Shown here: piece after piece, positions 1-64,000 of the stretch
Layout of the letters: every line of letters begins with the position of its first letter
Position numbering within the stretch: position 1 is the stretch's first letter
Source of the DNA: an uncultured Bacteroidales bacterium
GTDB taxonomy: Bacteria; Bacteroidota; Bacteroidia; Bacteroidales; Paludibacteraceae
Assembly: GCA_903830915.1 (NCBI GenBank)
Contig: CAIKVR010000356.1
Span: 1-64,000, forward strand
Length of the DNA: 64,000 bases
Direction of reading: 5' to 3'
The notes under the pieces: generated by a model
Told to the model about the DNA's origin: nothing
Seen by the model: the letters and a program-made list of their open reading frames with translations, nothing else
The model's database searches: none
Translations under genes and position numbers: made by a program

Positions 1-1
1 A

Positions 2-3000
2 ACGCTACTTTGTATTCTGGCATTTATTCATCCAGCCGGAGCACAATCATTGGTTACGTTTGACAACACATCTGATTTAACAACGTATTTCACTGAAGGG
101 TTGCCGGCAACTTTGCCGATGACTAACCGTAGTGATTTAGGGCTGGGCAATTCTGCCTGTATCAATGTTCAGTCTAATTCATTTGATATCTGGACGACAA
201 AAGCCGGATATAGTGTTTCGGGAGCAGGCGATGTGTATGTATTAAGTGCTTATTTTAAAAACAGAGGTACTGGCGGTTATGGGGCTTTAGGATTTTCGAC
301 CACAGTTGATAATACTATTAATAATTATGGTGCTCCCCTAAAAGGATTGGGAATGTCATTTCACGGAGGAGGTGGATATTTTGAAAATAACAGAGTTCAA
401 ACAGCTGTAAGTTGGGCTGGCGGAGATATGACAACTGGAACTAATTCTACCTGGTACAAGATGATACTTACAGTAACAGCTAAAGGAAGTAATACCTATG
501 ATCTCAATTTTCAGATTTGGAATTCGGATACGAATGGCGTGCTTAGTACAAAGAAGGATGAAAAAGTACTGAATGGTGTTGTAAATGCCGATATTGGTGC
601 TGCATCTATTTTACATGTGTATTTTGCAGCAGCAGGTGACCGTATGGAAAAGATTGATAATTTTTCAATCAACTTATCGGGTGGTGCCACTATTATTGAT
701 GCAGGAAAACCTGTAGTTGTGACAAATGCTGTATCCAGCATTACTGCTAATACAGCAAGCTGTGGTGGAAATGTAACCGACGAACAGGGAGCAGCAGTTT
801 CAGCGAAAGGAGTATGTTGGAGTACCACAGCAGGTCCAACTATAGCAGATAGTAAATCTACTGATGGAACCGGAACCGGATCTTTCACATGTAGTATTGC
901 TGGTTTAACTCCGGCTACAACTTATTATGTTCGTGCATATGCAACTAACTCAAATGGAACAAGTTATGGTAGTGAGGTAACGTTTACTACGATGGCTGGG
1001 CCGATGACTGCACCAGGTAATGCTTTGAATTTTGATGGAACAAGCGATTATGTAAACCTTGTGGGTACTTTTGGGAATTGGGCATCGGCAACTATTGAAG
1101 CGCAATTTATAAACGATGGTGCCACGGGTGATTTCCAGGCTATTCTTAGTGCTTCTGAATTAGCTTTCGTTCACTTACAGGTAAAAGAAGTGGATAGCGG
1201 AAATATTGCTGTTTATACAGATGCCGGTGCACTTAATCTTCCGTTACCCAATCTGGCAACAGACCACAAATGGAAACATATAGCAATCTCTATTAAATCC
1301 GGTGATTCCCGTTTGTATATCAACGGAGAACAATATGGAGCAGCAAACACTATGGTATTTACCAAAATCCTGCCATCAAGTACGGTGTGCATAGGCAGAG
1401 GATTTCAGAATGGACGCTACTTTAAGGGAAGCATAGACGAGGTGCGCGTTTGGAGTGTAGCACGTTCACAAGCCGACATCAAATCTACCATGAATACTCA
1501 ATTGGCGGGAACAGAAACAGGTTTGGAAGCTTATTATAATTTTAATGCAGGTGTATCGTGTAGTGTTAATACAACAGTAACTTCACTTATAGATTTAACC
1601 CCAAACAACCATACAGGAACCTTAAATACATTTGATTTATCAACAGCAGATTGTACTTCAAATTGGATTCAAAGTTATGCAATGGTATATCCTGTAGCCA
1701 CAGCTGCTACATCGATCATATCAACCGGGTTCACTGCCAACTGGCAAGCACCATCAAACGGAATAATTGATAAATATAAACTGGATGTTTCTAAGGTATC
1801 TGATTTTAGTACGTTCGTACTTCAAGGTCAAGACGTTAGCAGTGGAACAAGTTTCTCAGTTACAAGCCTAACTGCTAACACTCAATATTACTACAGAGTG
1901 AGAGCCGTAAACAATTCTATTGGCGATATTGGTGGATACTCAAATGTAATCAGTGTAACAACTTTGGAAAATGCTCCAACACTGACAACAACAACCGGTT
2001 CGGGCAAATTGGACATAGGAAGTTCGGGAGGTGCTGTAATCGATGCAGGTATTACCATTAACTCGCTTGATCCTAATACCCTTATAAATAACGGGTTGGT
2101 ATATATCAGCAATAATCTGAAATCGACTGAAGATGCGATACTTTATCCAGCAGCTAAATATGGTGTAACAGCAAGCTATAATTCTGCAACCGGAGTTTTA
2201 CTCCTGAGCGGAAGTGCTACAGTAGCTCAATATCAGGAAATTTTCCGTACTATTGAATATCAAAATACCAATGCTTCGGCAACGGTAAGTGACCGGACCT
2301 TTACGTTCTCACTGGGTAATGCACTGCCATTTACACCTTGTGGAGCTTCAACGGCACACTATTATGAATTTATTCCCAACAGCGGAATAACCTGGACTGC
2401 AGCTAAAACAGCGGCTGAAGCCAGAACGTATTTCGGATTACAGGGTTATCTGACAACCATTACCTGTGCCGAAGAAAATAACTTTGCCTCTAAATCCATT
2501 GCCAAAAAAGGATGGATTGGTGCCAGTGATGCAGCGGCAGAAGGTGACTGGAAATGGGTGACAGGTCCGGAAGCCGGAACTTCATTCTACACCGGAAATG
2601 GAGGTTCAGGAGGACATGCAGTTGGAACAATGTACAATAACTGGAGCATAGGCGAACCAAATAATAGTGGAGGAAATGAAAATTATGCACATTATCTTAA
2701 TTCAAGTTACTGGAATGACTATGCCAATACAACACCGGTAGATGGATATTATGTAGAATATGGTGGAATGAGTGGCGATCCGACAATAGCCATCAGTGCT
2801 TCCAAAGTAGTGAAAATCGTTCCAGCAGTACCGACCTTAACTACATCGACGGGAACAGTTTCACGTATATCGGGCAATACAACAGCAGTGGTAATTGATC
2901 CAAATGTAACTGTAAATTCAATTACCGCAGGTGCTACACTTGATAATGGATTAGTATATATTAATTCAGGCTTTGTTTCGTCGGAAGATAAAATTATATA

Positions 3001-4639
3001 CCCTGCCAATTTGTATGGAGTAACTGCAACGTATACAGCTGCAACCGGCGTTCTTCAACTTTCCGGAACGGCTACTATGGCTCAATATCAGGAGATTTTC
3101 AGAACCATTCAGTATCAGAATACCAATACTGTTGCTGCTGCAGGTTCCCGCTCGTTTACCTTTGCTCTTGGCAATGCATTGCCCTATACACCTTGTGGAG
3201 CGACTTCGTCTCACTATTATGAATTTGTACCGGTTAATCTAAGCTGGACAGCAGCCAAAGCGGCAGCCGAAGCAAGAAGTTATTTCGGATTACAGGGTTA
3301 TCTGACAACCATTACCTGTGCTGAGGAAAATAATTTTGCTTATCAATCAATTGGGAAAAAAGGATGGATTGGTGCAAGTGATGCAGCCGTTGAAGGTGAC
3401 TGGCGTTGGGTAACAGGTCCTGAAGCAGGAACAACATTGAGTTCCCATTATACAAACTGGTATCCGGGTGAACCAAACAATTCTGGAGGAAGCGAGAACT
3501 ATGCTCATTTTTATAATGGTGGAAAATGGAATGACTGGCCTGAAAATAATACCGTGGATGGTTATTATGTAGAATACGGTGGAATGCCTTCTGATCCAGC
3601 TTCAATATCAATAAGTGGCGTAAAAGCACTGACAATAATCCTTGCGGCACCTAGTGCAGCAGCTGCTCAGGCAGTGTGTGGAAGTGGAACAGTGGCTGAT
3701 TTGGTAGCTACTCCGCCTACAGGTTCAAGCGTAAGATGGTACACCGTACCAACAGCCGGAACAGCATTGACAAGCACAACCGCTTTGATTACAGCCACAA
3801 CTTATTATGCAGAAAGCTCGAACGGCAGTTCAGCCAGTCCAACCCGCACTGCTGTGGTATTGACAATCAATGCACTTCCGACTCAACCGGTACTTGTGCC
3901 CACTTCGACTGCCAAAGTCAAAGTGAAACTTTGTCCGGGCGACAATATTGTTTGTTCGAACTTTGACAATACACTTTCTTATCAATGGAAACTGAACGGG
4001 TCAAACCTGACAGGTCAGACAAGCAATCAGTATAAAGTTCCGGTGGGTGGTGCAGGTGTTTACAGTTTGTACGTGAAAAATCTGACCACTGGTTGCGATA
4101 ACCTGTCAGCTACTGTGAATGTTGATTTGTACAGCATTACTACTCCGGTAATTTACGAAAAGAAAAAATCGGATTATATCTCTATCCTTATAGTAGATAA
4201 TACGTCGAAATTCTATACCGGTTACAGTTGGAGTTATGCCGATGGTTCGGCCTTGCCTTCGGGTATAGTAAATGACCGCCAGTTCCTGGTGTTGCCTCCT
4301 GCTAACATGGCTGCAAGCTATATGGTAAACATTACCGATACCAATGCATGTAAAGTAACTTCAGCAGTGAAAACAGTTGTGCTTCATACCATTGCAGCCA
4401 AGGCTTATCCTACAATGAATAATGGTAACTTTATGGTAGGACTTACCGATGCTCAGGAAGGAAAATTGAATGTGAAGATCTTTAATCAAACCGGAATTTT
4501 ACAGAAAGTATATTCTTTCGACAATGTATCTTCCGAATTTGAATATCAGGTGAATGCTGCCGGTTTACAAGCAGGTGCTTATACGGTAGAAATCTCGTTG
4601 GGTGATTATGTACAATCTCAAAAAATAATTATCCGCTAA
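2..4639 (+). CDS. Secreted multidomain adhesin-like protein: FnIII-like and LamG-like domains, two C-type-lectin-like modules, Ig-like region, T9SS type A sorting tail (5' end lies outside the window)
   Basis: The ORF-track start at 50 is a TTG. The frame stays open to base 2 and encodes ...TLLCILAFIHPAGAQS-LVTFD, the end of a signal peptide, so the start is upstream of the window. Repeated HYYEF...WTAAKxAAEAR.YFGLQGYLTTITCAEENNF...GWIGASDAA.EGDW.WVTGPEAG...EPNNSGG.ENYAH modules; C-terminal ...GAYTVEISLGDYVQSQKIIIR. Confidence 0.85.
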   Translation, partial: TLLCILAFIHPAGAQSLVTFDNTSDLTTYFTEGLPATLPMTNRSDLGLGNSACINVQSNSFDIWTTKAGYSVSGAGDVYVLSAYFKNRGTGGYGALGFSTTVDNTINNYGAPLKGLGMSFHGGGGYFENNRVQTAVSWAGGDMTTGTNSTWYKMILTVTAKGSNTYDLNFQIWNSDTNGVLSTKKDEKVLNGVVNADIGAASILHVYFAAAGDRMEKIDNFSINLSGGATIIDAGKPVVVTNAVSSITANTASCGGNVTDEQGAAVSAKGVCWSTTAGPTIADSKSTDGTGTGSFTCSIAGLTPATTYYVRAYATNSNGTSYGSEVTFTTMAGPMTAPGNALNFDGTSDYVNLVGTFGNWASATIEAQFINDGATGDFQAILSASELAFVHLQVKEVDSGNIAVYTDAGALNLPLPNLATDHKWKHIAISIKSGDSRLYINGEQYGAANTMVFTKILPSSTVCIGRGFQNGRYFKGSIDEVRVWSVARSQADIKSTMNTQLAGTETGLEAYYNFNAGVSCSVNTTVTSLIDLTPNNHTGTLNTFDLSTADCTSNWIQSYAMVYPVATAATSIISTGFTANWQAPSNGIIDKYKLDVSKVSDFSTFVLQGQDVSSGTSFSVTSLTANTQYYYRVRAVNNSIGDIGGYSNVISVTTLENAPTLTTTTGSGKLDIGSSGGAVIDAGITINSLDPNTLINNGLVYISNNLKSTEDAILYPAAKYGVTASYNSATGVLLLSGSATVAQYQEIFRTIEYQNTNASATVSDRTFTFSLGNALPFTPCGASTAHYYEFIPNSGITWTAAKTAAEARTYFGLQGYLTTITCAEENNFASKSIAKKGWIGASDAAAEGDWKWVTGPEAGTSFYTGNGGSGGHAVGTMYNNWSIGEPNNSGGNENYAHYLNSSYWNDYANTTPVDGYYVEYGGMSGDPTIAISASKVVKIVPAVPTLTTSTGTVSRISGNTTAVVIDPNVTVNSITAGATLDNGLVYINSGFVSSEDKIIYPANLYGVTATYTAATGVLQLSGTATMAQYQEIFRTIQYQNTNTVAAAGSRSFTFALGNALPYTPCGATSSHYYEFVPVNLSWTAAKAAAEARSYFGLQGYLTTITCAEENNFAYQSIGKKGWIGASDAAVEGDWRWVTGPEAGTTLSSHYTNWYPGEPNNSGGSENYAHFYNGGKWNDWPENNTVDGYYVEYGGMPSDPASISISGVKALTIILAAPSAAAAQAVCGSGTVADLVATPPTGSSVRWYTVPTAGTALTSTTALITATTYYAESSNGSSASPTRTAVVLTINALPTQPVLVPTSTAKVKVKLCPGDNIVCSNFDNTLSYQWKLNGSNLTGQTSNQYKVPVGGAGVYSLYVKNLTTGCDNLSATVNVDLYSITTPVIYEKKKSDYISILIVDNTSKFYTGYSWSYADGSALPSGIVNDRQFLVLPPANMAASYMVNITDTNACKVTSAVKTVVLHTIAAKAYPTMNNGNFMVGLTDAQEGKLNVKIFNQTGILQKVYSFDNVSSEFEYQVNAAGLQAGAYTVEISLGDYVQSQKIIIR

Positions 4640-4651
4640 ATTCCGGGAAAA

Positions 4652-4682
4652 TTGCAGAGGTGAGTACAACTCACTTCTGCAA
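4652..4682. other. Strong intergenic hairpin between the adhesin and OmpA-like genes
   Basis: TTGCAGAGGTGAGT-aca-ACTCACTTCTGCAA: 14-position stem with one G-U, 3-nt loop. No clear poly-T follows on the + strand. Confidence 0.6.
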
Positions 4683-4732
4683 AACCTGAAAAAAGATATT
4701 TCATAATATAAACACTTCAAAATAAACACAAT

Positions 4733-6781
4733 ATGAAACGTATAACATTCAATATAATTTTGATATTTTTGCTTACATTGTTTGCCGGCAAAAGCATGGC
4801 ACAAAGCAGTATTCACCAATGTACAACAGATTGCTCGCCTCATACCTGGTCGTACCGCCTGTTTGTATCGCCACTGATTACCAACCTGACGAGCGATCAG
4901 TTTAAGGCAGAAGAACAATCGGCACTTGGATTTAATCTGGGCGGTGATGTGATTTACACTTTTTACAAAAAAGATAAGTTAAGTCTGAATGCTTCACTGG
5001 GATTGGGTATAACCAATTACAACAATATCCGTAAAGGAGATTATGTGAATAAAGGCTGGACTTCGGAATACGAGCAAACGCTAAATGCAATGCAAACATT
5101 CTACCTGACTGAAACTCTGAAGGGAATTAATGAAAGTCAACATTTTACCTACCTGGATATTCCTGTGAAACTGGGTGTTGATTATGCATTTTCAAAAAAG
5201 TGGGCCGGTTTTGCAACCGTTGGTATTGCTTACGGAATTAGTCTGGCTGCTAATTACAGCAGTACAGCTTCACTGACCCGTACAGGTTTTTATCCGGATT
5301 ACAACGCGTTGATTTACGATGTGGATGTGGCAGGTTCGCCTTATTACTATCCAACAAACAAAGCGGTTTCGGGAAGTGGAAAAATTAATGCGCAAAGCAA
5401 TCTGAGTGTTGAAGCAACGCTGGGTGCAAAATACAAACTGAACCCGAATATGTCGATTTACGGAGGAGTGAAATGGATGAATGGTCTGCAAAACGTTAAG
5501 CAGAATACCGCTACAAGCATTTTTGCAAACAGTTCAAGCACTTTGAATACACTTGCCAGTCGCACCGACGTTGTTGAAAGTCGCGCACTGGGTTTGGAAT
5601 TGGGTGTTCAGATTAATCTGGGTGATTGCCGCGACAAAACAACGCTGATAGACTTTAGCGGTAATGTGTCTGATGGAAAGAAAGTAGTTCCTGTAGGTAC
5701 AACGCTGGTTATCAAAAACAATGGCAAGGTTGTTCAAACACTTCAACCGAATAAAGCAGGTAAATTTAGTATAAAACTTCCTGCAGGCAAATTATACACT
5801 GTTGAAGCTTCAGCCCCTGATTACATTTCTCAAACTCAAAACGTGGATTTATTAAAAGCCACTAAACCGCTGAGTAAAAACTTTGTAATTAAGGCAATTC
5901 CTCAAAACGTAACAGTATCGGGCAAAGTAACCGATGCGTTTACAGGAGCAGGTTTAAAATCAAAAATTGATATTAGCAGCAATGGTAAAGTGGTTAAAAC
6001 TATAGAAACCAATGAAAAAGGCGAATACAGTGTGGAATTGCCAAAATCAAAAGATTATGATGTAGTTGCCTCATCTCCTGATTTTGTTTCGAAAACCGAA
6101 AAACTGGATGCCAGCGGAAATGCTAAAAATATTCAGAAAGACATTGCGCTGGATTATATAATTCAGGGTGTTCAACTGGAAACAAAGGTATTGGATGCTA
6201 AAACCGGTCAACCAGTAAAAGCCAGCATGCTTGTAAAAAGTAAAGACAGGGTAATTCAATCTAGTCAAACCGACGATAAAGGTAAAGTTGTATCGATTGT
6301 TCCTGAAGGTAAATTGTATGAAGTGGAAGTATCAGCCAGTGGCTATGTGCCTCAACGTCAAACTATCGATTTGACTAAAGTGCAACGTGGCGTGAAGAAA
6401 GTGATTTTACTTGATCCAATTGTAAAAATCGAAAAAGGATTGGTATTCAAGTTTAAAAACGTGAATTTCAATACCGGAACAGCCGATTTGACAGATGAAT
6501 CACTGGTTATTCTGAATATGGTTTCAACTATTTTGCTTGAAAATCCAAAATTACAGATTGAAATTTCTGGTCATACGGATAACGATGGTTTAGCTTCAAA
6601 AAATCTGGATTTATCGAAAGAAAGAGCTAAATCTGTACAAACTTACTTGCTGAGCAAAGGAGCAAAACCGGCACAAATGGTATCGTTTGGATTTGGACAA
6701 ACCAAACCAATTGCCACCAATACCACTCCGGAAGGAAAAGCCGAAAACCGAAGGGTAGAATTTAAAGTACTGGGAATGTAA
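4733..6781 (+). CDS. OmpA-family outer-membrane protein with N-terminal beta-barrel, carboxypeptidase-regulatory-like repeats and C-terminal OmpA peptidoglycan-binding domain
   Basis: Signal peptide MKRITFNIILIFLLTLFAGKSMAQ; repeated GKVTDAFTGAGLKSKI..-type modules; C-terminal LQIEISGHTDNDGLASKNLDLSKERAKSVQTYLLSKG...ENRRVEFKVL. Confidence 0.88.
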   Translation: MKRITFNIILIFLLTLFAGKSMAQSSIHQCTTDCSPHTWSYRLFVSPLITNLTSDQFKAEEQSALGFNLGGDVIYTFYKKDKLSLNASLGLGITNYNNIRKGDYVNKGWTSEYEQTLNAMQTFYLTETLKGINESQHFTYLDIPVKLGVDYAFSKKWAGFATVGIAYGISLAANYSSTASLTRTGFYPDYNALIYDVDVAGSPYYYPTNKAVSGSGKINAQSNLSVEATLGAKYKLNPNMSIYGGVKWMNGLQNVKQNTATSIFANSSSTLNTLASRTDVVESRALGLELGVQINLGDCRDKTTLIDFSGNVSDGKKVVPVGTTLVIKNNGKVVQTLQPNKAGKFSIKLPAGKLYTVEASAPDYISQTQNVDLLKATKPLSKNFVIKAIPQNVTVSGKVTDAFTGAGLKSKIDISSNGKVVKTIETNEKGEYSVELPKSKDYDVVASSPDFVSKTEKLDASGNAKNIQKDIALDYIIQGVQLETKVLDAKTGQPVKASMLVKSKDRVIQSSQTDDKGKVVSIVPEGKLYEVEVSASGYVPQRQTIDLTKVQRGVKKVILLDPIVKIEKGLVFKFKNVNFNTGTADLTDESLVILNMVSTILLENPKLQIEISGHTDNDGLASKNLDLSKERAKSVQTYLLSKGAKPAQMVSFGFGQTKPIATNTTPEGKAENRRVEFKVLGM

Positions 6782-6807
6782 AAGATATTTTTCGGATATA
6801 TTTATAT

Positions 6808-6840
6808 ACAGCCTCTGAATTTTTTTCAGAGGCTGTTTTG
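6808..6840 (+). terminator. Intrinsic terminator after the OmpA-like gene
   Basis: ACAGCCTCTGA-attttttt-TCAGAGGCTGT followed by TTTG. Confidence 0.8.
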
Positions 6841-6934
6841 TTTGTTGGGCATGGTGTTTCAGCAAAGAAACAGAATTTAGCCCATATATTTCGTGCTTTC
6901 ATAATTCAAAATAGTATTTCCACTTAAAACCAAC

Positions 6935-6963
6935 TTGCTATTAAACGTTTTTCCTTATCTTTG
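6935..6963 (+). promoter_or_regulatory. Bacteroidetes-type promoter for pepD
   Basis: TTG (6935-6937), 18 bp, TATCTTTG (6956-6963), an exact TAnnTTTG match 35 bp upstream of the ATG. Confidence 0.65.
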
Positions 6964-6998
6964 TAACCCTTGTTTTTAAAAATAATCGGTAAAATCCA

Positions 6999-8444
6999 AT
7001 GAAAACACTTCAACCCAAAGCTGTCTGGCAGTTTTTCCACGAAATAACTCAAATTCCACGACCTTCGAAAAAGGAACAACGGATAATAGCATATCTAACT
7101 GATTTTGCTCAAGAACATGGTTTGGAAAGTAAAACCGATGAAGTGGGAAATGTGCTGATTTGCAAACCAGCCACCAATGGCTACGAGAATAAAGTAACAA
7201 TCATATTGCAGGCACATATCGACATGGTGTGTGAAAAAAACAGCGATACGGTATTTAATTTCGATACAGATGCTATTCAAACCTACATTGATGGAGATTG
7301 GGTGAAAGCTCACGGTACTACACTTGGAGGTGACAATGGTATAGGAATGGCAATGATGCTTGCCGTACTGGCATCAAGAGATTTACAACATCCGGCATTG
7401 GAGTGTTTATTTACAGTGGACGAAGAAACCGGTTTGACAGGAGCTTTTGCACTGGACAATAAACTATTGACTGGCAAAGTGTTGATAAATCTGGATTCGG
7501 AAGATGATGGAATTATCTTTATTGGCTGTGCAGGTGGAATTGATACCACTGCTACAATGAATTATCTACCGGAGAAATCACCGGAAAATTATTTTGCTTT
7601 CACTGTTTCAGTGAAAGGTCTCACAGGCGGTCATTCGGGCGATGATATTGAGAAAGGTAGAGGTAATGCCAATAAAATATTGAACCGCTTCCTGTGGACA
7701 CTGAACAAACAAACCGATTTGCGTTTATCAAGCTTCAATGGTGGCAATCTGCGCAATGCAATTCCCCGGGAGGCAACTGCCACAGCCTTAATTCCATGGG
7801 CTGAAAAAGAAAATGTGCGTGTACTTTTCAATCATTTTATAAACGATCTTGAAACGGAAATCGGTGACGTAGAACCCAATCTGAACCTGAATCTGGAATC
7901 CGAAAACATTCCCGAAACGGTTATCGACAAGAAATCGTCCGATGCATTACTGAACGCACTTTATGCTTGCTCTCACGGTGTGATAGCCATGAGCCGCGAT
8001 ATGAAAGGGCTGGTGGAAACATCTACCAACCTAGCTTCGGTAAAAATGCAGGAAGGCAATAACATATTGATTACCACCAGCCAGCGCAGTTCGGTAGAAT
8101 CATCGAAATACGATATCATGCAGCAGGTAGAGTCAGTGTTTAATCTCTGCGGAGCAACGGTTACACACGGTGATGGTTATCCGGGTTGGAAACCAAACTT
8201 GAAATCAAACATTCTGCAAACGGCACAGACAAGTTACAAAAAGCAGTTCGGTGAAGAAGCTCAAATACGGGCTATCCATGCCGGACTGGAATGTGGTCTT
8301 TTTCTCGAAAAATATCCTCAACTGGATATGATTTCTATTGGTCCGCAGATGTACGGCGTACACTCACCCGATGAACGCCTGAGCATCAGTTCGACCGAGA
8401 AATGCTGGAAGTGGCTTGTACAGATATTAGCTGCGCGTTATTAG
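6999..8444 (+). CDS. pepD: Aminoacyl-histidine dipeptidase (cytosol non-specific dipeptidase, M20 family)
   Basis: Full-length 481 aa with ILQAHIDMVCEKN, DGDWVKAHGTTLGGDNGIGMAMMLA, VDEETGLTGA, GGHSGDDI and the ending IGPQMYGVHSPDERLSI. Confidence 0.93.
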   Translation: MKTLQPKAVWQFFHEITQIPRPSKKEQRIIAYLTDFAQEHGLESKTDEVGNVLICKPATNGYENKVTIILQAHIDMVCEKNSDTVFNFDTDAIQTYIDGDWVKAHGTTLGGDNGIGMAMMLAVLASRDLQHPALECLFTVDEETGLTGAFALDNKLLTGKVLINLDSEDDGIIFIGCAGGIDTTATMNYLPEKSPENYFAFTVSVKGLTGGHSGDDIEKGRGNANKILNRFLWTLNKQTDLRLSSFNGGNLRNAIPREATATALIPWAEKENVRVLFNHFINDLETEIGDVEPNLNLNLESENIPETVIDKKSSDALLNALYACSHGVIAMSRDMKGLVETSTNLASVKMQEGNNILITTSQRSSVESSKYDIMQQVESVFNLCGATVTHGDGYPGWKPNLKSNILQTAQTSYKKQFGEEAQIRAIHAGLECGLFLEKYPQLDMISIGPQMYGVHSPDERLSISSTEKCWKWLVQILAARY

Positions 8445-8660
8445 CTTCGCGAAATTTGCTTCGCTGTTATTTGCTTCGCGATATTAGCCCTTGGCGATAT
8501 TTGCCCTTCGGGCATTATTAGCTACGCTGCAATATCATGAACGAAGTGAGTAAATAACGTGAACGAAGTGAAAAAATATCAGCGAAGCTAATAACACGAA
8601 CGAAGTGAACAAATATCAGGAACGAAGTGAACAAATATCAGGAACGAAGTGAAAAATAAT
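8422..8660. repeat. Modular array of short TTC/GAA-centred words separated by A/T linkers, arranged as a large imperfect inverted repeat
   Basis: Words GCTGCGC, GCTTCGC, GCCCTTCGGGC, GCTACGC (left half) and (G)AACGAAGTGA, GCGAAGC (right half) alternate with linkers such as gatatta, gttattt and aaatatc. GTTATTAGCTTCGC (8437-8450) is the exact reverse complement of GCGAAGCTAATAAC (8582-8595). Confidence 0.85.
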
Positions 8661-9875
8661 AAACGAAAAATAATAAACGACCCGGTTTTCGGATTTATCA
8701 ACATCCCGAATGACTTTTTGTACGATATCATTCAGCATCCGTACTTTCAACGACTGAATCGTATCAAACAACTTGGTTTGTCATCGTTTGTTTATCCCGG
8801 TGCGCAGCATACCCGCTTGCAACATTCGTTAGGCGCAATGCATCTTATGGGTGAAGCCATTGCTCAACTGCGCGATGCGGGACATGAAATCACTTCTGCA
8901 GAGGCCGAAGCGGTTCGGGCCTGCATATTGCTGCATGATATTGGTCATGGTCCATTTTCGCATACCTTGGAACATAGTTTGGTAAGTGGAGTAAGTCATG
9001 AGGAGATTTCACTGCTCATGATGCAGCAAATAAATCAGGAACTAAACGGGAAGTTGGAAATGGCGCTGGATATTTTCACTAACCATTATCCTAAAAAGTT
9101 TTTACACCAACTTGTTGCCAGTCAGTTGGATATGGATAGGTTAGATTATCTCAGCCGTGACAGTTTTTATTCTGGTGTTAGTGAGGGAATTATTGGTGCG
9201 GCACGTATTATCAAGATGTTGAACATTTACAACGATCAATTGGTGGTAGAAGCTAAGGGAATTTATTCCATTGAAAAGTTTCTGGTGGCACGAAGGTTAA
9301 TGTACTGGCAGGTTTATCTGCATAAAACATCTGTGGCAGCTGAAAAGATGCTGATGAATATACTGAAACGTGCCAAGGAGCTTGCCAGTCGGGGTATCGA
9401 ACTTTTTGGAACTCCGGCTTTACGTTATTTTCTTTATAACGAGATAAATGATACTAATTTCGGTAAATCAGATGAAGCTTTGTTAAACTTCGCTTTATTG
9501 GACGACTCGGATATTGTTTCGTCCATAAAAGTTTGGTCATCACATTCTGATATAGTGCTTTCCACTCTTTCCAAAGCATTCACTAACAGGCGTTTGTTTA
9601 AGGTACAGGTAAGTTCGCAAGCTATTGATAAATCTTTGAAGGAAAGTCAGTTGAAACAATATGTAGCTCATTTTGGCGTTGACTTTGCAGAAGCAAGCTA
9701 TTTTATGGGTGAAGAAATTGTAACTACCGACACCTACAGCCCGGAAGATGATAGCATCAATATTTTATATAAGGATGGAACAGTTAAAGATATTGCAGAT
9801 GCTTCCGACATGTTGAATATCAATGTACTGACTAAGAAAGTCGAGAAGTATTATTATTGCTATTTAAGGCTTTAA
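8649..9875 (+). CDS. HD-domain phosphohydrolase (dNTPase-like family)
   Basis: DPVFGFINIPNDFLYDIIQHPYFQRLNRIKQLGLSSFVYPGAQHTRLQHSLGAMHLM...LLHDIGHGPFSHTLEH...SQLDMDRLDYLSRDSFYSGV. The start is GTG, inside the preceding repeat array. Confidence 0.9.
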   Translation: MKNNKRKIINDPVFGFINIPNDFLYDIIQHPYFQRLNRIKQLGLSSFVYPGAQHTRLQHSLGAMHLMGEAIAQLRDAGHEITSAEAEAVRACILLHDIGHGPFSHTLEHSLVSGVSHEEISLLMMQQINQELNGKLEMALDIFTNHYPKKFLHQLVASQLDMDRLDYLSRDSFYSGVSEGIIGAARIIKMLNIYNDQLVVEAKGIYSIEKFLVARRLMYWQVYLHKTSVAAEKMLMNILKRAKELASRGIELFGTPALRYFLYNEINDTNFGKSDEALLNFALLDDSDIVSSIKVWSSHSDIVLSTLSKAFTNRRLFKVQVSSQAIDKSLKESQLKQYVAHFGVDFAEASYFMGEEIVTTDTYSPEDDSINILYKDGTVKDIADASDMLNINVLTKKVEKYYYCYLRL

Positions 9876-9967
9876 TATTTTAAATTTTATGTCTGATTAA
9901 ATGATTTTCCGAGAATTACGAATCGTTATACTTTAGCCTTTTTTATGGTTAATTGAAAATAGTTTAG

Positions 9968-9975
9968 TACTTTTG
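9968..9975 (+). promoter_or_regulatory. Candidate -7 element for lpxD
   Basis: TACTTTTG, an exact TAnnTTTG match 16 bp upstream of the ATG at 9992. The -33 element is not convincing. Confidence 0.4.
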
Positions 9976-9991
9976 TGCCAAATTTTTGGAT

Positions 9992-11035
9992 ATGGAGTTT
10001 TCAGCTCAACAAATTGCAGAATTTTTAGGAGGTGAAATTGAAGGCGATGCTTCAGTTAAGGTGAGTTATTTTTCTAAAATAGAAGAAGGCAAACCGGGTA
10101 CACTGAGTTTCCTTTCAAATCCAAAATACACCCAATATATCTATGAAAGTCAGGCAAGTATAATTCTTGTGAATAAGACTTTCAAGGCAGAAAAAGAGGT
10201 AGGTGCAACATTAATACGGGTTGATGATTCATATGCTTCGTTAGCTGTGTTACTATCGCTGGTAGATCAAATGAAGCCCAAGAAAACCGGAATATCTTCG
10301 CAAGCAGCGATTTCAGATTCCGCCATCATTGGTGAAAATGCTTACATTGCTCCGTTTGTATATATTGGTGAGCAAGTAAAAATCGGCAAAAATGTGAGGA
10401 TTTATGCGGGTTGCAGTATCGATGATGGGTCTCAAATAGGAGATAATGTTTGTCTATATGCCGGTGTGAAAATATATAACGATTGCTTGGTTGGAAATAA
10501 CTGCATACTTCATTCGGGTGTGGTTATTGGTTCCGATGGATTTGGATTTGCTCCCACAGAAGATGGTTCGTATAAAAAAATCCCTCAAATGGGTAATGTT
10601 GTATTGGAAGACGATGTAGAAATTGGCGCCAATACCACTGTCGACCGTGCCACGTTGGGTAGTACAATTATTCACAAGGGAGTGAAGCTGGATAATCTGG
10701 TTCAGATAGCACATAATGTAGAAGTGGGTGACAATACAGTTATTGCAGCGCAAACAGGCATTTCCGGCTCTACTAAACTGGGTAAACACTGTACAGTAGG
10801 TGGTCAGGCAGGCTTTGCCGGTCACATTCAAATGGCCGATGGCACGATAATTGGAGCGCAGGCAGGAGTTGGAGGTTCAATAAAAGAACCAAATCAGAGG
10901 ATACAAGGCTCACCGGCAATTTCGATGACTAAGTTTTATAAGTCAGCGGTAGTAATCCGCGATTTACCTGAAATACAGAAGTTGATTCATTCCATGCAAA
11001 AACGGATTGAAGAGCTTGAAAATAAACTCAAATAA
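9992..11035 (+). CDS. lpxD: UDP-3-O-(3-hydroxyacyl)glucosamine N-acyltransferase
   Basis: Left-handed beta-helix hexapeptide repeats; [81 protein letters not shown]. The track start at 9986 is a TTG; the ATG at 9992 is more likely. Confidence 0.95.
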
Positions 11036-11097
11036 TATCATTTTTATTATATAAAAACCGGCAACCCACTGCGAAGGTTGACCGTAAAACGATTAGC

Positions 11098-12480
11098 ATG
11101 TCGAAACAACAAACTATTAAACAAGCATTCACGCTTTCAGGAAAAGGACTGCATACCGGACTTGAAATTAATCTGACTTTTAAACCGGCTTCCGAGAATC
11201 ATGGAATAAAAATAAAAAGAATTGACCTTGAAGGACAACCTGTAATGGATGCTGTGGCTGAGTATGTAACCGAAACCACCCGCGGAACAGTATTACAAAA
11301 AGGCGAAATGCAAATCAGCACCATCGAACATGTAATGTCGTCACTTTATGCGTTAGGTATTGATAATTGTTTACTGGAAGTAGACGCACCTGAATTTCCA
11401 ATTCTGGATGGAAGTGCAAAATATGTTGTTGAAGGCATACAAAAAACAGGAATTGAAGTACAAAGTGCAGATAAAGACTATTATATAGTTCGCAAAAAAA
11501 TAGAATACAGTATTCCTGAAACAGGAGCAAAAATAACCATAATTCCAGATGATACATTCAGTGTAGATGTTCATATTGGTTTCAATTCCAGCGTATTAGC
11601 CAATCAGTATGCTTCACTTTCATCGCTCGATAATTTTGTGGATCAGGTTTCAAGCGCCCGAACCTTTGTGTTTGTTCATGAACTTGAACCACTTATCAAA
11701 ATGAACCTGATAAAAGGCGGTGATTTGAAAAATGCCATTGTTATTTATGATCGCAAACTCGCTCAAGAGGATTTCGATAAACTTGCCGATTTATTACATC
11801 AACCTCATCTGGATGCCGATAAGTTAGGCTATTTAAACGGAGGTATTCACTTCTCAAATGAACCCGCTACTCATAAACTATTGGATATAATCGGTGATTT
11901 GGCTTTAATAGGCAAACCATTGAAAGGCAAAGTAATAGCCACATATCCGGGACACAAAATAAATACGGATGTAGCCAAACTAATTCGTAAAGAATTAAAA
12001 AAGCAAGAAGTTCAGGCCCCTATATATGACGATTCTATACCACCGGTGTTGGATGTTAATGCTATTCGTAAATTGTTGCCTCATCGCTGGCCATTTTTGA
12101 TGGTGGATAAAATCATCGAGATGCGTGAGAAAGTTATTGTCGGAGTGAAGAATGTGACTGTAAATGAAACTTTCTTCATGGGACATTTCCCTGATGAGCC
12201 TGTTATGCCGGGTGTTTTACTGGTAGAAGCTATGGCTCAAACTGGCGGTCTGCTTGTGTTAAATACTGTAGATGAACCGGAACGTTATTCCACCTATTTT
12301 TTGAAGATAGACAACGTTAAATTCCGCCAAAAAGTTGTTCCGGGCGATACGGTTATCTTTCACCTCGAAATGACCGAACCAATGCGCCGGGGTTGTGCAG
12401 TAATGAAAGGAACTGCTTTTGTAGGAGGAAAAATAGTTACTGAAGCCGAATTCATGGCACAAATTGTAAAAAACAAGTAA
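11098..12480 (+). CDS. lpxC/fabZ: Bifunctional UDP-3-O-acyl-GlcNAc deacetylase / 3-hydroxyacyl-ACP dehydratase (LpxC-FabZ fusion)
   Basis: N-terminal LpxC (KQAFTLSGKGLHTGLEINLTFKPA; STIEHVMSSLYALGIDNCLLEVDAPEFPILDGSA; HKLLDIIGDLALIG) joined to C-terminal FabZ (IRKLLPHRWPFLMVDKI; GHFPDEPVMPGVLLVEAMAQTGG). Confidence 0.95.
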   Translation: MSKQQTIKQAFTLSGKGLHTGLEINLTFKPASENHGIKIKRIDLEGQPVMDAVAEYVTETTRGTVLQKGEMQISTIEHVMSSLYALGIDNCLLEVDAPEFPILDGSAKYVVEGIQKTGIEVQSADKDYYIVRKKIEYSIPETGAKITIIPDDTFSVDVHIGFNSSVLANQYASLSSLDNFVDQVSSARTFVFVHELEPLIKMNLIKGGDLKNAIVIYDRKLAQEDFDKLADLLHQPHLDADKLGYLNGGIHFSNEPATHKLLDIIGDLALIGKPLKGKVIATYPGHKINTDVAKLIRKELKKQEVQAPIYDDSIPPVLDVNAIRKLLPHRWPFLMVDKIIEMREKVIVGVKNVTVNETFFMGHFPDEPVMPGVLLVEAMAQTGGLLVLNTVDEPERYSTYFLKIDNVKFRQKVVPGDTVIFHLEMTEPMRRGCAVMKGTAFVGGKIVTEAEFMAQIVKNK

Positions 12481-12482
12481 GT

Positions 12483-12590
12483 AGCCCATAAATCCCCCAA
12501 GAAGGGACTTAATTAAAAATATCCGAATCTATTTTAAATTAATTTTGATAAATCCTTGCTCTTTATTCCCACTTCGGAAGTTAGGGGCTT
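12483..12590. repeat. Inverted interspersed element, copy A (degenerate)
   Basis: Arms agcccataaatcccccaagaagggactt (12483-12510) and cccacttcggaagttaggggctt (12568-12590, inverted). Same architecture as the element at 55243-55343. Confidence 0.6.
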
Positions 12591-12603
12591 AAAAATAATA
12601 ACA

Positions 12604-13383
12604 ATGAAACAACCGTTAGCATACATTCACCCCGACGCTAAAATTGCCTCAACCGTTGTGGTTGAACCTTTTGTAACTATCGACCGTAACGTTGTTATCG
12701 GTGAAGGATCTCAAATTGGTTCTAATGTTACGATTATGGAAGGTGTTCGTATCGGTAAAAACTGCAAAATTTTCCCGGGTGCGGTTATTGGTGCGGTTCC
12801 ACAGGATTTAAAATTTAAGGGTGAAGACTCACTGGTAATTATTGGTGACAATACCACAATACGTGAATTTGTTACTGTAAACCGCGGAACAGCGGCAAAA
12901 GGTAAAACAGTGATTGGCGATAACTGTCTGTTGATGGCTTATTGTCATGTGGCTCACGACTGTATTATTGGTAATAATGTAATCATGTCCAACGCTACTC
13001 AACTTGCCGGAGAAGTGGAAATTGACGATTTTGCCATTATTGGTGGAGGTTCTTTGGTTCATCAATTTACCCGAATTGGTTCACACGTGATGATTCAGGG
13101 TGGTTCTAAAATAGGTAAAGACGTTCCTCCGTTTATTACAGCAGGCCGTGAACCGCTCTCGTATGCCGGAATTAATTCAATCGGACTTCGTCGTCGTGGC
13201 TTTACCAACGAGCAAATACGTGATATTCAGGATGTTTATCGCTACATTTTCCAATCGGGGATGAATACCGCACATGCTATTGAACGTATTCAGGCTGAAC
13301 TTCCAGCAACAAACGAACGCGATGAAATTCTGCTGTTTATCAAAAACTCACCACGCGGAATTATCAAAGGATATTTTGAATAA
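12604..13383 (+). CDS. lpxA: Acyl-ACP--UDP-N-acetylglucosamine O-acyltransferase
   Basis: MKQPLAYIHPDAKIASTVVVEPFVTIDRNVVIGEGSQIGSNVTIMEGVRIGKNC..; VNRGTAAKGKTVIGDNCLLMAYCHVAHDCIIGN; GINSIGLRRRGF. The track start at 12556 lies in the repeat element; the ATG at 12604 is preferred. Confidence 0.95.
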   Translation: MKQPLAYIHPDAKIASTVVVEPFVTIDRNVVIGEGSQIGSNVTIMEGVRIGKNCKIFPGAVIGAVPQDLKFKGEDSLVIIGDNTTIREFVTVNRGTAAKGKTVIGDNCLLMAYCHVAHDCIIGNNVIMSNATQLAGEVEIDDFAIIGGGSLVHQFTRIGSHVMIQGGSKIGKDVPPFITAGREPLSYAGINSIGLRRRGFTNEQIRDIQDVYRYIFQSGMNTAHAIERIQAELPATNERDEILLFIKNSPRGIIKGYFE

Positions 13384-13440
13384 CAAAAATCTTTAGTAGT
13401 TCGACAACGGAGAACACTTTAAAAGTTTTCACATATAACA

Positions 13441-13478
13441 AAACTCTCAAAGGTACTTTGTACTCTTTGAGGTTTTTT
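13441..13478 (+). terminator. Intrinsic terminator after lpxA
   Basis: CTCAAAGGTAC-ttt-GTACTCTTTGAG followed by GTTTTTT. Confidence 0.8.
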
Positions 13479-13490
13479 ATTTACATTCAA

Positions 13491-13521
13491 TTGTTCAATT
13501 CGCAAAATTCAACTATTTTTG
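13491..13521 (+). promoter_or_regulatory. Bacteroidetes-type promoter for glnS
   Basis: TTG (13491-13493), 20 bp, TATTTTTG (13514-13521); predicts a leader of about 90 nt before the ATG at 13617. Confidence 0.65.
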
Positions 13522-13554
13522 CGTTGAAACTGTAAAACAAAAAAGTTACTGAGA

Positions 13555-13583
13555 GCAAGGCCTATCATTGTATAGGTCTTTGC
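13555..13583 (+). promoter_or_regulatory. Stable hairpin in the predicted glnS leader
   Basis: GCAAGGCCTAT-cattgt-ATAGGTCTTTGC pairs over 11 bp with one G-U and one bulge. Confidence 0.5.
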
Positions 13584-13616
13584 TTGTAAAAAAGTAATAC
13601 ACAATTTATATCAAGT

Positions 13617-15305
13617 ATGGAAAATATTGATGAAGCACCAAAGAAAAGCCTGAATTTTATTGAGGCTTTTGTTGAACAGGATTTGAAAGATGGAAAAAAC
13701 GATGGAAGAATTCAGACCCGTTTCCCACCCGAACCAAATGGTTATCTGCACATTGGTCATGCTAAGGCTATTTGCCTTGACTTTGGTGTTGCACGTAATT
13801 ACGGAGGTGTCTGTAACCTGCGTTTCGATGATACCAACCCGGTAAAAGAAGATGTTGAATATGTTGATTCCATTCAGGAAGACATTCAATGGCTCGGCTA
13901 CAAGTGGAAAGATATTTATTATGCTTCCGATTATTTCCAGCAACTATGGGATTTGGCTGTAGATCTTATTAAACAGGGAAAAGCTTATATCGACGAACAA
14001 TCGGCTGAACTTATTGCCAAACAAAAAGGCACACCAACCGTTCCCGGTACTGAAAGTCCATACCGCAACCGCCCCATTGAAGAAAATTTGGAACTTTTCC
14101 ATAAAATGAATACAGGTGAAGTGGCCGAAGGTGCAATGATTCTGCGTGCCAAAATTGATATGGCTTCGTCAAACATGCATTTCCGCGACCCGATTATGTA
14201 TCGTGTGATTAACTCACACCCACATCATCGCACCGGTTGGACTTGGAAAGCATATCCGATGTACGATTATGCTCACGGCCAGTCCGATTATTTTGAAGGA
14301 GTGACCCATTCTCTTTGTACGCTCGAATTTGAAGTTCACCGCCCGCTTTACGATTGGTTTATCGATCAGTTTAAAGACAGCGATTACCGCCCACGTCAGA
14401 TTGAGTTCAACCGATTAAACCTGACTTACACGGTGATGAGCAAGCGCAAAATGCTTCAGCTGGTTCAGGAAGGGCTTGTAAGCGGTTGGGATGATCCTCG
14501 CATGCCGACAATTTGCGGTTTACGCCGACGTGGTTATTCTCCTGAAGCAATTCATAATTTCATTGATAAAATTGGTTATACGAAGTTTGAAGCACAAAAT
14601 GATATCGGATTGCTGGAATATTCAGTTCGGGAGAGTCTGAATAAAGCTGCAACACGTGTAAATGCTGTTCTTGATCCTGTGAAACTCATTATTACCAATT
14701 ACCCGGAAGGTCAGGTAGAAATGATGGAAACGGTGAATAATCCCGAAGATGAATCGGCGGGAACACGAGAAATCGCTTTCAGCAAAGAACTTTACATGGA
14801 ACGTGATGACTTTATGGAAGAAGCTCCGAAGAAGTTCTTCCGCATGACTCCCGGTCAGGAAGTTCGACTGAAAAGTGCCTATATTGTAAAATGTACCGGT
14901 TGCAAGAAGGATGCTGAAGGTAATATTGTAGAAGTTTATGCTGAATATGATTCGCAAACCAAAAGTCACATGCCCGAAGCTAACCGCAAGGTAAAAGGAA
15001 CACTTCACTGGGTATCGGCTTTGCACTGTCTGAATGCTGAAGTCCGACTATACGACCGCTTGTTCAGTGTTGAAAATCCATCAGCCGATGAGCGCGATTT
15101 CCGTGATTTGCTGAATCCGGATTCTTTGAAAGTACTTACAGATTGTAAGGTTGAAGCGTCTTTGAAAGATGCTAAATCATTGGATCACTTCCAGTTTCAA
15201 CGGATTGGTTATTTTAATGTGGATTTGGATTCAACGCCAGACAAGTTGATATTTAACCGTACAGTTTCGCTTAAAGACAGCTGGGCAAAAGAACAAGGTA
15301 GATAG
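13617..15305 (+). CDS. glnS: Glutaminyl-tRNA synthetase
   Basis: TRFPPEPNGYLHIGHAKAICLDFGVA; CNLRFDDTNPVKEDVEYVDSIQEDI; MSKRKMLQLV; DDPRMPTICGLRRRGYSPEAIHNF. Confidence 0.96.
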   Translation: MENIDEAPKKSLNFIEAFVEQDLKDGKNDGRIQTRFPPEPNGYLHIGHAKAICLDFGVARNYGGVCNLRFDDTNPVKEDVEYVDSIQEDIQWLGYKWKDIYYASDYFQQLWDLAVDLIKQGKAYIDEQSAELIAKQKGTPTVPGTESPYRNRPIEENLELFHKMNTGEVAEGAMILRAKIDMASSNMHFRDPIMYRVINSHPHHRTGWTWKAYPMYDYAHGQSDYFEGVTHSLCTLEFEVHRPLYDWFIDQFKDSDYRPRQIEFNRLNLTYTVMSKRKMLQLVQEGLVSGWDDPRMPTICGLRRRGYSPEAIHNFIDKIGYTKFEAQNDIGLLEYSVRESLNKAATRVNAVLDPVKLIITNYPEGQVEMMETVNNPEDESAGTREIAFSKELYMERDDFMEEAPKKFFRMTPGQEVRLKSAYIVKCTGCKKDAEGNIVEVYAEYDSQTKSHMPEANRKVKGTLHWVSALHCLNAEVRLYDRLFSVENPSADERDFRDLLNPDSLKVLTDCKVEASLKDAKSLDHFQFQRIGYFNVDLDSTPDKLIFNRTVSLKDSWAKEQGR

Positions 15306-15329
15306 AATATTTGCCAATAATAATTCTAG

Positions 15330-15365
15330 AAAAGCCGTTGCAAGTAAAATTGTAACGGCTTTTTA
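15330..15365. terminator. Bidirectional terminator between glnS and the S9 peptidase gene
   Basis: AAAAGCCGTT...AACGGCTTTTT, with A/T runs on both sides, between convergent genes. Confidence 0.8.
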
Positions 15366-15391
15366 GTGTTTTCTGACTTTTTTCGATAACA

Positions 15392-17767
15392 TTACTTCAG
15401 ATATTTCTCCAAAAACACATCCTGCTCCCAAAGCAGGTGAAGAATATTTTCGCGTGCCACATAAGCATGTTGTTCTTTGGGAAGTATGACCATTCGAGCA
15501 GGAGCACCGAGACCCGATAGAGCCTGAAAGTATCGCTCAGTTTGTAAAGTGAAGGTTCCGGGGTTATTGTCAGCTTCGCCGTGTACAAGCAAAATTGGCT
15601 TTTTCAACTTATCTGCATTCATAAATGGTGACATTTCATTATAAACCTCAGGTGCATCCCAATAGTTTCGCTGTTCACTCTGGAAACCAAATGGTGTTAG
15701 TGTGCGGTTATAGGCACCACTTCGGGCAATTCCGCAGGCAAATAAATCAGAATGTGTAAGCAGATTGGCTGTCATAAAAGCACCGTAGGAATGACCGCCA
15801 ACAGCCACTTTCGTGCGATTAATAAACCCCAACGAATCAACCGCATCGATTGCTGCTTTTGCATTTGATACCAATTGTTCAATAAAGTTATCGTTTGGTT
15901 CAGTTTCACCTTCGCCTATTATTGGGAAAGCTGCATCGTCAAGCACAGCATATCCACGAGTAACCCAATACACAAATGAACCGTAATACGGATAAGTGAA
16001 TTCATTTTGATTGGCAGAACTTTGTCCGGCACTGTTTTTATCCTTGTATTCAGCTGGATATGCCCAGATAAGTAGCGATAATTTTTGGGTTTTTCTTTCC
16101 CTGTCGTAACCCGCTGGCAGATAAAGTGTTCCCGAAAGTTCCACTCCATCAGCACGTTGGTATTTAATCACTTGCTTATATACGTTTTTTATAGTTTCAA
16201 ATGGATTGGGGAAACTTGTTATCTGAGTAACGGTATCTTTTTCTCGGAAATTTCGGAAATAATAATTAGGATATTCATTTTTTGACTGAATGCGAACCAA
16301 AGCCTGACCATTTCTATAACCCTCAATATCGAAAATTTCTTCCATTTTGTCAGTATAAAGCGACTGATAAAGGCGTTTTGTTTTCAACGTTTTCAGATTA
16401 AGCTCATCAATAAAAGGGAATTGTCCTTTTGCTGTATGCCCTTCACCTATTCTGAAAAGACAATCATCGGCTATAGCCAATGTGTATTTTCCATATTCAT
16501 TTTTCCATGTATCAAAATGTCCGGGGTCGGAATATATATCCTGAAAGTTACGGTCGTTGATAATTATCGGAGCATCATCCGGTATCGAAGGATTTATCAG
16601 GTAGGTTCTTTCATTTCGGGTATCGTACCATTCATCCTGAATCACAGCTATATCTTTATTTCCCCAAATAATATTCATAAACCGTTGAGTAGTTTTGGTC
16701 AGCAAGGTTGGATTTTCGTCAAACGGTGCTTTCCAAAGATAAACTGCATCGCGAAAATCGGCTTTTTTTTGTGGGTCACCACCATCCAGGGCTTCCACAT
16801 AAAATAAGGTTGCTGGTTCATCAAGTCGCCAGTTAAGCTGACGTTTCCCCTTCCTTACAGCCATAAAACCCTTAGGCAATACTTCCGAAAGTGGGACTTC
16901 GTTCACGGTTTTTGCTTCATTTGTTTTCAGATTGCTAACAACCGAAGTCATTGGAAATCGGTTTAACGGCACCACATACGAGAATGGTTTGTGTAACTTA
17001 GTTGTCAAAAGATAATTTCCATCCGGCGAAAAGGCTTCAAAACTATACATATCAGCCGGTTTGAATAATTCAGCTTTTCCGTTGAGGTCAACCATATAAA
17101 GTTCGGAAGTTGCCAATGTAACAAAATTCGCCTCATCGACTGCATTTTTGAGTAAATCGGGATACGTTCGATTTTGCGATTTGGAACCCTCACTGGTTGA
17201 GATTGTTGGACCGGTTGGAAGATTTATTTTGGAATCAATTAATAATGGACGGTCCTGGGGCAATAACCGAACCAGTAAAGCTTTACTGTTGCGATACCAG
17301 TTCAGCGGATTTCCCAGATTAGCATTAATCACAGCATCAGTTAATCGAATAGCTTGTGCCGTTGCAATATCCAACATCCAAAGTTCAACACCATAGTCAA
17401 CGGTATTTGTAAAAGCAACTTTTGTTTCATCGGGTGACCAGGTAATAAATGTAATTCGTGGATTGGCAGGCAATCCTTTTACCTGAATTTCAATCGTTTC
17501 AGAAACTTTTCTGACTTTCAGGTTGTTTACATAATTGATAGAAGATGAGATATTTGTTACCGGATTCACTCTTAATCCACCCATACTAATTTCCTGAACA
17601 TTCAGATCTTCAATCGATTTATAAGTTGGACTGTAAATCAGTAATAAAAACTCTTTGTGCGTATCGATTGAAACTTGTGGTGTCCGTTGATAATCGGCTA
17701 ATTGTAAAATAGAGTTAGGTGGCAATTGATAAGTCAGATTTTCCTGTGTATTTGTTGTTATGGACAT
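15392..17767 (-). CDS. S9-family (prolyl oligopeptidase-like) peptidase
   Basis: Beta-propeller-like N-terminal half (ITFITWSPDETKVAFTNTVDYGVELWMLDI) and alpha/beta hydrolase end: KVAVGGHSYGAFMTANLLTHSDLFACGIARSGAYNRTLTPFGFQ.E.R.YWDAPEVY..MSPF...KPILLVHGEADNNPGTF...EQHAY. Confidence 0.88.
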   Translation of the reverse strand: MSITTNTQENLTYQLPPNSILQLADYQRTPQVSIDTHKEFLLLIYSPTYKSIEDLNVQEISMGGLRVNPVTNISSSINYVNNLKVRKVSETIEIQVKGLPANPRITFITWSPDETKVAFTNTVDYGVELWMLDIATAQAIRLTDAVINANLGNPLNWYRNSKALLVRLLPQDRPLLIDSKINLPTGPTISTSEGSKSQNRTYPDLLKNAVDEANFVTLATSELYMVDLNGKAELFKPADMYSFEAFSPDGNYLLTTKLHKPFSYVVPLNRFPMTSVVSNLKTNEAKTVNEVPLSEVLPKGFMAVRKGKRQLNWRLDEPATLFYVEALDGGDPQKKADFRDAVYLWKAPFDENPTLLTKTTQRFMNIIWGNKDIAVIQDEWYDTRNERTYLINPSIPDDAPIIINDRNFQDIYSDPGHFDTWKNEYGKYTLAIADDCLFRIGEGHTAKGQFPFIDELNLKTLKTKRLYQSLYTDKMEEIFDIEGYRNGQALVRIQSKNEYPNYYFRNFREKDTVTQITSFPNPFETIKNVYKQVIKYQRADGVELSGTLYLPAGYDRERKTQKLSLLIWAYPAEYKDKNSAGQSSANQNEFTYPYYGSFVYWVTRGYAVLDDAAFPIIGEGETEPNDNFIEQLVSNAKAAIDAVDSLGFINRTKVAVGGHSYGAFMTANLLTHSDLFACGIARSGAYNRTLTPFGFQSEQRNYWDAPEVYNEMSPFMNADKLKKPILLVHGEADNNPGTFTLQTERYFQALSGLGAPARMVILPKEQHAYVARENILHLLWEQDVFLEKYLK

Positions 17768-18048
17768 ATTTTAAATGCTATTATCTGAGTTTAATTGTTC
17801 ATTAATGAACACAAGCTATTGCAAATGTACTCATTTTCATTTGATTTTTCTTAAAAAACCAGGTAATAAATAGTTTGAAAAATGGAAGAGTGCTTGTAAT
17901 TGTTTAATACACACTAAGGTGAGCGAATATTTATGCAGAAAATGCTTAAAAATATAAAAACACAAAAATATTCAAAAGTTATTCTTTAAATTTGCAAGAT
18001 TTTGCGCTTGAAAAAAAACCATTTCTGAAATCATTATTTATTCGTTAT

Positions 18049-19101
18049 ATGAAAAAACTATTTACTTTTCTACTTCTTTTACTTTCACTATTTTCACTTG
18101 CTACAGAGCCCAGTGGATATTATAATGCTGCGGTTGGAAAAACTGAAGCTGCTCTGAAAACTCAACTTTACACTATTATATCAACCGGAACTGCAAATGT
18201 TGGGTATGATGGATTATACAATGTTTATCCTACCAGTGACCTTACAGCCGATGGTAAAGTATGGGATATGTATTCAACCTGTACATGGACACATGGTGTG
18301 AAAAAGTGCGGTAATTATTCTGCCGTTTGCGACTGTTATAATCGTGAACACTCAATACCACAAAGTTGGTTTAATGAACAATCGCCTATGGTAAGTGATG
18401 CACATCACATATATCCTACTGATGGGAAAGTAAACGGTCAACGAAGTAACTATCCACATGGAGAGTGCAGTGGCGGAACAACACTCGCAGGTGGAAAAGG
18501 ACGTCTAGGAAGCTCTACATTTGCAGAATACAGCGGTACGGTGTTTGAACCGGATGATGAATACAAAGGTGATTTTGCACGTACCTATTTTTATTTTGCC
18601 ACCCGATATCAGAATATTATGACTTCATTTGTAGGAGGCCCTACATTTGATCATACTACTTATCCTTCATTAGCTACCTGGAGCATCGATTTATATTTAA
18701 AATGGAGTCGACAGGATCCGGTAAGCAAAAAAGAAATTGATAGAAACAATGCAATAGAAGTTTTCCAACACAACCGAAATCCGTTTATTGATCATCCCCA
18801 ACTTGCCGAATATATTTGGGGAAGCCATAAAGGCGAACCATGGTCGTTGAGTGCAGGGATTGACCCATTGAAAATAGAATTTACATTATCTCCAAATCCT
18901 GTACGCGATAATATTACCGTAAAATCTGATGAAATTAATCTACGCTATTCTATTTTCAATTTAAATGGTCAGACATTAATTGAAAATCAGTTGATTGCAA
19001 CTCAAACAATTTCTGTCAATCAACTAGAAAACGGAATATATCTGATTCAATTGAAGTCAGGAAACCGTAAAACAATCCAGAAATTTGTCGTCAGTAAATA
19101 A
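18049..19101 (+). CDS. Secreted endonuclease I family nuclease with T9SS sorting domain (copy 1)
   Basis: Signal peptide from the ATG at 18049 (MKKLFTFLLLLLSLFSLA); YNREHSIPQSWF...SDAHHIYPTDGKVNGQRSNYPHGE; C-terminal LSPNPVRDNITVKS...ENGIYLIQLKSGNRKTIQKFVVSK. Confidence 0.88.
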   Translation: MKKLFTFLLLLLSLFSLATEPSGYYNAAVGKTEAALKTQLYTIISTGTANVGYDGLYNVYPTSDLTADGKVWDMYSTCTWTHGVKKCGNYSAVCDCYNREHSIPQSWFNEQSPMVSDAHHIYPTDGKVNGQRSNYPHGECSGGTTLAGGKGRLGSSTFAEYSGTVFEPDDEYKGDFARTYFYFATRYQNIMTSFVGGPTFDHTTYPSLATWSIDLYLKWSRQDPVSKKEIDRNNAIEVFQHNRNPFIDHPQLAEYIWGSHKGEPWSLSAGIDPLKIEFTLSPNPVRDNITVKSDEINLRYSIFNLNGQTLIENQLIATQTISVNQLENGIYLIQLKSGNRKTIQKFVVSK

Positions 19102-19175
19102 AACTGATTAAATTTAATAATCACTTGGGGGATTTTTTCAAAGAAAATTTCAAATTTTCATTTTCACACTATCTT

Positions 19176-21251
19176 ATGAAGCAACAATTTATTCTTTTCT
19201 CGGCATTTTTACTACTTTCATTTTCAATTTTTGCTCAAATACCAGCTGGTTATTATACTGCTGCAGAGGGGAAAGTTGATGCAGCCCTTAAAACACAGTT
19301 ATCAGCGATTATTTCAGCCGGTGCAGTGGATAAAGGCTACGATGGTTTGTACAATATTTACCCAACAAGTGATAATTTACCTAACGGAAAGGTTTGGGAT
19401 ATGTATTCCCTTAAAGCCGATGGCACTGCGAATTACTATTATACTCATGGTAGCGATCAATGCGGTACATATCAGACAGAAGGAAATTGCTATAACCGTG
19501 AACACATGTTTTGCGATTCGTGGATTGGGAAAGCCTCACCGCAACGTTCGGATGCACATCATTTGATTCCTACCGACGGTTATGTGAATAATCGCCGAAG
19601 TGATTATCCTCACGGGAAAGTTGGTACAGCCACCTGGACATCGAGCAATGGAAGTAAACTGGGAAATGCCGATCCAAGTACCGGTTATTCAGGTATTGTT
19701 TTTGAACCAATCGATGAATTTAAAGGCGATTTTGCACGTATGTATTTTTATGTAGCGACGCGTTATGAATCAAAAGTTACGGGTTGGGCAAGTAATGGCT
19801 CATCAGCAAATGAAATACTTGCAGGGAATACTTATCCGGTATTTAAAACATGGTTCTATACAATGTTGATTCAATGGAGCACGCAGGATCCGGTAAGCCA
19901 AAAAGAAATAAACAGAAATAATGCTGTTTTTGCAGCTCAGAAAAACCGCAATCCCTATATAGATCATCCTGAGTTAGTTGACTATATTTGGGGCAGTAAA
20001 AAAGGACAGGCTTGGTCGGCTACGGGTGGAACTTATCCAACACTTGCAACTCCATCGGCGGGAACTGTAATTGATTTTGGTAAAATAGCCTATCAACAAT
20101 CAGCAGGTTCAAGCCTTATGATTAGTGCATCCAATCTAACAGGTGATCTTACTTTTGCTTTAAGTGGAACTAATGCTGCAAATTTTTCCTTAACTACCAA
20201 TACCATTACCAAGTCTCAGGCAGAAGCAGGCTATAATCTCACAATTAATTATAAAGCACTGACTGTTGGAGCACAGACTGCAACTCTGACAATTTCAGGT
20301 GGTGGAATTACTACAACAACCGTAAGTCTGAAAGCAACTTCATCCGATGAATTTCTCGCTTTACCTGCCACCAACATATCATCTACTGGCTTTAATGCAA
20401 ATTGGACAAGTTCGGCAACTGCAACCGGTTACGCACTGAATGTATTTACCCTGCAAAGTTCAGGTGGCACTCAGACTCAGACATTACTCGAAGATGATAT
20501 AGCATCCCTAACTGCCTGGACAGCCAGTGGTTATACTACTGCAACAGAACTTGCAAGTAATGTCCGTTTGGCCTCTTCCGGTAATTTTGGAGCAATAACT
20601 TCAGCTGCTTTTGATATGTCTTCACCAACTACATTGCTGGTACGTGCAAAACAATACAGCAATGATGCAGGTGCAAAACTCACTATCAAAGCTAATGGTG
20701 ACTCTGTAACTTCGTTGGTAACAACTGCTGCAAATCAGGATTTCACTGTAAATATACCTGCAAAAACGGCAACATCAAGCATTGCTTTATCAGCAGTGAA
20801 AGGTGCACGTGTTTATGTAGACTATGTTAAACTGACTACTCAGGGAGCAATACAAACACCTATTCCGGTAAATGGTTATCCGGCAAATGTAGGAAATGTG
20901 CTTACTTCAGAAGTAAGTTTACTAACACCCAATACAACTTATTATTACACAATTACAGCTCAGGGTAATTCAGCGGCAGTATCAAATCAAATTCAACTAA
21001 CAACTGCTCTTAACGATGAGGTTACTGATACACCTGCTTACATTCTTAGCTGGTTAATAATTTCAGATGGTGTTGTAGTTCGTAATCTTCCTGAAAATTG
21101 TGCGATAATGGTGTCGAACACTATGGGCAAAAAGATAGAAACATTAAAACCTATTAATGGTGAAATAAAACTGAAACTGGATACACATGGAATTTATCTG
21201 ATGCAATTAATTATGAACCAGAAAACAAGCAGCTTTAAAATTCTTTACTAA
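19176..21251 (+). CDS. Secreted endonuclease I family nuclease with C-terminal beta-sandwich domains and divergent sorting-like tail (copy 2)
   Basis: MKQQFILFSAFLLLSFSIFAQ; CYNREHMFCDSWIG...SDAHHLIPTDGYVNNRRSDYPHGK; EFKGDFARMYFYVATRYE. The track start at 19125 is upstream of the signal peptide. Confidence 0.87.
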   Translation: MKQQFILFSAFLLLSFSIFAQIPAGYYTAAEGKVDAALKTQLSAIISAGAVDKGYDGLYNIYPTSDNLPNGKVWDMYSLKADGTANYYYTHGSDQCGTYQTEGNCYNREHMFCDSWIGKASPQRSDAHHLIPTDGYVNNRRSDYPHGKVGTATWTSSNGSKLGNADPSTGYSGIVFEPIDEFKGDFARMYFYVATRYESKVTGWASNGSSANEILAGNTYPVFKTWFYTMLIQWSTQDPVSQKEINRNNAVFAAQKNRNPYIDHPELVDYIWGSKKGQAWSATGGTYPTLATPSAGTVIDFGKIAYQQSAGSSLMISASNLTGDLTFALSGTNAANFSLTTNTITKSQAEAGYNLTINYKALTVGAQTATLTISGGGITTTTVSLKATSSDEFLALPATNISSTGFNANWTSSATATGYALNVFTLQSSGGTQTQTLLEDDIASLTAWTASGYTTATELASNVRLASSGNFGAITSAAFDMSSPTTLLVRAKQYSNDAGAKLTIKANGDSVTSLVTTAANQDFTVNIPAKTATSSIALSAVKGARVYVDYVKLTTQGAIQTPIPVNGYPANVGNVLTSEVSLLTPNTTYYYTITAQGNSAAVSNQIQLTTALNDEVTDTPAYILSWLIISDGVVVRNLPENCAIMVSNTMGKKIETLKPINGEIKLKLDTHGIYLMQLIMNQKTSSFKILY

Positions 21252-21297
21252 TCAACGGTAACTTTCAGAAAAAACTTGTTTCACAACATTAAAAATC

Positions 21298-21334
21298 AGA
21301 GAATTTGCATTAAAAAAATGCAAATTCTCTTTTC
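21298..21334 (+). terminator. Intrinsic terminator between endonuclease copies 2 and 3
   Basis: AGAGAATTTGCATT-aaaaaa-ATGCAAATTCTCTTTT: exact 14-bp inverted repeat with a T run. Confidence 0.8.
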
Positions 21335-21353
21335 TAATCTTTAAAATAACTTC

Positions 21354-23405
21354 ATGAGAAAACATTTTTTATTTATTTCTATATTTCTATTTCAATCTAT
21401 CTCTTTTTTTGCCCAAATTCCGACCGGATATTACGACTCGGCTATTGGTAAAAAACAGGCTGAACTGAAAACTGCTCTACACCTGATAGTTATGAAAGCA
21501 ACACCACCAAGTTATGGAAGTGGAGTCGGAAGTACATGGGCAGCATTTGCAAAAACCGATATCCGTCCTGAAGATGGAACTGTATGGGATATGTATAGCA
21601 GTTATCATGTGGCATTTAATGGAACTTCGGCTGCAAGTGGATGTAATATTGAACATTCGCTGGCAAATAGTTGGTGGGGCGGAACTAAAAACCAGACATA
21701 CAACGATTTATTCAACCTGAATCCTTCAAATAGTTCAGCTAATTCATCCAAAGGTAGCTGGCCAATTGCCGTGGTAGATGGTAATACAACCTACACAAAT
21801 GGCGTAATTAAAGTTGGTAAGTCGAGTAGTCGGCCGGGTGGAACTATTGATGCATGGGAGCCTGCTGATGAGTATAAAGGTGATTTTGCACGGTCGTATA
21901 TGTATATGGTAACAAGCTACGAGGATTTATCAGCAAAATGGACAGGCAATTCAGTAAATCAGCTCGACAATAATACCTATCCGGTATTTGAACAATGGAC
22001 TGTGGATTTATTTCTGAAATGGTGTGCACAAGACCCTGTTAGTCAGAAAGAAATTGACCGCAACAACGAAATTTATAAAATTCAGGGAAATCGTAATCCG
22101 TACATAGATTATCCGCTTATGGCCGAATATGTTTGGGGAAAACTGATGGCAGTTCCTTTTACACCTAATGGGAATGTGAGTATTCCTTACTTGATTTCAC
22201 CTTCAGCCGGTACAACTGTCGATTTCGGCAAAGTTGTATACCAACAAACCGATACAGCATCTGTTTTTATAAAAGCATCCAACCTGAAAAGCGATTTATC
22301 GCTGACAATTAGTGGTGTCGATGCAGCAGACTTTTCATTGCAAACCAGTTCTGTTGCTAAAACAGATGCTGAAGCAGGTTATAAACTGGTAATAAATTAC
22401 AAAGCGCAATCTGTAGGAACAAAAACAGCCCAACTTAGTATTTCTGGTGATAGCATAACAACTACTTCAGTTTCTTTAAAAGCAGTTTCATCAGATGAAT
22501 TTATGGCTTTACCGGCTTCAAATATTACGAACAACGGATTTACTGCTAACTGGACAATTTCTGCCAATGCAACCGATTATACTTTGAATGTTTTTTCATT
22601 ACAAAGCAGCGGCTCAACACAAGCAAAAACGTTGTTGGAGGAAGATTTTATAGGCGGAATACCAACCGGTTGGACCAGTGTTCCTTATACTGACAATACC
22701 CTGGCAAGCAATATCCGTTTGGCATCAGGTAGTAGTGGTGGGAAAATCAGCACACCTGCACTCAATCTTTCAACTTCGGGATCAGTACTGACAGTGAGAG
22801 CCAAACAATATAACTCAGATAACGGTGCTCTGTTGACTGCAACTCTCGACAATCAACCATTAACTATTTGGACAACCGCTATTGCCAATCAGGACTTTAG
22901 CGTGAATATTCCACAAGCAACAGCCAGTTCAATTATTTCTTTATCAGCTGCCACAAGCAGTCGTGTTTATGTAGATTATGTAAAAGTACAGACTCAAGGT
23001 TCGGTGCAAACACCCGTTTCTGCAAAAGGTTATCCAAAATTGGTAGGAAATGTACTGAATTATGTAGTTAATGGACTTACTGCTGATTCAACCTATTATT
23101 ACAATATTCAACCTGAAGGAAACTCTGTTGCAATATCTAATCAAATTCAAGTGTATACCGGAATAAAAAGCGGAATTGATGAAAATCAGAACAATACTAT
23201 TCGCTGGAGTGTTTTATCCATTGGGTTATTACTTCGAAATATCCCTGTCGACAGTCGCTTATATATTGTAAATTCGACCGGAAAAGTAATACAAAGAACC
23301 AATATTCACTCATCAGAAGTAATTTTACCTTTGACTACAAAAGGTATTTATCTATTACAGATTGTAACCGGTCAAACCCGGCGTAGCTTTAAAGTAGTTT
23401 ATTAA
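21354..23405 (+). CDS. Secreted endonuclease I family-like protein, divergent active-site region (copy 3)
   Basis: MRKHFLFISIFLFQSISFFAQ; CNIEHSLANSWWGG...YNDLFNLNPSNSSANSSKGSWPIAVV; EYKGDFARSYMYMVTSYE; same C-terminal domains as copies 2 and 4. Confidence 0.82.
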   Translation: MRKHFLFISIFLFQSISFFAQIPTGYYDSAIGKKQAELKTALHLIVMKATPPSYGSGVGSTWAAFAKTDIRPEDGTVWDMYSSYHVAFNGTSAASGCNIEHSLANSWWGGTKNQTYNDLFNLNPSNSSANSSKGSWPIAVVDGNTTYTNGVIKVGKSSSRPGGTIDAWEPADEYKGDFARSYMYMVTSYEDLSAKWTGNSVNQLDNNTYPVFEQWTVDLFLKWCAQDPVSQKEIDRNNEIYKIQGNRNPYIDYPLMAEYVWGKLMAVPFTPNGNVSIPYLISPSAGTTVDFGKVVYQQTDTASVFIKASNLKSDLSLTISGVDAADFSLQTSSVAKTDAEAGYKLVINYKAQSVGTKTAQLSISGDSITTTSVSLKAVSSDEFMALPASNITNNGFTANWTISANATDYTLNVFSLQSSGSTQAKTLLEEDFIGGIPTGWTSVPYTDNTLASNIRLASGSSGGKISTPALNLSTSGSVLTVRAKQYNSDNGALLTATLDNQPLTIWTTAIANQDFSVNIPQATASSIISLSAATSSRVYVDYVKVQTQGSVQTPVSAKGYPKLVGNVLNYVVNGLTADSTYYYNIQPEGNSVAISNQIQVYTGIKSGIDENQNNTIRWSVLSIGLLLRNIPVDSRLYIVNSTGKVIQRTNIHSSEVILPLTTKGIYLLQIVTGQTRRSFKVVY

Positions 23406-23409
23406 ATTA

Positions 23410-25494
23410 ATGAGAACAAGAAGATTCTATATTTCAGGATTAATCGGAATGATCTGTATCAGTCTGTTTGCTGTTGCACCTACAGGTTATTACAGTAGTC
23501 TGGAAGGAAAAAAAGCAGCTGTACTGAAAACTGAATTACACAAAATCATTTGTCAAGACACAACTCATTATTTAGGCTATGGCTCTGGAACCGGAAATAC
23601 ATGGCAGGGCTTTTATTATACCGACAGGAACCTGTCAAATAATCTGGTTATTGATATGTATTCTGATTCTTTGCGGTATTTCCCAACCGATTACATAGCA
23701 CAAGGTTTTCCTGGATTTGGTCAGAAAATTCACATTGAACATTCTGTTCCAAAAAGCTGGTGGGGTTGTGATATTACTCATCCCGACTGTCCTGCAAGAG
23801 ATTTAAATCATCTTTTTCCGGCAGATGGAAGTACAAATGAGGCAAAAAATGATAACCCTTTAGGAGTAGTAACCGGTACACCCACCACTAACAATGGAGA
23901 AAGTAAAGTCGGTCCGGGAGGTTATGATGGTTTTGTTGGTACTGTGTTTGAGCCTGCCGATAAATACAAGGGTGATTTTGCACGGGCTTATTTTTATATG
24001 GCAACTGCTTACGAACATTATGTGAACAAATGGGATCTGACTAAGCCAGAAAACATGATGCAAAACAATAAATATCCTGTGCTTAAACCAGGTGCAGTTG
24101 CGTTATTGTTGCAATGGCACAGAAAAGACCCTGTCAGTGTGAAAGAGTTTGACAGGAATGATGCAGTATTTGGAATTCAGAAGAATCGTAATCCTTTTGT
24201 CGACTATCCCCAACTAGTTGAATATATTTGGGGAAACCTTACCACAGTGCCTTACCGACTTGACGGAAGCATTGTTTTTCCCTATTTAAACTACCCCAAT
24301 GACAATGATACAATTAATTTGGGAAATACCTATTATCAACAGGCTAAAGACACAACTATAAGTCTGAAAGCCATGAATCTGACCGGAAACCTTACTCTAT
24401 CCATTGGAGGCACGAATGTTTCCAGTTTTTCATTGAATAAAACTACCATTACAAAGGCTGAGGCCGAAGCAGGAACAACCATTAAGATTCATTTTCTAAC
24501 GTCTACAATAGGAAATCTATCAGCACTTCTGACAATTTCGGGAGGAGGTATTACAACATTGAATCTTAGATTAAAAACCAATACTACCGACGAATTTGCA
24601 GCACTGGCAGCTTCAAATACAACTAATAGTGGTTTTACTGCGGTATGGACACCATCTTCGGGAGCAACAAGTTATAGTTTAAATGTGTATAGTATTGAAA
24701 ATACCGGTACTACGCCCACAACACTTATTGAAGAAGATTTTCTGGTGGCTCTTCCAAACACATGGACAAAGGATGGTTATGTTATAAATACTGCTGGAAC
24801 TGAAAAATTGGGCACTGCCGATCTTTTCGGAAAACTAACACTCCCGGCTTTAAATCTTTCAACAGCTACCAGCACACTTACTGTTCGTGCCAAACAATAT
24901 AGTAATGATACAGGAGCACCGCTAATTGCTTCACTGGATGGTCAGACCCTCACTACCTGGACAACAGCTGTTGCCAATAAAGATTTTACAGTCAATTTGC
25001 CTGTATCAACTGCCGCTTCAAGTATTTCTATTTATACTGTTGCAGGGAAACGTGTTTTTGTTGATTATGTAAAATTAGTTTCGAATGTGCCGGTTTACTC
25101 TCAGGTTTCCGTTTCGGGCTATCCTAAATCGTTAGGTAATGTGTTCAGTTATACTGTTACAGGGCTTTCAAGTAATCACAACTACTATTACACCATCACA
25201 CCCATCGGAAATGGTGGTTCGGTTTCTAATCAGATTTCAGTACAAACTTCAATAAATACCGGAGTTAATCAACTTAATGCTGGCAGTTTAAAGTTTTCAG
25301 TATCAACAGAGGGAATTTTGCTTCAAAATGTCTCTGAGGGCTCGGAAATTTTTGTCATTGATGCAACGGGCAAAAAAGTTTACAATACTCGTTCATCTTC
25401 AACCGAAGTTCACCTGCCAATTACCCGAAAAGGAATGTACTTACTGCAAGTTCAACAAAACTCCGTTCATACAACTTATAAGATTTTACGCTAG
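23410..25494 (+). CDS. Secreted endonuclease I family nuclease with C-terminal beta-sandwich domains (copy 4)
   Basis: KIHIEHSVPKSWWGCDITHPDCPARDLNHLFPADGSTNEAKNDNPLGVV; KYKGDFARAYFYMATAYE; same tail type as copies 2 and 3. Confidence 0.85.
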   Translation: MRTRRFYISGLIGMICISLFAVAPTGYYSSLEGKKAAVLKTELHKIICQDTTHYLGYGSGTGNTWQGFYYTDRNLSNNLVIDMYSDSLRYFPTDYIAQGFPGFGQKIHIEHSVPKSWWGCDITHPDCPARDLNHLFPADGSTNEAKNDNPLGVVTGTPTTNNGESKVGPGGYDGFVGTVFEPADKYKGDFARAYFYMATAYEHYVNKWDLTKPENMMQNNKYPVLKPGAVALLLQWHRKDPVSVKEFDRNDAVFGIQKNRNPFVDYPQLVEYIWGNLTTVPYRLDGSIVFPYLNYPNDNDTINLGNTYYQQAKDTTISLKAMNLTGNLTLSIGGTNVSSFSLNKTTITKAEAEAGTTIKIHFLTSTIGNLSALLTISGGGITTLNLRLKTNTTDEFAALAASNTTNSGFTAVWTPSSGATSYSLNVYSIENTGTTPTTLIEEDFLVALPNTWTKDGYVINTAGTEKLGTADLFGKLTLPALNLSTATSTLTVRAKQYSNDTGAPLIASLDGQTLTTWTTAVANKDFTVNLPVSTAASSISIYTVAGKRVFVDYVKLVSNVPVYSQVSVSGYPKSLGNVFSYTVTGLSSNHNYYYTITPIGNGGSVSNQISVQTSINTGVNQLNAGSLKFSVSTEGILLQNVSEGSEIFVIDATGKKVYNTRSSSTEVHLPITRKGMYLLQVQQNSVHTTYKILR

Positions 25495-25512
25495 CTTTCT
25501 GCAATTTTGTAT

Positions 25513-27462
25513 TTACAAAACTACCGTAAATCCACCATTTGGTTTAATTACTACTTCAAGTTTATTATTCTTGATATTGGTCGGAAGCTGAATGAAGCTG
25601 CGCATAGTATCGCCATCAGTAATCATAGTCAGGGTGTGACTTAAAGTCAAGCTTTGGCTAAGCTTGAGTGAAGATAAATCAAGTACGAGTCTCAAAGGCT
25701 CTTTTTGCGAATTGATTCCGGCCAGATACCATTTATCACCACTTTTACGAGCCATAACCACGTATTTTCCGGGGAAACCATCAATCAGTTTCACATCATC
25801 CCAATGGTGGGGAAGAGTTTGCATATAAGTTTTTACGTAATCGGGTTGCTTGGCCATACTTTCAGGAATTTCCACATAATGACTTACGCCCGATTGCAGA
25901 ATTACCGTCAACGCTATTTCGAAACCATTGCTGGTGCGGCGTTTCTTGCCTACTATTTCGCCAAAACAAACCGGTGTAAAATCCATAGGACCAACCACAT
26001 TGCGGGCATAAGGCATCATGGTGAGGTGTTTGGGTGCTTTGTCGGTATCTTTTTGGTCGAAAGTGGTAAACTCAAAACCACGAATGGATTCCATGCTGAC
26101 CAGATTAGGGAAAGTGCGCGACCAACCGCGTGGAACAGTTGCACCATGAAAATTCACAATCAAATGAAATTCAGCAGCATCCTGCATCATATCGTAATAA
26201 TACTGAATTGCCGACTGTCCATCGCCCGGCCAAAAATCGACTTTTACTCCTGCAATTCCCAAGTTATGAATGCGTTTGAACTCCGCCCGACGCGCATCAC
26301 GTTCTACCAATGCACCTTTAGGTGAGTAAACAGTTGTATTCCATGCGCCTGAAGAGTTATACCAAAGAATCACTCCCACATTTTTTGTTTTGGCATAATC
26401 GGCCAGTTCTTTAATTTTGTCGTAACCAATTTTACGATCCCAGTCGGCATCAATCAGGCAATAATCCCACTTCATGTCCGAAGCGTATTCGATAAACTGT
26501 TTGGAAGTGTCGTAATTCACGGATTCGTCGTGCAACACACCCCAACTCCACGAAGCAATTCCGGTTTTCACCCAGCTGTAGTCAACCGCTTTCTCGGCAG
26601 GTTTTGCAAGATCGGAAACCATTTGCGATTCAACTACCGCAGCCAGCGAACCAACCACAATAACACGCCATGGGGATATGATATTAGCTGAAACGGGATA
26701 TTCAGCGTCGGTGGCTTTTACCGTTTCGCCTTTTTGAGGGAAAGCAATACTGTATTCACCGTTAGGCGATTGTTGTGCTAAGCGTGTTCCCACATAATCC
26801 GGAGTCAGACCGGCTTCGGTAATCAGCACCCAGTCGTTTTCAGTTTTAAAAAGTGCCGGAAACGACCAACCGGCTTTCATTGGCGCAACAGTACCAACCG
26901 GAATTTCATATTCGTATTGTTCCTCGTAACTTGGTTGAGTGCCACACCATCCGGTTTTGGCATCGGCATGCGGATGCATCCATGCTTTGGTTGAAGTATC
27001 AAATTTGAATGTTGTTTTTTCAGCTATAACCGCAACCGGATTTTTGTCTTTAAGCAAATACCTGAAAGCAACACCTTCGTTGGTAGCTATAAATTCTAAA
27101 AGAATATTTTTGCCAACGGAATTGGTCAGCGTTACATTAGCACAATTAGCAGTATAACTGCGGTTTGCACGTTTCTCGGCTGGAGCATTGTAGGAGTCGG
27201 TAATCTGTTTTACCGATGAAACCTGACTGATTTTCACGTTTGAACTAAAATCACCCAACTCCGAAATCAAACCCAAATTCGATTGTAGAATAACTGGATG
27301 TTTGTTGCTCTTTACAGTATAAACCGGAACACCTTTGGGCGTAAGAGTTGCTTCAATTGCCAACTTCCCGTTTGGCGAAGTTACTGTAATTTTTTTGGAA
27401 GCAGCCTGCATGGTTAATGCAATGAGGCTAAATGAAACAAAAATTGAAAAAGATTTAAGCAT
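25513..27462 (-). CDS. Glycoside hydrolase family 97 (alpha-glucosidase / alpha-galactosidase type)
   Basis: SPNGKLAIEATLTPKGVPVYTVKSNKHPVILQSNLGL; KTGIASWSWGVLHDESVNYDTSKQFIEYASDMKWDYCLIDADW; GIAGVKVDFWPGDGQSAIQYYYDMMQDAAEFHLIVNFHGATVPRGWSRTFPNLVSMESIRGFE. Confidence 0.92.
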   Translation of the reverse strand: MLKSFSIFVSFSLIALTMQAASKKITVTSPNGKLAIEATLTPKGVPVYTVKSNKHPVILQSNLGLISELGDFSSNVKISQVSSVKQITDSYNAPAEKRANRSYTANCANVTLTNSVGKNILLEFIATNEGVAFRYLLKDKNPVAVIAEKTTFKFDTSTKAWMHPHADAKTGWCGTQPSYEEQYEYEIPVGTVAPMKAGWSFPALFKTENDWVLITEAGLTPDYVGTRLAQQSPNGEYSIAFPQKGETVKATDAEYPVSANIISPWRVIVVGSLAAVVESQMVSDLAKPAEKAVDYSWVKTGIASWSWGVLHDESVNYDTSKQFIEYASDMKWDYCLIDADWDRKIGYDKIKELADYAKTKNVGVILWYNSSGAWNTTVYSPKGALVERDARRAEFKRIHNLGIAGVKVDFWPGDGQSAIQYYYDMMQDAAEFHLIVNFHGATVPRGWSRTFPNLVSMESIRGFEFTTFDQKDTDKAPKHLTMMPYARNVVGPMDFTPVCFGEIVGKKRRTSNGFEIALTVILQSGVSHYVEIPESMAKQPDYVKTYMQTLPHHWDDVKLIDGFPGKYVVMARKSGDKWYLAGINSQKEPLRLVLDLSSLKLSQSLTLSHTLTMITDGDTMRSFIQLPTNIKNNKLEVVIKPNGGFTVVL

Positions 27463-27587
27463 AATAAAGGACGAATGAAGTATATTTTACCGGCAAAGAT
27501 ATAACAAAATTGTATTGCTCTGATAAGCAAAAAATGTAGCAGCATTCCTTTGCATGAAATGTAGTACAAAATGACCGGATAGTTGTC

Positions 27588-29084
27588 TCAAAGCGTTTTT
27601 TTGCCCCAAATGGAGCAACCGTTTTTGTCGAGTCCGGTAAAGAGCAGGGTTTCCGTTTCGTTTTCCCAATCGTGGCCTGAAAAAACAATAAGGTTGCTGA
27701 TAGTTTCTGCTTTTAGTATCAGGGTGAGTCCTGTTACAGCATCGAATTTCCAACTACCATCAGATCCTTTCATTTTTCCATTATTTTTGAAATCAACTAC
27801 TTGTGAAGCATCAATTTCAGTTTTTCGTAATTGATTTTCTCCCCACAGGATTTGTCCAAATTCCAATTTTCGGTCTGTTTTTGAATCCTGAATGCGGATA
27901 ATCTCCCAACTCCCAACAATGTCTTTCCTGGAAATTTTAATTTGCTTTGAATCGTTGAAACGCTCCGGGGAAACAACCGGCCACCCGTCACTTGTCCATT
28001 TAACTTCACGAACGTGCAAATCCATCAACTGATTATCCGGCGATAACCGTGCCTGATGAGCCATGAAGAAGTCCCCATTTCCATTTTTGAAAACTGAACA
28101 ATGAGCTGTGCCAGCCCATCCAGCGTGATTTTTGAATTGATATGGATGGGTAAGGATTGGATAATGATTGATAGTGTCGCGTAAGTCGTTACCAAAGAAA
28201 TCCAGAAACGGTCCTTCGGGTTTATCGGCACGCCCTACACGTACGTTGTAAGTCGTCATCAAAGGATCGTACGATGTGAAAAGGTAGTATTTTTGGAATG
28301 TTGGATTGTATATAATCTCCGGTGCTTCAATATTGTCCTTGCGTAAATTAGCCCGTCGGGCAATACTGTGCCCTTGTTCATCAGCAATAGTAGTAAAACC
28401 TGTTTCCGGATTAATTTGTACTGCATACAATCCCCCGAAATACGAGCCATAATGCATCCACATCTTGCCCGTTTCGGGTTCAGTTACAATGCTTGGATCG
28501 ATGGCATTCATTTTATCGCCTCGACGCGTTTTCACAACAGCACCCTTCTGTATCCACGGACCGAGCGGAGATTCAGATTCAGCCAGTCCAATATACGAAG
28601 TTTGCAAGCCAAAGGCTGAAACACAATAATATAAGCGGAAAGTATTTTTATACTGAACAATATAAGGCGCCCAAATATTCGTCGCACCTTTATTGTCGGT
28701 ATGCGAAAGCACCCAGTTTTTTGCTGCTTGAGGAATAGAATCAAATGCCCAACCTTCGAATTTCCAGTTTACCAGATCTTTTGACGACCGCACCTGAATA
28801 TTCCCGATTTTTATATCAGGCTTTTTCGCCCCGGGATTTCGTCTTCCAAAGAAAATGGCATCAGTACTATACATATAATAAGTATCGCCAATTTTCAGGC
28901 ACGACGGATCATGTACATTGTACGTCCCCCAACTTTTGAAATTTCCCAGTGAAGCGATGTCGTGATAATCGTCTTTCCAAGGATTTGGACTTTTTATCGG
29001 AAAGGACAAAGCAAAGCCTGAGTGATAACAAATCAAAAGAAGATATAGAATTCTTTTTAAAACTGATAATTTGGAAAATTTCAT
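27588..29084 (-). CDS. Glycoside hydrolase family 43, arabinanase-like
   Basis: VHDPSCLKIGDTYYMYSTD...WAPYIVQYKNTFRLYYCVSAFG...NAIDPSIVTEPETGKMWMHYGSYFGG...NIEAPEIIYNPTFQKYYLFTSYD; extra C-terminal domain. Confidence 0.85.
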   Translation of the reverse strand: MKFSKLSVLKRILYLLLICYHSGFALSFPIKSPNPWKDDYHDIASLGNFKSWGTYNVHDPSCLKIGDTYYMYSTDAIFFGRRNPGAKKPDIKIGNIQVRSSKDLVNWKFEGWAFDSIPQAAKNWVLSHTDNKGATNIWAPYIVQYKNTFRLYYCVSAFGLQTSYIGLAESESPLGPWIQKGAVVKTRRGDKMNAIDPSIVTEPETGKMWMHYGSYFGGLYAVQINPETGFTTIADEQGHSIARRANLRKDNIEAPEIIYNPTFQKYYLFTSYDPLMTTYNVRVGRADKPEGPFLDFFGNDLRDTINHYPILTHPYQFKNHAGWAGTAHCSVFKNGNGDFFMAHQARLSPDNQLMDLHVREVKWTSDGWPVVSPERFNDSKQIKISRKDIVGSWEIIRIQDSKTDRKLEFGQILWGENQLRKTEIDASQVVDFKNNGKMKGSDGSWKFDAVTGLTLILKAETISNLIVFSGHDWENETETLLFTGLDKNGCSIWGKKTL

Positions 29085-29267
29085 GATTCAATATTGCTAG
29101 AAGTGGTTTTCTCTAAATTTCAGGAAATTTAAAGTCAATCAATTCGGATATTTTTATCACAAAAATAATCTATAAAAGAAAGTCCTTAGTGGACAAAATT
29201 AAATTTGGGGAGGACAAAATAAAGGTTAGGATGGTATTAACGGAATAAAATTCAAATAACAACTTAA

Positions 29268-30593
29268 TTATTGCTCAAAAGCTCCCAAATCAGGTTTCTT
29301 TCCAGTAAACTGAAAGCCAATATCAGTACCGGCATCAATAAGTTTGCTTCCTTTTTTCAGATGCATAAAAGTAATATCCGGTAAACTGCCATCAACTTTT
29401 CTTGGTGCAGACAACTGCGATTCATTAAGGCTAACAAAATCAGATTTTGAGACTTTCAGTGGAATAGAAAAGGTATTATTGGTAATCGTACATTTAGTTG
29501 TATCAATCCATTCGGTTTGATATGTTCTTGGAGCAAAAGAAAGATTATTTTTCAATACATGTCCGTAACCCTGAACATCGGCCGTAAAATCAGCTGTTCG
29601 ATTCAACATATTAAAGTCCGTACCATTTAAGTAAGCAGAATTGTTATACCAATAACTTCCTCCAGGTTGATGATTAGAATAGAATCCATTTGCACGATTT
29701 TTTACTGCCACACAAAACTGAATAAAATGCATTGGAATTGTGTCGGGGACTCTGCGATCTTTCACCAGTCCCCAACCACCGGCTTTGAAACCATTTCCAT
29801 CGCCTAAATCTTGGAACTGAGTGCTGTAGCCATTATAGAATGCCCAGCAATGATCAAAAGTCACCGTTTCATAAGCACGAATACAATCATATCCATCGTC
29901 GCTATTAAACCATGCCCGACAACCACGGAAGACGTTTCCTTTTCCGCCCGGTTGTGGATGACAGCCGAAGCCGTCTGTATTGCCACCTTTACCATTTTCC
30001 GAAACATAATCCCAATTTCGATAGGCATCACAATTAAGAATTAGATTGTTTGATCCTTTGGTAAGGAAAAAACCAATAGCCTGTCCATCGTGCATAGAAA
30101 GTTGTTCGTAGATATTGTTACTTCCCTCGTTATGAAAACATTCAGACTGAGTATGGGATTTTATAGTAACCTGCGTATGAATCACTTCCAGTCCTTTCAG
30201 ATGAATCCAAGAACCCGTAATATCAAATGCAAAAACTCTTTGGTTAATCGGTTTAATGTTTTCCAAATCAAAAACAGGATGCTCGTCAGGATATGCCCAG
30301 TAGTTTATGCGCTTTCCTGGAGCACCGCTTTTATTCAACAGATGTACATAAACCCATATCCTGGATATATGTGCAATCTGGTTCTCTGACATTTTGTAAA
30401 TTCCACCTCTGATGTAAATTGTATCACCTGCTTCAACCATTTTTTGAGCATAGGTAATTGTAGCAAAAGGCGATTTGATTGCACCTGAATTAGCAGAATC
30501 ATTACCTGCTACAGCCACATAATATACTTTTGCCTCATTTTCAACAACAAACAAAAAACAGAAAGCAAACAGAATGAGAAAATGTTTTTGCAT
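29268..30593 (-). CDS. Pectate lyase, PL9-like right-handed beta-helix
   Basis: VAVAGNDSANSGAIKSPFATITYAQKMVEAGDTIYIRGGIYKMSE; HNEGSNNIYEQLSMHDGQAIGFFLTKGSNNLILNCDAYRNWDYVSENGKGGNTDGFGCH; no sorting tail. Confidence 0.82.
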   Translation of the reverse strand: MQKHFLILFAFCFLFVVENEAKVYYVAVAGNDSANSGAIKSPFATITYAQKMVEAGDTIYIRGGIYKMSENQIAHISRIWVYVHLLNKSGAPGKRINYWAYPDEHPVFDLENIKPINQRVFAFDITGSWIHLKGLEVIHTQVTIKSHTQSECFHNEGSNNIYEQLSMHDGQAIGFFLTKGSNNLILNCDAYRNWDYVSENGKGGNTDGFGCHPQPGGKGNVFRGCRAWFNSDDGYDCIRAYETVTFDHCWAFYNGYSTQFQDLGDGNGFKAGGWGLVKDRRVPDTIPMHFIQFCVAVKNRANGFYSNHQPGGSYWYNNSAYLNGTDFNMLNRTADFTADVQGYGHVLKNNLSFAPRTYQTEWIDTTKCTITNNTFSIPLKVSKSDFVSLNESQLSAPRKVDGSLPDITFMHLKKGSKLIDAGTDIGFQFTGKKPDLGAFEQ

Positions 30594-30677
30594 AGAGTGA
30601 TTATTTCAGGCGGTAAAAATAATGCAAATTATTTATTCCTTAGTATTTAAACCTTTTTTAATTTTGATATTGTTACT

Positions 30678-32288
30678 TCAATATTTGATGAATTTTTGAA
30701 TAATGGCAATATTGGCTTCCGGTTTCATTTTAATCAGATAGATTCCTGTTTTTATTGCCGAAAGATTCAGCTGATGGACATTTTGTCCCGAATAAGCTAA
30801 TTTTCCCTGAATATCAACAATTTCAACCGAACTCATTTGCTGATTAAAATACATGATTTGTTGAACCGGATTTGGATAAAATAGCTGATCAGTATTTCTC
30901 AATGGACTTTCAATAGTAGTCAGAAAGTTTGATTCAAATGCACCTAAATCTGGGGCAGCTCCATAAAATGCAAACCCGAGATTCATACCTTTATCAATCA
31001 AATCACTGCCTTGTTTGAGTTTTAGAAAATTTACATTCGGCAAACTACCATCCGCCTGACGTGCAGCAATTAAGAGCGATTCATCTGTACTAAGAAAATC
31101 AATTGCACTAACCGTAACACCCGAACCTGTTGAAAATGAATTAAAGGTATTGATACAGGTGCCCAGGTTGGCTGTTTCTGTCTGAGTTGAGTATCTGAAT
31201 GAAATATTGTTGTGAAGGATATGATTAATGCCCGGGCAATCCAATGTTGTATCGTTTCCGGTAATAGAACTTTTCGTGATTTGCTGGCTCAGCATGTTGT
31301 AATTTGTGCCGTTGCGATAGGCCGTATTGTTGAGAAACGAACTTCCGGTTACCACATGATGATTGGAATAAAAACCACTGGCTTTATTACGATAAGCCAT
31401 ACAAAAACGGACTGTATGAGCGGGAATCGGACTTGGTAAGCCCGAAACAACCGGAGCTTGTCCGTAACCACCTGCTTTAAACCCATTGCCATCTCCTTTG
31501 CTTGCAAATGACGAATTATAGCCATTATAAAACGCCCAACAATTTTCGAATATTATTGATTCATAAGCATTTATACAATCATAACCATCATCACTATTAA
31601 ACCATGCCCGACATCCTGTGATTTTATTTCCCGTTCCACCTTTAGCAGGATGAAAGCCAAAACCATCTGTATTTCCACCAATGCCCGATTCAGAAACACT
31701 ATCCCAATTCCTGTAAGCATCACAATTCATTACCAGATTATTGGAACCCTTAGTCAAATAAAAGCCAATAGCCATACCATCGTGCATCGAAAGTTGTTCG
31801 TATATATTACTGCTCCCTTCATTGTGAAAGCATTCTGATTGAGTATGTGCAGTGATAGTAACCTGCGTTCCAATCACTTCCAGCCCTTTAAAATGAAGAT
31901 ATGATCCTTTAACGTAAAATACATAAACCCGATAATTAGCCGGTTTTACATTCGATAAATCAAAAACTGGTTTTTCATTCTGATAAGCCCAATAACAAAT
32001 TCGTTTTGAGGTTGATGTACCACTTTTATCTAAATTGAGAACATAAGCGTAAATACCTGATTTCAATGCAATTTGAGCTTCAGTCATTTTGTAAGTACCT
32101 CCCCGCACAAAAACCGTATCACCAGCAACGACAGTTAACTGAGCCTTAACAATTGATCGATAAGGAGCAGTTATCAAACCTGTACCTGTTGTATCATTAC
32201 CATTGGTAGCAACATAGTAGTTTTTTGCCTGACTCTGAAATAATGAAAACAAGCAAAATATAAAAAAGACATAAATATTATTTTTCAT
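30678..32288 (-). CDS. Pectate lyase, PL9-like, with T9SS sorting domain
   Basis: Paralog of the adjacent PL9-like gene plus FYPNPVQQIMYFNQQ...LSAIKTGIYLIKMKPEANIAIIQKFIKY. Signal peptide starts at MKNNIYVFF (32288); the track start at 32330 overlaps the upstream gene. Confidence 0.84.
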   Translation of the reverse strand: MKNNIYVFFIFCLFSLFQSQAKNYYVATNGNDTTGTGLITAPYRSIVKAQLTVVAGDTVFVRGGTYKMTEAQIALKSGIYAYVLNLDKSGTSTSKRICYWAYQNEKPVFDLSNVKPANYRVYVFYVKGSYLHFKGLEVIGTQVTITAHTQSECFHNEGSSNIYEQLSMHDGMAIGFYLTKGSNNLVMNCDAYRNWDSVSESGIGGNTDGFGFHPAKGGTGNKITGCRAWFNSDDGYDCINAYESIIFENCWAFYNGYNSSFASKGDGNGFKAGGYGQAPVVSGLPSPIPAHTVRFCMAYRNKASGFYSNHHVVTGSSFLNNTAYRNGTNYNMLSQQITKSSITGNDTTLDCPGINHILHNNISFRYSTQTETANLGTCINTFNSFSTGSGVTVSAIDFLSTDESLLIAARQADGSLPNVNFLKLKQGSDLIDKGMNLGFAFYGAAPDLGAFESNFLTTIESPLRNTDQLFYPNPVQQIMYFNQQMSSVEIVDIQGKLAYSGQNVHQLNLSAIKTGIYLIKMKPEANIAIIQKFIKY

Positions 32289-32311
32289 AGCACTAAGTAT
32301 AACACCCTGAA

Positions 32312-33664
32312 TTACTTTCTGTTCAGCCATTTTTCAGGTACGGGAATTATACAGATATTCATCGAACGGTTATTGGCCGAAAGCATGGCAGACTGAATTT
32401 CAATCTTAGTTCCATCGGGACTAAAAGTCGGGTGCGGATGGTCTGCAGCTGTGGCTTTGTGTCCTGCAGAAAGCAACATCATTTCGTGCGTCCGGCGGTC
32501 TATCAGATAAATATTTCGGGCAAAATCATCTCCCACCAGAAAATGCTTATCGGCGGAGCCGTTTACGTGCCAGAAACCGCTGCCTGAAGGTGTTTGCCCA
32601 GCAATCATCATTTCGCGGGTATTAATGTTCACCACAGCCAGTCCGGTTGGTTTTTCACGCGTGCCGCAATCGCCCCAGGTTGGATTCTGTCCCGGATTCG
32701 GACCATTCACATCAATTTCTTTTAGACCGGTAGTGTCAGTCTCTGTTTTAATTTTCCGATGCCCCATAATGGCAATGGCCACTTCGTCTGGACTAATAAC
32801 GGCTTCGTGCGTAACCCACTCAAAATCTTCCTCGGGATACAACGGACGCAAACCCGAACCATCGGAATTCACAATCCATGTTCGTTGAGGCGATTTTCCG
32901 CCCGTTTCCCAACAGAAAATAATTTGTCCAGGCACCCATGGATTAGTCTGAATATGACCAATCTGGAATGGCACCGAGATTACATATTTTATTTCTCCTG
33001 TTTTCACGTTCATTCCGGCAATTCCGGCAGGTCCTGCTCCCATTTTGCGTGGCCCGTAGCTCGATTCAATTTTTACATCGGCGCTCAGATGTTTGGCAGC
33101 TTCATCCTTTCCCACACGAAACCAAACCCATTCCTCATTTGCGTCCAGCGCCATATCGCCACCTGCCCGAAGTTCGGGCTGAGTGATTCCGCAAACACGC
33201 TGATAGGCAGATTCCGGTTTCAGTGTTCCTGCTTTACTGTCTTTGAAAAGCTTTTCCAAATCAACTTCAATAATAGCCAGTGAGGTTTTAATCGTATCGG
33301 TATTCATGTGGCGCATGAAGTAGAGTTTCATCGATTTCCGTGCCACATTCAGCATGCCGGAATAACCGCCATCGCTCACCTGAACCATCTCACCTGACTT
33401 CTCGTTTACAGCCATGGCTTCACCCTTTACTCTTCCTGACCTGAAAATAATCCATTTACCATCGGAAGTCCATTGGTTATGCGTTTGGTAAATCTTAGAA
33501 TCCCCAGCCGGTGTGCTTGTCAGGAAAATAAGTTTATTTCCTGTAACCGGGTCTTTTATTTCTTTTCGTTCGGAAGGAAAGCGCGTGCCAATCTGAGCAT
33601 TAACGACAGGAAATGTACCAAACAAACATGAGATTAGAATGGTAATCGTAAGTATTTTCTTCAT
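32312..33664 (-). CDS. Oligogalacturonate lyase-like (PL22-type beta-propeller)
   Basis: KDPVTGNKLIFLTSTPAGDSKIYQTHNQWTSDGKWIIFRSGR; GSGFWHVNGSADKHFLVGDDFARNIYLIDRRTHEMMLLSAGHKA...HPHPTFSPDGTKIEIQSAM. Confidence 0.75.
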   Translation of the reverse strand: MKKILTITILISCLFGTFPVVNAQIGTRFPSERKEIKDPVTGNKLIFLTSTPAGDSKIYQTHNQWTSDGKWIIFRSGRVKGEAMAVNEKSGEMVQVSDGGYSGMLNVARKSMKLYFMRHMNTDTIKTSLAIIEVDLEKLFKDSKAGTLKPESAYQRVCGITQPELRAGGDMALDANEEWVWFRVGKDEAAKHLSADVKIESSYGPRKMGAGPAGIAGMNVKTGEIKYVISVPFQIGHIQTNPWVPGQIIFCWETGGKSPQRTWIVNSDGSGLRPLYPEEDFEWVTHEAVISPDEVAIAIMGHRKIKTETDTTGLKEIDVNGPNPGQNPTWGDCGTREKPTGLAVVNINTREMMIAGQTPSGSGFWHVNGSADKHFLVGDDFARNIYLIDRRTHEMMLLSAGHKATAADHPHPTFSPDGTKIEIQSAMLSANNRSMNICIIPVPEKWLNRK

Positions 33665-33680
33665 TTTTTCAAAATCAATA

Positions 33681-35051
33681 TTATTTAGTTTTCGTAAAAT
33701 TGATTACATTTTCATGTATCTGCATCTTATCCCGAATGGTATCAGCCGCCACATTTTTCATAAAAATATTTTCAACCGGCATTTCTTTTTGTCCCAGAAT
33801 TCTGGATTCGAATTTCACATTGGTTGCTTTTATGTTTTCCAGATAAATGTTTTTAATCGGTGTCAGTTTGCGCACATAAGTCGGCACAAGGTTCTTCCAT
33901 TGATAAAGCACATCAGTTTCGATACCCAAAATACCCAAATCCATTTTTCCGGCTTTGATGTTTTTGATGTAAATGTTGTTCACATAACCACCCATGCGTT
34001 CATTGGTTTTGATAAATACAACATGGAACATCTTAGCACCGTCATTCACCACACAATCATGTACATACACATTTTCGATACCGCCCGACAGCTCACTTCC
34101 GATAGCAATGAGTTGATGTCCATTTTTCACGGTACAATTCTGAATCACTAGGTTTTTGGTGGGAACCTGAATGCGCCAACCTTCCTGGTTACGACCGGAT
34201 TTAATGGCAATGGCATCGTCGCCCTGATCAAACTGACAGTCTTCCACCAGGATATTCTGACTCATTTCGGGGTCAAAACCATCGTTGTTATGACCGTGAG
34301 CATACACGTTCAACTTTCGAAGCAAAATGTTTTTCGACAGGTACATGTGAATGGTCCAAAACGGACTGTTGATGATAGAGAAACCTTCGAGGCGGATATT
34401 CTCACAGCGGTTGAACTGAATAAGGTGCGGACGCAAATGAGCAGTGTCGTTTACCATCAGGCGCTCTTCGGTAGGCACGTTCTGATACGACATATTATAC
34501 AGACGCTTCAGACTTTCCATGTGTGGACGCGGCCTTGCACCCCAAACTTTCCACAAATTCATTTTGGCTTTAATGGTACCTTCGCCTGTAATGGCAATAT
34601 TCTTACATTTCCAGGCATAAATGAGCGGCGAATAATTCATACATTCCATGCCTTCCCAGCTGGTATTTACCGCAGGCAAATAATCTTTTGGATCATCGTC
34701 GAAAAGTAAAACAGCTCCCTTATTCAAGTGCAGATTGACATTGCTTTTAAGATGTACCTGACCGGTAAGCCATTCTCCTGCAGTAATTTCCACAATTCCA
34801 CCACCAGCTTCACTGGCAGCTGAAATGGCTTTGGCAATTGCCAGCGAATTCTTCTGTTTATCACCCAGTACAGCACCGAAATCAACAATGGAAAAGGTTT
34901 TGCACGTCCCAAAATCAGGAACAGTGATTTCCGGGATCGAAAAGGGAGCCTGAACCTGAATTTTAGTTAATGGAACTCCATTTTCATTTTTCTTATAAGA
35001 GCTGAGAAGCAATGTCAGTAATAATAAGCAGGGGATAGCAATCGTTTTCAT
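33681..35051 (-). CDS. GH28 polygalacturonase-like (copy 1)
   Basis: FSIVDFGAVLGDKQKNSLAIAKAISAASEAGGGIVEITAGEWLTGQVHLKSNVNLHLNKGAVLLFDDDPKDYLP; NNDGFDPEMSQNILVEDCQFDQGDDAIAIKSGRNQEG. Confidence 0.92.
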   Translation of the reverse strand: MKTIAIPCLLLLTLLLSSYKKNENGVPLTKIQVQAPFSIPEITVPDFGTCKTFSIVDFGAVLGDKQKNSLAIAKAISAASEAGGGIVEITAGEWLTGQVHLKSNVNLHLNKGAVLLFDDDPKDYLPAVNTSWEGMECMNYSPLIYAWKCKNIAITGEGTIKAKMNLWKVWGARPRPHMESLKRLYNMSYQNVPTEERLMVNDTAHLRPHLIQFNRCENIRLEGFSIINSPFWTIHMYLSKNILLRKLNVYAHGHNNDGFDPEMSQNILVEDCQFDQGDDAIAIKSGRNQEGWRIQVPTKNLVIQNCTVKNGHQLIAIGSELSGGIENVYVHDCVVNDGAKMFHVVFIKTNERMGGYVNNIYIKNIKAGKMDLGILGIETDVLYQWKNLVPTYVRKLTPIKNIYLENIKATNVKFESRILGQKEMPVENIFMKNVAADTIRDKMQIHENVINFTKTK

Positions 35052-35090
35052 ATTTTAAATTTATCAATGTAATACCTGAATAGATTTATA

Positions 35091-36515
35091 CTAGCAAACT
35101 TTTACAACCGGAATACCAATCAGCGATGCTAGCTTATCTATTTTCGAACCAACATGCCCTATACCAATAGCACAATGATGCGATGGTCCGGCTTTACTCC
35201 ATTTATCCATAAAATGTTTGGCGGAAATTGGGAAGCGATAGCGACTATTCGTGTTCCCGATTTGCAAAGTTGGACCTTCAACCGATTCACCCTCGGCAAC
35301 CAGAAGGAAAATACCATCACGACCTTCGCACACCGATAGAATCGTAACCGGTCCTTGTTTTACTGACATTTGAATAGAAAGACCTTTTCCCGGTTTGCCA
35401 TGGTAGATTGGCAGCGGAACCAGATTCACGTTACCTTCGGCAATGGCAAAATGCGCAGGGCCATCGTGTCCGAGCATTACGATATCGTCATTAAAATCCA
35501 TAGCGTAGAATTCAGAAAATGAGCCACCGGCACCAAGCTCAGCCAAAATTTTCATTGCCTGAACATTTTTGACTTCACACTCGCCGGCAATTGGAATATT
35601 TTTACCTGTCAATAATGTATTTCCGGCAATTACCGAAGTCACAATATTTTCATACGGATTACCATTTGAACCTTCGTAATAATAGGCCATTGAACCCAAA
35701 TTATGCGCAGCAATGATCTTGTCCAAGGCGACAGAAGTGCGCGCTGCACGTTCTAATTCGTAGACTTCACATTCGTCACTTACTACAAATGTAGTTTCAA
35801 ATTCTTTCAGTTTAGTGGCGCATTCTTCATCGGTAACAGCATCGCGAAGCTCTTTTAGTTCACACATTTCCAATAATTCGACATGCGTTCCAAATACAGC
35901 AGACTGCAAAGTAACATCCGTGTAAACATCGAGCATACCACCGTAGTAATGCCCTAAAATCCCCATACGGTTGTGACGCATCGCAAAAGTCACACGGGCA
36001 GCATCTACCCAATCTTCAATTTCTTTCCAGGCTTCGGCTTCGTGCAAATATCCTGTTACAATATCATATTGAATACGAGCACGATTGAAAACACCGGCTA
36101 TTTCAGGCACTGAACATGCCTGACAGTGTGCCAACCATTCACCGGTCATTTTGCCACGATCGCCCATGCTGTTTATTTTGGCATAATCAATGGCGGCAAC
36201 TGGTTGTAGATTAAGCAAAATTACCGGCACTTTCAGCTGTTGTGCGACAGGCAAAACCGTTGAAGATAATGCATAAGTTGAAATAAACAAAAACACTACA
36301 TCTACTTGTTCGCTACGAAGAAATGAAGCTGCAGTTTGTGCTTTTTCGGGATTATCAACCATTCCCGCATCTGCTACTGCAACGCCAAACGATTCTATAC
36401 GTGTTTTAATTTCATTTTGATAACCTTCCAGACGAGGAAGTAAATCGGCAAACTGAGGCCAATAAGTATCAAGTCCAATGCCGAAAAGTCCGACTTTTAA
36501 TGTTGAGTTTTCCAT
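35091..36515 (-). CDS. L-arabinose/L-fucose isomerase-family protein, cytosolic, substrate unknown
   Basis: MENSTLKVGLFGIGLDTYWPQFADLLPRLEGYQNEI; NRMGILGHYYGGMLDVYTDVT; GECEVKNVQAMKILAELGAGGSFSEFYAMDFNDDIVMLGHDGPAHFAIAEG; no signal peptide. Confidence 0.78.
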   Translation of the reverse strand: MENSTLKVGLFGIGLDTYWPQFADLLPRLEGYQNEIKTRIESFGVAVADAGMVDNPEKAQTAASFLRSEQVDVVFLFISTYALSSTVLPVAQQLKVPVILLNLQPVAAIDYAKINSMGDRGKMTGEWLAHCQACSVPEIAGVFNRARIQYDIVTGYLHEAEAWKEIEDWVDAARVTFAMRHNRMGILGHYYGGMLDVYTDVTLQSAVFGTHVELLEMCELKELRDAVTDEECATKLKEFETTFVVSDECEVYELERAARTSVALDKIIAAHNLGSMAYYYEGSNGNPYENIVTSVIAGNTLLTGKNIPIAGECEVKNVQAMKILAELGAGGSFSEFYAMDFNDDIVMLGHDGPAHFAIAEGNVNLVPLPIYHGKPGKGLSIQMSVKQGPVTILSVCEGRDGIFLLVAEGESVEGPTLQIGNTNSRYRFPISAKHFMDKWSKAGPSHHCAIGIGHVGSKIDKLASLIGIPVVKVC

Positions 36516-36546
36516 GTGATAGGTATGAAGTTTTAGTATTGTTATT

Positions 36547-39500
36547 TCATTTTGATATTTCTAAATTTACAGGTCCGATTAATCCTGATTTTTGTAACGG
36601 AGAATCTTTTTCAAAAAAGTTCCATGTTGTAAAAGTCAATCGTTCTTTGACTGGTCTTTGTTCGCCTGTCCATATCCAATCGGGAATTTCAAGTAGTCGA
36701 TAGCCCTGAACTTGTTTGCCTGAATAGATCATCTTTTTGTCCCACTTACAATCTCTTGGAAATTGTTCGTCACCAATAAGCCTGTTTGCCCAGGTATTTG
36801 TTACTCTAACTTCTATTTTGTTCTCACCATGCTTCACAAATGCTGTTATATTAGCCTTAAAAGGCGGTTTCCAGTAAATACCGGCATTTTGATTGTTGAC
36901 GAAAATCTCCGCAATATTTTTCACTTCACCAAGGTTCAGCCAGATCCGATTTCCTGCCAATAGCTTTTTATCAATTTTGATGGGTGTTTGATATTTCGCA
37001 GTACCCGAATAAAACCGAATCCCATTATTTATATTTTCAGACCATGAACCTATCTTCAACATGGCACTGTCTGGTGCTCCCCAGTTCTTCGCAAAATGGA
37101 CATTCCACGTTTTATCTATCGAAATGGTTTGATTTACAGAGCTCTGTTTGTATTCAGTCAATCCTTCCTGTTTTGATGATTTTGGCACAAAAACCACAAA
37201 AACGGACTCGTAGGGAGAAAGTGTCAGGTCAATAGAAATACGGCCATTAATTTGTTTCCAGTTTTGATAGCTCATTGTTTTTCCTGTTTCAGGAAACCAA
37301 AGTACCGGAATCTTGTCAGCAATTCTGAAAAGCAGTTCAGTCTTCATTTCAGTAGACACTGAACTTGCAACAAAATAAATATCACTATCACCTGCTTCAC
37401 GATGTATCCAGCTTATTGCATCATTTCCTTCACGCAGGCCACATGCTGTTTCTTCTTTTCCACCCCAAACCATAGCCGTCCCGGAAGCTTTCAAAACTTC
37501 GACATCCGGCAATAACTGCATGCCCTTTAAATAATTCAGAAATGCCTCGCTCCAATGATTTGTTTGAGCAGGTTTATTGTAGAATGCTTTTCCTGCAGGC
37601 CGATCTTTCAAAAGCCATTCGGTCTCGGGGTCATTGGTTGCAGAGTAAGTTTTCATCCAAACCATTCGTCCCTTACCCACTGTATTTTCTGTATTTGTGC
37701 TGTCAATACCTCCCCAAAGTCTGGAAACCAGAGTTTTTACCTCCTCATTGGATTGTGGATAATTTGTAAGTCCTGTGGATTGCATTGGTTTATCCTGACA
37801 AATAACAGTTCCACCTTTTTCTACCAGGTCAAGTAGTTTCTTTGCAATTTGAGAGCTTATCTTTCCATTTGTTTTCGGCAGCAACAAAACACGATATCTT
37901 GCACCCGATGATATTGTGAAATATCCATTTTGCCAGCTCATATCATTCAGAAGGATTTCTTCGGTAATGTGGTCATAATTATAGAGTTGGTGCAGTCCTT
38001 CAGGCGTTGACTCTTTCCAGTTTACCGTAGGCATTAAAACGGCCACATCGGCAACATTTTTTCCCTGACGAAGCAAGTACTGACAGCGTGAGATGTAATC
38101 GGTAAAAGCTTTCCCTTGTTCCCACCATGTTTGTCCCGGACAAAACATAGTACCCCAAAAATGCATGGGCATGCCCGGCTTAACATCCTGTCCCCATGGC
38201 TGAAGAGCCGTTCCATGTAGTACAAACATATTTATCCCGTTACAAAAAGCGAGATCGCCAATTCGTTTCAGTCCATACGGATCCATTGTCCAGTTTCCAT
38301 CGCACCAACGTCCCGTAAACATTTCAGCACCAATGGTCTTGCGTCCGTAGGTGTGTCCTGCACTTCCGGCCCATCGTGCCGAGTTCATACAATCGCCGCT
38401 TGCCCACACCTCACCCATAGGCATGTCGGTTCTTCCCCCACATCTTACCGGGTCAAAAGGACCATAATATGGTTCAGTCATAAAGATCATTCCTTTTTCA
38501 TGACATTTTTGAGTGATATGCGAAAAGAAATTGTCGGCAAACAAATCAGCCTGTGTTAGATAAACATCGCTTTTAAAACGGGCTGTCATATCTTTATTTT
38601 CGACAATCTGATTCGTTTTGTAGGTTATCAACCATGGAATTGGATCATAGCCCCGCCGTTTAATAAATTCTTCTCTGAATTTGGGTGACCATTCGGGATT
38701 GCCTACTTCCCAACTGTCAGCTTCCATTCCACGAATGGTGTTTCCGGCTAATTCCGGTGAGTTTTTCAAAAAGCGACCCACCATTCCTTCGAAAATAGAA
38801 TCCACAGCAGCTTTATCAAGCTTATCACATTCAAATCCTTTACCGCCATCCGGTGCCGGACGATTATAAGCCAAAGCATTCCGCATGGCATACCTCCGAA
38901 TTACCCAATTTCCTTTTGGTATAATCCACATAATTCTACCATTTTCTACTTGTTTTGTAAGTTCAATTATGTCAGATGAATTAATAATTGGCTTGTCTGG
39001 AAAAGCTACAACGGCAATTTCATTAGTAAAATTCTCCAAACCGGGTAAATCAAGTGTATATTGATTGAGAATCTTAGTTGTATCCGGTGTTTGGCGGAGT
39101 ATGATTTCGGTTCTTTTTGAATTCCCTGTAATTTTGATTTCTGAAAAGACTACCCGTTGAACTGCCTGAGCCGGTTTAATCCAAGGACCTCCACTATGAC
39201 ACCAACCCGGTCCACATTGAGATGTAACCGTTAATCCTAATCGATGTGACTCTTCTGCAGCAAATTTCCATGCATCGAAGAAATCAGGACTCATGCATTT
39301 AATAGGATTAGGCATGTGGTGATCCTGCCCCATTTTCATAGTGTTGTCGTGTCCACCAACAAGCATAATAAGCGTACCGGAAACACCGAACTTTTTGAAT
39401 TGCTCCAGATCGGATGTGATTCCTTTTTTGGTCACCATATCATTCATCCAGTCCCAAAATATCCATGGTCTGAATTCAGAAGAAGGATTCTGAAAATCCA

Positions 39501-39573
39501 CATTATTGAATTTCTGAGCAAAACAAAAATGGGATAACACCAAAAGTAAGATTAACGAGGCTGATTTTTTCAT
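36547..39573 (-). CDS. GH106-like alpha-L-rhamnosidase
   Basis: FQNPSSEFRPWIFWDWMNDMVTKKGITSDLEQFKKFGVSGTLIMLVGG; GWCHSGGPWIKPAQAVQRVVFSE; ADSWEVGNPEWSPKFREEFIKRRGYDPIPWL; C-terminal galactose-binding-like GEVKNIAEIFVNNQNAGIYWKPPF. Confidence 0.85.
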   Translation of the reverse strand: MKKSASLILLLVLSHFCFAQKFNNVDFQNPSSEFRPWIFWDWMNDMVTKKGITSDLEQFKKFGVSGTLIMLVGGHDNTMKMGQDHHMPNPIKCMSPDFFDAWKFAAEESHRLGLTVTSQCGPGWCHSGGPWIKPAQAVQRVVFSEIKITGNSKRTEIILRQTPDTTKILNQYTLDLPGLENFTNEIAVVAFPDKPIINSSDIIELTKQVENGRIMWIIPKGNWVIRRYAMRNALAYNRPAPDGGKGFECDKLDKAAVDSIFEGMVGRFLKNSPELAGNTIRGMEADSWEVGNPEWSPKFREEFIKRRGYDPIPWLITYKTNQIVENKDMTARFKSDVYLTQADLFADNFFSHITQKCHEKGMIFMTEPYYGPFDPVRCGGRTDMPMGEVWASGDCMNSARWAGSAGHTYGRKTIGAEMFTGRWCDGNWTMDPYGLKRIGDLAFCNGINMFVLHGTALQPWGQDVKPGMPMHFWGTMFCPGQTWWEQGKAFTDYISRCQYLLRQGKNVADVAVLMPTVNWKESTPEGLHQLYNYDHITEEILLNDMSWQNGYFTISSGARYRVLLLPKTNGKISSQIAKKLLDLVEKGGTVICQDKPMQSTGLTNYPQSNEEVKTLVSRLWGGIDSTNTENTVGKGRMVWMKTYSATNDPETEWLLKDRPAGKAFYNKPAQTNHWSEAFLNYLKGMQLLPDVEVLKASGTAMVWGGKEETACGLREGNDAISWIHREAGDSDIYFVASSVSTEMKTELLFRIADKIPVLWFPETGKTMSYQNWKQINGRISIDLTLSPYESVFVVFVPKSSKQEGLTEYKQSSVNQTISIDKTWNVHFAKNWGAPDSAMLKIGSWSENINNGIRFYSGTAKYQTPIKIDKKLLAGNRIWLNLGEVKNIAEIFVNNQNAGIYWKPPFKANITAFVKHGENKIEVRVTNTWANRLIGDEQFPRDCKWDKKMIYSGKQVQGYRLLEIPDWIWTGEQRPVKERLTFTTWNFFEKDSPLQKSGLIGPVNLEISK

Positions 39574-39578
39574 TATTA

Positions 39579-40319
39579 TTATTTCAAAAGCCCTTGCAAG
39601 GGCAGTTTTTGTTTCTTCACGTCTTCTACAAACAAGGCTGCAACTTTGCGTGCTCCCACTTCATTCAGATGCGTGGAATCCTGAACACCGTTTTTGCGGT
39701 TCGGATATTCATCGGGCTTGCAGAAAAGATAGAGCGATTTCGATTTTTCGGGTCCGAGTTCCGAAACCAGTCTACGGGTTAGCGCTTCCATATCGACATA
39801 AGGAGTCTTTGTTTCAAGGGCAATTTCTTTGGATGCGGGAATATATGCCCCGTGGGTATCTATCAGATTGCCTTTTCCATCGAACTGACGGCGAACTATG
39901 GATGAACATACAATTGGATTTGCTCCTTTGGCGCGGGTTTCGTCAATGTATTTTCTCAACAACTCTTTGTAGGTTGTCGCTGCATCGGTATGCAGGTTTT
40001 CGGCAGGCTTTTCGTCATTATGCCCAAATTGGATAATCACATAATCGCCCGGCTTAATGCTGTCGTGAATGACTTTCCAGCGGCCTTCATCCAAAAAACT
40101 TTTGGAACTGCGCCCGTTTACCGCATGATTGCTAACCCTTGTTATGGTGTTTACAAATTCATTCATCACCATTCCCCAGCCTGTTTCGGGTGCTGCCTTG
40201 GCACTTTTGTTGGCCATAGTAGAATCGCCTATCATCCAAACAGTTACTTTATCGGCACTTTTGAATGAAAATGCTGTGATGACTATTAAAACTGAAATAA
40301 TCAATTTATATGTTTTCAT
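39579..40319 (-). CDS. Rhamnogalacturonan acetylesterase (CE12, SGNH) copy 1
   Basis: VWMIGDSTMANKSAKAAPETGWGMVMNEFVN; NHAVNGRSSKSFLDEGRWKVIHDSIKPGDYVIIQFGHNDEKP; DSTHLNEVGARKVA. Confidence 0.92.
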   Translation of the reverse strand: MKTYKLIISVLIVITAFSFKSADKVTVWMIGDSTMANKSAKAAPETGWGMVMNEFVNTITRVSNHAVNGRSSKSFLDEGRWKVIHDSIKPGDYVIIQFGHNDEKPAENLHTDAATTYKELLRKYIDETRAKGANPIVCSSIVRRQFDGKGNLIDTHGAYIPASKEIALETKTPYVDMEALTRRLVSELGPEKSKSLYLFCKPDEYPNRKNGVQDSTHLNEVGARKVAALFVEDVKKQKLPLQGLLK

Positions 40320-40354
40320 TAAAACTTTAGATTTGAGATATATTTAAATTCTTG

Positions 40355-40468
40355 AATAAAAAATGGTCTTCCTCATAATTAATCGTAAGACTGTTCTTTT
40401 AGTTTTGCATTAATAAAAAATGGTCTTCCTCATAATTAATCGTAAGACTGTTCTTTTAGTTTTGCATT
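40355..40468. repeat. Exact 57-bp tandem duplication spanning the 3' end of a GH28 gene
   Basis: AATAAAAAATGGTCTTCCTCATAATTAATCGTAAGACTGTTCTTTTAGTTTTGCATT occurs at 40355-40411 and again at 40412-40468. Confidence 0.97.
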
Positions 40469-41722
40469 ATTACTCTTATATTCCAATGGAGAACCATTTA
40501 CAATAACTTTCTCGAGTTTTATATCATTGTAATTCGATTTTATTGTAGGTTCAGTAGCGGTAGCTGTTACGTTGTTTATCTGAATTTTCGAAACCTGATC
40601 CATTGGATTTCCTGCAAGTTCTGCAACGACACTACACTTTATGTTTAGATTTGAAACTGAGATATTTCTGACTATCCCAAATGGTTTTGTATTACTTCCT
40701 TCAAGTGTGAAAAACTGTTTCCATGGTTTCATCTCAATTATACTTCGACATCTTCCTGTAACATTCTCTACAGTAATATCTTCATAAACCTGATAGGTGT
40801 CCGGACGCATTTTTAATCTTAACAACGGTACATCACAGTCAACTTTACAATTTCGCAAAACAATATTTTTGGCATGAATACATTCGCTTCCAAGCGTTAA
40901 GACACCGTGCGAATCGCCAAACGTACAGTTCTCCACCAGAATATCCTCAACAATTCCATTTTCTGAACGTTTGTGGGCATCAAAGCCTTTACCGCCTTTA
41001 ATACAAACTGCATCATCATTCACCGAAATATAACAACCTCTCACAGTCACCCGTTTACAAACATCAATATCAATGCCATCTGTGCTGGGTGCTTTGACCG
41101 GTTTGAAAGGTGAGCGAATATCGCAATTCTCAATCAACACATCGTTACATTCATACAAATGAGTTGTCCAAAAACCTGAATTGCAAAGCTTTACATTCGA
41201 AACTGTTACTCTGTTACAGCCCCAGATAAATAGCAAGCGTGGACGATGAACTTCGAGATTGGTACATTCACGACCCAGCTTTTTCACAGAATCACGGGTA
41301 GCCCAAAAGGTCTTCCAATACTTCAATCCGTTCCCATTAATTGTTCCCGGTCCGGCAATTTCAAAGCCGTCGACATGATAGGCATTGACCAAAGCCGCGT
41401 AATAATAGATGCTTCTCCCTTCCATGCGCGAAGGAATCAGCGGATAATCGGCAATATTATCCGAACCTTTCAGCACGGCACCTTCCATCAGGCGAAGTTT
41501 GGTATTCGGCTTAAAAAACAATGCTCCCGACAAATAAACTCCTTTGGGAATCACCACCGTGCCACCGCCTTCATCCGAAGCTTTATCTATAACCGATTGA
41601 ATGGCTGAGGTATTCAGTTTGGTACTGTCAACTGTTGCTCCATGATTTGTAATTACATAATCTGCTGATTTGGATGAAACTACCGCAGCCAACATACACA
41701 ATGAGAAAATGACTTTTTTCAT
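40436..41722 (-). CDS. GH28 polygalacturonase-like (copy 2)
   Basis: TSAIQSVIDKASDEGGGTVVIPKGVYLSGALFFKPNTKLRLMEGAVLKGSDNIADYPLIPSRMEGR; STDGIDIDVCKRVTVRGCYISVNDDAVCIKGGKG. Confidence 0.9.
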   Translation of the reverse strand: MKKVIFSLCMLAAVVSSKSADYVITNHGATVDSTKLNTSAIQSVIDKASDEGGGTVVIPKGVYLSGALFFKPNTKLRLMEGAVLKGSDNIADYPLIPSRMEGRSIYYYAALVNAYHVDGFEIAGPGTINGNGLKYWKTFWATRDSVKKLGRECTNLEVHRPRLLFIWGCNRVTVSNVKLCNSGFWTTHLYECNDVLIENCDIRSPFKPVKAPSTDGIDIDVCKRVTVRGCYISVNDDAVCIKGGKGFDAHKRSENGIVEDILVENCTFGDSHGVLTLGSECIHAKNIVLRNCKVDCDVPLLRLKMRPDTYQVYEDITVENVTGRCRSIIEMKPWKQFFTLEGSNTKPFGIVRNISVSNLNIKCSVVAELAGNPMDQVSKIQINNVTATATEPTIKSNYNDIKLEKVIVNGSPLEYKSNNAKLKEQSYD

Positions 41723-41771
41723 ATATTTCCAGTTGTTTATTATTTATTTGAAAAAGTTGATTCGTTTCCAC

Positions 41772-42205
41772 CAACCTTCCGTATTGCTCCACAGATGTTT
41801 TTTATGGTTCTAAGAACTTTTTGTATTGTTCCCCGGAACTTTCGTATGTTACAACAGAAGTTCCGTATTACTCTACAGAAGTTTATGTAGCTCTCCGGAA
41901 GTTCTGTATAGTTCTACTAAGCTTTCCGGCTTTAATACCGAACATCGGGATTACTCTAAAAAACTTTCCGATTACTCTACAGAACTTTTTTTATGTTCCA
42001 CAAATGTTTTGTATAACTCTACGAAACTTTCCGGCTTTAATCCGAAACATTCCGGTCTTAATACGAAACTTTCCAGCTTTAATACGAAACTTTCCAGCTT
42101 TAATATGAAACTCTCCGGTTTTAATCTGAGACTTTCCGATCTTAATCTGAAACTTTCCTACTTTAATCCGGAAGTTTCAGATTGATACCCGAAACACTCG
42201 TATTG
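41772..42205. repeat. Degenerate 21-bp-period tandem repeat (minisatellite), about 20 units
   Basis: Successive units such as cgaaactttccggctttaatc / cgaaacattccggtcttaata / cgaaactttccagctttaata (x2) / tgaaactctccggttttaatc / tgagactttccgatcttaatc / tgaaactttcctactttaatc; the left half is more diverged (aagttccgtattactctacag type). Confidence 0.9.
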
Positions 42206-42208
42206 ACC

Positions 42209-43522
42209 TCAATTTCCGTCCGGCTTCAGCACATCCACTGATGGACTATCGTACCAGTGAAATACCAAAAGTGAATCGGGCTGTTTGGGGTCAAAAGTTT
42301 TCCAGTCATCCCTGACGAATTGTTTCAATGGGTAATTATTGCTTACAATGCTTTGAACCACGCATTTTGCCAGTTCGTACGCTCCATACGGATTAAAATG
42401 CGTGTTATCAGCCAGCGGTTTATCCTGTCCCGGATAGGAGTTGGCCGGATAATGCACAAATGCCTTTTTGGAGTTCTCAACACCAAGCGCTTCATACAAA
42501 TCTTTACTCATGTCATTCAGGTCAACAAGCATAACATTGTCCTCTTTAGCCATTTGACGCATAGATGCCGGAAAATCTTCCAATGTATTGATAATTTTGC
42601 CATTCGCGTCGAAACTGCGACGACTAGTTGAAGTTACCAACACCGGAATGCCGCCTTTCTTTTTAGCTTCGGCAATATAATATCTCAATTCATCTTTATA
42701 GGTTGTAAATGCATCCAAATGTGTGTTGCCGGGCTTTTGGTCGTTGTGCGCAAATTCCATAAACAGGTAATCGCCTTTTTTCATATGACTCAGGATTTTC
42801 ATCAACCTTCTTTCGCCTTTAAATGCCCGTAAAGTTTCACCGGATTCTGCATAATTGGCCACCACCACATTTGCTTTCAGGAAATTGGGAAGCATTTGTC
42901 CCCACGATGCCCAGGGCTCATACTCCTGATCGGTAACGGTAGAATTTCCGGCCAGAAAAATGGTGGGTAATTCGTCGGCATTATGTATCTCAATAGCCGA
43001 CACACAGGGCTTTTCACCACCAAATTCCAGTGTCAGTTTATTGTCCCAGTTGATATATTTTAGTTCGCGCGGTTTCAGTTTTATCTTCGTCGAATCATTG
43101 ATTTTGGGCATCCGAACATCTACAATAATGGTTTTTACAACTATTTTACCGGCTTCCGTTTTCAGATTTTCGAACATCAGGCGGCGCGATTCGGCTTTCA
43201 ATGTTGTTGACGAACCTTCGGCATTTCCTCCCAGCATCAATACAACGCGGTAATGCCCTTCGGGTAACTGAACCGAGAAATAAAAAGGTTTGACAGAGGC
43301 AATAAAAGGAGTTTTTGCTCCTTTAGTATTGGTTGTAAGCGGACCAAAACTGGTGATTCCATAACCTTTGGCATTAGTATATTCTGCCGTTGTGTCAATC
43401 TGAATACAGTTTTTGGCAGTTTTGGCAGTTCCAAACGAAAAGTTCTTTCTCCATTCGTTTTTCTGAGCACTGACATTAAAAAGCAATGCCGAGGCAATTA
43501 AAATACATACTATTTTTCTCAT
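42209..43522 (-). CDS. Rhamnogalacturonan acetylesterase (CE12, SGNH) copy 2, with N-terminal beta-sandwich domain
   Basis: RKNFSFGTAKTAKNCIQIDTTAEYTNAKGYG; TIFLAGNSTVTDQEYEPWASWGQMLPNFL; NYAESGETLRAFKGERRLMKILSHMKKGDYLFMEFAHNDQKPG; DNTHFNPYGAYELA. Confidence 0.92.
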   Translation of the reverse strand: MRKIVCILIASALLFNVSAQKNEWRKNFSFGTAKTAKNCIQIDTTAEYTNAKGYGITSFGPLTTNTKGAKTPFIASVKPFYFSVQLPEGHYRVVLMLGGNAEGSSTTLKAESRRLMFENLKTEAGKIVVKTIIVDVRMPKINDSTKIKLKPRELKYINWDNKLTLEFGGEKPCVSAIEIHNADELPTIFLAGNSTVTDQEYEPWASWGQMLPNFLKANVVVANYAESGETLRAFKGERRLMKILSHMKKGDYLFMEFAHNDQKPGNTHLDAFTTYKDELRYYIAEAKKKGGIPVLVTSTSRRSFDANGKIINTLEDFPASMRQMAKEDNVMLVDLNDMSKDLYEALGVENSKKAFVHYPANSYPGQDKPLADNTHFNPYGAYELAKCVVQSIVSNNYPLKQFVRDDWKTFDPKQPDSLLVFHWYDSPSVDVLKPDGN

Positions 43523-43532
43523 ATTTCTTATA

Positions 43533-45983
43533 TCAATTATTATAATTCATTGCATCAACAGACTTTAGCTGAATTTCGCCACTTTTCAAACCTGCACCCT
43601 GCACTGACAATTTAATTGCTCCAGCCTTTGTGGTTGATTGCACTAAAACAACTAGTTTGCCATTAAATAATTTCATGGTTGGTAAATGAAACAGTTCCAA
43701 TGAAGTGGCATCGCCATTACAAGCTGCACGGAAAGTTCCATTTCCGCTGACATTAAACTTCAACTGGTCATTAACCACCGGACAAGGATTTCCATTTTTA
43801 TCAACAACCGATGCTGTGACATAACAAATATCATTGCCATCGGCACTTATTTCGGTGCGGTCAGGCTCAAGGACTATTTTATAAGGTTTTCCGGCCGTTA
43901 CAATTTGCTTTTCGGCAGCCGGTTTTCCCTCTTTATCATACGCAACCACTTTCAATGTTCCGGGTTCGTATTTCACGTCCATCCACATCAGTCGGTATCT
44001 GTTTAGAGCACTTGCATCACTTTTCTTCTGAATTCCCATACTTTTGCCGTTTACAAACAATTCTGCACTATCGAAATTGGTATAGACAAAAACGGGTGTT
44101 ACCTGACCTTCGCGCCCTTCCCAATTCCAGTGAGGGAGAATGTGCAGGGTGTTTTGGGTTGTATTCCACTGGCTGCGGTAAAAATAATAACGGTCTTTAG
44201 GTAAACCTGCCAAATCGCAAATTCCAAAATACGAACTTCGTGAAGGCCAAAGATTATCGTAAGGTGTTGGTTCGCCCAAATAATCAAATCCGGTCCATAC
44301 AAATTGACCGATTACCCACGGTTTTGTATCCTGCAAAACAAAATCTTCATCGGGCAGATTGGACCATTTGCAGTATTCCAAATCGTAGGACGAACATTGA
44401 CGATCGTCGTATTGCTTTTCGGCACCCTTAACAGCCGGAAATTTATATACGCCACGCGAACTTACAGTAGAGGCCGTTTCGGACCCTAAAATAAATCCCT
44501 GCGGAAATAATTTATTAGCTTCTTCGTACAAATTCAAGCGATAATTTAAGCCCGGAATATCCAGCAGTGCTCCGAATCCTGATGCCATTGTTGCTTTTAC
44601 CTGATCCATTCCAACTGTTACAGGTCTTGTAGGATCTTCACGATGAAAGATTTCCTGTAACATTTTAGCTCGTTTTACACCTTCTGCAGTTCGTTGATCC
44701 GGCACTTCGTTTCCTGCACTCCACATAATAATACAGGGATGATTTCGGGTAGCATGTACCAGATTCACAATATCTTTTTCAACATCGGATTTAAAAAACC
44801 GACTATACCCGTTTTTTACCTTGGGAGCTGCCCATTCATCAAAACTTTCAGCCAGAAACATAAATCCCATTTCGTCACAAAGCTCCAGTTGTTCAATCGA
44901 AGGCATATTGTGCGAGCTTCTGATGGCATCGCAACCCATATCTTTCAGTATGCGAAGCTGCCGGCGCATCGCTGCCACATTTACCGCCGCTCCCAATGGA
45001 CCGAGGTCGTGGTGTAAACAAACTCCCTTAAACTTACGGACTTTCCCGTTTAAACTAAAGCCTGTGACAGGTTTATAACTTATTTCACGTATTCCAAAAC
45101 GGGTTTTAATTTCGTCTTTAAGCACATTGCCGGCAAAAAGTTTGCTGACTGCGATATAAAGATATGGTGTTTCGGGACTCCACAGCTGCGGATTAGTTAC
45201 CGAAATATTCTGATCAAATTCGTTCCCGAAAACATCCTGCGTACTGCCTGAAGCCACCGTATCACCTTTCGCATTCAAAATGTAAGTGCTGAGGTGAAGC
45301 TTGCTTCCCGAAACTTTGGTTTTAATATTTACTTTGGCAAAGCCGGAAGTGATAACCGGGGTTGTGATAGATGTTCCCCACTGCTCAATGCTCTCCTGAT
45401 TTGTCACAATGAGCCGAACCTTGCGATATAACCCCGCACCGGGATACCAACGGGAAGATAATCCTTTGTTTGAGACCTGAACGGCCAGCGTATTTCTTGC
45501 TCCTTCCACCACCTGAGCGCTTATATTAAAATAGAAATAGTTATAACCATAATGCCATTCACCGGCTTTTTGCCCATTGATAAAGACTTTCGGCTCGCTC
45601 ATAGCCCCTTCGAAAAGAATCAGCACTTTCTGTCCGACCTTATATTGTGGCAAAGTAAACTGATTCCGGTACCAGCCTTCACCAATATAGGGCAACGCCC
45701 CTGTTCTGCCTGTTTTTTCAGTTGGAATTTTCTCTCCGTTTTGATCTATTGCAATAGTTTGTTTATCAATTTCCTTATCAAAAGGCCCATAAATAGCCCA
45801 ATCATGAGGCACAGATACGGTTTCCCATTTCCGGTCGTCAAACTCTTTTTGAAACGCCAAATCGACAGAACCTTTATGAAATTTCCAGTTAGCCGAAAGT
45901 TCGGTTTCCACTCTAAGCTGAGCAAATGAACTCAAAGTTGCTGACAGAAAAAACAACAGAAGGAAATTATTTTTTATTGACAT
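43533..45983 (-). CDS. GH2 beta-galactosidase-like (copy 1)
   Basis: LSANWKFHKGSVDLAFQKEFDDRKWETVSVPHDWAIYGPF; GFSLNGKVRKFKGVCLHHDLGPLGAAVNVAAMRRQLRILKDMGCDAIRSSHNMPS; NHPCIIMWSAGNEVPDQR. Confidence 0.93.
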   Translation of the reverse strand: MSIKNNFLLLFFLSATLSSFAQLRVETELSANWKFHKGSVDLAFQKEFDDRKWETVSVPHDWAIYGPFDKEIDKQTIAIDQNGEKIPTEKTGRTGALPYIGEGWYRNQFTLPQYKVGQKVLILFEGAMSEPKVFINGQKAGEWHYGYNYFYFNISAQVVEGARNTLAVQVSNKGLSSRWYPGAGLYRKVRLIVTNQESIEQWGTSITTPVITSGFAKVNIKTKVSGSKLHLSTYILNAKGDTVASGSTQDVFGNEFDQNISVTNPQLWSPETPYLYIAVSKLFAGNVLKDEIKTRFGIREISYKPVTGFSLNGKVRKFKGVCLHHDLGPLGAAVNVAAMRRQLRILKDMGCDAIRSSHNMPSIEQLELCDEMGFMFLAESFDEWAAPKVKNGYSRFFKSDVEKDIVNLVHATRNHPCIIMWSAGNEVPDQRTAEGVKRAKMLQEIFHREDPTRPVTVGMDQVKATMASGFGALLDIPGLNYRLNLYEEANKLFPQGFILGSETASTVSSRGVYKFPAVKGAEKQYDDRQCSSYDLEYCKWSNLPDEDFVLQDTKPWVIGQFVWTGFDYLGEPTPYDNLWPSRSSYFGICDLAGLPKDRYYFYRSQWNTTQNTLHILPHWNWEGREGQVTPVFVYTNFDSAELFVNGKSMGIQKKSDASALNRYRLMWMDVKYEPGTLKVVAYDKEGKPAAEKQIVTAGKPYKIVLEPDRTEISADGNDICYVTASVVDKNGNPCPVVNDQLKFNVSGNGTFRAACNGDATSLELFHLPTMKLFNGKLVVLVQSTTKAGAIKLSVQGAGLKSGEIQLKSVDAMNYNN

Positions 45984-46040
45984 GTTTATATGTTGTAATA
46001 TTGTGTTGAATCCCTAATATAAGTTAGTATCAGCTTATTT

Positions 46041-48374
46041 CTATTTAATTTCAATACTTACACTTCCCGCTTTCAAATTTGCCGAATTTGCGGTAATCGT
46101 AATCTGTCCTTTTGCTGCAAGGGCACGCACAATAGCTGAACAACGACCGTTATAAGCCTGACGTTCAGAGCCCTGATAATTTTCGTGACTGATGATATTT
46201 CCGTTATCGAGTGCAATAATTTCACCGGTAGTTGAAATGGAGAATTTAATAAGTTTTTCCACATTCGGGCAAACAATTCCATTGGCATCCACCACCTGAG
46301 CAGTTACAAATGAAACTTCATCCGGGTTTTTCGAAAGTGCATTGCGGTCAACTGTCAGAAGAATTTTCTCCGGTTCGCCGGCTGTAATCAGCTCATCGGT
46401 TGCCACAACCTGACCTTTATTTTTGGCCACAGCCTTCAGAGAGCCTTTTTCAAAAGTGATATCCCACGAACGGGGCGCATCTCTTGTCGATTTCTGCTGT
46501 GCTCCGAGCGATTTTCCATTCAGAAACAATTCCACTTCGTCGCAATTACTATAAACCTGAATGCTGGCAGCATCATACGTTCCAAAATCGAGCGGTGTCC
46601 AGTTTGCTACCCAGTTTCCAACTCCGGCATTGTCTTCCTTGCGCATGATGTGAACCACCGGTTTATCCGACCACCAGCTTTGACGCTGATAACTCAACTG
46701 TTTCCAGTTGCCTACACGGTCGAACAAACCCTGATTGTACGAAATTTCCGGCCATTTGGCTTCTCCCAGATAGTCAAATCCGGTCCACAGAAACTGTCCG
46801 GCCATATACGGATTATCGCGCAGAATCAACCATTCCGAGAGTTCGTGCCCGTTTTCAGTTCCGATAACTTTCAACTGTGGTTTAGTCTGATGCAGCTCAA
46901 CCAATTCCTTTTCACGATAATTCTGACCGACAATATCCATAATTTCTGCAAAACCATTGGTATACACTTTTGACGAACCCGGACGGAACAACGCCATTGT
47001 TACAGGACGCTCCGAATCAAACTGATGAACCAAATCCTGCTGGTTCTTGTATTTTTTGAAACCGCTGGAATCATTCAAATTATCACGGATTTCGTTTCCC
47101 ACGCTGTAAAGTATGATGGAAGGATGATTTCGGTCGCGCAGAACCATATCCCGTGTATCTTGTTCCCACCATTTTGTAAAATTCAGATTATAACCATAAT
47201 CGCTACCTGGTTTTGAGGCATTCCAAGTATCGAAACTTTCGTCCATAACCAAAAATCCCATGCGGTCGCACAAGTCCAGAAATTCCGGTGCAACAGGATT
47301 ATGAGCAGTACGAATGGCATTCACCCCGACTTCTTTCAAGAGTTTAAAACGGTGTTCCCAAACTCCAAGCGGAACAGCAGAACCTAACCCACCGCCATCG
47401 TGATGCAGACAAACACCTTTTATTTTAATGTTTTTACCGTTCAGCCAGTAACCGGTGGCAGCTTCAAATTTGCTGTCGCGAATTCCGAAAGTGGTGGTTT
47501 GTTCGTCAATTATTAATTTACCTGATTTAATCAGTGTCGTTGCGCGGTACAAATTTGGATTATTGGTATCCCACAACTGCGGTGAAAGTATTTCCAGCAA
47601 CTGATTTACCATGCCTGTTTTTCTGGCCTGAATAGATTGATTGGTTTCTGCAGTTTTGACAACTTTTCCCGATGGGTCTGTTATTGTCGTTGAAATAGTA
47701 ATTGTACCCGAAACAGCTGATTCGTTTAACACCTGAATCTGCATATTCACACTTGCTTTTTTATCGCTCACTTGTGTAGAACGAGCATAAACGCCCCACG
47801 GAGATATGTGTATCGGGTTTGTAGCCACCAATCGAACATGACGGTAAATTCCTGCACCGGTATAATAGCGCGAAGCCGGTTGCAATAAATTATCAGCCCG
47901 TACTGCCAGGACGTTTTTCCCGCCTTTTCCAAATTTCAGATGACCGGTTAATTCATAACTAAAACTAATATAACCGTTTGGACGCTTACCCAAATGAAAA
48001 CCATTAATCCACACATCGCTGTTGGCCATAACCCCATCAAATTCGATAAAGAGTTTCCGTTTATCATCGGTTTCGTTCAGCGTAAAACTTTTCCTATACC
48101 AACCAATTCCGGCAGGCAAATAACCTCCGCCACGTCCGGTAAGATTTGTTTGGTCGTAAGGTCCTTCAATGCTCCAGTCGTGCGGAACGTCCAGTTTCCG
48201 CCATTTTGAGTCATCATAAGCCGGCTCTTCTGCCCCTTTGGCATCCTCTTTCAGAAAATGCCAGTTACTGTCAAAATTGCTGATACTTCTGGAATTATCC
48301 TGTGCCTGCAATGCCACAGAATGGAAAATCAACACACAAAGAGTGAGATTGATAAATTTAGTTAGCTTAAACAT
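46041..48374 (-). CDS. GH2 beta-galactosidase-like (copy 2)
   Basis: FDSNWHFLKEDAKGAEEPAYDDSKWRKLDVPHDWSIEGPYD; GVCLHHDGGGLGSAVPLGVWEHRFKLLKEVGVNAIRTAHNPVAPEFLDLCDRMGFLVMDESFDTW; RNHPSIILYSVGNEI. Confidence 0.93.
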   Translation of the reverse strand: MFKLTKFINLTLCVLIFHSVALQAQDNSRSISNFDSNWHFLKEDAKGAEEPAYDDSKWRKLDVPHDWSIEGPYDQTNLTGRGGGYLPAGIGWYRKSFTLNETDDKRKLFIEFDGVMANSDVWINGFHLGKRPNGYISFSYELTGHLKFGKGGKNVLAVRADNLLQPASRYYTGAGIYRHVRLVATNPIHISPWGVYARSTQVSDKKASVNMQIQVLNESAVSGTITISTTITDPSGKVVKTAETNQSIQARKTGMVNQLLEILSPQLWDTNNPNLYRATTLIKSGKLIIDEQTTTFGIRDSKFEAATGYWLNGKNIKIKGVCLHHDGGGLGSAVPLGVWEHRFKLLKEVGVNAIRTAHNPVAPEFLDLCDRMGFLVMDESFDTWNASKPGSDYGYNLNFTKWWEQDTRDMVLRDRNHPSIILYSVGNEIRDNLNDSSGFKKYKNQQDLVHQFDSERPVTMALFRPGSSKVYTNGFAEIMDIVGQNYREKELVELHQTKPQLKVIGTENGHELSEWLILRDNPYMAGQFLWTGFDYLGEAKWPEISYNQGLFDRVGNWKQLSYQRQSWWSDKPVVHIMRKEDNAGVGNWVANWTPLDFGTYDAASIQVYSNCDEVELFLNGKSLGAQQKSTRDAPRSWDITFEKGSLKAVAKNKGQVVATDELITAGEPEKILLTVDRNALSKNPDEVSFVTAQVVDANGIVCPNVEKLIKFSISTTGEIIALDNGNIISHENYQGSERQAYNGRCSAIVRALAAKGQITITANSANLKAGSVSIEIK

Positions 48375-48380
48375 GGTATT

Positions 48381-50279
48381 TTATTTTTTTTGTTCAGTAA
48401 GAGGTTTCACTAAAACGATATTCGGTTTGGGTGCTTTTTTCATATCCGTTCCCAGAAAAAAGCCGGTATGCGGCGGCTGATTATAGCCCACATTTTCCGT
48501 TGCAACTCCCAACCGATACTGAGGATCGTGCATCAGCGTGTAAATACGGTGGTTGGTGGGAATTGTAGTGCTGTAAATTCTGAGATTTTGATTGTCGGCT
48601 GTGCGGAAAATAACTTCTTCGCGCCAGTCGCCAAACAAATCGGCAGTTAAAGCCGGTGTCGCCTTAGTTCCGTTGTTCGACATACAACCTTCTGCGGTGA
48701 AAATCCGACCGACATTATACTTATCAATCCTGTTTTTATCCAGCAATTCCCGACTAAAATCACCGTCCCACCAAATCAGGAAATTGGTTGAAGTAGGTGC
48801 GTTTCCAATTCGCTCACCTTTCAGATTCAACAGTCCGTTCGAACCCGAAAACCACATTTCTGCACCCGGATTTCCGGGATAAATATCTTCGGCCACGCCA
48901 CGTCCCACATCCTTATCCATCGAGCCTTTGTAAAGAACTTCACCCGTTTTGGCATCGTAAACGGCTGCTCCCTCTCCCGTTGTACCTTCTTCTATCTCAT
49001 GTATGCCAAAAACTTGAAGTCCCGGTCGTTTTGGATCAAGTTTACCAACATGAATAGCATCGCCATGACGGAATCCTGTCGAAAACAGACCCTTACCATT
49101 ATCATCAACCACCATTGAGCCGTAAATTATTTCATCTTTACCGTCGCCATCTACATCAGCCACGCATAAATTATGGTTTCCCTGTCCTGAGAAGGGGTTT
49201 TCACTGTCTTTACTGTCGAAAACCCAGCGTGATGTTAGTTTTCCATCCCGCCAGTCACAAGCCGCCAACACCGTACGACCATAATAACCACGACACATCA
49301 CCACACTGGGATGAACACCATCAAGATAAGCCACACAAGCCAGAAAACGATCCACCCGATTACCTGTATGATCACTTTTTCCATTTCCACCATGACCATT
49401 CCAACCATTAAGCGGATAGCGATTCGGAATGTAATTCGTGGTGGCTAATGCTTCACCGGTTCGACCGCTAAAGATAGTGAAGAATTCCGGTCCCTCCAGA
49501 ATTTTACCATACAAAGAACGGCTGTTTTTATCCGGGTTTCGCCAGTCTTTAGTGGAATCGCCAATAACTTTTCCAACGCCATCAATGGTTCCATCGGCTG
49601 TTTTGCAGGCAAACTCTGCTATTCCATCACCGTCAAGGTCGTAAACCATAAACTGCGTATAATGAGCACCTTCCCGAATGTTTTTACCCAGATTTATTTG
49701 CCAAAGGAAGGTTCCATCCATTTTGTAAGCCTGAAAAATAGGAATTCCCGAAATGCCGGGTGAAGGAGTATCGATACTGCGACCGGTTTGATGAACGATG
49801 ATTTCATATTCGCCATCGCCATCCAAATCGCCCACCGAAGCATCATTGGGTTTGTAACCTTCGGGTGTTTTAAGCGGAATGTTGATATATTGCTGAACCG
49901 GAGAGTTCGCTTTCAGAACAAAAAGTTTGCTTGCTTCCTGCTCTTCACCATTCAATACAGCTTTTACAAAATACGAATTATCGACAGTGAAATCCGGTTT
50001 CCCATCCTGAAAATTCGTGCTTTCACTAATCGGAGATTTATTTAATCTGACGGGGTTTTCATTGCCGCTTTTCCGGTAAAGATTAAAAGTAATGTTATCC
50101 GATTCTGTTCCCAGCAGCCTCCAGCCGATATAAACCGTGTCCGCTGCAGTCCTCATTGCAATGACACCCCGACCGAGGTTTTCCATTTGCCGCTGCGACA
50201 TTGCAATATTAACTGAAATAAATAAAGTCAATGCTATTACGGCAATTCTTCTAATATATGATGTTTGGATAATTTTCAT
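48381..50279 (-). CDS. Rhamnogalacturonan lyase, PL11 (short form, no sorting tail)
   Basis: RQMENLGRGVIAMRTAADTVYIGWRLLGTESDNITFNLYRKSGNENPVRLNKSPI; NDASVGDLDGDGEYEIIVH; VYDLDGDGIAEFACKTADGTIDG; DLFGDWREEVIFRTADNQNLRIYSTTIPTNHRIYTLMHDPQYRLGVATENVGYNQPPHTGFFLG. Confidence 0.95.
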   Translation of the reverse strand: MKIIQTSYIRRIAVIALTLFISVNIAMSQRQMENLGRGVIAMRTAADTVYIGWRLLGTESDNITFNLYRKSGNENPVRLNKSPISESTNFQDGKPDFTVDNSYFVKAVLNGEEQEASKLFVLKANSPVQQYINIPLKTPEGYKPNDASVGDLDGDGEYEIIVHQTGRSIDTPSPGISGIPIFQAYKMDGTFLWQINLGKNIREGAHYTQFMVYDLDGDGIAEFACKTADGTIDGVGKVIGDSTKDWRNPDKNSRSLYGKILEGPEFFTIFSGRTGEALATTNYIPNRYPLNGWNGHGGNGKSDHTGNRVDRFLACVAYLDGVHPSVVMCRGYYGRTVLAACDWRDGKLTSRWVFDSKDSENPFSGQGNHNLCVADVDGDGKDEIIYGSMVVDDNGKGLFSTGFRHGDAIHVGKLDPKRPGLQVFGIHEIEEGTTGEGAAVYDAKTGEVLYKGSMDKDVGRGVAEDIYPGNPGAEMWFSGSNGLLNLKGERIGNAPTSTNFLIWWDGDFSRELLDKNRIDKYNVGRIFTAEGCMSNNGTKATPALTADLFGDWREEVIFRTADNQNLRIYSTTIPTNHRIYTLMHDPQYRLGVATENVGYNQPPHTGFFLGTDMKKAPKPNIVLVKPLTEQKK

Positions 50280-50313
50280 AGAATACTAAATTTTTTATCG
50301 GAAGTATTTCCTT

Positions 50314-50321
50314 CAAAGGTA
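50314..50321 (-). promoter_or_regulatory. Candidate -7 element upstream of PL11 on the minus strand
   Basis: Minus strand TACCTTTG (exact TAnnTTTG), 34 bp before the PL11 start codon, just downstream of a minus-strand terminator. The -33 element is not convincing. Confidence 0.4.
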
Positions 50322-50322
50322 T

Positions 50323-50369
50323 AAAAAAAACAAAACTTCAGCATCGAAGTTATTGCGATCTGAAGTTTT
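50323..50369 (-). terminator. Intrinsic terminator (minus strand) after the GH105 gene, inside the PUL
   Basis: Minus strand reads AAAACTTCAG...CTGAAGTTTTGTTTTTTTT (arms 50360-50369 and 50333-50342 on +), followed by a T run. Confidence 0.7.
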
Positions 50370-50451
50370 ATTTTTTGTAATCAGTTTATTTTGAGATATA
50401 TTAATAGTTTGTTTTGAGAGTAAAATCAAATCCGAATTAAGTATCAAAATC

Positions 50452-51624
50452 TTATTTTTTTAATGCAATTTTATTCTCAATTGAAGTATTCGAACCAGAA
50501 AGCTTGTACACTTCACTTCCAGCCAACAGAAAACATCCCAATCCGTAATCTTCAAAATCAGGAACACTGTTAAAGGTAACCGGTTGTCCATCCGATGGTT
50601 GTTTACCTGTACCCTGTACATATCCCAGAAATCCATTATTATGAACAGATTCTTTCGACATGGCTTGCCAGGCTTTTGTGACAACAGGTAAATACTTTTG
50701 TTTATTCAACATTCCATTATTTATACCCCAGGTCATACCATATGTAAATAAGGCAGTTCCGGTCAGTTCTTTTCCTCCAAAGTTCTTGGGATTGTGAAGG
50801 CTGACATTCCAAAAACCATCTTCCCGTTGAAGCGGAACCAATGCATCAAGCATTTTCAGTAAAGTAGTTTGATATTCTTCACGGTGAGGCGCATCTTTGG
50901 GTAAAATATCCAAAACGCGCACCAAAGTTGCTACAACCCAACCATTTCCTCTTGACCAATAACAATTTCTACCATTCGCCTCTTTATAGGGCGAAACAAA
51001 ATCTTTATCACGCCACCATAAATTATCTTCGGGATTGAAAAGTCCCTTTCCACCTTCAACAGTTTTACTATGCATATACATTTGATACATACGTTCAAAA
51101 TACCGGTCATCTTTATACAAAACTCCCAACTGTGCATATACCGGCATAGCCATTTGCAGAGCATCAATCCAGTTCCAATCGTCAATTTTTGAGGATTGTA
51201 TCATTAAATCAACTGAAGATTTCAGGTTGCAAATCCGTTCCGGTTTTGGTTCTATACGATACAAATCAATATAGGTCTGTCCGCAGCAATGATTATCGGC
51301 GTTGCGTGTTGTTACACCTTTATTTAGTCCCCATTTGTGTGAATCGCCCCATTTTACAGCATAGTTATAATACTCTTTATCAGGACTAATTTGATTCAAA
51401 GCCATCAATCCTTCGTAATACACACCACGAGTCCATATATTACTGGGACGTTTTTTATCGGTTACAATTTCTTTTCCCGGATCGGGCCATTTGTTCATAA
51501 AATAGGCATTCGTTAGCTTCATCTGAGCCAACACTTCCTTTTTTGAAGGTAGTTGTTGTGCTTGTATTAAACTGAACGTAAACACCAGAACGGTTATGAG
51601 GATTTTTATTCTTCCTGTTTTCAC
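50452..51624 (-). CDS. GH105 unsaturated rhamnogalacturonyl hydrolase-like (copy 1)
   Basis: VLAQMKLTNAYFMNKWPDPGKEIVTDKKRPSNIWTRGVYYEGLMALNQI; WWRDKDFVSPYKEANGRNCYWSRGNGWVVATLVRVLDILPKDAPHREEY. Confidence 0.88.
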   Translation of the reverse strand: MKTGRIKILITVLVFTFSLIQAQQLPSKKEVLAQMKLTNAYFMNKWPDPGKEIVTDKKRPSNIWTRGVYYEGLMALNQISPDKEYYNYAVKWGDSHKWGLNKGVTTRNADNHCCGQTYIDLYRIEPKPERICNLKSSVDLMIQSSKIDDWNWIDALQMAMPVYAQLGVLYKDDRYFERMYQMYMHSKTVEGGKGLFNPEDNLWWRDKDFVSPYKEANGRNCYWSRGNGWVVATLVRVLDILPKDAPHREEYQTTLLKMLDALVPLQREDGFWNVSLHNPKNFGGKELTGTALFTYGMTWGINNGMLNKQKYLPVVTKAWQAMSKESVHNNGFLGYVQGTGKQPSDGQPVTFNSVPDFEDYGLGCFLLAGSEVYKLSGSNTSIENKIALKK

Positions 51625-51641
51625 AATATATCGCTTTAAGT

Positions 51642-53168
51642 TTATAATTCTAAATTTATTGTCTTTTTGATTTGTTTGTTATTTATTGGACTACAATAAG
51701 TTATATTAATATTTTGAGAGTTTCTGACCGAAAGAGTTGGTATTGAACCAACTTTATCAGCCTTTACATAATTAAGATTCGCTCCATTTACGTCATCCAG
51801 AATAATTGCCGGGCGAAAATCATCATTTTCCAGTTTCAATTCCACATGATTGAGTTCAATATTTTTAGCATGACGGATAAAAAACCCATAAGCCGGCATG
51901 TCGCCAAACTCCTGTGGATCGGGATAGGATTTCTCATGCTCACCCACAACCTTCAGAGCTTGTTCTTTGGGAGCACCACCTTTTATCCGAATCATAATAT
52001 TATTCAGTTTCACATCTTCGATAGGATGACCGGGAATCCCCATAATCATGGAACAAAATTTTGGATTTTGGCTATAAGCAACCACATTACTGATATTAAT
52101 TCGTCGAATAATACCTACCGGCGTTCCTTCCGGCCCACGCATGCGAGCTCCCAATCGCAGAAAAAAGGGAGCATTCTGAATGTCTTTCATCACGATATTA
52201 TCCACCGATACATCTTCCAAAACTCCTCCATCAACGGTTTCCAATGCAAGTCCACGACAAAATTCAAAGGTGCAGTTTGAAATGCTGATGTTGCGAAATC
52301 CACCATTCGATTCTGTGCCAAATTTAATACGCCCTGTCACAACTCCTTTGTCGGGAACAGTCTGCGCTTCGTCTTTTTTATAGGTTCCGTTCAGAAATGA
52401 TTTTCGGTCAAAACCACTCACGAAACAATTTGTTATCGTCACATCCTCCGTACTTCGGGCAAATCCCAGCGCAAATGAACTTTTCAGGCATATCGCATCG
52501 TCGTAAGGCGAATTCACACTACAATTGGAAATCCGCACGTGCCGACAGCAGTCAATATCAAAAGCATCGCGGTTGGTATCCACTTTCAGGTTATCGAGTG
52601 TCAGATTGTCAACACCGGTAGCCAAAAGGGCAAAATGTCCGCCCATCAAAATGGAAATATCTTTTATCACAACGTTACGACACAATTTCAGTGCAATGGC
52701 TTTGTTGGCCATACCCACGATTTTTAACCCTTCACGAGTCAAACCGTTTCCGATAATCGTTCCCATGCCTACGATGGCAATGTTCTGCAGATTCTCGCCA
52801 TAAATCAGGCTGTTACGAAAATGGCTGTGACCAAAATCCTGATACATATCAAACTGATTCGGTTCTGCAGCATCATATCCCAAACCGTTTTTCGCCACAT
52901 CAGCTGCTTCGAGCGTTGCCCCGTTATCAAAGTTCAGCGTGATAAAGCTTTTCAAATGAACGGTAAAACTAAGATACGTTCCCGTCGGAAAAAACACCGT
53001 TCCGCCACCGGCGTTGGAAGCCGCATCAATTGCGGCATCAATGGCTTTTGTATCTATAGTAACTCCATCACCTTTTGCTCCATAATCTTTTACATTATAG
53101 AACATTCCGGTTTGAGCCTGAATAGCTGTTGTCAACGTGAGCAATATTGTTAAAATGGTTTTATACAT
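51642..53168 (-). CDS. GH28 polygalacturonase-like (copy 3)
   Basis: YNVKDYGAKGDGVTIDTKAIDAAIDAASNAGGGTVFFPTGTYLSFTVHLKSFITLNFDNGATLEAAD; DAFDIDCCRHVRISNCSVNSPYDDAICLKSSFALG. Confidence 0.9.
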   Translation of the reverse strand: MYKTILTILLTLTTAIQAQTGMFYNVKDYGAKGDGVTIDTKAIDAAIDAASNAGGGTVFFPTGTYLSFTVHLKSFITLNFDNGATLEAADVAKNGLGYDAAEPNQFDMYQDFGHSHFRNSLIYGENLQNIAIVGMGTIIGNGLTREGLKIVGMANKAIALKLCRNVVIKDISILMGGHFALLATGVDNLTLDNLKVDTNRDAFDIDCCRHVRISNCSVNSPYDDAICLKSSFALGFARSTEDVTITNCFVSGFDRKSFLNGTYKKDEAQTVPDKGVVTGRIKFGTESNGGFRNISISNCTFEFCRGLALETVDGGVLEDVSVDNIVMKDIQNAPFFLRLGARMRGPEGTPVGIIRRINISNVVAYSQNPKFCSMIMGIPGHPIEDVKLNNIMIRIKGGAPKEQALKVVGEHEKSYPDPQEFGDMPAYGFFIRHAKNIELNHVELKLENDDFRPAIILDDVNGANLNYVKADKVGSIPTLSVRNSQNINITYCSPINNKQIKKTINLEL

Positions 53169-53184
53169 CCTAAACCGTTATCTG

Positions 53185-54753
53185 CTAAAAATCATCTGTT
53201 CTGAAATTTGGTGTCCAAAGTCCATCTTTGTTCGACAAGCTTGCCGGAGGATTTGTTCCCCAGCAATACCTAACCGCCACCGGAGTAGCTACATAAGCAC
53301 CTGTAACCACAACTGTTTTACCATCAATTTTTGCATCAGCTGCAACCCACTTTTTATCCTCGCCGCAAATGGCAAATCCGGTCAATTTTCCGTCCTTTGC
53401 CATCAGGCCTTTACCCACATGGTCGAAATACAGACGAATGACGTTCATTTCAACTTTAAAATTCTTATACATCGGACCGGAAAATTCTACATTTTCGCCA
53501 TACACTTTGGCGCGGGCTATCAGTCCCAGTCGATATCCGATTGCCTGTTTATTTTTCGGATGAATATTCGTTGGATCGTTACCTGCATTCTCAATTGCCA
53601 CTGCCATACCCGTGTTTGGAATGGAAAGATTTTGAACCTGAGCTTCACGAACAGTCATCAATGCTTCATTTTTTACTGCCTCTGTCATTGGTTTACCATA
53701 ATTAGCCAACTGTACATACAAAACCGGAAAATTCCCGAGTCCCCAGCGGGTACGCCAGTCGGAAACAAGCGTTTCCATAATTTCGCGATACAATTTGGCA
53801 GTCGGTCCGTTCGATTCGCCCTGATACCACAAGGCTCCCTTGATTGAGTAAGGAATCAGTGGGGCAATCATACCGTTGTAACACACATACGGGTTGTGCT
53901 GATCCAGTTCGGGATTCGGATTACGAGGGGCTTTTGGTTTCTTGGCTGTTACATCACCGGCAGCAGCCTGAACAGCAGCCATATCGCCCTGAAATTTAGT
54001 CACATCTTCACGGTATTTTGTCATTGTCGCAGCACTGTCGGCCACAAATTTATCCCATTTCTGTGTGTAAGCCTCTAACACCGGTTTCAAATTCGGATGC
54101 GCTTCCATTGCTTCCTTGCTTATCCATGTTTCTGCTGTACTTGCTCCGTATGCCGAAGTTATCAGACCAACAGGAATTTTATACTTATTGTAAATTTCGC
54201 GGGCAAAAAAGTAAGCTACTGCCGAAAAATGCCCAACTGTTTTGGGTGAGCAAATTTCCCATTTACCGGTTACACTGGCTTGAACGGTATTTTTTGGAGT
54301 ATAATCAACATCAAACACACGAATCAGCGGATATTTAGCATTGGCAACTTCTTCGGCTTCATTATTCACACCACACCAGTAACGGTCTTCCTTCGCCACG
54401 GTCATATCCATATTGGACTGACCGCTGCACAACCACACATCACCTACATACACATCGTTGTAAGTCAGGATATTGTCACCGGCGATTTCAAGTGTATACG
54501 GACCACCTGCTTTTTGTTTGGGCAAGCGTGCCATCCAGTTACCTGAAGCATCGACAGTGACATTCACCGTCTGTTTATTGAGCGTTACTGAAATTTTCTC
54601 TTTTGGCCAGGCTGTTCCCCATACCGGAATTTCCACTCCGCGTTGCAAAACCATGGATTCGCAAAACAGCGATGATGGTTTCACTTCCGCGAAAACCTCT
54701 GGAATAAAAAATAAAACTACCGAAACTACAAAAAATAATATCTTGTTATTCAT
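53185..54753 (-). CDS. Sialate O-acetylesterase-like SGNH carbohydrate esterase
   Basis: VKPSSLFCESMVLQRGVEIPVWGTAWPKEKISVTLNKQT; VGDVWLCSGQSNMDMTVA; GLITSAYGASTAETWISKEAM; IKGALWYQGESNGP. Confidence 0.9.
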   Translation of the reverse strand: MNNKILFFVVSVVLFFIPEVFAEVKPSSLFCESMVLQRGVEIPVWGTAWPKEKISVTLNKQTVNVTVDASGNWMARLPKQKAGGPYTLEIAGDNILTYNDVYVGDVWLCSGQSNMDMTVAKEDRYWCGVNNEAEEVANAKYPLIRVFDVDYTPKNTVQASVTGKWEICSPKTVGHFSAVAYFFAREIYNKYKIPVGLITSAYGASTAETWISKEAMEAHPNLKPVLEAYTQKWDKFVADSAATMTKYREDVTKFQGDMAAVQAAAGDVTAKKPKAPRNPNPELDQHNPYVCYNGMIAPLIPYSIKGALWYQGESNGPTAKLYREIMETLVSDWRTRWGLGNFPVLYVQLANYGKPMTEAVKNEALMTVREAQVQNLSIPNTGMAVAIENAGNDPTNIHPKNKQAIGYRLGLIARAKVYGENVEFSGPMYKNFKVEMNVIRLYFDHVGKGLMAKDGKLTGFAICGEDKKWVAADAKIDGKTVVVTGAYVATPVAVRYCWGTNPPASLSNKDGLWTPNFRTDDF

Positions 54754-54916
54754 CTACTTATGCTCAATGGATTCTTTGAAATGTAAATTTTAATATGCAA
54801 AAACCGAAACTAAGAGCAAAGACAGTAAGATATTACACTTACTGTTCTTAGCTCACCTTCATACCTTAAACCAATCACTAATTAACTATCATTGAAAAAA
54901 CTACTCCTATTAATAA

Positions 54917-55231
54917 CTATTCCATATGAAAAAGCTCAGACAATGTAATGGAAACAGGCGAATTATCAGGATTAGTTTCCATAATATCAGCCATATACGC
55001 CCACCATTTCTGAACGATTTCGGTCTGACCTAAATCCTGCGAACCACCTTCACCACTATTTTTCTGCACAGCAAAAAGGATATTCGTTTCTTTATCCCAA
55101 AAAATAGAGTAATCAGACACTCCATTATCTTTTAATAATTGTCTTAACTCCGGCCATAAAGCGTTATGTCGTTTTTCGTACTCGGCTTCAAAACCCGGTT
55201 TCAAAAACATTTTAAATGCTGCTCGTGCCAT
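54917..55231 (-). CDS. rhaM: L-rhamnose mutarotase
   Basis: 104 aa; AFKMFLKPGFEAEYEKRHNALWPELRQLLKDNGVSDYSIFWDKETNILFAVQ...VQKWWAYMADIMETNPDNSPVS. Confidence 0.92.
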   Translation of the reverse strand: MARAAFKMFLKPGFEAEYEKRHNALWPELRQLLKDNGVSDYSIFWDKETNILFAVQKNSGEGGSQDLGQTEIVQKWWAYMADIMETNPDNSPVSITLSELFHME

Positions 55232-55242
55232 AATATTTAATT

Positions 55243-55343
55243 AGCCCCCTAAATCCCCCGAAAGGGGACTTAAGAGTTGGATATTTTGAAAATATTTTCA
55301 ATCTTACATTTCAAAGCCTCCCTTTCGGGGAGGTTGGTGGGGC
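55243..55343. repeat. Inverted interspersed element, copy B (well-formed arms)
   Basis: Left arm agccccctaaatcccccgaaaggggactt (55243-55271); right arm aagcctccctttcggggaggttggtggggc (55314-55343), an approximate reverse complement; AT-rich centre contains the palindrome ATATTTTGAAAATAT. Confidence 0.8.
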
Positions 55344-55345
55344 GT

Positions 55346-56746
55346 TCATTTTGCCTGAAAAATAGACTCGCCGGTTTTTTGTTCGGTTTTATAAAACAAA
55401 ACAGCGCTGTCATTTTTCTTCGGATAATTTTGTTGAATCAACCGAATCATTTCGCCACCTGCCAGTAAAACCGGTCCGTAACCATGCGCAGCATAGTTGT
55501 GAATAGGACGGTAATAATAATACGCCGGGTCGAAACCCATTCCTGTTCCTACACAGGTGCCTTCCACTTCGCCTTTTGCATTTACCTTCGCAGCTACCGC
55601 ATTCCAGCTTAAAGTCACAATCGGTCCGTAAACCAGCGGATCAACCCAGCCTTTGTTTATGGCATGTGCAATGCAATAGGTATAAATGGCAGAAGCTGAT
55701 GTTTCGAGATATGAATCGTTCCGGTCGAGCAACTGATGCCACAGTCCATCGCCCGACTGGCAGGCAACAAGGCCGCGTATGTGTGCACGAAGCAATTCCA
55801 ACACTTTTTCACGTCCGGGATAATTTTCGGGCAGCGCATCAAGCACTTCCACTTTGGTCAAAATAGCCCAACCATTGGCACGCGCCCAATGAAAAGCAGG
55901 ATGCTCGCTCATTGCTTCCACCCAACCGTGACGATAGAGGCCTTTTTCTTTGATAAACATGCGGTCGGCAAAAAGCAAAACCTGCTTAACGGCCTCATCG
56001 TAGTATTTTTTATCACCGGTCAGTCTGCCCATGTTAGCAATAGCCGGAATTGACATAAACATATCGTCGAGCCAAACAGAATTTGGCTGCGGGCGGTTGC
56101 GGGCAAAAGTTCCATCGGGTAGGCGGTATTCCTTGTTCATGATGTAATCCATGTAGTTATCAATCATGCCCCGACCGTTGAATTTCAATCCGTCAAGTTG
56201 CGCTTTTATCATGGCCGAACACATTGCACCAGCATCGTCAAGTGCTTTTGGGTGCAATACCGGACGCATTTGCGCATCAACAACTCCTTCTTTGTACAAT
56301 TTCTCAAAATAAGGTGCCATTTCAGCCAGAAAGCTAAACCGGTCTGACACATACTTTGAATAGCGTTTAGCACCGGTGGTTTGCGCTGCCAGCAACATTC
56401 CGGCATAAGTCACACCCCATTCGTAACTTGTCAACCGGAAAGTTCCACATTCAAGTGCCGAGTTTTTATCAATTTTCGAATAATCGGTTATTACAGCTTT
56501 AGTTTCTTTGTTTATCACCGTGGTGGGTGTTGACTTATCCAGAAAATCAAACACACGGTCGATAACCGCTTTAACTTCCTCAACCCTTGGTATGCCATAA
56601 AATGTTTTATATTCGGGCTTCATTAAGTGCAATGGCGTATTGAAATCATTCGCCGGTTCCTTAGCGGGATCGGTCTGAGCCTGTGTCGTTGCAAAACTGC
56701 ATAAGCAGAATACAATCGGCAGACAATATTGAATTCTTCGTTTCAT
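55346..56746 (-). CDS. GH105 unsaturated rhamnogalacturonyl hydrolase-like (copy 2)
   Basis: VEEVKAVIDRVFDFLDKSTPT; FRLTSYEWGVTYAGMLLAAQTTG; SVWLDDMFMSIPAIANMGRLTGDKKYYDEAVKQ; HPAFHWARANGWAILTKVEVLDALPENYPGREK. Signal peptide from M at 56746 (MKRRIQYCLPIVFCLCSFATTQAQ). Confidence 0.88.
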   Translation of the reverse strand: MKRRIQYCLPIVFCLCSFATTQAQTDPAKEPANDFNTPLHLMKPEYKTFYGIPRVEEVKAVIDRVFDFLDKSTPTTVINKETKAVITDYSKIDKNSALECGTFRLTSYEWGVTYAGMLLAAQTTGAKRYSKYVSDRFSFLAEMAPYFEKLYKEGVVDAQMRPVLHPKALDDAGAMCSAMIKAQLDGLKFNGRGMIDNYMDYIMNKEYRLPDGTFARNRPQPNSVWLDDMFMSIPAIANMGRLTGDKKYYDEAVKQVLLFADRMFIKEKGLYRHGWVEAMSEHPAFHWARANGWAILTKVEVLDALPENYPGREKVLELLRAHIRGLVACQSGDGLWHQLLDRNDSYLETSASAIYTYCIAHAINKGWVDPLVYGPIVTLSWNAVAAKVNAKGEVEGTCVGTGMGFDPAYYYYRPIHNYAAHGYGPVLLAGGEMIRLIQQNYPKKNDSAVLFYKTEQKTGESIFQAK

Positions 56747-56785
56747 TGTGTATTTTTTAGCTTTACTGTCTTGTTTCACAATCAA

Positions 56786-57700
56786 TTACTTCAAAAGAAG
56801 TTCTTTGAGTTTGCAGTTTTTCAACTCGCGAATACCTTCGGCAATCGTTTTTGCATTCAATTTTGCACCGGCAAGCGAAGTATGCGTATGGTCGCCATAA
56901 TATAAACCCTGTATGGAGTCCTTTCCCATTTTATCCAATTTGTCGGCAATATGCTTATTAGCATCCAGATAATCCACTTTTTCCATCGCTGCAGCTTCCT
57001 TTGTCCATGCTCCAAAACCTTTATTATTGCGAATTACTGCTGTACTGTCGCGCGAAGTGAACATGTTTCGTGGTATGTGTGAAAGTAAAATCGGCGTTGC
57101 ACCTTTGGCTTTCACGTCGCGGGCGTATTTACGCATGTACCAGCCAAACGAATTGATAGTTACTTGTTTTCCGGTAGTTTCCATCACTACCGTTGTGTCT
57201 TTATCACCGTTTCCGGGAAGTGAAGCACGTGCTCGTCCGGTGTTGTATGGTCCGGAGTCATTGTGTCCAAACTGAATCAGCACATAATCGCCAGGTTGAA
57301 CACCCAGCAAAACTTTTTCCCATAAACCTTCGCTGATAAAAGTGCGGCTACTACGGCCTCCCAAGGCATGATTTTCGACTGAAACTTTGGTTGTATCACA
57401 ACTTTCCCAGAAAAAATGCCCCCAACCCCATTGTTTGTTGCTGCCATTATCCTGACCATTTTTCATGGTTGAATCACCAATCAGAAAAACAACGGGGCGA
57501 CCTTTTTTACGGCTTCTTCCGGCACGTTTTGGATCCGATTTAGTCGGATCAGCGCCCGATTTCAAGCCGAGCAAGTCTTCACCTGAAATTGTAGGTTTAT
57601 TCCCCTGAGCAGGCTTTTGTGAATTATCCTGCGCCATAGCAGGCAGACAAAGCAAAAGAGACAAGGCAATTACCGAAATCAGTTTTAATTTTTTCATCAA
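56786..57700 (-). CDS. Rhamnogalacturonan acetylesterase (CE12, SGNH) copy 3
   Basis: PVVFLIGDSTMKNGQDNGSNKQWGWGHFFWESCDTTKVSVENHALGGRSSRTFISEGLWEKVLLGVQPGDYVLIQFGHNDSGP; YYGDHTHTSLAGAKLNAKTIAEGI. Confidence 0.92.
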   Translation of the reverse strand: MMKKLKLISVIALSLLLCLPAMAQDNSQKPAQGNKPTISGEDLLGLKSGADPTKSDPKRAGRSRKKGRPVVFLIGDSTMKNGQDNGSNKQWGWGHFFWESCDTTKVSVENHALGGRSSRTFISEGLWEKVLLGVQPGDYVLIQFGHNDSGPYNTGRARASLPGNGDKDTTVVMETTGKQVTINSFGWYMRKYARDVKAKGATPILLSHIPRNMFTSRDSTAVIRNNKGFGAWTKEAAAMEKVDYLDANKHIADKLDKMGKDSIQGLYYGDHTHTSLAGAKLNAKTIAEGIRELKNCKLKELLLK

Positions 57701-57737
57701 ATATAAGTTCTTAAATTCATGGCTTTTCGCGATTTCA

Positions 57738-57760
57738 TGACTGAAGTGAAAAATCAGTCA
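57738..57760. promoter_or_regulatory. Candidate operator dyad upstream of the minus-strand PUL
   Basis: TGACTGA-agtgaaaaa-TCAGTCA, exact 7-bp inverted repeat, 38 bp upstream of the CE12 start codon. Confidence 0.4.
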
Positions 57761-58282
57761 CAAAATCTGATACAAAATTCGTTTAAATCGAACGTATAAC
57801 AAATGGAGAAATGTACTTTTGCATTGAAATAAATACATTCTTTCATCAAAATACAATTACAGATTTCACAGTGATATGATTTATATTTTACTTTACACTC
57901 TCAAAATCAACATTATAAATATTTTATGCGCAAATCAAGTTTGATTAATTTGAATTCAGTTCAATTTTCAAGCTTTTCTCATTAAAAACTGAAAAATCCC
58001 TATCAGCTACTATCTGACAATTAAAAGAAAAAGTGACACTAGCTGTTTGTAGAATGAATCATCAGTGACAATAAACCCATGAATATGCTTTACTTTTTTT
58101 AGCATACAAATTCTTTCGGTATTATATTTCTAAGACGGATAATCCTACCTGTAAAAATTTGATTCAAACATACACCTGATTTTGTGAATTGAAAGTGTAC
58201 TATATTCTATGTCATTGTACATTATTCCATTTCGGATTGAAGGAATAAGTAGTTAATTTGTACCTTTAAAATCTATATACAA

Positions 58283-61200
58283 ATGAAAAATCCCATTTCC
58301 CAATTCAAATTAATCGTATTGTGTTTGCTGTATTTAAGCACCGGTTTATTGGCTCAAAGACCCATGGAAAAGCTGGACAGAAGCGTTACAGCTCAGAAAA
58401 TAGCAGGTGGTGTTTACGTTAACTGGCGCATTAATTCTGACGAGTGGTACAACACTTCTTATCGTTTGTATCGTGATGGAACAAAAATCTATGAGACCAC
58501 GACAACCGGAGCTTCAAACTACATTGACCCTTCGGGTACTTTCACTTCAAAATATACTGTTTCAAAAGTGAAAAACGGTGTGGAATCCGCGCAATCTGCT
58601 ACTGCCATATTTCTGACTAACGGTTACCTCGAAATTCCGGTACGTGACATAAAATCGATGGGTAAACAAGGTTATTACCTGAACGATGCAACCGCAGCTG
58701 ATTTGGATGGTGATGGACAATACGAAATCATCATTAAACGGATGAACCGCGACTGGAGTGCAACAAATACTAATTTTACATACTTTGAAGCCTATAAACT
58801 AGACGGAACCTTCATGTGGGCAATTGACGTAGGTCCGAACATTACAATGGACGTTGAAATTGACATTGCTGCATACGATTTTGATGGTGATGGTAAAGCT
58901 GAAGTATTTATGCGCAGCTCAGATAATACTGTTTTTGGATTAGATAAAAATAACCAGAATGGCACTTCTGTAGGCGATCGCGATGGCGATGGATATACAA
59001 ATTACCGCCAGGCACCATTCAACGGTATTGGTGGCGATGGATTTATGAATGCCGGTCCTGAGTACTTGTCTTTGATTGACGGAGCAACCGGAAAAGAAAT
59101 GGACTGGAAAAACTTTGTTCCACGTGGAAATTCCAGCGACTGGGGTGATGGATATGGGCATCGCGCTAATAAGTTTTATTTTGGAGCACCTTATTTGGAT
59201 GGAAAACACCCTAGTTTGTTTATCGGACGTGGAATTTATACCATGACTAAAATGCAGACTTATGACGTGGTTAATAAAAAAATGCTTGCGCGTTGGTATT
59301 GGGAATGTACTTCATCGGCCTCCAAACAGCAGGGTAAATACGATGATTCTCCTAAAGACTATTTTGCACAGGGATATCACAACTACACTATTGCCGACGT
59401 AGATGGTGATGGTTGTGACGAAGTAAACTGGGGCTCTATGACTATCGACCACGATGGGAAACCACTTTATTCAACTGAACTTGGTCACGGAGATGCACAA
59501 CATTACGGTGATTTTGACCCTTACCGAAAAGGTCTTGAAGCAGTAGCTTGTAATGAAGCAAAACCCGGCACCAACCTCAGAGATGCTAAAACAGGAAAAT
59601 TGCTGTATCGTCACGTATCACCATCCGATTGCGGACGTGTAGGTGTCGGACATATAACTGATTTACTCAAAGGTGCTCAGATGTGGGGTGCCGGTGTAGG
59701 TCTTTCATGTACCGATAGAGTGGAGGGCAGTAGTTTTGGAATGCCTGAAAGTAATTGTATGTACTGGGATGGAGATTTATTGCAAGAGGGTTGTGACCAT
59801 ACCGGTTTCTCTGTTGAAACAGGCGTGGGTTATGGTTGTATAACTAAATTTAATGGATATGGAAATGTAACACACCTTTTAGACGCTGACGCCTATTCTT
59901 GTAATTACACCAAAGGTACGCCCTGTCTGCAAGCCGATATTTTTGGTGACTGGCGAGAAGAAGCTATGTGGTGGCGTCCTGACAGTTTGGCTCTACGCAT
60001 TTATTCTACACCATATTCCACAACAAACCGTATTTATTCATTGGAATACGATCATCAATATCGTCAGGCACTTTGCTGGCAAATGTGTGGATATAATCAG
60101 CCACCTCATACCAGTTTCTATTTAGGAAGCGACTTTCCAATGCCAATTCCACCAAAATGTACCAATGGAAAACTTGTTTGGAAAGGAACAACTGCAAGCT
60201 GGGATAATACTTCTGCCAACTGGATGGATGGTGATGATGCTGTAAATCTATTAGCAGGAACAAGTACTCCTACCAATTTTGTGGATGGAAAAAGTGTTTT
60301 GTTCGATACACATTCCACTACAAGAAACGTGAATATCACCGGAACACTAAGTCCTGAATTGTTATCAGTGGCTGGGATCTACAATTATACTATCGAAGGA
60401 AAGGGCTCATTATCAGGCACTATGCGCCTTGACAAAATGGGTGACAGTACATTGGTAATGAATGGTTCACACAGCTACACGGGTAATACAGAAGTATGGG
60501 AAGGTAATCTATGGATGAACGGAACGCTCTCTGCTTCACCTATAATTGTTCGACGCCATGCAAATTTTGGTGGAAAAGTAATGCTTGGTAGTAATGTTTC
60601 AACCGAATATAATGCAGGAGTATATCCGGGAGGTTTTATGGTTGCCGATACGATGACTGTGAATGGAAACCTGAATTTAGTTACAGGAGCTAAATTAATC
60701 GTTGATTTGTCCGACAATCCGAATGTTCAGACCACAGCAAACAAAGTTGGCGGTTCAACTGCAAAAAATGATTTTCTATACATAAATGGAACGTTACAAA
60801 TTGGTACGGGTTCTATTTTATTGATTAATGAAATAGCCGATACTATATCGGTTGGAAAATACCTGATTGGAAAAATAAATGCTATATCTGGAACTTTGTC
60901 AACAATAAAAATTCAGGGAACTTCTGGAAAATCTGTTGAGTTGAGTTATGATGGCACTACTAAAAATCTATATTTGATAGTAAAAGGAACTCGTGCCGCC
61001 GGAAATGTGTCATGGTTAGGAAAAGTGGATACCAACTGGAATATTGCCAAAACAGCTAACTGGAGTAATAACGGTTTTTCTGACATTTTTGTAAGTAAAG
61101 ACAGTGTGTTATTTGATGCAACAGGATTAAATAAAACCATTAATGTTGTCGACAGTATTCAGGCTGCATACATGGAAGTAAATTCAAATACAGCTTATAC

Positions 61201-63022
61201 ATTTAATGGTACAGGTGCTTTGACCGGTTCAATGAATTTATATAAAACCAATACCGGTACATTAAACATTAATAACAGAAATAATTATACCGGAAAAACG
61301 ATTGTAGATGGAGGAACACTGGTCATGAAATACGCTCCATCCGCTACAAATAATGGAGGAATTGGAACACCGATAAGCGATCCGGCTTATTTTGTAGTTA
61401 AAGATAGTGCTATTGTTCAAGTAACTACGGCTAACGAAATTTCTGCACGTGGTATGACAATGGCAGGAACTACCGGTGGATTATTGAATGTGCCTTCGAG
61501 TTTATACTGGAACGGAACAATTACCGGAACAAAACTCACAAAATTGGGTGCAGGAATACTATATATAGGAAGCAACAATTCCGGACTTGGAGAAACTGTA
61601 TTGAAAGCAGGAACACTGAAATTGAATTCAGATGGAGCTGTACCTTATGGTGTTGGTAAAAAAATTACACTAATGGGCGGAACCCTCGAAACAGTTAATA
61701 CCATTGGTGGATATCTCACGAGTAGTCACAGCATTGACGTTCCAACCGGTTGTACTGCCACAGTAGTTGCAGGTGCCCGTTGCGAATACAACGGAGTATT
61801 AACCGGGGATGGGATATTGAATTGGAGTTGCGATTATATTCGTGCATATATTAATGGTAACTGGTCGGCATTTACCGGTACATTGAATATAACTGCAAAT
61901 GCTGCTAATTCATCCTACGAAAACCATTTTATAGTAAATACAAGTATTGGATTCCCCAATGCAACAGTAAGTTTGGGAACAGGCGTAATTATGTCATATA
62001 AAAATGGAACAAGCGATAATGGCACAACAACTATAAAAATTGGCATGCTTAATGGAACCGGTACTTTCTATAATGCCGGACTAGAAGTGGGAGCATCAGG
62101 AGATAATGGTTATTTCTCGGGTGTTATTTCGGGTGCTACTACGATAAATAAAGTGGGTACAGGACTTTGGATTTTAGGAGGTACCCATACATATACAGGT
62201 ACAACAACAGTTACGGCAGGTTCAATGACACTTTCAGGAACTTTAAGTACAGGTATGATTACAGTGGCAAACGGAGCAACCCTTAATCTTACCGGTTCGA
62301 CAGGCGGAACTGTTTTTATTTCAAAAGGTGGAACTGCTACCATAAACGGTTCTGTTGCCGGAAGTCTTGCCAATAATGGTACGCTGAAAGGTACAGGAAC
62401 AATAACCGGCACTTCGATTTTAGATAACAATTCGATTACTTTACCTGGTGCAGCTAGTATTGGAACCTTAACTTTTGGTTCAAATGTAACAATGAATTTA
62501 TCAGCTACACTTTCTATGCAGGTACTTGCAGGCTCATCAAGTTATGATAGAGTGGCGGTTACAGGAAAATTTACTTGTAACGGAACATTATCCGTTACAA
62601 TTTTATCAGGAACTTCGGTTATTGGCGATACCTATCAGTTAATCACCGCCGGAAGTATTGCCGGAAAATTTGTTACTTTAGATCTTCCTGTATTAGCTCA
62701 GGGATTGGAATGGGATACATCAGAACTTTACACTACGGGAACTATCAAGGTAAAAGCTGCAACCGGTTTGAGTATTCCCGGAATAATAACCGGAGTAAAA
62801 CAAAATCCAACAAACGGTTTATTCAGAGTTTATACTGAATTTCCGTTAGATAAAATAAACATTCTGGTAACCAACTTACAGGGGAAATTAGTTTATGAAA
62901 GTATTGTTTCAACTAAAACTGAAATAGAAGTGGATTTAACCGGACAGCCAAGTGGCGTGTATCTTTTACGGATAACTTCGGATAAAGACAGTTCAAATCT
63001 ACTGAAACTTATTAAGCAATAA
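58283..63022 (+). CDS. Giant PL11 rhamnogalacturonan lyase with C-terminal autotransporter-type beta-strand repeats and T9SS sorting domain
   Basis: N-terminal PL11 (RPMEKLDRSVTAQKIAGGVYVNWRINSDEWYNTSYRLYRDG; NDATAADLDGDGQYEIIIKRMNRDW; DIFGDWREEAMWWRPDSLALRIYSTPYSTTNRIYSLEYDHQYRQALCWQMCGYNQPPHTSFYLG); middle/C-terminal LRLDKMGDSTLVMNGSHSYTGNTEVWEGNLWMNGTL, KLGAGILYIGSNNSGLGETVLKAGTLKLN, INKVGTGLWILGGTHTYTGTTTVTAGSMTLSG; tail VKQNPTNGLFRVYTEFPLDKINILVTNLQGKLVYES...PSGVYLLRI. Confidence 0.92.
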   Translation: MKNPISQFKLIVLCLLYLSTGLLAQRPMEKLDRSVTAQKIAGGVYVNWRINSDEWYNTSYRLYRDGTKIYETTTTGASNYIDPSGTFTSKYTVSKVKNGVESAQSATAIFLTNGYLEIPVRDIKSMGKQGYYLNDATAADLDGDGQYEIIIKRMNRDWSATNTNFTYFEAYKLDGTFMWAIDVGPNITMDVEIDIAAYDFDGDGKAEVFMRSSDNTVFGLDKNNQNGTSVGDRDGDGYTNYRQAPFNGIGGDGFMNAGPEYLSLIDGATGKEMDWKNFVPRGNSSDWGDGYGHRANKFYFGAPYLDGKHPSLFIGRGIYTMTKMQTYDVVNKKMLARWYWECTSSASKQQGKYDDSPKDYFAQGYHNYTIADVDGDGCDEVNWGSMTIDHDGKPLYSTELGHGDAQHYGDFDPYRKGLEAVACNEAKPGTNLRDAKTGKLLYRHVSPSDCGRVGVGHITDLLKGAQMWGAGVGLSCTDRVEGSSFGMPESNCMYWDGDLLQEGCDHTGFSVETGVGYGCITKFNGYGNVTHLLDADAYSCNYTKGTPCLQADIFGDWREEAMWWRPDSLALRIYSTPYSTTNRIYSLEYDHQYRQALCWQMCGYNQPPHTSFYLGSDFPMPIPPKCTNGKLVWKGTTASWDNTSANWMDGDDAVNLLAGTSTPTNFVDGKSVLFDTHSTTRNVNITGTLSPELLSVAGIYNYTIEGKGSLSGTMRLDKMGDSTLVMNGSHSYTGNTEVWEGNLWMNGTLSASPIIVRRHANFGGKVMLGSNVSTEYNAGVYPGGFMVADTMTVNGNLNLVTGAKLIVDLSDNPNVQTTANKVGGSTAKNDFLYINGTLQIGTGSILLINEIADTISVGKYLIGKINAISGTLSTIKIQGTSGKSVELSYDGTTKNLYLIVKGTRAAGNVSWLGKVDTNWNIAKTANWSNNGFSDIFVSKDSVLFDATGLNKTINVVDSIQAAYMEVNSNTAYTFNGTGALTGSMNLYKTNTGTLNINNRNNYTGKTIVDGGTLVMKYAPSATNNGGIGTPISDPAYFVVKDSAIVQVTTANEISARGMTMAGTTGGLLNVPSSLYWNGTITGTKLTKLGAGILYIGSNNSGLGETVLKAGTLKLNSDGAVPYGVGKKITLMGGTLETVNTIGGYLTSSHSIDVPTGCTATVVAGARCEYNGVLTGDGILNWSCDYIRAYINGNWSAFTGTLNITANAANSSYENHFIVNTSIGFPNATVSLGTGVIMSYKNGTSDNGTTTIKIGMLNGTGTFYNAGLEVGASGDNGYFSGVISGATTINKVGTGLWILGGTHTYTGTTTVTAGSMTLSGTLSTGMITVANGATLNLTGSTGGTVFISKGGTATINGSVAGSLANNGTLKGTGTITGTSILDNNSITLPGAASIGTLTFGSNVTMNLSATLSMQVLAGSSSYDRVAVTGKFTCNGTLSVTILSGTSVIGDTYQLITAGSIAGKFVTLDLPVLAQGLEWDTSELYTTGTIKVKAATGLSIPGIITGVKQNPTNGLFRVYTEFPLDKINILVTNLQGKLVYESIVSTKTEIEVDLTGQPSGVYLLRITSDKDSSNLLKLIKQ

Positions 63023-63038
63023 CTAGCTGAAAATAAGC

Positions 63039-63079
63039 AAAATCGGTTGAACTTTTCAAATTGAAGTTCAACCGATTTT
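63039..63079 (+). terminator. Intrinsic terminator after the giant PL11 gene
   Basis: AAAATCGGTTGAACTT-ttcaaattg-AAGTTCAACCGATTTT then ATTTTAT; exact 16-bp inverted repeat. Confidence 0.85.
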
Positions 63080-63119
63080 ATTTTATACATGTATTAGCAA
63101 AAACAATTCGACAAAATAA

Positions 63120-63149
63120 TTGCATTGTTATGCTTAATCTGTATTTTTG
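63120..63149 (+). promoter_or_regulatory. Bacteroidetes-type promoter for the GH53 gene
   Basis: TTG (63120-63122), 19 bp, TATTTTTG (63142-63149), 21 bp upstream of the ATG. Confidence 0.6.
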
Positions 63150-63170
63150 TAAACTCTAATATCAATACTT

Positions 63171-64000
63171 ATGCAATCACAACCATTAAAATCATTTTTT
63201 TTTGCAATTGCTTTTTCAGTATTAAATTTTACTTCGGGTTGCAAAGCCGAAACACCTATAGTTAACCCTCCGGTTGTAATTACTCCTACCGACACCACTA
63301 CCTTTGCCAAAGGAGCCGATATAAGCTGGCTGCCACAAATGGAAGCTACCGGATATAAATTTTACAGTGATAGTGGAGCGGTTGAAGATTGCTTCAAAAT
63401 TCTGAAAGACCATGGTATCAATTCCATTCGTTTACGCACCTGGGTTAACCCCTCGAACGACCGTGCAGCGGGACATTGCAGCAAAGCCGAAACAGTGGCA
63501 ATGGCCGTGCGTGCTAAACAATGGGGCATGAGGGTGATGATTGACTTTCATTACAGCGATTCATGGGCTGATCCCGGCAAACAGGTAAAACCCAAAGCGT
63601 GGGAAGGTCTCACTTTCGATCAATTACAACAAGCACTATACGATTATACGTTCGATGTGATGATGGCTCTGAAAATTGCCAACATAAAACCCGAATGGGT
63701 ACAGGTAGGAAATGAAACTCCGGGCGGTATGGTATTACCGGAAGGAAGTTCAAACAACTGGCCTCAGCTCGCCAAGCTAATAAACAAAGGATATGACGCA
63801 ATTAAAGCTGTTTGCCCAACCTCAAAAGTCATTTTGCATATCGACCAGGGAAACAACAATGCACGTTTCCAATGGTGGTTTGATGCTGCGAAGGCTAATG
63901 GGGCAAAATATGATGTAATAGGATTATCTTATTATCCATACTGGCTGAGCGATGCGCATTCTGATTACACATATTCCATCAATGACTTAGCTGCGAATCT
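63171..64000 (+). CDS. GH53 endo-beta-1,4-galactanase lipoprotein (3' end lies outside the window)
   Basis: Manual translation from the ATG at 63171, open to the window end: MQSQPLKSFFFAIAFSVLNFTSGCKAE (lipobox) ... FAKGADISWLPQMEATGYKFYSDSGAVEDCFKILKDHGINSIRLRTWVNPS...MRVMIDFHYSDSWADPGKQ...VQVGNETPGGMVLPEG. Not in the supplied ORF track, presumably because it lacks a stop. Confidence 0.93.
   Translation, partial: MQSQPLKSFFFAIAFSVLNFTSGCKAETPIVNPPVVITPTDTTTFAKGADISWLPQMEATGYKFYSDSGAVEDCFKILKDHGINSIRLRTWVNPSNDRAAGHCSKAETVAMAVRAKQWGMRVMIDFHYSDSWADPGKQVKPKAWEGLTFDQLQQALYDYTFDVMMALKIANIKPEWVQVGNETPGGMVLPEGSSNNWPQLAKLINKGYDAIKAVCPTSKVILHIDQGNNNARFQWWFDAAKANGAKYDVIGLSYYPYWLSDAHSDYTYSINDLAAN

Follow-up and report, generated by a model that had tools for sequence, protein, structure and literature searches.

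Short palindromic repeats between bacterial genes have been described in several forms. ERIC, BOX, Correia and Rickettsia palindromic elements are intercistronic or modular palindromes, some of which overlap coding ends, and each has one conserved sequence. REP, BIME and REPIN elements, which are associated with RAYT (TnpA-REP), are short, dispersed intergenic palindromes that lie in operons and between genes, often as alternating composite arrays. The arrays described here, from a 64,000-nt stretch of an uncultured Paludibacteraceae genome (the window) and from other Paludibacter genomes, resemble the latter and are, broadly speaking, dispersed intergenic palindromic repeats: they occur in many copies per genome, are extragenic and are self-complementary. 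In contrast to ERIC, BOX, Correia and Rickettsia elements, they conserve only a grammar, and we set them apart from these elements on that description. Unlike REP sequences, they have neither a GTAG/GTGG or CGTC tag nor a conserved palindrome of 20–40 nt, and each array includes many different words of 7–15 nt with a strict stop/start polarity. We rejected a REP/RAYT system because the tag and the conserved palindrome are absent from the segmented arrays, as is any association with RAYT: Y1_Tnp occurs in 40 of 48 same-genus genomes, with or without arrays, was undetected in the array-bearing genome G059, and arrays were absent from all seven RAYT neighbourhoods inspected.

TAACTGA intergenic arrays, in which 7-nt direct repeats end just upstream of start codons, have been listed for several species, including P. 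propionicigenes WB4 (MacGregor 2015, PMC4679880). Our arrays share with these the short units and the end shortly before start codons. However, TAACTGA repeats have no stems or complementary arms, whereas the Paludibacter words are palindromic and variable, and a TAACTGA-type array (tandem copies of one heptamer) was rejected for this reason. The early promoters of phage N4 carry a C-G-closed 3-nt loop, with a 5′ G and a 3′ A, that is extrudable from supercoiled DNA (PMC4496689). Most array words have such a loop and might, by analogy, be extruded; in the N4 promoters, however, a single 5–7 bp hairpin has a contact sequence that is fixed and is served by its own RNA polymerase, and no such arrangement is evident for the arrays. 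The best Rfam match to window positions 8300–8800 scored 16.9 bits, against a cut-off of 100. A search of the open full-text literature, with subscription papers outside its scope, found no description of the words or of Paludibacter repeats of this kind.

The array between pepD and the HD-domain gene

The array occupies positions 8423–8654 of the window, between pepD and an HD-domain gene (HD), and is composed of short palindromic words and 6-nt A/T linkers. A TTC arm is followed by a GAA arm, and the orientation flips at about 8528–8536:

6999–8444, + strand: pepD-like aminoacyl-histidine dipeptidase open reading frame, 481 aa
8423–8527, + strand: TTC arm, with linkers GATATT/GTTATT and the variants GAAATT and ATTATT; words GCTGCGC (8430–8436), GCTTCGC (8444–8450, 8458–8464 and 8473–8479), GCCCTTGGC (8487–8495), GCCCTTCGGGC (8503–8513) and GCTACGC (8521–8527)
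8437–8450, + strand: left copy of an exact 14-bp inverted pair (partner 8582–8595)
8528–8530, no strand assigned: array centre, orientation flip of the inverted repeat
8531–8654, + strand: GAA arm, with linkers AATATC/AATAAC; words ATGAACGAAGTGAGT (8537–8551), GTGAACGAAGTGAAA (8559–8573), GCGAAGC (8582–8588), ACGAACGAAGTGAAC (8596–8610), AGGAACGAAGTGAAC (8618–8632) and AGGAACGAAGTGAAA (8640–8654)
8582–8595, − strand: right copy of the 14-bp inverted pair
8649–8651, + strand: GTG start codon of HD, within the last GAACGAAGTGA word of the array
8649–9875, + strand: HD-domain protein open reading frame, 408 aa, the downstream cistron

The words, linkers, orientation flip and 14-bp pair had all been listed in the initial annotation, and all were found in place. 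It had called the units TTC/GAA words; such words are present, and the fuller description is of palindromic words round a GNA centre. One linker, GAAATT at 8451–8456, is degenerate. All five copies of GAACGAAGTGA in the window fall within the array; with one mismatch allowed, 1.0 copies are expected by chance, and 1 of 100 shuffles held at least five. The RNA fold of the whole array, proposed in the initial annotation, is more stable than those of shuffles (−63 versus −49.9 ± 3.9 kcal/mol). An intrinsic terminator was rejected, since the hairpin words are followed by GATATT or GTTATT and by no T run.

The array captures the end of pepD and the start codon of HD, as had been claimed. The last pepD codons, GCT GCG CGT TAT TAG, are array sequence within the first units and give the C-terminus ILAARY, and the GTG at 8649 is the earliest possible in-frame start of HD (ATG, GTG or TTG) past the upstream stop. 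The pepD-HD array is present in three species: that of the window, G022 and G015. In G015 and G022 the HD start is an ATG inside an array word, aligned to 8640–8642; these positions read AGG in the window, where the GTG 9 nt further on starts HD. The HD N-termini are MSKAKNNKRK... in G022 and MSIAKNNKRK... in G015. In array-free relatives HD begins ATG AAA AAA CCA AAC... (MKKPNKRK...), and GTG 8649 is close to this start position. The pepD C-termini read ILAARY in the window, ILAWRY in G015, ILAE in G022 and ILAAQ in the array-free G017, and in array-free relatives pepD ends with ...WLxEIL and other residues. Judged from these alignments, the differences at the HD start and the pepD end are lineage-specific recoding by the array. 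The coding start of HD also carries an exact 14-bp tandem duplication, GAAAAATAATAAAC (8651–8678), which is imperfect in G015 and G022.

Distribution, polarity and conserved positions

The pepD-HD array is one member of a dispersed Paludibacter family and not a local feature. BLAST with the array detected more than 10 further arrays on many contigs of its own genome (4.74 Mb, 436 contigs); the counts for this genome rest on pattern and BLAST searches and so are lower bounds. A strict unit pattern was present in 9 of 48 same-genus genomes, with 0 control matches, so that the copies of words and linkers that the initial annotation had proposed to look for exist both genome-wide and in relatives. 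In nine same-genus (Paludibacter) genomes we segmented 74 arrays; 80 regions from eight relatives gave the 74 clusters, each with at least 4 linkers. The patterns used to gather loci contained CTTCG or CGARY...AATAWC, which biases the set toward a GAA loop and these linkers and not toward stem covariation or tandem-GA pairs. In the largest array of the host genome (L021, contig C132, 1186–1608, about 420 bp) a block of several words is itself repeated at a higher order, which suggests recent block duplication. Three contigs of G045 (C199, C216 and C262) have several arrays at their ends, so short-read assemblies probably under-count arrays.

A phylum sample of 396 genomes contained no arrays other than those of the host genome and one chance singleton. 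Across 84,980 species genomes, matches came from Paludibacter and from gut Paludibacteraceae, and unrelated bacteria gave only a few lone words. Similar stop-to-start arrays with other linkers, CCACTTTC or CCACCTTC, were found in gut Paludibacteraceae metagenome-assembled genomes (loci L187, L190, L192 and L200), and the word GTGAGCGAAGCGAAC is common to these and to Paludibacter arrays; the phenomenon may therefore be family-wide in the Paludibacteraceae. In an unrelated gammaproteobacterium, TGAGCGAAGCGAAC lies near other palindromes such as CGTATGCGAGTTATCGCATACG (loci L201, L199 and, from Psychromonas sp. B3M02, L208). In IMG/VR, the pattern of 15-mer plus linker had no match and a second pattern had two, each an isolated copy outside any array; a phage or mobile origin was rejected on these results.

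The placement of the arrays is strongly polar. In nearly all arrays the TTC words precede the GAA words, although an inverted-repeat element reads TTC-then-GAA either way, so for two-armed arrays the order proves nothing alone. In these, the TTC arm begins a median of 10 nt past the stop codon and the GAA arm ends a median of 14 nt before the start codon. Single-arm arrays make up about a third of the total: 14 of 15 GAA-only arrays are beside a start codon, and all eight TTC-only arrays are nearer the stop codon than the start. Among the 68 arrays with both flanking genes, 63 have codirectional flanks, compared with 92 of 144 non-array gaps of 60–450 bp from the same loci and the window, with genes called by a simple longest-ORF rule (63:5 versus 92:52; odds ratio 7.1, p = 5e-6). 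The preference for codirectional gaps is thus genuine. Several single-arm arrays (L110, L118, L170, L181, L185 and others) adjoin imperfect tandem arrays of units such as GTAAACAGTAAGCAG or CAGTTATCAGTGAACAG. These tandem arrays are akin to the published TAACTGA repeats and seem to replace the missing TTC arm.

Array positions are conserved between species. The 63 codirectional junctions include 35 cross-species array pairs in which both flanking genes are homologous, in 13 groups, and the array of one junction is common to up to five species. Orthologous arrays differ in words and in unit number, and their grammar and arm order persist; on the sequences compared, words turn over while the array stays at the same junction. 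Since a genome has roughly ten arrays and thousands of junctions, shared positions would be rare by chance. The initial annotation's suggestion of a one-off local insertion tolerated at pepD-HD does not fit an array found there in three species, within a family that persists at many orthologous junctions. Where pepD lies upstream in other relatives, the junction sequence is different, in some cases another repeat family, and in several array-free relatives HD sits elsewhere. Since array-free relatives keep pepD-HD or carry HD elsewhere, the array is dispensable. The other repeats at or upstream of HD in array-free relatives (L050, L051, L055, L056, L058 and L059) include CCCCCTAAATCCCCC-type, CTTTTCCAAAGTTCTAAACTTTGGAAAAGTT (two species), AAGCGTTGAGTATC-type and CCCGATGGGGC-type sequences.

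Word grammar and RNA folding

Of 448 words, 305 have a length of 7, 9, 11 or 15 nt. Most words of every length class have a GNA centre with a C-G closing pair, and the stems have 2–4 bp, or 2 bp, a tandem G.A and a further 2 bp. Only the linkers AATAAC/AATATC are fixed; the words vary, and their stem positions covary (z of 5–13 versus shuffles for most stem pairs). The 15-mers follow the formula XX-GA-YY-GNA-Y′Y′-GA-X′X′, where XX/X′X′ is at least GT/AC, GC/GC, AC/GT, AT/AT or AG/CT, and YY/Y′Y′ is GC/GC, AC/GT, CC/GG, GT/AC, CT/AG or AT/AT. In 73 distinct 15-mers, 82% of stem cells are paired in register, compared with 16–38% when slid. Most 15-mers retain the tandem GA in each half (103/114 and 104/114 at the two positions). 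Tandem GA is non-palindromic as duplex DNA, and thus the constraint acts on one folded strand. A dyad protein-binding site was rejected, since the conserved GA...GA lacks dyad symmetry and the 15-mers would be left unexplained. On the sense strand, the GAA arm has a 5-fold enrichment of 15-mers with tandem G.A (80:77 versus 15:72, p = 1.4e-7); their G.A pairing is possible in RNA of the GAA strand and impossible in the complement. The GNA rule is also valid in the TTC arm, where mRNA would have UNC loops.

As RNA, 32 two-armed arrays had a mean folding z of −3.9, with 24 of them below −2. They fold mostly as one stem, the longest pair spanning 0.84 of the array, compared with 0.74 in shuffles (p = 1e-4). 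Sense and antisense RNA of the two-armed arrays did not differ in folding (p = 0.62), and this comparison gave no sign of action at the RNA level. A shorter effective stop-start distance was rejected, as the exterior-loop distance from stop to start is no shorter in arrays than in shuffles. The 7-nt words are too short for stable RNA hairpins. The role in mRNA structure or translational coupling put forward in the initial annotation may still apply, but the folding has no preference for sense over antisense.

Readings of the arrays

The reading that we rank first, tentatively and at rather below an even chance, is that an array is mainly a transcribed fold-back spacer between cistrons. The array would be transcribed within a polycistronic mRNA, and its TTC and GAA arms would fold back on each other in vivo into one long irregular stem across the gap. 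Such a stem would set off the two cistrons and bring the stop and the next start close, with translational coupling or re-initiation, or mRNA processing or stability, as the possible outcome. The codirectional bias, the stop/start polarity, the sharing of orthologous junctions, the stem covariation, the significant one-stem folds and the 15-mer enrichment argue for it, and the last of these suits RNA or the coding strand. Equal antisense folding, the instability of 7-nt words as RNA hairpins, GNA in the TTC arm, one-armed arrays, the unshortened stop-start distance and dispensability in relatives argue against it. We rank second, as possible though not probable, a MITE- or REP-like palindromic repeat that is selfish or neutral: a foldback ancestor would have spread through intergenic gaps, units would be gained and lost by slippage and gene conversion, and the codirectional gaps would just be those in which it is tolerated. 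An inverted repeat would give the polarity of two-armed arrays without function, the same junctions hold other repeat families in relatives, with such families in place of single arms, unit number varies among orthologues, and arrays overrun gene ends. However, there is no RAYT link, and positions kept across species with covarying hairpins and tandem G.A are unlike neutral decay or palindrome correction.

Action at the DNA level ranks third and seems unlikely to us. Under negative supercoiling, the cGNAg words would be extruded from the intergenic DNA as mini-hairpins, which would bind a putative protein or act between genes as a sink for supercoils or a barrier to them. In DNA, tandem GA flanked by a pyrimidine and a purine favours sheared pairs, and both arms obey the GNA rule. 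N4 promoter hairpins need the same loop features (5′ G, 3′ A, C-G closing) to extrude at physiological supercoiling (PMC4496689), and d(GNA) triloops closed by CG are known to be stable in DNA (PMC5815330). However, such action predicts neither the codirectional bias nor the excess of 15-mers in the GAA arm of the sense strand, and no binding protein was identified. Template-switch or slippage mutagenesis at quasi-palindromes, making or correcting words without any function, comes last and is improbable: by itself it would yield palindromic words, unit-length indels and rapid turnover, but correction would convert GA...GA to GA...TC, whereas the tandem GA is kept at both positions counted above. 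A further proposal, which we regard as doubtful, is that cells of the genus actively maintain a hairpin-word grammar, with its cGNAg loop and tandem sheared G.A, at fixed intercistronic junctions while the letters turn over. This would imply a reader, whether a protein, an RNA or a DNA enzyme, that senses shape and not sequence and organises operon junctions.

To our knowledge, initiation in the Bacteroidota phylum is not led by Shine-Dalgarno sequences, and the workings of operon junctions there are poorly known. The arrays show repeats taking over stop and start codons. If the same junctions in several species do retain a shape despite turnover of its sequence, something in the cells would read or make that shape, and the arrays would allow a direct test of whether intergenic DNA is maintained at the level of structure.

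Follow-up and report, generated by a model that had tools for sequence, protein, structure and literature searches.

The locus lies in a plant-polysaccharide enzyme cluster (GH28, GDSL/CE12-type, GH106 and GH2) within the window, the whole 64,000-nucleotide stretch of DNA that was analysed. A tandem array with a 21-bp period occupies most of the 486-bp gap between a CE12-type esterase gene and a GH28 gene. The features are:

41773..42207, minus strand (the strand of CE12 and GH28): whole 21-bp tandem array, ~20.7 degenerate units, from lag-21 autocorrelation, register printout and TRF.
42022..42178, minus strand: regular right-hand subarray (TRF: 7.5 copies, 82% matches, 0% indels), with the unit CTTTAATNCGAAACTTTCCGG on the plus strand, that is, CCGGAAAGTTTCGNATTAAAG in the GH28 direction.
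41773..42021, minus strand: left-hand subarray, more degenerate, of TTCCGTATTACTCTACAGAAG-type units with a few right-type units interspersed.
40436..41722, minus strand: GH28 polygalacturonase-like gene, downstream of the array (Pfam PF00295, E 1.3e-24).
42209..43522, minus strand: CE12-type GDSL esterase gene, whose stop codon adjoins the array (Pfam PF13472, E 3.2e-10; orthologues found).
41826..42185, plus strand: KLSxFNx heptad ORF of 119 aa, from the ORF list, judged non-coding.
41821..42108, plus strand: LIRNFPA heptad ORF of 95 aa, from the ORF list, judged non-coding.

The initial annotation described about 20 degenerate units of period 21 in two subfamilies, right and left, and both descriptions were borne out, the first by lag identity and TRF. 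Lag-21 identity was 0.585 over 41740-42208, with 0.69 in the right half and 0.47 in the left, whereas dinucleotide shuffles gave 0.275 ± 0.022. The three highest lags in the autocorrelation were 21, 42 and 63. The units are contiguous 21-mers, and by eye their register runs from ~41773 to ~42207, slipping by 1 bp at a few points in the left half. An AAAGTTT core, frequent in the arrays linked to the IPxSD genes described below, occurs five times in the GH28 direction and not at all on the other strand. No second copy of the array was found in its own assembly, the next best matches outside it being 15-30 bp long, and neither the window locus nor eight related loci matched Rfam at the gathering score. 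Other repeats in the window include two perfect 57-bp direct repeats at 40355-40469, which cover the GH28 3' end (ORF end 40436) and the intergenic spacer that follows, and a mixed short-repeat cluster at 8423-8680 made of GATATTAGCTTCGC (14-16 bp) and AATAACATGAACGAAGTGAAAA (22 bp). Repeats of the ATTAGCTTCGCGAA type, resembling this cluster, also occur in genome G002.

Searched against the genus, the window array matched other arrays of period 21 whose loci are unrelated (G044:C79, G044:C360 and G002:C1:271137-271310). The best matches included arrays upstream of IPxSD genes (G044:C79, E 4.8e-7, 76% over 81 bp; G002:C1:271215, E 4.2e-4), and profile similarity between the window array and IPxSD-linked arrays was seen on both strands, against a null that permutes columns and is hence lenient. 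A strict two-unit pattern gave six matches across all GTDB genomes, and the one examined further, in G044, is a true array. In Paludibacter, the periods of intergenic arrays are concentrated at 21 bp and its multiples and also at 41-43 bp. Non-coding arrays in the first 0.8 Mb of G002 have mainly periods of 21, 42, 63, 84 and 126, and less often 41/82 or 22/66; these periods recur in G033, G017 and G007 and in G049, which belongs to another family. Units at different G002 loci are mostly unrelated in sequence, and roughly half the arrays sampled in G002 are orphans. Repeats of other periods were also observed. G002 carries 7/14-bp repeats such as GTTCACTGATCACT (L051-L090, e.g., 193538-193633 and 239689-239754) and, at G002:C1:223917-225658 (L062), a 1.7-kb non-coding array of CRISPR-like look in which the period is 65/66 bp and the stretch GTTGTAGTTCCCTTCAATTTTGGGATAATCCACAAG is constant. 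Five intergenic stretches with an 11-bp period (~one helical turn) lie on G032:C24 (L166-L171), where the sampled 120 kb held no 21-bp arrays.

The arrays form a class tied to two protein families. The first, named IPxSD here, is a protein of 222-224 aa with no Pfam match, encoded behind three of the 21-bp arrays. The IPxSD set comprised 27 loci (26 in the genus and one in G049), with readable upstream sequence in 26; a 21-bp array lies at most 700 bp upstream in 25 of these 26 genes and ~960 bp upstream in the remaining one. The second family, DUF6261 (PF19775), has an array at most 700 bp upstream in 39/46 genes of the genus sample and the window's own genome, with a typical period of 41-43 bp. 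Upstream arrays were found for 1-5% of ordinary genes in five genomes (22/453, 3/123, 2/194, 1/46 and 2/73), these controls being genes of at least 200 aa with some members of the array-linked families still among them. Comparison of IPxSD and DUF6261 with ordinary genes gave Fisher p values of 1e-17 to 1e-35, which are overstated, as related loci are not independent. Across the order, an array was present at 27 of 28 DUF6261 loci (14 genomes from 14 families), with periods of 41-43 bp at 25 loci, 85 only at one and ambiguous at one, and the link holds in 13 of the 14 genomes; outside the order, arrays were found at 4/7 loci. DUF6261 reaches 22 copies per genome, and the window's own genome has 11, several with arrays of the 41-43-bp type. 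Where the proteins are related, so are the array units. Two further small-protein families stand behind arrays in G002, G033 and G007. A helical protein of 302-306 aa with a C-terminal carboxypeptidase-regulatory-like domain is a further array-linked family, preceded by arrays at G002 688401-688788 (period 85/21) and G007:C4 5501-5981 (period 63).

The predicted structure of IPxSD consists of an N-terminal helical part and an FnIII domain (pLDDT 87.5), and that of DUF6261 is all-helical (pLDDT 89.1); no DNA-binding or catalytic fold was recognisable in either. Among solved structures, the relatives of IPxSD were FnIII domains only, and DUF6261 had no significant relative. Neighbour proteins had no convincing match to a defence or phage family in PADLOC or NCBIfam and no Cas- or Tas-like match in the Pfam and PADLOC scans, and PHROGs gave weak tail-fibre matches to the FnIII part of IPxSD.

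That the window array belongs to this Bacteroidales class of helix-phased arrays is well supported. It shares the period of the class (n x 21 bp, or 41-43) and has sequence kinship to the IPxSD-linked arrays. Directly behind it, where the best-defined members have IPxSD, DUF6261 or a similar gene, lies GH28, and no TANNTTTG motif was found upstream on the gene strand as far as 50314. No close IPxSD homologue was found in the window's own 87%-complete assembly, and a divergent FnIII protein of the same genome (G000:C119) had no array in the stretch read. The window array is an orphan copy, without a partner gene, in a pectin-utilisation gene cluster.

A 21-bp array is missing at ten further CE12 loci of the genus whose 3' flank could be read; the gaps behind CE12 are 3-162 bp at nine of these loci and 286 bp at the tenth (G009). 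The same CE12-GH28 order is present in G022, G017 and G024, with spacers of 59, 84 and 70 bp and no array. In G033, the closest relative by CE12 (80%), a 21-bp array likewise lies at the CE12 3' end, but its sequence differs and the next gene is GH2 rather than GH28. It is unlikely that the G033 array occupies this site by coincidence, because arrays lie upstream of only ~2% of ordinary genes in the G033 sample. Unrelated spacers in close relatives had been named in advance as evidence against a role for the array: most relatives do have short, unrelated spacers, but the nearest one has an array of the same period.

Within 200 bp above the arrays, the consensus of the Bacteroidetes promoter element, TANNTTTG, occurred 37 times on the gene strand, compared with 7.3 times in shuffled sequence and 15 times on the opposite strand. 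Between array and ATG it occurred 12 times vs. 6.7, and with so little enrichment a promoter directly before the start codon of the array-linked genes was rejected. Enrichment above the arrays, and hardly any between array and ATG, suggests that the arrays are transcribed, and class arrays are probably 5' leaders. A promoter-like motif was detected at only part of the array loci; the L212 array of the window's own genome is preceded by a TTG / TAACTTTG pair. The earlier suggestion of a length-variable 5' spacer gained some ground from the related arrays, which lie between promoter-like motif and start codon. No TANNTTTG was found on the minus strand from 40925 to 50314, so there is none just above the window array, and transcription would come from further up the operon.

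Arrays of both families fold better than controls in which the same column permutation was applied to all units (mean z -1.67 for IPxSD and -2.74 for DUF6261), with an equal advantage on both strands. Strand-specific RNA structure was rejected on these grounds, since self-complementarity is present but has no strand bias, and RNA and DNA action are therefore indistinguishable by this measure. There is also a moderate excess of dyad symmetry, with p ≤ 0.05 in 5/22 and 15/54 arrays; together with self-complementarity on both strands, it makes RNA folding and protein binding to DNA both possible. Folded as RNA, the window array was more stable than dinucleotide shuffles (z -4.6), partly from repetition alone; measured against column permutation, the whole array had z -2.4 and its right half z -0.5, which is not above the control.

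We lean toward the explanation that the window array, non-coding and orphan, belongs to a class whose arrays are transcribed leaders tuning the gene behind them at the nucleic-acid level, although belief and doubt are about evenly balanced. Class arrays would lie between promoter and start codon and be transcribed as 5' leaders, and each would present repeated, identical units for folding or protein binding that adjust how strongly the following gene is expressed. The best-defined members are those at most a few hundred bases upstream of genes for small uncharacterised proteins, with period 21 at IPxSD and 41-43 at DUF6261. For GH28, the window copy may serve as a spacer between cistrons or as a regulatory element; it may also be a relic. 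The counts above establish the class and its tie to the two protein families; the mechanism, including transcription, binding and any effect on GH28, is inferred. Several observations speak against it: the window array has no partner gene, orphans make up about half of the G002 sample, ten other CE12 loci lack an array, the promoter motif is present at part of the loci and missing just above the window array, and self-complementarity has no strand bias and is no stronger than z -0.5 in the right half of the window array.

A broader possibility, plausible but short of an even chance, is that the IPxSD-FnIII and DUF6261 genes with their arrays are one undescribed, order-wide Bacteroidales system. 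Each gene would have its own array, with a period of two or four helical turns set by the protein family, array and protein would cooperate, and orphans would be sites or relics in unrelated operons.

A neutral origin was also weighed. A chance 21-bp duplication in a long spacer might have been expanded by slippage or unequal exchange without acquiring a function, the n x 21 periods reflecting a mutational preference for whole double turns. Units mostly unrelated between loci, higher-order repeats that resemble amplification (84 = 4 x 21, 126 = 6 x 21) and the missing array in most relatives are consistent with this. Pure mutation does not, however, predict upstream arrays in 25/26 and 39/46 genes, with a family-dependent period, in many bacterial families. 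We consider a neutral minisatellite somewhat unlikely, although it is a fair account of the orphan copies.

It is also conceivable that each unit is a protein site, perhaps for the neighbour protein or a dimer, and that the sites on one helix face support a cooperative filament or operator, by analogy with iterons and plasmid centromeres. Periods of 21 and 41-43 bp correspond to two and four helical turns, and the enriched dyad symmetry and the pairing of related proteins with related units point the same way. The predicted IPxSD and DUF6261 folds nevertheless have no recognisable DNA-binding domain, and the promoter-like motifs lie upstream of the arrays and not between array and gene, which leaves this proposal unlikely.

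Arrival by transposition, as a MITE-borne minisatellite like BrickBuilt, would fit an intergenic Bacteroidales minisatellite with empty sites in relatives, but BrickBuilt has 19 similar copies per genome (PMC4596501) vs. no second copy in the window's own assembly, and this origin is very improbable.

Finally, the initial annotation raised a remnant small repeat gene encoding heptad peptides. The two plus frames that it reported are open (123 and 111 codons), and the third has a TAA in right-hand units. However, when the 21 columns of the window array were permuted, the longest frame was at least 123 aa in 20% of permutations and the second-longest was at least as long as observed in 4%. The KLSxFNx frame has 7 synonymous vs. 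41 non-synonymous differences, and those at codon positions 1, 2 and 3 number 42, 34 and 18, the opposite of a coding pattern. The peptide reading fails because open frames this long are near expectation for any 21-bp array and the third position varies least; moreover, the array that G033 carries behind CE12 is not open, and many sister arrays have a period of 41 and are unable to stay in frame. The window array is non-coding, and a plus-strand heptad-repeat peptide gene, remnant or active, has next to nothing in its favour.

What appeared as an odd minisatellite of one metagenome bin is a member of a class. Two uncharacterised families, one of them a Pfam domain of unknown function, have a phased array before nearly every copy, with a family-dependent period. 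The link is a first functional handle on DUF6261, which appears in a single paper of the searched literature, and specific tests become possible in a cultured type strain with a complete genome. No report linking the arrays to IPxSD or DUF6261 was found, which is weak evidence of novelty as most subscription papers lay outside the search; within the same limits, no paper joined a tandem repeat with a Bacteroidales leader. The repeat-array class looks new, as does its tie to two uncharacterised protein families.

The class can be compared with several known systems. It resembles theta-plasmid iterons and tandem centromere repeats (e.g., sopC), which are helix-phased repeats of ~20-22 or 43 bp near a gene. 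It differs from them in that the neighbouring genes encode neither Rep nor Par proteins, a chromosome has many copies with a unit of its own in each, and promoter-like motifs stand before the array. BrickBuilt, a minisatellite/MITE of Porphyromonas gingivalis, has a 23-bp repeat in 1-23 units with reported promoter elements, and is one sequence family whose loci mostly have a shared leader and tail and small inverted ends (PMC4596501). It is alike in being an intergenic tandem repeat of Bacteroidales with a unit of ~two helical turns, whereas in the present class the units differ from locus to locus and what stays constant is the family of the gene downstream. A BrickBuilt-type MITE was rejected for the window array, which has no second copy in its assembly. 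TIGR-Tas is, like CRISPR, a repeat array adjoining a dedicated protein family (PMC12045711), and the present arrays differ in having no variable spacers between constant repeats. A CRISPR or TIGR array was rejected for the window locus, with its contiguous 21-mers and CAZyme neighbours. The TAACTGA repeats of Beggiatoaceae are likewise direct repeats found in many intergenic regions, for which a regulatory role has been proposed, but their 7-bp unit resembles the separate 7/14-bp repeats of G002 and not the 21-bp class (PMC4679880).
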